Assembly: GCA_905235605.1 (NCBI GenBank)
Contig: CAJOMF010000020.1
Location: 1-32,580 of the forward strand
Origin: an uncultured bacterium
GTDB taxonomy: Bacteria; UBP6; UBA1177
Length of the DNA: 32,580 bases
Direction of reading: 5' to 3'
Part shown: piece by piece, positions 1 to 32,580 of the stretch
Layout of the letters: the number at the start of each line of letters is the position of its first letter
How positions within the stretch are numbered: position 1 is the stretch's first letter
Position numbers and translations under genes: made by a program
Notes under the pieces: model-generated
The model's input: only the letters and a program-made list of their open reading frames with translations
What the model was told of the DNA's origin: nothing
Database searches by the model: none

Positions 1-2
1 GC

Positions 3-281
3 GAGAGGTGCGTCAGCGTCTGTGCGAAAGATTCGTCAGGCCCTTACAACTATGATCTTACGAATGAACTCATAGATATTGCAGAGAAGAACAAAATCGC
101 TTACAAAACTGATGTTTTCCCGTTCTACGGCTCGGACGGTTCGGCTCTTCTCCGTTCCTGCAGCGATACGAGAGTCGCGCTTATCGGTCAGGGTGTTGAT
201 GCGAGCCACGGCTACGAAAGAACGCATGTCGAAGGGCTTACGGCGACGGCTTCTTTAATTCTTGCATATATTTTCAAATAA
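3..281 (+). CDS. M42-family aminopeptidase, C-terminal fragment (5' end outside window)
   Basis: The frame starting at base 3 is open to TAA at 279-281 and gives 92 residues, so the gene is cut by the window edge. The segment containing FYGSDGSALL and then IGQGVDASHGYERTHVEGL matches the C-terminal metal-site region of M42-type co-catalytic dimetal aminopeptidases, where the final His helps hold the metal. M42 enzymes trim N-terminal residues from peptides in the cytoplasm. The variant with DASHGYERTH resembles the M42 branch linked in some bacteria to N-acetylglutaminylglutamine amide (NAGGN) osmoprotectant clusters, but no such partner genes are visible here, so that link is weak. The aminotransferase start lies 3 nt after its stop, which suggests one operon. 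Only the last quarter of the protein is visible, so the family call is moderate. Confidence 0.62.
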   Translation, partial: ERCVSVCAKDSSGPYNYDLTNELIDIAEKNKIAYKTDVFPFYGSDGSALLRSCSDTRVALIGQGVDASHGYERTHVEGLTATASLILAYIFK

Positions 282-284
282 GCC

Positions 285-1409
285 ATGGAAAGACCAAGCG
301 GCTCGCTCATAAGTTTTATGAGCAATCTTGTAAAAGCAAACGGCGGGATCAACTGTGCGCAGGGGATCCCCGGATTCGAACCGCCGAAAGAACTTATTTC
401 GGAACTTGTTTCAGCGGCGCAGACTCCGATCCACCAGTATCCGGCGGGAAACGGCAACCCGAAACTTCGCGAACTTGTTTCTTCGGGCCTTTGCGGAAAC
501 AGCGGGTTAAAAGCTGAAAATATTCTTGTCACGAACGGCGCCACAGAGGCGGTTTCTCTCATTTATCTTTATCTGCGGCAAAAGACTCAAGGCGGCTTCA
601 CTGTGATGTCTTTTGATCCGGTTTATGAAAGTTACGCTAATCTGCCTAAAATTTACGGCGACAGATTTTTGTGCGAATATCCCGACGGATCGGGCTCTTT
701 TGATTTTGAAACGATTGAAAACCGCATAAAAGATGAAAAAGTAAATCTGATTTTGCTCTGCTCACCCGGAAATCCGCTTGGAAAAATCTGGAAAAAGGAA
801 GAAATTTCAAGACTTTACGAAATTTGCAGAAAATACGGCTCGAATCTTGTTTTTGATGCAGTCTACAGCGATCTTTACTTTGCTGAAAAGCCTTATCTTC
901 CGTTTGAACTTGTCGATGAGACTCTCTTTGTTGTTTCGGCGTTTTCAAAGATGCTTTCAATCACCGGCTGGCGTGTAGGTTACATTGTCGGTGCGGCGCA
1001 GCATGTTGAAAATCTTGCTAAAATCCACGATTACACCGGTCTCTGCACTCCTTCAGTTCTGCAGATAGCCATTGCGGAATATCTGGAAAAGAATGATTTC
1101 GGCAGAGAGTATCTCGCTTTTTTGAGAGGGAAAGTTAGAGCATCTTTCAAAATCATGCACTCGGTGCTTGAAAAAAGCGGTTTTTATATGCCTCCGATCG
1201 ACGGCGGCTACTTTGTCTGGGCGAAGATCCCGCAGAAATTCGATGACGGCTTCAAATTCGCGATGGATTTGTACGAAAGCAAAAAAGTCGGCACCGTTCC
1301 CGGTATTCATTTCAGCGAAAAAGGTAGTAATTTCACAAGGATAAGTATTGCAAAAGAGGCGGCTGAAATTGAAGAGGCCGCAGCACGCATAGCCGATTTC
1401 GTAAAGTAG
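285..1409 (+). CDS. Class I/II PLP-dependent aminotransferase
   Basis: This 374-residue protein has the fold-type I aminotransferase layout. An N-terminal segment GINCAQGIPGFEPP resembles the substrate-clamp loop of aspartate, methionine and kynurenine-type aminotransferases. NPLGK carries the conserved Asn-Pro. DAVYSDL supplies the Asp and Tyr that hold PLP. SAFSKMLSITGWRVGY contains the Schiff-base lysine at residue 222. NFTRISIA has the Arg that binds the substrate carboxylate. It transfers amino groups between an amino acid and a 2-oxo acid in the cytoplasm; the exact substrate cannot be read from the sequence. Length is usual for the family. The ATG lies 3 nt after the peptidase stop and has no clear ribosome site, so translational coupling is likely. 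Coupling with a peptidase would fit amino-acid catabolism, which is an inference. Confidence 0.85.
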   Translation: MERPSGSLISFMSNLVKANGGINCAQGIPGFEPPKELISELVSAAQTPIHQYPAGNGNPKLRELVSSGLCGNSGLKAENILVTNGATEAVSLIYLYLRQKTQGGFTVMSFDPVYESYANLPKIYGDRFLCEYPDGSGSFDFETIENRIKDEKVNLILLCSPGNPLGKIWKKEEISRLYEICRKYGSNLVFDAVYSDLYFAEKPYLPFELVDETLFVVSAFSKMLSITGWRVGYIVGAAQHVENLAKIHDYTGLCTPSVLQIAIAEYLEKNDFGREYLAFLRGKVRASFKIMHSVLEKSGFYMPPIDGGYFVWAKIPQKFDDGFKFAMDLYESKKVGTVPGIHFSEKGSNFTRISIAKEAAEIEEAAARIADFVK

Positions 1410-1439
1410 CAGATTTCTTTAAGCAGTTTTTATCCAAGA

Positions 1440-1468
1440 TTGGACTTTAATAAATTTTTTCCTATAAT
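1440..1468 (+). promoter_or_regulatory. Promoter for the 1494-7492 gene run
   Basis: TTGGAC at 1440-1445 and TATAAT at 1463-1468 are separated by 17 nt. They are followed by CCATGGGTTTTT and AGGAGG at 1481-1486. This matches the start architecture seen at other genes in the window. It also means the TTG at 1440 is part of a -35 box and not a start codon. Confidence 0.7.
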
Positions 1469-1493
1469 CCATGGGTTTTTAGGAGGTGCTTTG

Positions 1494-1949
1494 TTGGCCG
1501 GACTGCTTTTTTGTTTCTCTTTCTGCAAAAGAATATTTTTCCTATGCGCGCTTTTTCTTCTTTTTTTCGCGCAGGGGAGCCTTTTTGTATATCTCGAAAA
1601 CATGGTTTCTTGCTTTCCGATAACGATAATAACAAATCGAAAAGCGCCTGTCGAAGAAAAAATCACGGCAATGAATGTCTGTTCAGTTTCGGTAGCTAGC
1701 GAAAGAATGACCTTCGATTCCTCGATTTTCAACCACTACGAAACCCTTCCGGTGAAAGAAATTTATCTTTATTCGATGAAGATCCCGTATGAAAACTGGA
1801 GCGAAGTCAAAAATATGGAAGACGTGATCACGGAAGCAAATCCGTATATAGAGGAGATAGTTAGTTTCTTCATACACCGCTTCGAAAATCAAATTTCAGC
1901 TTTTTTCTTTCATTTTTCTGATGTTTGCAGGTTCTTTTTTTGTTTTTAA
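1494..1949 (+). CDS. Membrane protein of unknown function, N-terminal part (probable frameshift)
   Basis: The start is set by AGGAGG at 1481-1486, which lies 7 nt before a TTG at 1494 (an alternative TTG is at 1491). The first 25 residues form a strongly hydrophobic segment (FFLCALFLLFFAQG). About 100 polar residues follow, probably outside the membrane, including NRKAPVEEK and YLYSMKIPYENW. The reading frame then ends in an odd Phe-rich tail (FFFHFSDVCRFFFCF). The +1-shifted frame is open from 1861 and encodes a natural-looking membrane helix over the same bases. The simplest reading is that this ORF and the next (to 2151) are two pieces of one four-helix membrane protein. The likely break point is the T6 tract at 1901-1906. 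I recognise no family. The stop-to-start overlap downstream places it in the same operon as the lipoprotein at 2145. Confidence 0.5.
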   Translation: MAGLLFCFSFCKRIFFLCALFLLFFAQGSLFVYLENMVSCFPITIITNRKAPVEEKITAMNVCSVSVASERMTFDSSIFNHYETLPVKEIYLYSMKIPYENWSEVKNMEDVITEANPYIEEIVSFFIHRFENQISAFFFHFSDVCRFFFCF

Positions 1950-2151
1950 GACCGTTGCGTCAAATAAAACGTCAAAAAAATCTTTTGTAACAGTTTCTAT
2001 AATAATTTCAATTCTTTATATTGCTGAGGCAATATTTGTTCTGAATCTGTTTCCGGCGTTTCTCATGCCTCTTTCGGCAGTTTCCGCCGGAGTTCTGTTT
2101 CTGGTCTATTTGATAATAACTTTGATAAACTACAGGTTGGCGAAATGGTAA
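1921..2151 (+). CDS. Three-helix membrane protein, likely C-terminal part of the gene at 1494
   Basis: From the ATG at 1921 this frame gives 76 residues with two clear hydrophobic helices (SIIISILYIAEAIFVLNLF and AVSAGVLFLVYLIITLI). The frame is open back to 1861, and the upstream part (FQLFSFIFLMFAGSFFVF) supplies a third helix that the ATG start would truncate. There is no ribosome site before 1921; the bases there are a T-rich run. Both points argue against an independent gene and for a frameshifted continuation of the upstream ORF. Its stop (TAA 2149-2151) overlaps the ATG at 2145, so translation is probably coupled to the next gene. Function is unknown. Confidence 0.45.
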   Translation: MFAGSFFVFKTVASNKTSKKSFVTVSIIISILYIAEAIFVLNLFPAFLMPLSAVSAGVLFLVYLIITLINYRLAKW

Positions 2152-3320
2152 GTATAATTCGTAAAAATCTCACTGTTTTATTGAGCGTGTTTTTTCTTTT
2201 TTCATGTATGTCTCACGGAAATGCGCAAATTGTTGACAATGATTCTGCCGATACAACGCCCGAAGTTTCCGATGAAGATGCTGCAGCGGATAACGATGAT
2301 CCTTCGGAATTTGATGTCTTACCCGGCGAAGATATTGATTTTATTGATGATTATGATGATGAGGTCGTTGATGAAGACGCAGATTCTGATGAAGATTTTG
2401 ATATTTTCTCGGATGAAGATACAGATTCAACTGAAGATCAAGATGTTCTTCCTGACGAAGAAGTCGAAGATATCGAGCCTTACGACGGTGAATCCGTTCA
2501 AATCAGGATCGTTGCGGGAAATGTCACGAGCGGCAACAACCAGTCTTATGATCCGGGGCACGGAATAAGGATCTTTCAGGCGCTCAAGCCCGACATCGCA
2601 CTTGTTCAGGAGATGAATTACGGAAACAATTCTGCAAGCGATTACAAAAATTTTGCGCAGAAGATCGTCGGAACGAATTATTATGCGGTTGACAGCGCGG
2701 ATTACCAGATCCCGAACGGAGTGGTGAGCAGATATCCGATAACTTCCCACGGTTATTGGAAAGATCCTAACATCAATAACCGCGCTCTGATGTGGGCTGT
2801 CGTCGATATTCCGGGCAACAAGGATATTTTTGCGATAAGTGTCCATCTGCACACTAGTCCCGCATCGGATCAGACTACTGCAGCGCTTGTCATAGTTGAC
2901 GAGATCGCAAAACTGAAATCGGCAAATCCCGATAAATATTACTATGTCGTAGGAGGCGATTTCAACGGTCCTACGGCAGTTTCATCAGGCGGCTTCGGCA
3001 AAAACAACACTTTTTACGTTGCCGGTCCAGATCCTGTTGATGAAGAAGGTTACGGCGAGACGAATGCTGGCAGAAAAAAGCAGCTGGATTTTGTTTTAGC
3101 CGATTATCCGCTTCATGAATTTCAGGTGCCGACAGTTTATTATTCGTCTAAAGATCAAGCAAAAACAAAGGCTTATGAAAACGGGTTCGTTTTTGACACC
3201 CGCGTTTACACCCAAAGTGTGCTGGACGAATATTTTTCTCCGGCGCAGACAAGTGATTCAAGTGCTTCACAGATGCAGCACATGGCTGTTGTCAAAGATT
3301 TTCTGATAGAGCTCAAATGA
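2145..3320 (+). CDS. Secreted lipoprotein with endonuclease/exonuclease/phosphatase-fold domain
   Basis: The first 20 residues are a lipoprotein signal peptide ending in LFSC, so Cys21 is the predicted lipidated residue. Residues 31-113 are an extremely acidic Asp/Glu linker. From about 120 on there is an endonuclease/exonuclease/phosphatase (EEP) domain. It shows Asn126, the metal-binding Glu156 in LVQEM, His234/His236 in SVHLHT, Asp272 and Asn274 in GGDFNG, an LDF motif near 314, and a late His in QMQHM. EEP enzymes cleave phosphodiester or phosphate ester bonds using Mg2+. Here the enzyme would sit on the cell surface or in the periplasm on a charged tether. The substrate is unknown; extracellular DNA or a phospholipid are both possible. 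It overlaps the genes on both sides (4 nt with birA), so it belongs to the operon from 1440. Confidence 0.8.
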   Translation: MVSIIRKNLTVLLSVFFLFSCMSHGNAQIVDNDSADTTPEVSDEDAAADNDDPSEFDVLPGEDIDFIDDYDDEVVDEDADSDEDFDIFSDEDTDSTEDQDVLPDEEVEDIEPYDGESVQIRIVAGNVTSGNNQSYDPGHGIRIFQALKPDIALVQEMNYGNNSASDYKNFAQKIVGTNYYAVDSADYQIPNGVVSRYPITSHGYWKDPNINNRALMWAVVDIPGNKDIFAISVHLHTSPASDQTTAALVIVDEIAKLKSANPDKYYYVVGGDFNGPTAVSSGGFGKNNTFYVAGPDPVDEEGYGETNAGRKKQLDFVLADYPLHEFQVPTVYYSSKDQAKTKAYENGFVFDTRVYTQSVLDEYFSPAQTSDSSASQMQHMAVVKDFLIELK

Positions 3321-4057
3321 AAAAAGAAATTCTGCCTGCAAACAAGTTCGAAAAAATCTACCGCTTCGGCGAAGTGACTTCGACGATGGATGTCTGCGAA
3401 GATTTAATAAAATCAGGTGTTCGTAAAGGAATGGTCCTTGCAGAGTCGCAGACTGCAGGGCGCGGCAGGAATGCAAAAAAATGGGTGTCGGAAGCCAACG
3501 GGAACATCTATCTTTCTTTTTTTGACAAGCTCGATACCGATTTTATACCTCAGAGATGCGCTGTAGCCGCTTCTTCTGCAGTTTCGCAGTTCGTTGAAAA
3601 AGCCGGAACCGTGCAGATAAAGTGGCCCAACGATATTCTGATAAATCAGAGAAAAGTGTCGGGAATCATTGCAAAAACTTTTGATTCTGGCGGCAAAAGG
3701 TTTTATATCTGCGGGATCGGCGTGAATGTTTTCATGCCGGAAGACCCTGAAAACAATTTTGTCTGGAAACCTGCCGCAGTTTCGGAATTTGCCGAAGTTT
3801 CAGGCGAAGAAGTTCTGAAAATACTTGTCAAAGCGGTCAATTCCGCATTTTCTTTTGCTCAAAGCAGTCTGATTTTGGACGTGTATGCTGAAAAAACAAG
3901 CTGGATGATCGGGAAAAACATAGTATTTTCGCAGGATTTGGTAAGAAAAGAAACGGGCAGGATCGTCGGATTTTCGGACGATTTTTCGGTTGTTGAAATT
4001 GAGACAGGGAACGGAACCGAAGAGCTTTCGGCTCTCTCGATTTTATCAATAATTTAA
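3317..4057 (+). CDS. birA: Biotin--[acetyl-CoA-carboxylase] ligase
   Basis: This 246-residue protein activates biotin with ATP and attaches it to the biotin carboxyl carrier domain. Visible motifs are STMD near residue 22, the biotinyl-AMP loop GRGRNAKKW at 48-56, NIYLSF, and the block IKWPNDI..KVSGII with the catalytic lysine region, followed by ICGIGVNV. A short C-terminal beta domain follows. The N-terminal DNA-binding helix-turn-helix of E. coli BirA is absent. This is therefore a catalysis-only (group I) ligase that cannot itself repress biotin genes. The start ATG overlaps the lipoprotein stop as ATGA. The pairing with a secreted nuclease-like lipoprotein looks like operon packing and not a shared pathway. 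Confidence 0.92.
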   Translation: MKKEILPANKFEKIYRFGEVTSTMDVCEDLIKSGVRKGMVLAESQTAGRGRNAKKWVSEANGNIYLSFFDKLDTDFIPQRCAVAASSAVSQFVEKAGTVQIKWPNDILINQRKVSGIIAKTFDSGGKRFYICGIGVNVFMPEDPENNFVWKPAAVSEFAEVSGEEVLKILVKAVNSAFSFAQSSLILDVYAEKTSWMIGKNIVFSQDLVRKETGRIVGFSDDFSVVEIETGNGTEELSALSILSII

Positions 4058-4072
4058 AGTGGTTGAATATTT

Positions 4073-6211
4073 ATGAAAAATTTAAAGTCAATTGTAAGAA
4101 ACCAAGCTTTCATGGCATTTGCCGTAATCTTTCTGGCATTGATGCTGAATCTGATTCCTTCAAAAACCGCCCTTGCACTGAAACTACCGGTCTTTCTCGA
4201 CTGTATCGGAACTGTAGCTGTGGCAATGCTCGGCGGGAATCTTCCTGCGGTTATTGTCGGTTTCTGCGTGAACGCGCTCAACGGAATATCCGACATGGCC
4301 ACGTTTTATTACGGTGTGATCAGCATTCTGATAGGCTGCATGGCTGCGATTTTCCAGAGAAACGGCTTCTTCAAACACATCGGCGGCATAATTGTGACAA
4401 TTCTTGTTTTTGCCGTTCTGGGCGGAGGTCTTGGTTCGGTGCTCACATATTTTCTTTACGGATACGATTTCGGTGAGGGGATTTCGGCACCGTTTTCTCT
4501 TGCGATTTACGAATATCTCGGTTTTTCCAAATTCGCGTCGCAGCTTTTGGCAGACATCATCATCGATATCCTGGATAAAACTATCGTTGTTGTATGTTCG
4601 ATCTTCATTTTTCGTCTGATTCCTGAAGATTGGAAGGAAAAGGCACACCGGCTTTTCCTGTTTTTCCCTGATTTAGACGGAGAATACAGGAAACTTCTGC
4701 TTCGAAACCATATAAAACGCTCTCTTATTAAAAAAGTTGTTGTTATGGTCATTGTTGCCGAGATACTTTTGGGAACTTTGGCGACAGCTACCGGATTTGT
4801 CCTTTACAGGGAAGTTGCGCTGAGCAAGTTTACCGATATAGCCAACGGCGTAACAAAAGCAGCCGCAGTTGTGATCGATTCCGAGCGGCTTGACGAGTTC
4901 CTTGAAAAAGGGCGGAAGGCGGAAGGATACTCCGATATTGAAAAAAATCTTTACAAAATAAAGGAGAGTTTTCCGCAAACGATGTATCTTTATGTATATA
5001 AAATTGTGGAAGACGGCTGCCATGTCGTTTTTGATCTCGATTCCGAAGGCGGTGCCGAGGCGAGCCAGCCAGGTGAAGTTGTAGAGTTTGATCCGACTTT
5101 TGTGCCGTATCTGCCGAAACTCTTCAAAGGAGAAGAGATCGAACCGATAATTTCTGACGACCAGTACGGGGCTCTTCTCACGGTTTACAAACCGCTCAAA
5201 GGTTCGACCTATGTCGCAGCGGACATTACGATAGGCAGTATTGCCGCAGACGAAGCGAAATTTGTAATTAAACTCATCTCGGTTTTTTTCGGGCTTTCGA
5301 TCATCATCATGAGCATTATTCTCGAGTTCGTAAACCGCGGGATCGTCTATCCGGTCAACCGCATGGCGATGGCTTCAATGCAGTTCGTGTCCAATCTGGA
5401 GCAGGGCGGGAATTCGGGGCTTGCCGCTCTTCAAGCCATCAACATCAGGACTTTTGACGAAATCGAAAACCTGTACAAATCGATTGTGAAAATGGGCGGT
5501 GACTCGTTGGAGTTCATTGCGCAGATGAACCGGCAGAATGAGCGCATAACGAAAATGCAGGAAGAGATCATCGTCAACTTTGCTGAAATGGTCGAAGCGC
5601 GTGACATAAGCACAGGCAACCACGTCAAAAAAACAGCGGAGTATGTCGAGGCGATAGCGAAAGAACTGCAAAAAGAAGGAAAGTTCACAGATATTCTCAC
5701 TGATTCCTACATCAAAGTTCTGAAGCGTTCGGCTCCTCTCCACGACATCGGAAAAATCGCGATTTCCGATCTGATTTTGAACAAGCCAGGCAGATTCACC
5801 GACGAGGAGTTCAAAATCATGCAGAGCCATGCGGCCGAAGGAAAGAAGATTCTGACCAAAATTGAAACCAATGCAAGCGATATGGATGAAGGTTACCTGA
5901 AAGAGTCGATCGAAATGGCTCACTATCACCATGAAAAGTGGGATGGAACGGGTTATCCCACAAAAATCAAAGGAGAAGAGATTCCGCTCTCAGCGAGGAT
6001 CATGGCTGTTGCCGATGTTTTTGACGCCCTGGTAGCTGAACGTGTCTACAAAAAGTCATTCCCCTATGAAAAGGCGATGTCGATAATCATGGAAGGTTCG
6101 GGTAAGGCTTTCGATCCGGATATTGTCGAGGCATTCTCGCACATATCACAAAGACTCTACGACGAGCGCACCAAACTCGAGAAAGAAGAAAATAATTGTT
6201 CCGATGCTTAA
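4073..6211 (+). CDS. Membrane sensor HD-GYP domain phosphodiesterase
   Basis: This 712-residue multi-domain protein has several parts in order. About six hydrophobic helices in residues 1-185 include LDCIGTVAVAMLGG and resemble the ECF-transporter S-component-like sensor regions of signalling proteins. A further helix lies near 222-245. An extracytoplasmic Cache-like domain follows at about 250-400 (MYLYVYKI, YVAADITIG), then a helix (ISVFFGLSIIIMSIILEF) and a short linker. A C-terminal HD-GYP domain carries His557-Asp558 in HDIGK, a YHHEKWDG block and GYP at 627-629. HD-GYP enzymes hydrolyse cyclic di-GMP. The complete motif set suggests activity is retained. The N-terminal ligand is unknown. 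The downstream receiver overlaps its stop, so the pair probably forms one signalling unit. Confidence 0.88.
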   Translation: MKNLKSIVRNQAFMAFAVIFLALMLNLIPSKTALALKLPVFLDCIGTVAVAMLGGNLPAVIVGFCVNALNGISDMATFYYGVISILIGCMAAIFQRNGFFKHIGGIIVTILVFAVLGGGLGSVLTYFLYGYDFGEGISAPFSLAIYEYLGFSKFASQLLADIIIDILDKTIVVVCSIFIFRLIPEDWKEKAHRLFLFFPDLDGEYRKLLLRNHIKRSLIKKVVVMVIVAEILLGTLATATGFVLYREVALSKFTDIANGVTKAAAVVIDSERLDEFLEKGRKAEGYSDIEKNLYKIKESFPQTMYLYVYKIVEDGCHVVFDLDSEGGAEASQPGEVVEFDPTFVPYLPKLFKGEEIEPIISDDQYGALLTVYKPLKGSTYVAADITIGSIAADEAKFVIKLISVFFGLSIIIMSIILEFVNRGIVYPVNRMAMASMQFVSNLEQGGNSGLAALQAINIRTFDEIENLYKSIVKMGGDSLEFIAQMNRQNERITKMQEEIIVNFAEMVEARDISTGNHVKKTAEYVEAIAKELQKEGKFTDILTDSYIKVLKRSAPLHDIGKIAISDLILNKPGRFTDEEFKIMQSHAAEGKKILTKIETNASDMDEGYLKESIEMAHYHHEKWDGTGYPTKIKGEEIPLSARIMAVADVFDALVAERVYKKSFPYEKAMSIIMEGSGKAFDPDIVEAFSHISQRLYDERTKLEKEENNCSDA

Positions 6212-6581
6212 AGAGCTTAAAATCCTTATAGTTGAAGACGATCCGGCGAATCTGATCGTTTCAGTGAAAAGTCTGGAACGCAGAAAAGTGAATGTCATTT
6301 CGGCTGCTGATGCCTACGAAGCGTTGGATATTTACGACAAAACAGATAATCTTGCTGCTGTGATCACCGACATTCAGCTCCCGGGAATGGACGGGACAGA
6401 AATGATGCGCAGAATGAGGCTGAAAGAGGAGTCGAAGGGTATTTCCGTGCCGATATTCGCGATGACGGCCTACGCTTTCGGCGAAGAAAAGAACAAATTC
6501 AAGGAGATCGGTTTTGACGATGTTTTCATCAAACCAGTAAATTACGACAAAATATTGGAAACCATTCAATTTTATTTGTAA
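6204..6581 (+). CDS. Stand-alone response regulator receiver domain
   Basis: The start is the ATG at 6204, which overlaps the HD-GYP stop by 8 nt. An in-frame upstream extension would run deep into that gene and has no homology to receivers. The 125-residue product is a lone CheY-like domain. It has the acidic pocket Glu11-Asp12-Asp13, the phosphoacceptor Asp56 in VITDIQLPG, the conserved Thr in FAMTA and the Lys in FIKPV. There is no output domain, so it must act by protein contact or as a phosphate relay. The overlap with the HD-GYP sensor suggests it modulates that enzyme or links it to a histidine kinase elsewhere. No kinase gene is visible in this window. Confidence 0.88.
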   Translation: MLKELKILIVEDDPANLIVSVKSLERRKVNVISAADAYEALDIYDKTDNLAAVITDIQLPGMDGTEMMRRMRLKEESKGISVPIFAMTAYAFGEEKNKFKEIGFDDVFIKPVNYDKILETIQFYL

Positions 6582-6592
6582 AAGAGGCCATT

Positions 6593-7492
6593 TTGAACTT
6601 GTTTTCATCGGATAAGGCGCTTTCAGATTTTGTTGAAAAGGCATACATAAAGCTGCTTGAAGCGGGATATGTCATCAACAGCGAATACATTAAGGAAATT
6701 CCTTACGGAGTGACGCTGAAAACGGGAAGAAGCGAGGCAGATCTCGTTTCGGCGGCGGTATATCACACTGAAAAGAAGGGATTTTCAGTCGTAACGACCG
6801 ATCCTGAAATAAAATCGCTGCTTCTTTCGCTGATAACTAAGATCGGAACTCTCGGCAGTGACGAAGCTGGGAAGGGCGATATTTTCGGACCTCTGGTCGT
6901 ATGCTCCTTCATTCTCGGGAAAAAGGAAGAAGTGTTGCTGAAACTCGGTGCTAAAGACAGTAAAAGAATGAAAAATGAAGAAATATTAGATATTTATAAA
7001 AAAATCGACGCCGGCTTCCGCGACTCTTTCTCTATGGTCCGCATAATGCCCGAAAGATACAATTCATTTTATCAGAATCTGGCTGAGCAGGGGAAAAATC
7101 TCACCGATCTTTTAGCTTGGGCACACTCGAAGGCGATCTCTAACGTTGTCGCGAAAAGAAACGACATAAAGCGGGTCTTAGTCGATAAATTCACCCCTTC
7201 GTATTCCGCAAATGCAAGGATAATCGCTGCTGCAGGTAAAATTCCGGTAGATTTTCAGGTGCGTGCGGAGCAGGATCCGGCGGTTGCTATTGCCTCAGTC
7301 ATAGCGAGGGCGGGATACCTGATTTCTCTGCGTCAGATCAGCGAAACTGTTCTTGAAAACAAATTCTCACTCATCCCCGGAAGCGGAGCCGAATCCGACA
7401 AACTTCTTGAAGAGATAGAGGAGTGCTTCGGTCATGATATTTTCAACAAAATCGCAAAGACTCATTTTGCCAATTTCGAAAGGCTTCCCTGA
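6593..7492 (+). CDS. rnhC: Ribonuclease HIII
   Basis: The start is TTG at 6593, preceded by AGAGG at 6583-6587. The product is 299 residues, usual for RNase HIII. About 80 N-terminal residues form the TBP-like substrate-binding region typical of this type. The catalytic domain opens with GSDEAGKGDIFGPLVV (Asp90, Glu91) and continues with LVDKF (Asp188) and EQDPAVAIASVIARA (Asp218). The GKGD form after GSDE distinguishes HIII from HII. It cleaves RNA in RNA-DNA hybrids during replication and repair. RNase HIII is patchily distributed in diderms, so its presence is a mild taxonomic clue. It ends the gene run that starts at 1440; the next gene has its own promoter. Confidence 0.9.
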   Translation: MNLFSSDKALSDFVEKAYIKLLEAGYVINSEYIKEIPYGVTLKTGRSEADLVSAAVYHTEKKGFSVVTTDPEIKSLLLSLITKIGTLGSDEAGKGDIFGPLVVCSFILGKKEEVLLKLGAKDSKRMKNEEILDIYKKIDAGFRDSFSMVRIMPERYNSFYQNLAEQGKNLTDLLAWAHSKAISNVVAKRNDIKRVLVDKFTPSYSANARIIAAAGKIPVDFQVRAEQDPAVAIASVIARAGYLISLRQISETVLENKFSLIPGSGAESDKLLEEIEECFGHDIFNKIAKTHFANFERLP

Positions 7493-7504
7493 GAGATTTT
7501 TTTC

Positions 7505-7533
7505 TTGAAAATGAAAATCCGATAGGCTACTAT
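7505..7533 (+). promoter_or_regulatory. Promoter of ackA
   Basis: TTGAAA at 7505-7510 and TACTAT at 7528-7533 are 17 nt apart. They are followed at once by CGCGCG and a G-T6-GG tract, then AGGAGG ahead of the ackA ATG. It fits the window-wide start architecture. Confidence 0.65.
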
Positions 7534-7577
7534 CGCGCGTTTTTTGGATTCTTTTAACAATTTTTTAGGAGGCTCTC

Positions 7578-8786
7578 ATGAAAATTTTTGTTCTCAACTG
7601 CGGAAGTTCTTCAATCAAGTACCAGCTTTTCGACATGACTGACGAGACGGTCATCGCGAAAGGTCTTGCCGAGAAAATCGGAAATCCGGAAGGTCACATC
7701 GAACTTAAGATCACGAACCCGAAAAACAAGATCGAAGTCAATCTTCCTCTTGCTGACCATTCGGTCGCTCTGAACAAAATCATGGATATGATGACCGAAA
7801 ACGGCGTTATCAAAGACAAATCCGAGATCACGGCGATCGCTCACAGACTCGTTCATGCAGGCGAATACTACCACGGCAGCGTTGAAGTTACGGACGATGT
7901 AGTTTTCAGGATCCAGGAATGCAACGACCTCGCACCGCTTCACATTCCGGCTAACATCATCGGTATCAGAACCTGTCAGAAACTTTTCCCTGACACCTTC
8001 ATGTCGGGAACTTTCGACACCGCTTTCCATCACACGATGCCGGATTACGCTTACATGTATCCGATCGACTACAAATATTACGAAAAATACAGAGTCCGCA
8101 GATACGGATTCCACGGATCGAGCCACTTCTTCGTTTCGAACAGAGCCGCTGAAATGCTCGGCAAAGACATCAAAGACCTCAAGATCGTTACATGCCACCT
8201 CGGCAACGGCTGCTCGATGGCTGCAGTAGACGGCGGAAAATCGATCGACACCACGATGGGTATGACTCCGCTTGAAGGCGTAATGATGGGAACCCGTTCG
8301 GGCGATGTTGACCCGGGCGTTATCTTCTTCCTTGCAGACAAAGAGGGCGGACATCAGGCAGTTAATAAAATGTTCAACAAAAACAGCGGCTTGTTCGGCG
8401 TAAGCGGGATTTCCAACGATATGCGCGATATCCGCAAGGCTCGTGACGAGGGCAACAAACGTGCTGCTCTTGCACTTGCAATGTTCACCTACAGGATCAA
8501 GAAGTACATCGCTTCCTACGCTGCAGCTATGGGCGGAGTCGATGTAGTCATCTTCACCGGCGGAATAGGCGAGAACGTAGGCGAGATCCGCGAAAGATCG
8601 GTCGAAGGCCTTGAATTCATGGGCATCAAGATGAATAAAGAGCTCAACAACACGATCTGCGGAAGCGAAGCTGTTGTCAGCACCGACGACTCCAAGGTCA
8701 AAGTCATGGTCATTCCGACAAACGAAGAGCTCGTTCTTGCAAGGGATTCCAAGAAACTTTACGAAGAAAAGTTCGGCAAGAAATAA
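7578..8786 (+). CDS. ackA: Acetate kinase
   Basis: This 402-residue enzyme interconverts acetyl phosphate + ADP and acetate + ATP, giving substrate-level ATP in fermentation. It starts with the family signature VLNCGSSSIKYQLF (Asn7, Ser10/12 region). It continues with AHRLVHAGE, GTFDTAFHHTMP (catalytic Asp), RRYGFHGSSH, HLGNGCSMAAV, TRSGDVDPG and the ATP-binding FTGGIGENVGEIRE. Length and motif order are complete. Codon use is even and C-rich at third positions compared with the accessory genes, suggesting high expression. Phosphotransacetylase is not adjacent, so the partner must lie elsewhere. AGGAGG just before the ATG and its own promoter make it a single-gene unit; no strong terminator is visible downstream. 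Confidence 0.97.
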   Translation: MKIFVLNCGSSSIKYQLFDMTDETVIAKGLAEKIGNPEGHIELKITNPKNKIEVNLPLADHSVALNKIMDMMTENGVIKDKSEITAIAHRLVHAGEYYHGSVEVTDDVVFRIQECNDLAPLHIPANIIGIRTCQKLFPDTFMSGTFDTAFHHTMPDYAYMYPIDYKYYEKYRVRRYGFHGSSHFFVSNRAAEMLGKDIKDLKIVTCHLGNGCSMAAVDGGKSIDTTMGMTPLEGVMMGTRSGDVDPGVIFFLADKEGGHQAVNKMFNKNSGLFGVSGISNDMRDIRKARDEGNKRAALALAMFTYRIKKYIASYAAAMGGVDVVIFTGGIGENVGEIRERSVEGLEFMGIKMNKELNNTICGSEAVVSTDDSKVKVMVIPTNEELVLARDSKKLYEEKFGKK

Positions 8787-8884
8787 CTCCTTGACTGATA
8801 TTTTCCGATTATTTTCTCTATGTCAATTTTCTGAAATCGTTTTTTCGGCGACTTTTTAATTTCTCGTTCCGTTTATTTTTAGTG

Positions 8885-8912
8885 TTGACAGCAATTCGGT
8901 TTCTTGTACAAT
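8885..8912 (+). promoter_or_regulatory. Promoter of the 8945-11136 operon
   Basis: TTGACA at 8885-8890 and TACAAT at 8907-8912 are separated by 16 nt, followed by ATTCCGTTATTTTGG and then AGAGG before the ATG at 8945. The near-consensus hexamers make this one of the clearest promoters in the window. Confidence 0.8.
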
Positions 8913-8944
8913 ATTCCGTTATTTTGGAAAAAGAGGTGTTTTCA

Positions 8945-9502
8945 ATGAGTAAAAGTAAAATAATTATTATTTTAACGGTAATAGTTTTTATTGGTATTAT
9001 TGTCTTTTTAATAAGAAAAACACCTGATGACAAAATTTTTGAATCAAAAAAGGAAAACAATATCAAGGCAGAACAGATAGAAAAGGAAAAACAAATTTCC
9101 GGTATAAAAAAAGCTTTGAAAAGATCATTAAAACCTCTTGATTCCGAGAAAATTTTCAATGATCAGACAGGTTTGGAACCGCTTCCTTTTGATGAAGTTG
9201 AAAAACTTGAAGGGGAGGCTTTGCAAAAAAGATATGAAGAATTGGATGTTAAACTTGATTTTGCGATTAATAAAAACCCCGATTTGCCGCCAATTCCAGA
9301 ATGGTATACCAGAGAACGAGATTATGTTGAGAATAAGTTTTTTGCCACGGTAGGAAAAAGCAGATATAAAACCGAGCTTACTGAAGAACAGAAACAAAGA
9401 CAAGAGAAATACTTTGATTATCTTGAAGAAATTAAAAAATCGGGGCACGAAATAAGTGACGAGGAACAGGCAAAAACAAAAGAACAAATTTTGGGAGAGT
9501 AA
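8945..9502 (+). CDS. Single-pass membrane protein of unknown function
   Basis: The start is ATG 8945 with AGAGG about 8 nt upstream; the longer frame back to 8882 crosses the promoter. The product is 185 residues. Residues 5-23 (KIIIILTVIVFIGIIVFLI) form one membrane helix followed by Arg-Lys, so the remainder probably lies outside the cytoplasm. That remainder is highly charged and helical, rich in Lys and Glu, with possible coiled coil at about 38-65 and again at 130-185. A Pro/Trp-containing patch (DLPPIPEWYTRERDY) sits near residue 120. I recognise no family. It is the first gene of an A/T-rich operon with the two genes downstream; only 3 nt separate its stop from the next ATG. Confidence 0.7.
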   Translation: MSKSKIIIILTVIVFIGIIVFLIRKTPDDKIFESKKENNIKAEQIEKEKQISGIKKALKRSLKPLDSEKIFNDQTGLEPLPFDEVEKLEGEALQKRYEELDVKLDFAINKNPDLPPIPEWYTRERDYVENKFFATVGKSRYKTELTEEQKQRQEKYFDYLEEIKKSGHEISDEEQAKTKEQILGE

Positions 9503-9505
9503 GCC

Positions 9506-10132
9506 ATGAAAAAACTTCTGATTTTATGTGCATTTTTCATGCCGTTTTTTGTATCGGCGGCAAACACTCCAGTAGTCGAGGATTTTCCTAATTCCAGCAG
9601 AATTTACAGAAGACAGTTTAGTTTGACACTTAACCCAAGTAATACCGACTGTTAAGAGGGACTTGTCTGTGAAACCGGAATTTGTCGTTCCCCAAAACAA
9701 TCCTGTAGAGATGCAGGCAGTGGTGCCCAGCCAACATGCGATTGCACATTCGATGAATGGGCTATTCTAGATCTGACTTCCGGTGGAAATATGGTAAGAT
9801 CAGCTTTTACATCAGCCGGAATTATTTCAGCAAATGGATCTCCAAATGATCCATTCTTTGGTTTGGAAGGATATGTGGTTGCTCTGAATTTGGAAGATTT
9901 GATGACTTCCGGAGAGAAATATACAAAACTAAATAAATTAAATATGACAGAAAAAGAGAAAGAGCTTTCGGTAGATGAAAAGTTCTACACAAAAGAAAAT
10001 CGGAAAATCTATAATGATGCTTACAAGGATTATTTTAGGAAAAAAGGCTACAAAGAAAACGAAGATTTTTTTGTTACAGATGATAAAGTTTTCTTGATAA
10101 ACGATGAAAAACAAATGGAGAATTTACAATGA
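9506..10132 (+). pseudogene. Secreted Cys-rich protein interrupted by one in-frame TAA
   Basis: ATG 9506 opens a frame with a signal peptide (MKKLLILCAFFMPFFVSAA) and runs 49 codons to TAA at 9653-9655. The same frame then continues with no further stop to TGA at 10130-10132, through a Cys-rich stretch (EGLVCETGICR, then QPTCDCTFDEWA) and a charged tail with ENRKIYNDAYKDYF. Read through, it is a 207-residue exported protein. The cysteine motif spans the stop (NTDC before it, EGLVC after it), which argues that both halves belong together. The middle gene of the operon is therefore either freshly inactivated, misread in sequencing, or recoded. It is 3 nt after the membrane protein and overlaps the lipoprotein as ATGA. 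No known family was recognised. Confidence 0.65.
9791..10132 (+). CDS. Downstream open part of the interrupted secreted protein
   Basis: This 113-residue frame is what remains if translation restarts at the first ATG after the TAA at 9653. It lacks a signal peptide and has no convincing ribosome site (the upstream bases are CCGGTGGAAAT). It is best regarded as the C-terminal portion of the 9506-10132 reading frame and not as a separate gene. The sequence is soluble and charged, with NMTEKEKELSVDEKFY and KENEDFFVTDDKVF. Its stop overlaps the next start. Confidence 0.3.
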   Translation: MVRSAFTSAGIISANGSPNDPFFGLEGYVVALNLEDLMTSGEKYTKLNKLNMTEKEKELSVDEKFYTKENRKIYNDAYKDYFRKKGYKENEDFFVTDDKVFLINDEKQMENLQ

Positions 10133-11136
10133 TGAAGTATTTTAAGTCTTTTATTTTTGTGTTTGCTGTTTTTGCTTTTATCAGTTGCGGAAACAACAGT
10201 AAAGAAGGAACAAATGAAACAAAAATAAACCCATCGGATACCGTTTCAGAAAAAGAAAAAAATCAGGATTTAGCTGACAATGAAGAAGAAATTTACGATA
10301 ATGAACAAAAAGATTCGGATAACGACAGCAAAACAGAAATCAAAGAAGGTTGCATAAGTTTTTCAGGCAATTATTACGGGCTCGGCGGAGAAGGATGCAG
10401 TTATACGGTAAACGGCGGAGAGCAACACAGAGAGCCATCTCTTTCTCACGAATGCAAACCGGATTGCGGCGATTATGATTATGTCGGCAACTGTTATGTC
10501 AGTTTCAAAGTTAAGGAGATTGATCAGGCGTCGGACAGTGTCATGATCAAAGGAAGTTGTCTTGATAAAGATGGCAGTGAAACTGATAAAGAGGCAATTT
10601 TGAGTTATCCGAAATACAGCACTGATCCACAGATTTCGGAAACGCTCGTCGGCGTAGAAATCCGCAGTTTATCCATTTCATATCCGACCGGTCAGTTCTA
10701 TGCGCTGAAAACTAGTCGGGAAGAAGTTTTTTATATTGCCAACGAAGGACTTTGGGATTGGGAAATCGTGCAGAATTTTATACCTAATCTCAAAGCGGAA
10801 CAGAAAATCATTCCAACCTGCGAAAGTGTCTGCCTGATGTCTCCTTTTTACAATAACGGAAAGGCTTGCAACTACGAGCCGTGTGATGAAGAACCTTATT
10901 ACGATTACGTATATTTCCCGCCGATTGAATTCATTTTGGAAGATAAAGAACCTGTTCTAGTAAACATGGGTGATGTTGTTGAATCGGAAGGTTGCGAATA
11001 TTATGTTTTCTCAAGCAGGACTGTTGCGCCAGAAGATCCAGATCAGGAATTTTATTCAAATCCTGATGCTGAAATGCCTGCCGGAATAAGTAGAGAAATG
11101 CAATTCTACATTTTCAACATAAACGCTTTGAAATGA
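10129..11136 (+). CDS. Lipoprotein with acidic linker and Cys-rich domain, unknown function
   Basis: Two adjacent ATG codons (10129, 10132) precede a lipoprotein signal peptide (YFKSFIFVFAVFAFISC), with lipidated Cys at about residue 20. An acidic, Asn/Asp/Glu-rich linker runs to about residue 75. The exported domain that follows begins EGCISFSGNYYGLGGEGC. It contains about ten cysteines in all, many in pairs (KPDCGDYDYVGNC, PTCESVCLM, KACNYEPC), so several disulfides are likely. The tail has VNMGDVVESEGCEYYVF. I do not recognise the domain. The ATGA overlap with the gene before it and the shared export signals suggest a surface or periplasmic assembly made by the three genes. The A/T-rich codon use differs from the flanking ackA and pyrE, hinting at acquisition. 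Confidence 0.75.
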   Translation: MMKYFKSFIFVFAVFAFISCGNNSKEGTNETKINPSDTVSEKEKNQDLADNEEEIYDNEQKDSDNDSKTEIKEGCISFSGNYYGLGGEGCSYTVNGGEQHREPSLSHECKPDCGDYDYVGNCYVSFKVKEIDQASDSVMIKGSCLDKDGSETDKEAILSYPKYSTDPQISETLVGVEIRSLSISYPTGQFYALKTSREEVFYIANEGLWDWEIVQNFIPNLKAEQKIIPTCESVCLMSPFYNNGKACNYEPCDEEPYYDYVYFPPIEFILEDKEPVLVNMGDVVESEGCEYYVFSSRTVAPEDPDQEFYSNPDAEMPAGISREMQFYIFNINALK

Positions 11137-11140
11137 GTAA

Positions 11141-11180
11141 AGAGAAAGCAAATCCGACGGCTGTTCTATGCTGTTTCTCT
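11141..11180 (+). terminator. Hairpin after the unknown lipoprotein operon, possible weak terminator
   Basis: AGAGAAA at 11141-11147 pairs with TTTCTCT at 11174-11180, extended by GCA/TGC with a small bulge. The loop is long and there is only a short mixed A/T tail, so termination would be weak. Confidence 0.3.
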
Positions 11181-11210
11181 AAATTCTTTGATTTAAAACC
11201 CTCAGACTTC

Positions 11211-11238
11211 TTGTTTTCAATTCCATTTTCACTATAAT
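11211..11238 (+). promoter_or_regulatory. Promoter of the pyrE operon
   Basis: TTGTTT at 11211-11216 and TATAAT at 11233-11238 are 16 nt apart, followed by TCGCAAG, a T-rich stretch and GGAGG at 11259-11263. Confidence 0.65.
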
Positions 11239-11268
11239 TCGCAAGTTTAATTTTTCTTGGAGGTAAAT

Positions 11269-11307
11269 ATGAATTACAGATTGAATGTCAGAGGTCATAA
11301 TGAATAA
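11269..11307 (+). CDS. 12-residue leader ORF overlapping the pyrE start
   Basis: GGAGG at 11259-11263 lies 5 nt before ATG 11269. That ATG reads MNYRLNVRGHNE and stops at TAA 11305-11307, inside the beginning of pyrE. The strongest ribosome site of this mRNA therefore serves this tiny ORF and not pyrE. A short leader peptide that overlaps a pyrimidine gene suggests translational coupling or translation-dependent control. In E. coli, pyrE is controlled by coupling of transcription and translation upstream, although with a different layout. No attenuator hairpin is obvious between them. The ORF could also be a chance reading frame, so confidence is moderate. Confidence 0.45.
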   Translation: MNYRLNVRGHNE

Positions 11308-11974
11308 CTACAAACACGATTTCATAGATTTTATGGTCGAATGTGAAGTCCTCACTTTCGGTGATTTCGTCACCAAAAGCGGCAGAAAGACTCCGTTTTT
11401 CGTAAACACCGGCAAATACAGAACGGGTGAGCAGATTTCAAAACTCGGCGGGTTTTACGCCGAATCGATCATGGAAAACACGAAAGGGGAGTTCGACGTC
11501 CTTTTCGGGCCGGCCTACAAAGGGATTCCGCTTGCAGTTTCCACCGCTATCGCGCTTAACGCAAAATACGGCAAAAACGTCGCTTTCTGCTTCAACAGAA
11601 AAGAGGTGAAAGACCACGGCGAGGGCGGGACCCTCATCGGCCACAAACTCCAGAAAGGAGACAGAGTCCTCATAATCGAAGATGTCACCACTGCCGGGAC
11701 CAGCATCCGTGAGACGGTTCCGCTCCTCAAGGCGGCGGCGGATATCGAACTTGCGGCTCTTTCAGTCTCGGTCAACAGAATGGAGCGCGGAACGGGCGAG
11801 AAGAGCGCACTCGACGAGATCAGGGACGATTTCGGAATGAAAACTTTCTCCATCGTCACAATGGCCGAAGTCGTTGAATATCTCTACGGCAGAAAAGTCG
11901 GCGGCAAAGTCCTCATTGACGATGAAATGAAATCGAGGATCGAAGACTACTACAAAATCTACGGCGCAAAGTAA
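11300..11974 (+). CDS. pyrE: Orotate phosphoribosyltransferase
   Basis: ATG 11300 gives MNNYKHDFIDFM, the usual start of this family, with AGAGGT at 11290-11295. An in-frame ATG at 11285 would add five residues and has no better ribosome site. The 224-residue enzyme joins orotate to PRPP to make OMP in pyrimidine synthesis. It has the orotate-binding KSGRKTPFFVNTG near residue 26, FGPAYKGIPLA near 69, the flexible loop FNRKEVKDHGEGG near 98-110, and the PRPP motif VLIIEDVTTAGTS with Glu127-Asp128. The sequence is complete. A leader ORF overlaps its start, and the oxidoreductase ATG directly follows its stop. Confidence 0.95.
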   Translation: MNNYKHDFIDFMVECEVLTFGDFVTKSGRKTPFFVNTGKYRTGEQISKLGGFYAESIMENTKGEFDVLFGPAYKGIPLAVSTAIALNAKYGKNVAFCFNRKEVKDHGEGGTLIGHKLQKGDRVLIIEDVTTAGTSIRETVPLLKAAADIELAALSVSVNRMERGTGEKSALDEIRDDFGMKTFSIVTMAEVVEYLYGRKVGGKVLIDDEMKSRIEDYYKIYGAK

Positions 11975-12544
11975 ATGATCCTGTTAATCAATGCTTGTGC
12001 GAGACCTGATTCAAGAACGCTTAGTCTTGCCAAAAAAGCGGTGCAGACGATATCCGGTGATTGTGAAATCCTGAATTTGTTTGAGGAGGATCCTGCGCCT
12101 CTCAACTATGACGAGCTTTCAAAGCGTGACAGATTCATAGAAAAAGGCGATTACTCGGATAAAATGTTCCGTTTTGCCAGGCAGTTCAGTGCTGCGGACG
12201 AGATTGTCATTGCCGCTCCTTACTGGGATCTCTCTTTTCCGGCGATTTTAAAATGCTATATCGAAGCGATATGCGTGAACGGACTGACTTTTGCCTATAA
12301 TGAAGCGGGTATTCCCGAAGGTTTGTGCAAAGCAGAAAGGCTGATCTACGTCACGACAGCCGGAGGATTCATACCCGAAAACAATTACGGATACGATTAT
12401 GTGAAACGGCTTTGTACCGACCTTTTCGGAATAAAAAACTCTCTCTGCATAAAAGCTGAAGGGCTTGACATTCAAGGAGCGGACGTCAGCGGAATCATGA
12501 AGAAATCGGAAGATCAGATCGTGAAGCTGCTCCGGAAGGGTTAA
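11975..12544 (+). CDS. Flavodoxin-fold NAD(P)H-dependent oxidoreductase
   Basis: The ATG follows the pyrE TAA with no gap. The 189-residue protein starts with MILLINACARPDSRTLSLAK, a phosphate-binding loop of the flavodoxin_2/azoreductase type. It has the FMN-site block APYWDLSFPAILKCYIEAICVNGLTF, which resembles AzoR (the loop after the beta strand and the channel helix), and then VTTAGG. Such enzymes reduce quinones, azo dyes or similar acceptors with FMN and NAD(P)H in the cytoplasm. The physiological substrate cannot be read here. Co-transcription with pyrE is likely from the zero spacing, but a functional link is not obvious. Confidence 0.82.
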   Translation: MILLINACARPDSRTLSLAKKAVQTISGDCEILNLFEEDPAPLNYDELSKRDRFIEKGDYSDKMFRFARQFSAADEIVIAAPYWDLSFPAILKCYIEAICVNGLTFAYNEAGIPEGLCKAERLIYVTTAGGFIPENNYGYDYVKRLCTDLFGIKNSLCIKAEGLDIQGADVSGIMKKSEDQIVKLLRKG

Positions 12545-12561
12545 ATTGAGTATAATTAACC
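12539..12561. terminator. Hairpin between convergent genes, possible weak bidirectional terminator
   Basis: GGTTAA at 12539-12544 pairs with TTAACC at 12556-12561, and the inner AATT pairing continues past one bulged A. It sits between the oxidoreductase stop and the convergent MATE gene stop. There is no poly-U tail, so its role as a terminator is uncertain. Confidence 0.3.
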
Positions 12562-12571
12562 GCGCCAGTTT

Positions 12572-13900
12572 TCAAGCTTTTTCCATCGTGATTTTTGCTG
12601 TCGCTTGGTAGATGAAGAACGCTGTGATGCTCGTTGCCGAGATCGCGGTGAAAATGCCGGTTACATCGCCGATTTTTCCGCCTATCCAGACTGCCGGAAT
12701 GAGCATGACTATCGTACGCATGAAGTTGAGCATGGTCGAGCGGATCGGTTTCTGAAGCCCGTTGATGACATTGACGCACATTATGGAACCTCCGATTGCG
12801 GGGAAGGAAAGTCCGATGATGAGCATATAAGTCATTACATACTTCAGGACTACTGGATCTTTTGTAAACATTCCGGCTATATTCCTGCGGAAAACAAGGA
12901 AGACAAGAAGCATGAACACGCCCCAGCAGAGTGAGAAAAGTTCCGAAATTTTAAGCGCCGATTTGACACGGTTGATCTTGCCTGCGCCGAAATTCTGTCC
13001 TGTGAAGGGAAGGAGGACGCTCGAAAGCGAGAAAACTCCGACGAGAAGAAGGGAATCGATCTTGATGCCGGCACCCAGTGATGCGACTGCTTCGTCTCCG
13101 TAACCGGCGGTGATCCTTGTAACTATTGCGTTCGAGATTGGCACGAGCATGAGCGAAAGCGATGCAGGGATCCCGAGCCAGAGGACTTTTCTCCACGATT
13201 CCAGAATTGTTGAAATTTTGATTCCTGAAAAGTCGAACATCTTCATTCTGAAGTGCATGAAACTTACGACGAGAACGGCACTCGCTATTTTTGCTATCAT
13301 CGTTGCCAGGGCTGCTCCTTCGATCCCCATTCTCGGAAAAAAACCGATGCCGAATATGAAAAGCGGGTCTAAAATTATGTTGATCACGACTACTGTGAGC
13401 ATGATCAGTCCGGGCGTTTTTGTGTCTCCGGTGGCGCGGATGGCATTGTCGATGACCATGGGAACAGCTCCGACAGGCATACCGTAGCAGCAGATCCTCA
13501 TGTATCTCAGGACGAGTTCGAGCGTTTCACCTTTCGCCCCGAGTGCGCTGAAAACCGGCCTTATCGTGAGCAGCCCGGCAATCCCGAAAAAAGTTCCGAG
13601 GCAGATTATGAGGAAAAGGCTGGCAGTGGAAATGCGTGTGACTTCGTCGTGGTTTTTCTGACCGATGGCGCGTGAAATGACAGCACTTGTTCCGAGTCCT
13701 ATGCCGAAAAGGAAGTTGTTTACAAGCATGACGACAGGGAAGGTGTAGCTCATTGCGGCAAGCTCGAGCGTTCCGAGTTTCGAAACAAAGTATGTGTCGG
13801 TCAGGTTGAAGGCTGTCATCGCAATGTGACCGATGAGCATGCCCAGAGCCATGTTCAGCAGGATCTTCGGGATCGAACCTTCAGTAATATTTTTTTTCAT
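12572..13900 (-). CDS. MATE family multidrug/metabolite efflux transporter
   Basis: On the minus strand, ATG at 13900 follows a GGGTG ribosome site by 5 nt. A TTG at 13912 would add four residues and would sit on that site, so ATG is preferred. The 442-residue protein has about twelve membrane helices arranged as two similar halves. Family segments include IPKILLNMALGMLIGHIAMTAFN at the start, YFVSKLGTLELAAMSYTFPV, FGIGLGTSAVISRAIGQ, and GQNFGAGKINRVKSAL in the second half. MATE proteins export organic cations or other small molecules with Na+ or H+ gradients across the inner membrane. The substrate is not predictable. It converges with the pyrE operon and diverges from gdhA. Confidence 0.93.
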   Translation of the reverse strand: MKKNITEGSIPKILLNMALGMLIGHIAMTAFNLTDTYFVSKLGTLELAAMSYTFPVVMLVNNFLFGIGLGTSAVISRAIGQKNHDEVTRISTASLFLIICLGTFFGIAGLLTIRPVFSALGAKGETLELVLRYMRICCYGMPVGAVPMVIDNAIRATGDTKTPGLIMLTVVVINIILDPLFIFGIGFFPRMGIEGAALATMIAKIASAVLVVSFMHFRMKMFDFSGIKISTILESWRKVLWLGIPASLSLMLVPISNAIVTRITAGYGDEAVASLGAGIKIDSLLLVGVFSLSSVLLPFTGQNFGAGKINRVKSALKISELFSLCWGVFMLLVFLVFRRNIAGMFTKDPVVLKYVMTYMLIIGLSFPAIGGSIMCVNVINGLQKPIRSTMLNFMRTIVMLIPAVWIGGKIGDVTGIFTAISATSITAFFIYQATAKITMEKA

Positions 13901-13927
13901 AAAAACACCCAAAACAAAAAACCGCGG

Positions 13928-13956
13928 AAGTTAGCACGGAAAAGGGGAATGTGCAA
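13928..13956 (-). promoter_or_regulatory. Promoter of the MATE transporter
   Basis: Read on the minus strand, TTGCAC (plus 13951-13956) and TAACTT (plus 13928-13933) are 17 nt apart. They are followed by CCGCGG and T6-G, the same start pattern as ackA and tyrS. Confidence 0.5.
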
Positions 13957-13991
13957 ATTTTACGGGATAAAAAATTTTTTCTGTTTTTTAT

Positions 13992-14020
13992 TTGACTAAG
14001 TAATTTTTATTACTTATAAG
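13992..14020 (+). promoter_or_regulatory. Promoter of gdhA
   Basis: TTGACT at 13992-13997 and TATAAG at 14015-14020 are 17 nt apart. A perfect inverted repeat fills the spacer. The transcript would begin in a T-rich leader ending in GGAGG at 14070-14074. Confidence 0.6.
13997..14016. promoter_or_regulatory. Perfect palindrome in the gdhA promoter spacer, candidate operator
   Basis: TAAGTAAT at 13997-14004 and ATTACTTA at 14009-14016 are exact reverse complements around TTTT. The palindrome lies between, and touches, the -35 and -10 boxes. A dimeric repressor bound there would block RNA polymerase. The regulator is not identifiable from this window. Confidence 0.55.
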
Positions 14021-14079
14021 GCTGTGATTTATGTTCATTGGGGTTTGTTTTTTTAATCCTTTTTTTTATGGAGGTTTAT

Positions 14080-15429
14080 ATGAACAAGTATGTAGAAAGC
14101 GTTATCGAAAACGTAAAAGCGAAACACGCTAACGAACCCGAATTCGTTCAGACTGTAGAAGAAGTTCTTTCTTCTCTTTCACCTGTTGTTGACGCTCATC
14201 CTGAGTATGAGAAGGCTGACCTTCTTAACCGCATGACTGAGCCGGAAAGAATGTTCACATTCAGAGTTGTATGGACCGACGATCAGGGCAACACCCACAC
14301 CAACCGCGGCTGGAGATGCCAGTTCAACGGCGCGATCGGACCGTACAAAGGCGGACTCCGTTTCCAGAAGAATGTTTACGAAGGAATCATCAAATTCCTC
14401 GGCTTCGAGCAGACCTTCAAAAACTCGCTTACCGGTCTTCCTATCGGCGGCGCAAAAGGCGGCTCGGACTTCGATCCTGCCGGCAAATCTGATGCAGAAG
14501 TTATGCGTTTCTGCCAGAGCTTCATGACAGCTCTTTACCGTTACATCAGCCCGGACATCGACGTTCCTGCCGGTGACATGGGTGTCGGCGGAAGAGAGAT
14601 CGGCTACCTCTATGGTCAGTACAGAAGACTTAAAGGCGTTTGGGAAAACGGCGTTCTTACCGGTAAAGGCCTTACCTACGGCGGATCGCTCATTCGTCCT
14701 GAAGCAACCGGTTACGGCGCAGTTTACTACCTTGAGAACGTTCTCAAACACGAAGGCGACAAGATCGAAGGAAAAACCATCGCAGCAGCTGGTTTCGGCA
14801 ATGTTACATGGGGTATCTGCAAGAAAGCTATGCAGCTTGGTGCAAAAGTTGTTACACTTTCAGGTCCTGACGGATACATCTATGATCCGGACGGCGTAGC
14901 AACTCCGGAAAAGGTTGATTACCTTCTTACCATGAGAGCTACGGATCCGATGCACGTTAAACCTTATGCTGACAAGTTCGGCTGCCAGTTCGTAGCAGGC
15001 GAGAAACCCTGGGGCGTAAAATGCGATGTCGTTATGCCGTCAGCTATGCAGAATGACGTCAAAATGCCGCAGGCTGAAAAAATCGCTGCATGCGGTGCAA
15101 AATACTACATCGAAGTCGCAAATATGCCGACCACGAACGATGCACTCAACTTCCTTCGCGCTCAGAAACACATCATCGTTGCTCCGTCAAAAGCAGTTAA
15201 CGCAGGCGGCGTAGGCGTTTCCGCACTCGAAATGTCTCAGAACAGCGAAAGACTTGTCTGGACTGCTGAAGAAGTTGACGAAAAACTTAAACAGATGATG
15301 AAGAACATCCATGACAACTCAGCAGCAGCAGCTGAAAAATACGGCCTTGGCTACGACCTCGTTGCAGGTGCAAACATTGCCGGATTCGAGAAAGTTGCAA
15401 CCGCTATGATGGAACAGGGACTCTTCTAA
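14080..15429 (+). CDS. gdhA: NADP-type glutamate dehydrogenase
   Basis: ATG 14080 has GGAGG 5 nt upstream; the longer frame to 14038 adds a Phe-rich non-homologous tail. The 449-residue product matches the hexameric bacterial GDH length. It interconverts 2-oxoglutarate + ammonium and glutamate. Motifs include GWRCQFNGAIGPYKGGLRF (substrate site), LPIGGAKGGSDFDP with the catalytic Lys, PAGDMGVGGREIGYLYGQYRR, the Rossmann loop AAAGFGNVTWG, and NAGGVGVSALEMSQN. The overall pattern is that of the small hexameric, usually NADP-dependent biosynthetic enzyme, although coenzyme choice is not certain from sequence. Codon use suggests strong expression. It is a single-gene unit with a palindrome-bearing promoter and a clear terminator. 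Confidence 0.96.
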   Translation: MNKYVESVIENVKAKHANEPEFVQTVEEVLSSLSPVVDAHPEYEKADLLNRMTEPERMFTFRVVWTDDQGNTHTNRGWRCQFNGAIGPYKGGLRFQKNVYEGIIKFLGFEQTFKNSLTGLPIGGAKGGSDFDPAGKSDAEVMRFCQSFMTALYRYISPDIDVPAGDMGVGGREIGYLYGQYRRLKGVWENGVLTGKGLTYGGSLIRPEATGYGAVYYLENVLKHEGDKIEGKTIAAAGFGNVTWGICKKAMQLGAKVVTLSGPDGYIYDPDGVATPEKVDYLLTMRATDPMHVKPYADKFGCQFVAGEKPWGVKCDVVMPSAMQNDVKMPQAEKIAACGAKYYIEVANMPTTNDALNFLRAQKHIIVAPSKAVNAGGVGVSALEMSQNSERLVWTAEEVDEKLKQMMKNIHDNSAAAAEKYGLGYDLVAGANIAGFEKVATAMMEQGLF

Positions 15430-15454
15430 TCGAACCTGTTTTTCAGATTTTTTT

Positions 15455-15482
15455 CGGGGAGCTTCGGCTCCCCGTTTTTTTT
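15455..15482 (+). terminator. Intrinsic terminator of gdhA
   Basis: CGGGGAGC (15455-15462), a TTCG tetraloop and GCTCCCCG (15467-15474) form a perfect 8-bp stem, followed by eight T (15475-15482). This is the strongest terminator in the window. Its T-run abuts the -35 box of the next gene. Confidence 0.95.
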
Positions 15483-15508
15483 GCTCTGAAATCTCTTTTC
15501 ACTATAAT
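15481..15508 (+). promoter_or_regulatory. Promoter of the ankyrin lipoprotein-ligA operon
   Basis: TTGCTC at 15481-15486 overlaps the end of the gdhA terminator T-run, and TATAAT lies at 15503-15508 (16 nt spacer). GTTCCGCAG, T6 and GGGAGG follow. Confidence 0.65.
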
Positions 15509-15536
15509 GTTCCGCAGTTTTTTGGGAGGGATTCTT

Positions 15537-16244
15537 ATGAAGCGTCTTTTTCTTTTGTTTTTTCTATTTATTTTTTGTTTGTCGTGCGGAAACCGCGAGC
15601 GTACGGCTCCGTCAGTCTATAAATCGAGAGAAAAACTGGAACTTCTGGGGTATGAGTTCAACGAAGAGAGCTTCGTAAAGTCAATTAAAGATAAAAGATC
15701 TGATATCGTTAAACTTTTTATTGATTCCGGAATGAGTCCGAATACAACTTTCACAGTCGGAAAGTATCAGGTTCCCGTTATTTTTTATGCAATCAACAGC
15801 GGTGACGAAATGACTTTTCAAGTCCTGCTTCACTCTAAAGCTGATCTTCAGGCTTCAGTCGAAGGCCTTTCGGTTCTCGCTAAAGCGGCGGAAAAGGGAA
15901 CTCCCGAGATGATCTCGCTTATAATAAAGTCTGGAGCCGATATAAATACTGAAGGTTTCAACAAAATGACTCCGCTCATGACGGCGATCGAAAGCGACAA
16001 CAACGGTGCGGCATGGCTTTTCATCCAGTCGGGAGCCAATGTCAATGCAGCCGATATTTACGGGATAACGCCTCTTATGCGCGCTGTCGGAAAAGGAAAT
16101 GTCGATATTGTCAGAGAATTGATAAAGAAAGGGGCAAATGTCAACGCTGTGACTCGGGAAGGAACGAAAGTTTCGAAATTTATAGGAAAAAAGGAGCATG
16201 AGGCTGTAACAGTGCTTCTTCGCGACGCCGGAGCGGAATTTTAG
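15537..16244 (+). CDS. Ankyrin-repeat lipoprotein
   Basis: ATG 15537 has GGGAGG about 7 nt upstream. The upstream frame to 15507 crosses the transcribed leader and is not expected to be used. The first 17 residues (MKRLFLLFFLFIFCLSC) are a lipoprotein signal peptide with lipidated Cys17. The remainder of the 235 residues is four to five ankyrin repeats. The clearest are GADINTEGFNKMTPLMTAI, GANVNAADIYGITPLMRAV and GANVNAVTREGTKVSKF. Ankyrin repeats bind proteins and have no catalytic role, so this is probably an envelope-anchored scaffold or inhibitor. The partner is unknown. It lies 12 nt upstream of ligA and shares its promoter, an unexpected pairing of an exported protein with a replication enzyme. 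Confidence 0.88.
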   Translation: MKRLFLLFFLFIFCLSCGNRERTAPSVYKSREKLELLGYEFNEESFVKSIKDKRSDIVKLFIDSGMSPNTTFTVGKYQVPVIFYAINSGDEMTFQVLLHSKADLQASVEGLSVLAKAAEKGTPEMISLIIKSGADINTEGFNKMTPLMTAIESDNNGAAWLFIQSGANVNAADIYGITPLMRAVGKGNVDIVRELIKKGANVNAVTREGTKVSKFIGKKEHEAVTVLLRDAGAEF

Positions 16245-18236
<1,992 letters not shown>

Positions 18237-18244
18237 TTTTCAGA

Positions 18245-18955
18245 TTACAAGACCCGCATTTCTTTAAGGATTTTCATCGCGGCGTCCTGTTCTGCCGCCT
18301 TTTTGTTTCTTCCGAAACCTCTTGATGTGAAACCCATTGAAGAACATTCGATAACGAAAACGAGATCATGTTCGGGGCCCATTCTGTCAATTACAGTGTA
18401 GGTCGGAACGGGTAGGGCGAGTTCCTGCGCGATCTCCTGAAGGCGCGATTTGTAGTCTCGGTTGATGTGGTCGAGAAGGTCGATGATATCGGGAGAAGCG
18501 TCAATGAGCGGAGTGAAAATCTCTGTAATTATGCGGAGGACCGTCATCCAACCGGCTTCGAGAAAAATTACCGCCATAAGCGATTCGAAAACATCCGAGA
18601 GGATCGAATCCTTTTCCCTGCCGTACATTTTTTCTTCGCCTTTACCCAGAATTATCAGGTCTCCGAGCTCAAGCCCCTTTGCGTTGTAGGCAAGCCCCTG
18701 CTCGTCAATCAGGTTGCTGCGCGCTTTCGAGAGTTTTCCTTCCTCTGCATCGGGAAAAGTGAGGTAGAGCAGGCGCGAAACGGCAAGACCTACGACTTCG
18801 TCACCTAAAAATTCAAGTCTCTGGTAGTTTTTTCCTTTTTCTGCGGTTTCGGCACTCGGGTGTGTGAAAGCAGTCTCAAGCAGATCGAGGTCTGCAAATT
18901 TATAGTTGAGCTTCTTTTCAAGCTCTTCGACTTTGGTTTTATCGAGCAGTGACAT
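18245..18955 (-). CDS. rnc: Ribonuclease III
   Basis: The minus-strand ATG at 18955 has GGAGGAG upstream, located inside the end of rlmB, so the two overlap by 17 nt. The 236-residue protein cuts double-stranded RNA in rRNA and mRNA processing. The signature RLEFLGDEVVGLAV gives Glu48 and Asp52. The second catalytic pair is Asp121 and Glu124 in SDVFESLMAVIFLEAG. A C-terminal dsRNA-binding domain ends with GFGRNKKAAEQDAAMKIL. Pairing with an rRNA methyltransferase gene makes sense for ribosome biogenesis. Confidence 0.95.
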   Translation of the reverse strand: MSLLDKTKVEELEKKLNYKFADLDLLETAFTHPSAETAEKGKNYQRLEFLGDEVVGLAVSRLLYLTFPDAEEGKLSKARSNLIDEQGLAYNAKGLELGDLIILGKGEEKMYGREKDSILSDVFESLMAVIFLEAGWMTVLRIITEIFTPLIDASPDIIDLLDHINRDYKSRLQEIAQELALPVPTYTVIDRMGPEHDLVFVIECSSMGFTSRGFGRNKKAAEQDAAMKILKEMRVL

Positions 18956-19685
18956 TGTCTCCTCCTAAAGCGTACATCGCGATACTTGCGGCAACGGAAG
19001 CGTTGAGTGAATTTATTTTGCCGAACTGCCTTATCGAAACGACGAAATCGGCGCAGTTCAAAATGTACTGACCGACCGATTTGTCTTCGCCGCCGATAAC
19101 GAGAAGTATTTTTTCTGGGTTTACAGCCGCAACGTCTTCAAAAGAACTTTTTCCGGCTCCGTCGAGAGCAATTACCGTATATCCGTGTTTTTCCTGAAGA
19201 TTTTTAACATAGACGTTTGAAGAAGACTCTCTGACGATGTTCAGATGTTCGCTCGCTCCGGCACTCACTTTGATTACCGAAGGATAGATTTCTGGAACAC
19301 CGCGCACCGGCATGAGGATCGAATCAAAGCCGAAAATCTCGGCACTACGGAGTATCGCGCCGACATTGTGCGGATCTTCTACATTATCGAAAAGAAGGAT
19401 CCGTTTTTTGCCGATGATATCTTCAAGTTCTGCGTATTTGTAGACCGAAGCGCGGATGACTGCCCCCTGATTGTCGGTCGAGCCCGAAAGCTGATTGAGC
19501 CGTTCGCGGGAGACCCACTCAAGTTTTATATTTTTTTTCTCAATAAATTCGGCAAGTTTTTTGATCCGCTGATTGTTTGCGGACTTTTCATTCAGATAAG
19601 CCTGATAGATTTTTCTTTTGCCGCCGCGGATAACTTCAAAGCACGAATTTATGCCGTAGACATATTCAATAGACGATTTTGCCAT
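18939..19685 (-). CDS. rlmB: 23S rRNA (guanosine-2'-O-)-methyltransferase, SpoU/TrmH family
   Basis: This 248-residue protein has an N-terminal substrate-binding region (EYVYGINSCFEVIRGGKRKI) and a C-terminal SPOUT knot domain. The three SpoU motifs are visible. Motif 1 is FDNVEDPHNVGAILRSAEIFG with the catalytic Arg. Motif 2 is LLVIGGEDKSV. Motif 3 is INSLNASVAASIAMYAL. RlmB methylates G2251 of 23S rRNA in E. coli. Related enzymes with the same motifs act on other RNAs, so the target is inferred from best resemblance. It is the first gene of a minus-strand pair with rnc and has a strong upstream promoter. Confidence 0.88.
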   Translation of the reverse strand: MAKSSIEYVYGINSCFEVIRGGKRKIYQAYLNEKSANNQRIKKLAEFIEKKNIKLEWVSRERLNQLSGSTDNQGAVIRASVYKYAELEDIIGKKRILLFDNVEDPHNVGAILRSAEIFGFDSILMPVRGVPEIYPSVIKVSAGASEHLNIVRESSSNVYVKNLQEKHGYTVIALDGAGKSSFEDVAAVNPEKILLVIGGEDKSVGQYILNCADFVVSIRQFGKINSLNASVAASIAMYALGGDNVTAR

Positions 19686-19718
19686 AAAAAACCTTCCTAA
19701 AAAAACTTTTTTCGGGCG

Positions 19719-19746
19719 ATTCTAACGACTGAAAGTCGATAGTCAA
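19719..19746 (-). promoter_or_regulatory. Promoter of rlmB-rnc with inverted repeat in the spacer
   Basis: On the minus strand TTGACT (plus 19741-19746) and TAGAAT (plus 19719-19724) are 16 nt apart, followed by CGCCCG and a T-rich leader. The spacer holds CGACT-3 nt-AGTCG (plus 19726-19738), a possible repressor site. Confidence 0.7.
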
Positions 19747-19769
19747 AAAAATAGGTATAATAAACAATA

Positions 19770-22700
19770 TTACAGGAAATAGCGGCTTATGAAATCCTCG
19801 GTTTTCGGATTGTTCTTTGTTTCTTCAATATCCGGATCGAGGTAAAACGCGTGCCAGAGCGAGGCTGCGCCTAATTTTTCAAGATACGATTTTATTTCGG
19901 CAAGTCCGGTATTTTCAAGGAATCTCACGAGTTCAAGCGCTCTGTTCTGGAATGTCGGACGGATGCCTCTTGCAAATTTTATTTTCTCTTTTACGGCTCC
20001 TTGAAGCGTTGTTAAGATTTTTTCCGCTGTTTCTGGTGAAGTGTTGTCAAGCCCGCAGGAAAGAAGGAACGATTCTTTAAGGGTCATGAATTTCAGTTTT
20101 TCAAAGTCGGTTTTTAATGACTCCGGACCGAAAATGATAGATGGAACCTGTGAAATAACTGCTGCTTTGCAGGGGATTGTACTTTCTTCATCCCACAAGC
20201 CTTCAAGCTCGTCGAAATTGCATGAAAGTTTAATGTATTCAATAAGCTGAGTTAAAATTCTGTGATTGTTTGTGTGCAGCGGTTTTGCCTTGATTTTTGT
20301 TTTGTTGGGTATTGAAGAGATAATTTGGACAAATTCCCTTAAATATCCATCTTTGTCAGAGAAGCCTGCAAATTCAAATAATTTCTCTTTTTCAAGAGCG
20401 AAAGAGTTGGGAAAGTGTTCTATCGGTTTTTCATCGTTTCCGCCAATGAAATCAAGTGCTCTTTTTAGGAAAAGAGCGAACTGTTTTTTATTCCGGTTTA
20501 ATTCTGCCAGGCGGCTCAAAGGATACGGATCCTTTTTGGCGACGGCTTCAAACAGTATTGACTTGAGGAGTTCGTTTTCTTTTTCCGTGTCGTTTTTTCC
20601 TTTTGCCGAAAGGGAAAGCAGCACCTGTTTTTTCAGATTTTCCGTAATGAAAACATTTGTCGCCTTTTCTGCCGCATCAAAGTTTTCTTCAGCTATGTAT
20701 TCACGGATCTTTTCTTCTGTTCTTGCTCTTTCCTGCGGAGAATCTGCAAAAAATTCAGCAGCTTCTTCCATGTTTCCTGTTTCAGTCAGAATTTCGAAAA
20801 GCATTTCTTTCAGTCTCTCTTTCCAGGTTTCGTCTGTTTCCGCCGAAAGTTCTGTTTTTATGATTTCAAGCGCGGAATCGTTGTCACCTGATTCTTTTAC
20901 AATAGAAACATATCGTTTAAAAGAGGTAATATTCCTATTCATGCTGAACAGCTCTTTTGCGATTTTCCCGGCATTTTTCCAGTTTTTTTCAGCGGTGTAA
21001 ATGTTAAGGAGTTTTTCGCCTGAATCGATTTCTTTTTCTTTATTCCATTTTTTTTCATATATTGGAATCAGAATCGAATTTGCACCGATTTCATAAAGAG
21101 TGGATTCATAAATTTTTAAAAAATCATTCAGATTTTCATAATCTGTAGAATTGATACGGTTCCTGTATAAATGCATAAGTTTGTCCGGAGATATATTTTC
21201 TCCAGTCAAAGAAATCGTTTCATCGATGAAGCGGCACTTTTCTTTGCTGTTTTCAATTTTCTGCAAAGTTATGTTCCTGACGAAAAGCAGGGTGTTGAAG
21301 TCTTTGTTTTTGATATATATATGTTCAAGAATATCTCTTGCAATATTGTAAGTTTCCGTGTCTTCAGCGGTTGTAAGCAGCTCTTCAAGATCATCCTGAA
21401 GTGTCGGATTTTCGCATCCTTTAAAGAATAATAACCAGATTTTCCGCTTGTTTTTCGGTTCGAATTTCAGATAGTAGTCCAATATAATCGAAATTCCTTC
21501 AAAAAATCCTGCTTTTATATATTCGCCGACTAAGAACATCAAAGCTGTATGTCTGGTAGAATTTTTAACTAAAATGTCGATTGAAAAATCTTTTTTAAAA
21601 AGAGAGAGAACAAATTTCTCTTTGTCGCCGTAAGGCGTTTCTGATTTTTCGAAAGATCCTTCTTTGTATAAAAAGTAAAGTTCTTTCCAGAATGACGGTT
21701 CTTCGTGTTTAAGTATCTCATCTGTCATTAAAGATGAATTATTCTGTTTTATATACTCTATGAACAATCCGAAATCGTAATCGTTATAATCTACAAGTTT
21801 TGTTTCAATGTTGGCAAAGTCGGCCTTTCCCTCCGACATCCTCAAATTTTCTTTTGCGGTTATATTTTCAGGGTAGAGTTTTAGTATTTCTGAAAATATT
21901 TCGTTTGCTTTTTTTGTTTTTCCGGTTTCGCGCATTATCATAGCCGACTTCATAAGATAGGAAAGTCCTGTTCTGGATTTTGCTGTTTGGTTAAGGTCTG
22001 TAATCTGAGAAATTACAAGATTTGTTCCGGCGTCGTCTTTTGTGTTAGCAAAAATCTTTTCGAGATAAAGCAGGGACGGCAGATGTTCCGGTTTTATTTC
22101 CAGAAGTTCTCTGAAGCACTCGGCTGCACGGGTAAGGTCCCTGATATTTTCATAAAATATGACGCCGTTTTTGTAGTAAAGGTTGGCGATTTCCGCCAGA
22201 TCCTTTGAAATATCGATCTCTTTGAAGTTGATTTCGGTGAGTTTTTCCCAGTTTTTTTCTGCGCTGTAGATACGTCCCAGTTTTTTTACGGCTTCAAGAT
22301 TTTTCGGATCGATTTCAAGTATTTGGATAAGATATTTTTCAGATTCACCGATTTCCTCTTTATATACGGTTTTATAGTCGGCCAGCTTTTTTAAGATCCT
22401 TATTTTATCCTCTTTTTCTGATGCGTTTTCGAGTTCGGAGAGCAGTATTTCACGGCACCGTGAATAATTTTTTGTTCCGATACAGAGTCCGGCAAGCATC
22501 CTTGCTGTTTCAAAGGAATATTTTGCCGTCAGACTTTTTTCAAAATATTCAACGGCTTTTTCCGGGTTGTGCAGTCTGCTCAGGAAAATTTCTCCGGTTT
22601 TTGAAAAAAATGCTGCTTGGAAAACAGGATCGGTCTCTCTTTCGGCGATTGCCTGATAGAGCGAAGCCAGTTTTTCCCATGATCCGTTTTCTTCGTATAT

Positions 22701-23738
22701 CGCGGCAGCCTTTGAAAGCGAAAACGTACAGCTGACAGGATCTTCTTCAGCGATGTTTCTGTATATTTCGGCAGCGAAATCAGGGAGTTCCAGCTTATTT
22801 TCATAGATGTCTGCGAGAAGCTCCAGATACATCGTCTTTTCCGCGCCGACCGCCTTTTTTGAAGATAGTTTGTAAAATTTACCGACGAGATGCCACTTTT
22901 TATACTTGTAGAGGATCGGAGCTATGATGTTTAAAATGAAGACAGAATCGGTGTTTTCGGCAAGCGCGGAAACTGTTTCCTCGAGTTTGTCTTCGATGTT
23001 ATTTTTATAGTAGTAGCAGAATTCGACGAATTTTACCGTCGTGAACGAGACTTTTAGCGAGCTTTCGGTAACTTTTTTTGTGAATGCGGCGATATTTTCG
23101 GGCGAAATGCCGCTGTACTGCATGATGTAGAATTTTAAAATTTCGAAAATGAACGGGTGAAGGTCGGATTTTTCGAAAACTCTGAGCATGAGAGTAAAGG
23201 CCTTGCCGTAATCTCCGGCTTTTTCGGCTTTGACCGCTTCAAAAAACGAGGCGCAGAGCGATTCAAACGAACAGTTGTCGCCTGTTTCATGCGGAGATTT
23301 GTCGTAAAAAGAAAGAACAAGGCCGGTGACCGGATCGGATTCTGTCAGATTTTTCTTTATTTCATCTATCAGCTCTTCATTCGCGAATCCTGTCTTTATC
23401 AGTAAAAATATCATTAAATTCAAATAGTTTTCTTTGCTTATCGAAGAAGATGCGCTTTTGAGTTTTTCAAAAAGTCCGTATTCGGAAGGATTGGAAAGGA
23501 GCAGAGTGAAAAAAAGTTCGAGTTCGTCGTTTCCGGTGAGCGTCTTCAGAGCTTCTTCCGCCGGCATCGAAGTTAAAGCCGCGGGAAAGAAATTTTCCGG
23601 AAAATGCCCCGACAAAGTTTCGAGAGGCTTGAAACTACCGCATTTTTCCTCGATTTCTTCGCTTTTCGGCAGGATGTGCCTGAAATTCAACCGCACGTTT
23701 TCAAGAGTCGAATCGTTTGCAATTACGATTTTTTCCAT
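19770..23738 (-). CDS. Giant TPR-like helical repeat protein (1322 residues)
   Basis: The minus-strand ATG at 23738 has GGAGGG about 5 nt upstream. There is no signal peptide or membrane segment, so the protein is probably cytoplasmic. Most of it is alpha-helical with TPR-like units. The clearest lie at about 370-650, for example NPEKAVEYFEKSL, IGESEKYLIQILEIDPKNLEAVKKLGRIY, LTRAAECFRELLEIKPEHLPSLLYLEKI and KANEIFSEILKLYPENITAKENL. Outer parts are more degenerate helical hairpins. No enzymatic domain was recognised. Such solenoids usually organise multiprotein complexes. It has its own promoter and only an 84-nt gap to rlmB, and it diverges from the RND exporter. The middle of the gene is noticeably more A/T-rich than its 5' end. 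The partner and process are unknown. Confidence 0.85.
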   Translation of the reverse strand: MEKIVIANDSTLENVRLNFRHILPKSEEIEEKCGSFKPLETLSGHFPENFFPAALTSMPAEEALKTLTGNDELELFFTLLLSNPSEYGLFEKLKSASSSISKENYLNLMIFLLIKTGFANEELIDEIKKNLTESDPVTGLVLSFYDKSPHETGDNCSFESLCASFFEAVKAEKAGDYGKAFTLMLRVFEKSDLHPFIFEILKFYIMQYSGISPENIAAFTKKVTESSLKVSFTTVKFVEFCYYYKNNIEDKLEETVSALAENTDSVFILNIIAPILYKYKKWHLVGKFYKLSSKKAVGAEKTMYLELLADIYENKLELPDFAAEIYRNIAEEDPVSCTFSLSKAAAIYEENGSWEKLASLYQAIAERETDPVFQAAFFSKTGEIFLSRLHNPEKAVEYFEKSLTAKYSFETARMLAGLCIGTKNYSRCREILLSELENASEKEDKIRILKKLADYKTVYKEEIGESEKYLIQILEIDPKNLEAVKKLGRIYSAEKNWEKLTEINFKEIDISKDLAEIANLYYKNGVIFYENIRDLTRAAECFRELLEIKPEHLPSLLYLEKIFANTKDDAGTNLVISQITDLNQTAKSRTGLSYLMKSAMIMRETGKTKKANEIFSEILKLYPENITAKENLRMSEGKADFANIETKLVDYNDYDFGLFIEYIKQNNSSLMTDEILKHEEPSFWKELYFLYKEGSFEKSETPYGDKEKFVLSLFKKDFSIDILVKNSTRHTALMFLVGEYIKAGFFEGISIILDYYLKFEPKNKRKIWLLFFKGCENPTLQDDLEELLTTAEDTETYNIARDILEHIYIKNKDFNTLLFVRNITLQKIENSKEKCRFIDETISLTGENISPDKLMHLYRNRINSTDYENLNDFLKIYESTLYEIGANSILIPIYEKKWNKEKEIDSGEKLLNIYTAEKNWKNAGKIAKELFSMNRNITSFKRYVSIVKESGDNDSALEIIKTELSAETDETWKERLKEMLFEILTETGNMEEAAEFFADSPQERARTEEKIREYIAEENFDAAEKATNVFITENLKKQVLLSLSAKGKNDTEKENELLKSILFEAVAKKDPYPLSRLAELNRNKKQFALFLKRALDFIGGNDEKPIEHFPNSFALEKEKLFEFAGFSDKDGYLREFVQIISSIPNKTKIKAKPLHTNNHRILTQLIEYIKLSCNFDELEGLWDEESTIPCKAAVISQVPSIIFGPESLKTDFEKLKFMTLKESFLLSCGLDNTSPETAEKILTTLQGAVKEKIKFARGIRPTFQNRALELVRFLENTGLAEIKSYLEKLGAASLWHAFYLDPDIEETKNNPKTEDFISRYFL

Positions 23739-23774
23739 GAAACCCTCCGCACAAATTTTTATCTTCGCCGGAGA

Positions 23775-23802
23775 ATAATATTAAAGTTCTTTACTTATGC
23801 AA
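23775..23802 (-). promoter_or_regulatory. Promoter of the giant repeat protein gene
   Basis: On the minus strand TTGCAT (plus 23797-23802) and TATTAT (plus 23775-23780) are 16 nt apart, followed by TCTCCGGCG and later GCGGAGGG before the ATG. Confidence 0.55.
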
Positions 23803-23809
23803 GATTTAC

Positions 23810-23838
23810 TTGAATTTGTAACCGGGCTTGGGTAAAAA
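23810..23838 (+). promoter_or_regulatory. Possible promoter of the RND exporter gene
   Basis: TTGAAT at 23810-23815 and TAAAAA at 23833-23838 are 17 nt apart, followed by GCGTCCG. The -10 is weak, so this is a candidate only. Confidence 0.4.
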
Positions 23839-23879
23839 GCGTCCGAAAGTGTTGTTGTTACTTGATTACAGAGGTTTTT

Positions 23880-26117
23880 ATGAAAAATTTAGCTGAAGGT
23901 CTTATAAAATTCCGAGGTCTCATAATCGCAATTTTTATTGTCGTGACTTTGATCATGGTGATCCCGCTGAAAGACAGCGAAGTCGATCCCGATGTCGAAA
24001 ACATGCTGCCGGATCATCTGAAAGTTCACCTCAAGGAGCTTGAGGAAAAGTTCGGCGGAATGGAGATCGTTTTTGTCGTTGTCGAGGATAAGGATGTGCT
24101 TCGTCCTGCGGTCCTGGAGCAGATAAATTCTATCGCGGCGGCGCTCAAAGAAGTCGCTGACATCGAAAAAGTGAACTCGATCCCGATGGTCGATGACGAT
24201 CCTTTTGCCGACGAAAAGCCGAAAGAGGGGACTCCCGAAGAGCTGGCTCAGCGTGAAGAGCTTCGCAATATGCTCAAAGGAAACGACATGGTCATGCGCA
24301 CTCTTATAAACGACGATTTTACTGCGGCAACAGTGCTTGTCAGGATGAAAAACAACGGAAAAGGTCTTGAAATCACTGAAAATATCCGTAAGGCAGTTGC
24401 GAAAGTCGAAGGTCCAGGCAAGGTCACTCTGGGCGGTCTTCCCGTAATAAAAGAGCACATTTCGGAAGACGTTCCGAAAGATATGATGGTTTTCATGCCG
24501 CTCGGACTTCTCATCATGCTGGGCATTCTTTTTATAAGTTTCAAGCAGCTCCGCGGCGTGATCCTGCCGTTTTCAGTCGTTATAATGTCGATAGTCGTTT
24601 CGATGGGGCTTGTTCCGCTTCTGGGCTGGAAAATGACGACTGTAACGATAATCCTGCCGGTCATCCTCATCGCGATAGCAAACGGCTACGGAATCCACAT
24701 AATCAGCCGTTATCAGCTTCACAACATGGAGGCTCAGGGCAGAAAAAGTGCGGCAGAACTTGCGAAAGAAGTGTATGCCGACATGTCGGTCCCGGTACTT
24801 CTCACCGGTGTTACTACGATCGCCGGAATGCTCTGCCTTATGACCCACACGGTCGTTCCCGCGGCTCAGCTCGGTATCCTTTCCTCGATCGGCATCTCTT
24901 TCGCCCTTGCGGCAAGTATTTTCTTTATTCCGGCAGTCCTTTCGATGATGAAAGTCCCTGTGCCTGTAATCAATAAGGAAAAACGTCCTGTGACTGAAAA
25001 ACTCCTTATAAATATTGCGGAATTTGTTTCGAAACATCCGAAAGCGCTTCTTGTTTCAAGCATAGTTTTAACTGCTGTCATGGCATTCGGGATCCCGTTG
25101 ATCGTAGTCGATTCGAATCTTGCAAGCTACTATCCGAAAGGTCATCCGGCGCAGGTGGCATCCCAGCTTATCAACGACAATTTCGGCGGCTCGCAGATAA
25201 TCAGCGTCAATGTCAAAGCAGACATAAAAGATCCGGCAGTGCTTAAAAAAATCGATGAAGTCGAGCAGACTATCAACAAAAACCCGAATGTCGGGAACAC
25301 TCTTTCGATAGCAAAACTCATAAAACTCGTGACGAAAGGTGCCTATCAGCCGGGTGAAAAAGGGTTCGGTGAAATTCCGGAAACAAAAAGCGCGGTCGAT
25401 TTTTTCCTCATGAAATACAATGAAATGGGAGATCCCGACGAACTTACGAAACTTGTGAACGCCGATTTTACCCAGGCGCAGATAATCGTGCAACTCAACA
25501 GTGAAAGCAGCGAAACGATAAAAAAAGTCGTCATCGATACGCAGAAACTGATCGAAAACGAGCCGATTTTCTCTGAAATAACCGGCTCAGGCGTCATGTT
25601 CAAAGACCTCATCGACAGTGTCATCGACGGGCAGATCATTTCTCTTCTCCTTTCCTTTATTTCAGTTTCTCTGCTTGTTATGATCCTTTTCAAATCAGTT
25701 GTCGCAGGCATAATCGCGGGCATTCCGCTCGGAGTTTCGCTTGTCTTAATGTTCGGAGTCATGGGATTTACAGGAGTCACGCTCGATATCGCGACGGCGC
25801 TTATTTCTTCGATCGTTATCGGAGTAGGTGTCGACTACACGATCCACTTTCTGTGGCGCTACAAAATCGAAATGCAGAAGCACGGCGACACGACTGAAGC
25901 AGTACGCCACACGTTGCAAACGACAGGGCGCGGGATCATTTTCAACGCGGTGAGCGTCATGGTCGGATTTGTGATCCTTATTTTGAGTTCATTCCTTCCG
26001 ATACGTTATTTCGGCGCGCTTATCGTTCTCAGCATCGCTGTCTGCCTTGTCGGTTCGATAGTTCTTCTTCCTTCGATCTGCATCATTTTCAGACCGAAAT
26101 TCCTGGAAAAAAAGTAA
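23880..26117 (+). CDS. RND-superfamily exporter (MMPL/HAE3 type)
   Basis: ATG 23880 follows CAGAGG by 5 nt; the TTG-initiated extension to 23862 runs through that site. The 745-residue protein has two similar halves. Each has one helix, a large extracytoplasmic loop and about five clustered helices. Half 1 shows GLLIMLGILFISFKQLRGV and ILIAIANGYGIHIISRYQLH. Half 2 shows SLLLSFISVSLLVMILFKSV and IVIGVGVDYTIHFLWRYK. This is the layout of the HAE3/MMPL branch, whose members move lipids, hopanoids or other hydrophobic compounds and often need no outer-membrane channel. The substrate is unknown. No membrane fusion protein or lipid enzyme gene is adjacent. Confidence 0.9.
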   Translation: MKNLAEGLIKFRGLIIAIFIVVTLIMVIPLKDSEVDPDVENMLPDHLKVHLKELEEKFGGMEIVFVVVEDKDVLRPAVLEQINSIAAALKEVADIEKVNSIPMVDDDPFADEKPKEGTPEELAQREELRNMLKGNDMVMRTLINDDFTAATVLVRMKNNGKGLEITENIRKAVAKVEGPGKVTLGGLPVIKEHISEDVPKDMMVFMPLGLLIMLGILFISFKQLRGVILPFSVVIMSIVVSMGLVPLLGWKMTTVTIILPVILIAIANGYGIHIISRYQLHNMEAQGRKSAAELAKEVYADMSVPVLLTGVTTIAGMLCLMTHTVVPAAQLGILSSIGISFALAASIFFIPAVLSMMKVPVPVINKEKRPVTEKLLINIAEFVSKHPKALLVSSIVLTAVMAFGIPLIVVDSNLASYYPKGHPAQVASQLINDNFGGSQIISVNVKADIKDPAVLKKIDEVEQTINKNPNVGNTLSIAKLIKLVTKGAYQPGEKGFGEIPETKSAVDFFLMKYNEMGDPDELTKLVNADFTQAQIIVQLNSESSETIKKVVIDTQKLIENEPIFSEITGSGVMFKDLIDSVIDGQIISLLLSFISVSLLVMILFKSVVAGIIAGIPLGVSLVLMFGVMGFTGVTLDIATALISSIVIGVGVDYTIHFLWRYKIEMQKHGDTTEAVRHTLQTTGRGIIFNAVSVMVGFVILILSSFLPIRYFGALIVLSIAVCLVGSIVLLPSICIIFRPKFLEKK

Positions 26118-26145
26118 ATTTTTCCCGATTTTAAGCCTGTCGTTT

Positions 26146-26173
26146 TTGCTTTTTTGATATTCATAAGTAATAT
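26146..26173 (+). promoter_or_regulatory. Promoter of tyrS
   Basis: TTGCTT at 26146-26151 and TAATAT at 26168-26173 are 16 nt apart. TCCCCG, T6-G and TTGGAGG follow before ATG 26203. Confidence 0.6.
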
Positions 26174-26202
26174 TCCCCGTTTTTTGATTTTTGGAGGAAA
26201 AA

Positions 26203-27480
26203 ATGTCTGTTTTCGACGAACTTAAAAGACGCGGTTTTATCGCGCAGGTAACTGACGAAGGTATCACTGAACACTTGAAAAATAACAAAGTCACGGTCTA
26301 TTGCGGTTTCGACCCGACGGCAAACAGCCTTCACATCGGAAACCTTGTTCCGATCATGGGCTTGGCACATTTTCAGAGATACGGGAACAAAGTTCTGGCA
26401 CTTGTCGGCGGCGCTACCGGCATGATAGGAGACCCGAGCGGAAGATCGACCGAAAGGAATCTGCAAACTATTGAAAAGGTTAGAGAAAATGTCGAAGCCA
26501 TCAAAAAGCAGATGGGAACTGTCCTTAAATTCGACGGCGAAAATCCGGCTGAGATCGTCAACAACTACGACTGGACGGCTAACATGTCGATCCTTGACTG
26601 GCTGCGCGAAGTAGGCAAATTTTTCACGATCAACTACATGCTGACAAAAGATTCTGTCAAAACGAGGATCGCTTCGGAAAACGGGATCTCCTTTACAGAG
26701 TTCAGCTACATGACTCTGCAGTCGCATGATTTCTACCATCTTTTCAAGGAGAAAAACTGCACTGTCCAGTTCGGTGGAAACGACCAGTGGGGCAACATCA
26801 CGGCTGGGCTTGAACTCATCAGAAGGATCAATCCCGATGATGCAGGCAAGGTTTTCGGCATGACTTTCCCGCTCATGACGACTTCGACCGGTGAAAAATT
26901 CGGCAAGAGTGCGGGCAACGCGGTATGGCTCGACGCCGAAAAAACTTCGCCTTACCAATACTACCAGTACTGGATCAACGTCACCGACGAAGACGTTGAA
27001 AAGATGCTGAAAATATTCACGTTTCTGGATGTCGACGAGATCGAAAAAGTCGTTGAAGAGCACAAAAAGGAGCCGCATTTGAGAAAAGCTCAGATCCTTC
27101 TGGCGACTGAAGCAACAAGAATCATGCACGGCGAAGAAGGTCTCAAAAGCGCCCAGGCTGCAAGTGCGGCACTTTTCGGCGGAGATCTCCACGGACTCAG
27201 TGAAAACGACCTTCTCAGCATTTTCAAGGACGTTCCGTCAACAGTCGTTCCGGAAAGCGAGCTCGTAGCTGGTGTAAACCTCACCGATCTTCTCGTTCTC
27301 ACCAAAATGCAGCCATCAAAAGGCAAGGCGAGAGCGATGATCGCGCAGGGCGGCTGCTACGTCAACAACGAAAAGGCTGACAACGCTGACATGTTGCTCA
27401 AAACTACAGACCTTCTTCACGGATCACTGCTTGTCATCCGCTGCGGAAAGAAGAACTATCACCTGATTAAGAAAGGGTAG
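26203..27480 (+). CDS. tyrS: Tyrosyl-tRNA synthetase
   Basis: ATG 26203 has GGAGG upstream; the in-frame codon at 26191 is part of that site. The 425-residue class I synthetase charges tRNA-Tyr. It has YCGFDPTANSLHIGNLVP with the HIGH-like HIGN at 44-47, GGATGMIGDPSGRSTER, and the tyrosine-site block QFGGNDQWGNITAG. KFGKS at 232-236 replaces KMSKS. A C-terminal S4 RNA-binding domain (PSKGKARAMIAQGGCYVNN) completes the protein. Everything is present and of typical length (TyrRS type I). No T-box or other tRNA-sensing leader is visible in the short upstream region. Confidence 0.97.
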   Translation: MSVFDELKRRGFIAQVTDEGITEHLKNNKVTVYCGFDPTANSLHIGNLVPIMGLAHFQRYGNKVLALVGGATGMIGDPSGRSTERNLQTIEKVRENVEAIKKQMGTVLKFDGENPAEIVNNYDWTANMSILDWLREVGKFFTINYMLTKDSVKTRIASENGISFTEFSYMTLQSHDFYHLFKEKNCTVQFGGNDQWGNITAGLELIRRINPDDAGKVFGMTFPLMTTSTGEKFGKSAGNAVWLDAEKTSPYQYYQYWINVTDEDVEKMLKIFTFLDVDEIEKVVEEHKKEPHLRKAQILLATEATRIMHGEEGLKSAQAASAALFGGDLHGLSENDLLSIFKDVPSTVVPESELVAGVNLTDLLVLTKMQPSKGKARAMIAQGGCYVNNEKADNADMLLKTTDLLHGSLLVIRCGKKNYHLIKKG

Positions 27481-27495
27481 TGGTAAGGAGGAAAA

Positions 27496-28245
27496 ATGAA
27501 CGATTTCGCAAAATTCAAAAAAATCGACGCACACTCTCATATCGGCTTTTTCGGAAGCCCGTTCAATGTCAATTTCGATGCCGACATGCTGGAAAAGCAG
27601 ATGTCGGACTACAATATCGAAAAAACGATCCTTTGCCCTGCGGCGTGCACGCTGAATGAAGAGCTCAACGATGCTTTTAAAAAGATGCCCGATAAAATAA
27701 TCCCGCTCTGCTGGGTAAACGCAAATTTCGGTAAGGATGCTTACGACATGCTTGAGCACTATCTGCGCGACGAAAAGTTCGCAGGAGTCAAGATGCAGCC
27801 GCTTTTTGACGCTTTCACAGCCGATTCGCCTATGGTCGATCCGATCATGGAGATCTCGAAAAAATACGATAAACCCGTCTTTATCCACTGCGGTCATCCG
27901 CCTTTCTCGCTTCCGTGGCAGATCGGTCTTCTGGCAGAGCGCCATCCGCAGGTCCAGGTCGTAATGATCCACATGGGGCACGGTCACGGAGTCTATATCG
28001 ACGGCAGTATCACGATGGCGAAAAAGTTCGACAACCTCATGCTTGAATGTTCCGGAATGCCGATGGGCTGCCAGATCAAAAATGCCTATGAAACAGTCGG
28101 CAGCGAGCGCGTGATGTTCGGAATCGATTCGCCGTTCCACCATCCGACAGTCGAGATCCAGCGCGTCCTTTCGTGCGGTCTCAGCGATTCCCAGCTTGAA
28201 GACGTTTTCTACAACAATGCCGCGAAATTTATGGGGATCAAGTAA
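27496..28245 (+). CDS. TIM-barrel amidohydrolase (Amidohydro_2 family)
   Basis: ATG 27496 follows GGAGG at 27487-27491 and lies 15 nt after tyrS, so the two are co-transcribed. The 249-residue protein shows the metal-site pattern of the amidohydrolase-2 group: KIDAHSHIG near residue 12, PVFIHCGHPPF near 130, VVMIHMGHGHG near 155 and FGIDSPFHH near 208. Members are hydrolases or decarboxylases acting on C-N, C-O or C-C bonds, using one metal held by His and Asp. The substrate is not evident, and the link with tyrS is likely only positional. Confidence 0.82.
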   Translation: MNDFAKFKKIDAHSHIGFFGSPFNVNFDADMLEKQMSDYNIEKTILCPAACTLNEELNDAFKKMPDKIIPLCWVNANFGKDAYDMLEHYLRDEKFAGVKMQPLFDAFTADSPMVDPIMEISKKYDKPVFIHCGHPPFSLPWQIGLLAERHPQVQVVMIHMGHGHGVYIDGSITMAKKFDNLMLECSGMPMGCQIKNAYETVGSERVMFGIDSPFHHPTVEIQRVLSCGLSDSQLEDVFYNNAAKFMGIK

Positions 28246-28325
28246 ATCTGTCGGCAGGAATTGAATATTGCAAATTGCGACTTCTGATTCTATTTTTTAC
28301 AAATAGATGATAAATATTTTCAAAT

Positions 28326-28348
28326 AAATATCAATTAGAAATATCAAT
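28326..28348 (+). repeat. Two direct copies of AAATATCAAT upstream of the toxin-antitoxin promoter
   Basis: AAATATCAAT occurs at 28326-28335 and 28339-28348, a 13-nt period, in an A/T-rich stretch just upstream of the -35 box at 28374. The copies could be regulator binding sites or just A/T-rich sequence; the exact 10-base match favours a binding site. Confidence 0.4.
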
Positions 28349-28373
28349 ATTTAGCTGAAAAATTAAAAATAAT

Positions 28374-28401
28374 TTGACTTTTCTGATGTTATTCTTAGAA
28401 T
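28374..28401 (+). promoter_or_regulatory. Upstream promoter of the Phd/PIN toxin-antitoxin operon
   Basis: TTGACT at 28374-28379 and TAGAAT at 28396-28401 are 16 nt apart, followed by ATTCCTTG, T6-GG, T7 and a GGAGG at 28432-28436 that faces a TTG (28442). Confidence 0.7.
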
Positions 28402-28441
28402 ATTCCTTGTTTTTTGGATTGTTTTTTTATCGGAGGCTGCA

Positions 28442-28470
28442 TTGACAAATACTTTTTTAGATACTAAAAT
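28442..28470 (+). promoter_or_regulatory. Second, downstream promoter of the Phd/PIN operon
   Basis: TTGACA at 28442-28447 and TAAAAT at 28465-28470 are 17 nt apart, an almost perfect pair placed just ahead of the antitoxin. AGATAC at 28459-28464 and GTATCT at 28485-28490 form an inverted repeat flanking the expected start point, a candidate site for autoregulation by the antitoxin. Confidence 0.6.
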
Positions 28471-28504
28471 AAATACTGAAAAACGTATCTTTTTGGAGGC
28501 TAAA

Positions 28505-28831
28505 ATGATCGCGTTAAGAGCAGTCGATGTGAAAACTAATTTTAAAGATGTCTGTGCCAAGGCTTTTGACGGTGAAGTTATTCTTATTTCCCGCCCGAAA
28601 AATCAGAATGTAGTCCTGCTTTCTGAAGCTGAATACAACGAACTCAGCAAATCCGCATACCTTGCAAAAACGGTCTCAAAAACTCTTAAAGAACTTCGCG
28701 CCATGGAGTACATGTCTAAAGAAGAAACGATGGATTTGTTTGAAAAATTCAAGGGAAGTTTGCAGGTTCCCGCCGGTTTTGATGCCAGAAAAGAATTCCT
28801 CGAATATCTCGATGAGAGGTATGGAGTATGA
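28505..28831 (+). CDS. Phd/YefM-type antitoxin
   Basis: ATG 28505 has GGAGG 5 nt upstream and gives 108 residues starting MIALRAVDVKTNFKDVCAKAF. A TTG at 28442 also has a GGAGG, but it lies in a promoter -35 box and its extra 21 residues look unrelated to the family. The N-terminal half has the Phd/YefM pattern, with VKTNF (in place of the usual AR..F), EVILISRPKNQNVVLLSEAEYNEL, and then a helix. The C-terminal half, from about residue 60, would wrap and neutralise the toxin. Phd-type proteins bind operators as dimers and repress their own operon. The stop overlaps the PIN gene as ATGA, the usual toxin-antitoxin coupling. Confidence 0.85.
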   Translation: MIALRAVDVKTNFKDVCAKAFDGEVILISRPKNQNVVLLSEAEYNELSKSAYLAKTVSKTLKELRAMEYMSKEETMDLFEKFKGSLQVPAGFDARKEFLEYLDERYGV

Positions 28832-29247
28832 AAAACCTCTTTTTTGACACGAATATTCTTCTCAATTACCTGATTCCCGCAAATCCATTTCACGAGAAAG
28901 CCTCCTTGCTCGTGAAAGAGTGGCTTCTTGGAAATTTGCATGGCTTTATTTCGGCACATTCTCTGACAGATATTTTTTACATAACGAGAAAATTTTTTTC
29001 TGTTGAAGATAGGAGAGACTTCCTGCTTCTTATTGTTTCCAACTTCCAAGTAATCGCGGAAGAACAGGACGATTTTCTGGCAGTGTTGAATGATCCGGCT
29101 TTCTTTGATCTCGAAGACGGCCTGCAGATGAAATGCGCTGAAAATGCTGCTCTCGATTATATCGTCACAGAAAATCTTAAGGATTTCAAAAACTCGAAAG
29201 TTCCGGCAGTCAGTATCGACGAAACTCTGAAAAAATTATCGCACTAA
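28828..29247 (+). CDS. PIN-domain toxin (VapC-like ribonuclease)
   Basis: This 139-residue protein begins KNLFFDTNILLNYL with the first acidic residue, Asp7. It continues with SLTDIFY (Asp48), FFDLEDGLQMKCA (Asp94/Asp97) and LDYIVTENLKDF (Asp110, Glu115). That is the PIN order of acidic residues that bind Mg2+ or Mn2+ for RNA cleavage. PIN toxins in this size class cut tRNA or rRNA and halt growth when the antitoxin is lost. It overlaps the antitoxin by 4 nt. The acidic set looks complete, so it is probably active. Confidence 0.87.
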   Translation: MKNLFFDTNILLNYLIPANPFHEKASLLVKEWLLGNLHGFISAHSLTDIFYITRKFFSVEDRRDFLLLIVSNFQVIAEEQDDFLAVLNDPAFFDLEDGLQMKCAENAALDYIVTENLKDFKNSKVPAVSIDETLKKLSH

Positions 29248-29251
29248 TTTA

Positions 29252-29280
29252 TTGATAAATACGAAAAAAAGAGTGATAAA
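29252..29280 (+). promoter_or_regulatory. Weak candidate promoter of thiG
   Basis: TTGATA at 29252-29257 and GATAAA at 29275-29280 are 17 nt apart, followed by GCGCCGCTGCG and TAGGAGG before ATG 29326. The -10 is poor. No thiamine riboswitch core is visible in this leader. Confidence 0.35.
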
Positions 29281-29325
29281 GCGCCGCTGCGTGTTATCGC
29301 AGGATTTTGATCGTTAGGAGGAAAG

Positions 29326-30099
29326 ATGGATAAAAGTGACAAGCTCGTTATCGCGGGGCACGAATTTTCGTCCCGTTTCATTCTCGGTTCGGGAAAATAT
29401 TCGATGAAACTTATCGAAGCGGCGGTGAAGTATGCCGGTGCCGAGATCATAACTCTGGCGGTGCGCCGCGCCAATTCCAAGGAGCACGAAAGTATTCTGG
29501 ACTATATTCCGAAAGGAGTTACGCTGCTTCCCAACACCTCTGGAGCGAGAAATGCCGAAGAAGCTGTCAGGATCGCGAGACTTGCCAGAGAGCTCGGCTG
29601 CGGTGACTTCGTGAAAATCGAGATCATGCGCGACACGAAATATCTCCTTCCGGACAATGCTGAAACGGTGAAAGCGACCGAGATCCTTGCAAAAGAGGGT
29701 TTTGTCGTCATGCCTTACATGTATCCAGACCTCAACACGGCGCGAGATCTCGTCAATGCCGGTGCAGCTTCGGTCATGCCGCTCGCGTCTCCGATCGGCT
29801 CGAACAAAGGCCTGTCAACGCGCGATTTCATACAGATACTGATCGACGAAATCGACCTTCCGATAATCGTCGATGCCGGAATAGGCCGCCCCTCGCAGGC
29901 ATGCGAAGCAATGGAAATGGGGGCTGCGGCGATAATGTCAAATACCGCTTTAGCTACTGCCGGAGACCTTCCGAAGATGGCTGACGCTTTCAGACAGGCG
30001 ATAGAAGCGGGCAGAAAGGCTTATCTTTCAGGGCTCGGACGAGTCCTTTCGCGCGGCGGCGCACCCTCGGACACTCTTATCGGATTTCTGCACGATTAG
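29326..30099 (+). CDS. thiG: Thiazole synthase
   Basis: This 257-residue TIM-barrel enzyme makes the thiazole phosphate part of thiamine from deoxyxylulose phosphate, dehydroglycine and ThiS thiocarboxylate. Signatures are FILGSGKYS near residue 18, [31 protein letters not shown], and the Schiff-base Lys97 in [10 protein letters not shown]. Further on are [55 protein letters not shown] and the C-terminal [14 protein letters not shown]. It is complete. Unusually, thiS, thiF and thiH are not next to it, and it sits between a toxin-antitoxin pair and an accessory ATPase. TAGGAGG precedes the ATG. Confidence 0.95.
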
Positions 30100-30102
30100 A
30101 AG

Positions 30103-30168
30103 TTTGTCGGGTTATACTCCGATAAACTTGACAAAAATTTGAACTTTATCGGGTTGTAATCCGATAAA
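30103..30168 (+). repeat. Two palindromes in a 42-nt tandem repeat, candidate operators
   Basis: Copy 1 has TTTGTCGG (30103-30110), 8 nt, then CCGATAAA (30119-30126). Copy 2 has TTTATCGG (30145-30152), 8 nt, then CCGATAAA (30161-30168), a perfect 8-bp inverted repeat. The copies are exactly 42 nt apart (about four helical turns), and both are followed by AAAC, then TTGAC(A/G)AAAAT. They lie between thiG and the ATPase gene, just upstream of its promoter. Confidence 0.75.
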
Positions 30169-30171
30169 CTC

Positions 30172-30199
30172 TTGACGAAAATCTTTAATTTGTTAAAAA
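30172..30199 (+). promoter_or_regulatory. Promoter of the AAA/DUF4143 ATPase gene
   Basis: TTGACG at 30172-30177 and TAAAAA at 30194-30199 are 16 nt apart, directly downstream of the second palindrome. GCAGGAGG precedes ATG 30221. Confidence 0.5.
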
Positions 30200-30220
30200 T
30201 ACACTCGCAGGAGGTGGTTC

Positions 30221-31426
30221 ATGATTTACAGAAAAAAGTATATGGAAAAAATTCTTCCGTTTGTAGATACACCGTTTGTGAAGATTTTTACAGGTATCAG
30301 GCGGTGCGGCAAATCGACTATCATGCAGATGCTGCGTGAAGCTTTGACCGGGCGCGGAATAAAGGAAGAGCAGATTCTTTTTTACAGGCTCGATTCTCTT
30401 GAATACGAGAATATGACCCATCTTTCGCTTTTTGAAGAAATAAAGAAACACCTTTGCAAAAACAGGAAAACTTATATTTTTCTTGATGAGATCCAGGAAA
30501 TAGACTCGTGGGAGAAAACGGTTAATTCACTCATGAGCGGTTACGACACCGATATTTATGTGACAGGCTCGAATTCAAGGATGATGTCAAGCGAAATTTC
30601 GACTTATCTTACCGGAAGATATGTTTCTTTCCGCATTTTTCCGCTTACTTTTTCCGAATATTTCGATTTCCGCGAAACATACACTGAAAAGGGAACTGTG
30701 AAGGATGAATTCGCCCGTTTCATGCGCTTCGGCGGCTTTCCGGCGGTACATCTCCGCGATTATTCAGAGGACGAGGCTTACACGATAGTCCGCGATATTT
30801 ACAATTCCACGATTTTTACTGACATCGTGAAAAGAAACGATATCAGAAAAGTCGATCAGCTTGAAAGAGTCGTGAAATACGCTTTTGATAACGCCGGAAG
30901 ACCTTTTTCTGCCCTCACACTCTCGAAATATATGAAAAAACAGATGAGAGCGATGGATCCCGAAACGGTTTACGCCTATCTCGACAAACTTGAAAGAGCC
31001 TACATTCTGCACAGGTGTTCGCGTTACGACATAAAAGGGAAGGAGTTCCTTAAAACTCAGGAAAAATTTTATCTCGCCGACACTTCGCTGCGTTATGCCG
31101 TGCTCGGATATGATCCGGATTCAGTTTCTGCAATGCTCGAGAACATCATATATATCGAGCTTTTGTCACGCGGATACTCGGTTTATGTCGGAAAAATGGA
31201 TACTTTTGAGATCGATTTTGTTGCAATAAAACAAAACCAAAAAATCTACATTCAGGTATGCCGCGGGATAAACAGCACGAAAACTGAGGTGAGAGAATAC
31301 GAAAATCTTCGGAAAATCAAAGACAACTATCCGAAATACGTCGTTCGTCTTGACGATTTTGCCGCCGGAAATACCGACGGGATCACCACAATGCACATTG
31401 CCGATTTTCTGCTTAGCGGAATTTGA
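30221..31426 (+). CDS. AAA-type ATPase with C-terminal DUF4143 domain
   Basis: The 401-residue protein has an N-terminal P-loop domain (AAA_14 type). Its Walker A is GIRRCGKST at 25-33, its Walker B is TYIFLDEIQE with Asp89-Glu90, and it has the sensor segment VTGSNSRMMSSE. GRYVSFRIFPLTFSEYF follows, as is usual for the group. The second half is DUF4143, with FMRFGGFPAV, a winged-helix-like region and a C-terminal segment EIDFVAIKQNQKIYIQV. That segment resembles a PD-(D/E)XK nuclease core (Glu, Asp, Gln/Val). Members are widespread and highly variable in number. Their function is unproven, although defence or mobile-element roles have been proposed. The gene is preceded by paired palindromes, unlike any neighbour. 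Confidence 0.88.
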   Translation: MIYRKKYMEKILPFVDTPFVKIFTGIRRCGKSTIMQMLREALTGRGIKEEQILFYRLDSLEYENMTHLSLFEEIKKHLCKNRKTYIFLDEIQEIDSWEKTVNSLMSGYDTDIYVTGSNSRMMSSEISTYLTGRYVSFRIFPLTFSEYFDFRETYTEKGTVKDEFARFMRFGGFPAVHLRDYSEDEAYTIVRDIYNSTIFTDIVKRNDIRKVDQLERVVKYAFDNAGRPFSALTLSKYMKKQMRAMDPETVYAYLDKLERAYILHRCSRYDIKGKEFLKTQEKFYLADTSLRYAVLGYDPDSVSAMLENIIYIELLSRGYSVYVGKMDTFEIDFVAIKQNQKIYIQVCRGINSTKTEVREYENLRKIKDNYPKYVVRLDDFAAGNTDGITTMHIADFLLSGI

Positions 31427-31471
31427 TCAGATATTTACACAAAAACACATGGATTTTTCCAAAAAACTGAG

Positions 31472-31477
31472 TATAAT
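31472..31477 (+). promoter_or_regulatory. -10 element of the DUF3791/DUF3990 operon
   Basis: TATAAT at 31472-31477 is followed by GCGGCAG, TTTGTG and TGGAGG. The -35 region (around 31450) is poor, so the promoter may need an activator or be weak. Confidence 0.5.
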
Positions 31478-31503
31478 GCGGCAGTTTGTGTGGAGGCTTC
31501 GAG

Positions 31504-31719
31504 ATGAGTGACAAACAGATAGAATATTCGGTTTTTTGCATTGAAAATGTTGCTGAACGGCTTGGAAAAACCGGTGCGGAAGTTTTTAATATACTGAATG
31601 AAAGCGGACTTTTGAACTCTTATATCGTTCCTTCTTATGAAGCTCTGCACACGCAAAGCAAGCAATATATCGTTGATGAAATAATTTCAGTCCTGAAAGA
31701 AAGGAACCTTGTCGCATGA
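31504..31719 (+). CDS. DUF3791-type small protein, putative antitoxin
   Basis: ATG 31504 follows TGGAGG at 31491-31496. The 71-residue product (SDKQIEYSVFCIENVAERLG, then FNILNESGLLNSYI and YEALHTQSKQYIVDEII) fits DUF3791, a small helical family usually found next to DUF3990 genes. Such pairs have been predicted to be toxin-antitoxin systems, with this protein as the likely antitoxin. It overlaps the DUF3990 gene by 4 nt (ATGA), consistent with coupled, antitoxin-first translation. The antitoxin role is inferred from family context, not from a visible catalytic site. Confidence 0.75.
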   Translation: MSDKQIEYSVFCIENVAERLGKTGAEVFNILNESGLLNSYIVPSYEALHTQSKQYIVDEIISVLKERNLVA

Positions 31720-32219
31720 AAGTTTATCACGGCTCAACAGTGATTGTGGAAAGTCCGCTTGTTTCTATAGGACGCGACAATCTTGATTTCGGAAAAGGTT
31801 TCTATACGACTGATTTGAAGGAACAGGCCGAAGCATGGATTAAGCGGTTTCTCGCATTGGGAAAGCGTGCTTTCATAAGCGTTTACTCGTTTGACAACAC
31901 GGATCTCGATAAAAAATGCCGTTACAGAAAATTCAGTGAATACAACGAAGAGTGGCTCGACTTTGTTCTCAGCAACCGTGCAGGCGGAAAAGAATTTTTG
32001 AATTACGACATAATTGAGGGCGGAATCGCTAATGACAAAGTATTCAACACCGTTGAGCTTTATTTTTCGAATCTAATAAGTAAAAAAACGGCATTAAAAC
32101 GTCTGAGGTATGAAAAACCGAACAATCAGATTTGTTTCGTAACCCAGAATATTTTGAACGAAGTTCTGCATTTTGAAACTTTCTATGAAGTTTTCGGAGC
32201 AAAAAATGACTGCCGATAA
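31716..32219 (+). CDS. DUF3990 protein, putative ADP-ribosyltransferase-like toxin
   Basis: The 167-residue product has the DUF3990 pattern. The N-terminal VYHGS (His5) is followed by NLDFGKGFYTT at 22-32 with Tyr30, then QAEAWIKRF, and NYDIIEGGIANDKVF at 96-110 with Glu101. The His, Tyr and acidic-residue order recalls the H-Y-E class of ADP-ribosyltransferase folds, so it may modify a cellular target with NAD+. That catalytic reading is my inference. Gene order (DUF3791 before, a second small helical protein overlapping after) supports a toxin with one or two neutralising partners. Its start overlaps the previous stop as ATGA. Confidence 0.75.
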   Translation: MKVYHGSTVIVESPLVSIGRDNLDFGKGFYTTDLKEQAEAWIKRFLALGKRAFISVYSFDNTDLDKKCRYRKFSEYNEEWLDFVLSNRAGGKEFLNYDIIEGGIANDKVFNTVELYFSNLISKKTALKRLRYEKPNNQICFVTQNILNEVLHFETFYEVFGAKNDCR

Positions 32220-32418
32220 AACACTTTTACAGATGAAATATGCGAGAATTATTGCTTTGATTGCAAAATCGGCCGGCATAGATTCTGAAAAAGCGATGGA
32301 TTTATTTTATAATTCGAACACTTACATGCTGATGAGCAACGGAATCAGCGATTTTCATTGTTTAAGCGACGCATATCTCGCTGAAGAAGTTCTGTTGGAA
32401 CAGAAACGCGAACTATAA
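32206..32418 (+). CDS. DUF3791-like small protein after the DUF3990 gene
   Basis: ATG 32206 follows CGGAGC by 5 nt and overlaps the DUF3990 stop by 14 nt. An in-frame ATG at 32173 lies deeper in that gene and lacks a ribosome site. The 70-residue helical product (TLLQMKYARIIALIAKSAG, MDLFYNSNTYMLM, ISDFHCLSDAYLAEEVL) resembles the DUF3791-related proteins that accompany DUF3990. It is diverged from the copy at 31504. It may be a second antitoxin or an accessory factor. The relationship to DUF3791 is less sure than for the first copy. Confidence 0.65.
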   Translation: MTADKTLLQMKYARIIALIAKSAGIDSEKAMDLFYNSNTYMLMSNGISDFHCLSDAYLAEEVLLEQKREL

Positions 32419-32580
32419 ATTGACTGTCAGAAAATAACGCTTAAAAATTTGCTTTGTTTCTGATAATACCTAATAATTTTACGGTTTTTTGTTGATATTA
32501 AAAATCGTATAGCCGTTTTTCAAAAGTCAAGTTTTTTCTTCAATATTTTCGCAATCTTATCAACTTTTTTCAAGGAGAAA
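32419..32580 (+). other. A/T-rich intergenic end of window, likely leader of a gene beyond the edge
   Basis: No ORF is supported here. CAATAT near 32542, a C/G-containing TTCGC, a T6 tract and AAGGAG at 32572-32577 repeat the start architecture of other genes. A start codon is expected just outside the window. Confidence 0.4.

Follow-up and report, generated by a model that had tools for sequence, protein, structure and literature searches.

The reading frame that starts at ATG 9506 of the window (the whole 32,580-nucleotide stretch of DNA analysed here, from an uncultured bacterium) is very probably a chimeric pseudogene of a secreted metalloprotease, located in a patchy, recombining cassette. 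Here, the two halves of the frame, which are separated by an in-frame TAA, correspond to the first ~41 and the last ~165 codons of a gene for a protease of ~690 residues. Relative to its intact orthologues, the gene has lost ~496 codons and carries the premature stop, and this is ordinary gene decay and not a tolerated stop. At most, the frame can give a 49-residue secreted peptide; the protease tail is, as far as can be told, untranslated, and removal of the stop would not restore the protease.

Translation of positions 9506–10135 gives MKKLLILCAFFMPFFVSAANTPVVEDFPNSSRIYRRQFSLTLNPSNTDC, followed by the TAA at 9653–9655 and then EGLVCETGICRSPKQSC... The frame opens with a typical signal peptide, and cysteines flank the stop on both sides. 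Past the TAA, it stays open for 158 codons up to the TGA at 10130–10132, which overlaps the ATG of the downstream gene at 10129 (ATGA), and the remaining two forward frames contain 12 stops each over the same length. Apart from the stops in the other frames, these features had been described in an earlier, sequence-only reading of the locus, and translation bears them out. The probability of an open run of 158 codons is ~1.2e-5 under a first-order Markov model of the same composition, and 0 of 20,000 simulated sequences were open over that length. As such a run is improbable by chance, the frame is real, inherited coding sequence, and this includes its second half.

The identity of the gene came from its relatives, which were searched in 14 genomes of the genus and in genomes further out in the phylum. 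When used as a query, the second half retrieved far longer frames, with full-length proteins of 690–709 aa in G014 (693 aa), G015, G016 (two copies) and G019. The intact relatives combine a signal peptide and a PPC-like domain with the HExxH motif, a further His after it, the turn S(V/I)MNY and, in addition, a Cys segment and a C-terminal region. In G014 numbering, H464, E465, H468 and H474 do not vary among six relatives. The zinc motif HExxHxxGxxH is present in the intact proteins; its Gly-containing form is exact in G013, G016b and G015, the Gly is varied in G014 and G019, and G016a has an insertion. The Met-turn that follows is kept in all six.

Profile matches to these proteins are weak. 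In Pfam, PPC/reprolysin-like matches are found in the full-length relatives, with the catalytic domain scoring 23.6 bits to Reprolysin_5 (below the cut-off of 27) and 20.3 bits to M66 (below the cut-off of 20.6). A profile compared by sequence to the PDB gave only weak myroilysin/ADAMTS-like matches, the best being myroilysin (E = 0.037), and a single-protein sequence query against the PDB gave none. The structure model of the protease (pLDDT 38) was too poor for use, and no publication on this family turned up in a literature search. From their motif pattern, the intact relatives are likely to be secreted metzincin-like metalloproteases, and the protease lost here was presumably active.

Breakage of this gene is also seen elsewhere in the genus, where 2 of 3 protease carriers (the window and G013) have a broken copy. 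In G013, the gene (L009:3403–3789 and 3708–5450) is broken near codon 81 by the loss of one base, unless this is a sequencing error. Separately, the protease genes of G013 and G014 (L009:3403–5450 versus L010:3330–5411) alternate in DNA identity, block by block, between ~96% and 50–70%, which suggests mosaic recombination.

The protease gene belongs to an accessory cassette between ackA and pyrE, made up of a 185-aa gene, the ~690-residue secreted metzincin-like metalloprotease and a partner gene (Table 1). The same cassette occupies the same site in G014, and in G009 pyrE comes directly after ackA, that is, the site is empty and the cassette absent. The cassette (window 8900–11140) has 36–38% G+C versus 43–49% in most of its neighbours, as would suit an accessory segment that was imported. 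The 185-aa gene is 84% identical to the gene just 5' of the intact protease in G014 and 77% identical to that in G013, and its homologue adjoins the protease in G015, G016 and G019 too; its pN/pS is well below 1. At the DNA level, most of the lipoprotein-like gene is 88% identical to the G007 gene located elsewhere. Neither of these genes, nor either half of the interrupted frame, had a significant match in Pfam or NCBIfam.

Table 1. Features of the cassette and its flanks in the window
Feature	Coordinates	Strand	Comment
ackA, acetate kinase (flank)	7578..8786	+	PF00871, E = 6e-152; ends in TAA; syntenic in G014 and G009
185-aa first cassette gene, intact	8945..9502	+	N-terminal hydrophobic segment; no Pfam family
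Protease start remnant (signal peptide and first 41 codons)	9506..9628	+	88% identical to residues 1–43 of the G014 protease; base-by-base match ends at ~9627
Junction, end of homology to the resident-type (G014) protease	9627..9629	+	~496 codons missing here
In-frame TAA	9653..9655	+	In the protease-tail part, 8 codons past the junction; aligned residue in G016a is Ala
Protease tail remnant (Cys cluster and C-terminal region, 158 codons)	9656..10132	+	Identity to the tails of G013 74%, G016a 59%, G014 44%
Lipoprotein-like gene, intact, 335 aa	10129..11136	+	78% identical to a G007 gene at a different site
Third-gene remnant, last 13 codons and stop	11138..11182	+	Cys-rich third gene of G014/G013; reads stop, RESKSDGCSMLFL, stop
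pyrE-like phosphoribosyltransferase (flank)	11285..11974	+	PF00156, E = 1e-12

The third, Cys-rich gene of G014 is a member of a family with multiple copies in the genus (L010:5519–6439, L063, L066–L074 and G000:C13, C14 and C19). Its members share a near-identical end (...EESKSDGCSMLFI), and fragments comprising only this tail are scattered over several genomes. A subtilase-like protein of G007 (L058) ends in a similar sequence, GGGCSLLTID. The near-identical tails may serve as a sorting signal at the C-terminus or may mark a hot spot of recombination. Elsewhere, the window contains a gene pair for a Phd/YefM-type antitoxin and a PIN-domain protein (28442–29247) and, on the minus strand in a low G+C stretch, the gene for a 1322-aa TPR-repeat protein (19770–23738).

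The sequence-only reading had taken the frame for one protein split by a single TAA, and this picture of an otherwise intact protein with one lesion does not hold: the frame is the fused ends of the protease gene and the body is gone. In the window, the motif SPKQSC is at residue 62, and the matching motif is at residue 558/559 in the intact G016a and G014 proteins; therefore, ~496 codons (496–497) are missing. When the 693-aa protein was used to search the whole genome to which the window belongs (G000), only residues 1–43 and 557–690 were present, both at this locus. The catalytic domain with its HExxH is absent from the window gene and from the rest of the assembly, which is 96% complete. 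An alignment of homologues across the stop, which the same reading had recommended, is informative for G016a alone: the Cys insertion of the tail is common to the window and this protein only, and an Ala aligns with the stop. Homologues that end naturally at residue 49 would have spoken against a broken gene and none was found, the full-length proteins reaching 690–709 aa.

The edges of the altered segment are sharp. At this site and in both flanks, the window and G014 are ~93–94% identical; this identity extends up to 9627, ~25 bases 5' of the TAA, and is found again from 11139, a position inside the final codons of the downstream Cys-rich gene of G014. Within the block, only short, weakly matching pieces are shared. 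The catalytic body is absent, homology breaks at 9627 and 11139, and a remnant of the partner gene lies at the second edge. Compared to G013, pS is 0.73 for the tail and 0.27 for the upstream 185-aa gene, so that parts of the locus differ in history (the G016b row was left out of the pN/pS comparison, as a neighbouring kinase gene had been picked).

In the explanation that we prefer, a block spanning 9628–11138, which derived from a divergent protease copy and carried its tail and the lipoprotein gene, would have replaced the body of the resident protease. The same block would have removed nearly all of the former partner gene, leaving 13 codons. The resident signal-peptide start and the donor tail would then share a frame by chance, with the TAA eight codons past the joint and the enzyme lost; the relative timing of rearrangement and stop is one that we infer. 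We lean towards a single block replacement having made both edges, and the lipoprotein gene apparently arrived together with the tail. As no close relative with a full-length, donor-type protease was found in the 14 genomes of the genus or the further genomes of the phylum, replacement in a single event is no more than moderately probable.

A less probable course of events is a simple internal deletion of ~1.5 kb in the resident protease, plus a separate stop, with the lipoprotein gene arriving by another route. It agrees with the length difference of 496–497 codons and with the usual gene order, since related lipoproteins come after the protease in G015 and G016 and the tail and lipoprotein gene could therefore be ancestral. 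However, extra events are needed to explain both the third-gene remnant and the unequal divergence of start and tail. Replacement followed by internal deletion fits as well as block replacement. It is doubtful, although conceivable, that the protease tail and partner gene would form a swappable module exchanged between strains behind a conserved start, similar to tip/immunity exchange. Recombination would then take place in the near-identical 3' tails that the Cys-rich partner genes share, and the window would be a failed swap.

An error of assembly or base calling, with the gene intact in the population, is improbable. The genome is probably a metagenome assembly, judging from its 136 contigs and from relatives whose titles name rumen and gut isolates, and relatives carry probable indel errors. 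One of these is in the ackA of G014 (L010:1404–2611), a conserved housekeeping gene that is split by a frameshift; this is probably an assembly error. In the window, however, the junction links two places of the gene that do not correspond, no long repeat was found nearby, what is left of the third gene at the opposite edge points independently to rearrangement, and the missing body is nowhere in the 96% complete assembly.

A tolerated stop, a stop that undergoes readthrough, or a tail translated alone as a separate protein is very improbable, even though the tail frame is open and its rate of change is not relaxed. A separate second gene, which the earlier reading had named as a finding that would overturn its own, would have no ATG, GTG or TTG for the first 45 codons past the stop, the first being ATG 9791. 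Readthrough had also been suggested; the RNA 3' of the stop folds no better than shuffled sequences (z = 0.22), no Rfam match was found near the stop, and the product would still be without the catalytic domain. In addition, TAA is an ordinary terminator here because it ends the conserved ackA in the window, G014 and G009. Across the window, repeats, promoters and terminators, RNA families and tRNAs include nothing that bears on the stop. With no start, repeat, structure or Rfam match and with TAA as a terminator, it is unlikely that the stop is read through or recoded, that it serves phase variation, or that the second half is a gene of its own. The phase-variable loss suggested earlier has next to no chance of being correct: only the presence of the stop favours it, and simple repeats are absent from both the stop and the joint, the body is missing, and G000 has no second full copy for switching.

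The chimeric pseudogene is probably young. The tail has no frameshift and keeps its frame over 158 codons. Synonymous sites in the tail are saturated, making dN/dS unusable, and a relative-rate count was used instead. This gave 7 versus 14 amino-acid changes for the window branch with G016a as the outgroup and 11 versus 8 with G014. Thus, relaxed constraint was not seen in the remaining tail, and as amino-acid changes are not in excess along the branch to the window, loss of the protease would probably be recent. Kept frame and rate fit either recent loss or some remaining constraint; a recent loss would be expected to look like this, and the pattern is compatible with a young pseudogene. The recent inactivation raised by the sequence-only reading is supported; that the frame is ~496 codons shorter than in its full-length relatives could not be seen from the sequence alone.

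An in-frame stop inside an open frame invites a reading of readthrough or phase variation, and the lesson here is one of caution, as relatives reveal how little of the gene is left. Recombination has also left its record at this locus, in a secreted protease cassette of gut bacteria about which little is known.

Three known systems offer comparison. Stop-codon recoding, which includes selenocysteine at TGA, pyrrolysine at TAG and suppressor readthrough, likewise presents an in-frame stop inside an open frame; the window differs in having TAA as the codon, in showing no recoding element, and in a protein that is otherwise not intact. The relatives resemble the secreted metzincin-type zinc metalloproteases (MEROPS clan MA(M); Pfam Reprolysin_5/Peptidase_M66-like) in their signal peptide, PPC-like domain, HExxH with following His, and SxMNY, although their matches to curated catalytic domains are all below cut-off; the window gene, which is without the entire catalytic domain, is a remnant and not a member. 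There is likeness, too, to bacterial pseudogenes formed by internal deletion or ectopic recombination, in which the start and tail keep their order around a missing body, the stop is premature and the neighbours are intact. The window differs from these in its in-frame joint and in a part that looks imported, making the pseudogene chimeric rather than purely eroded.
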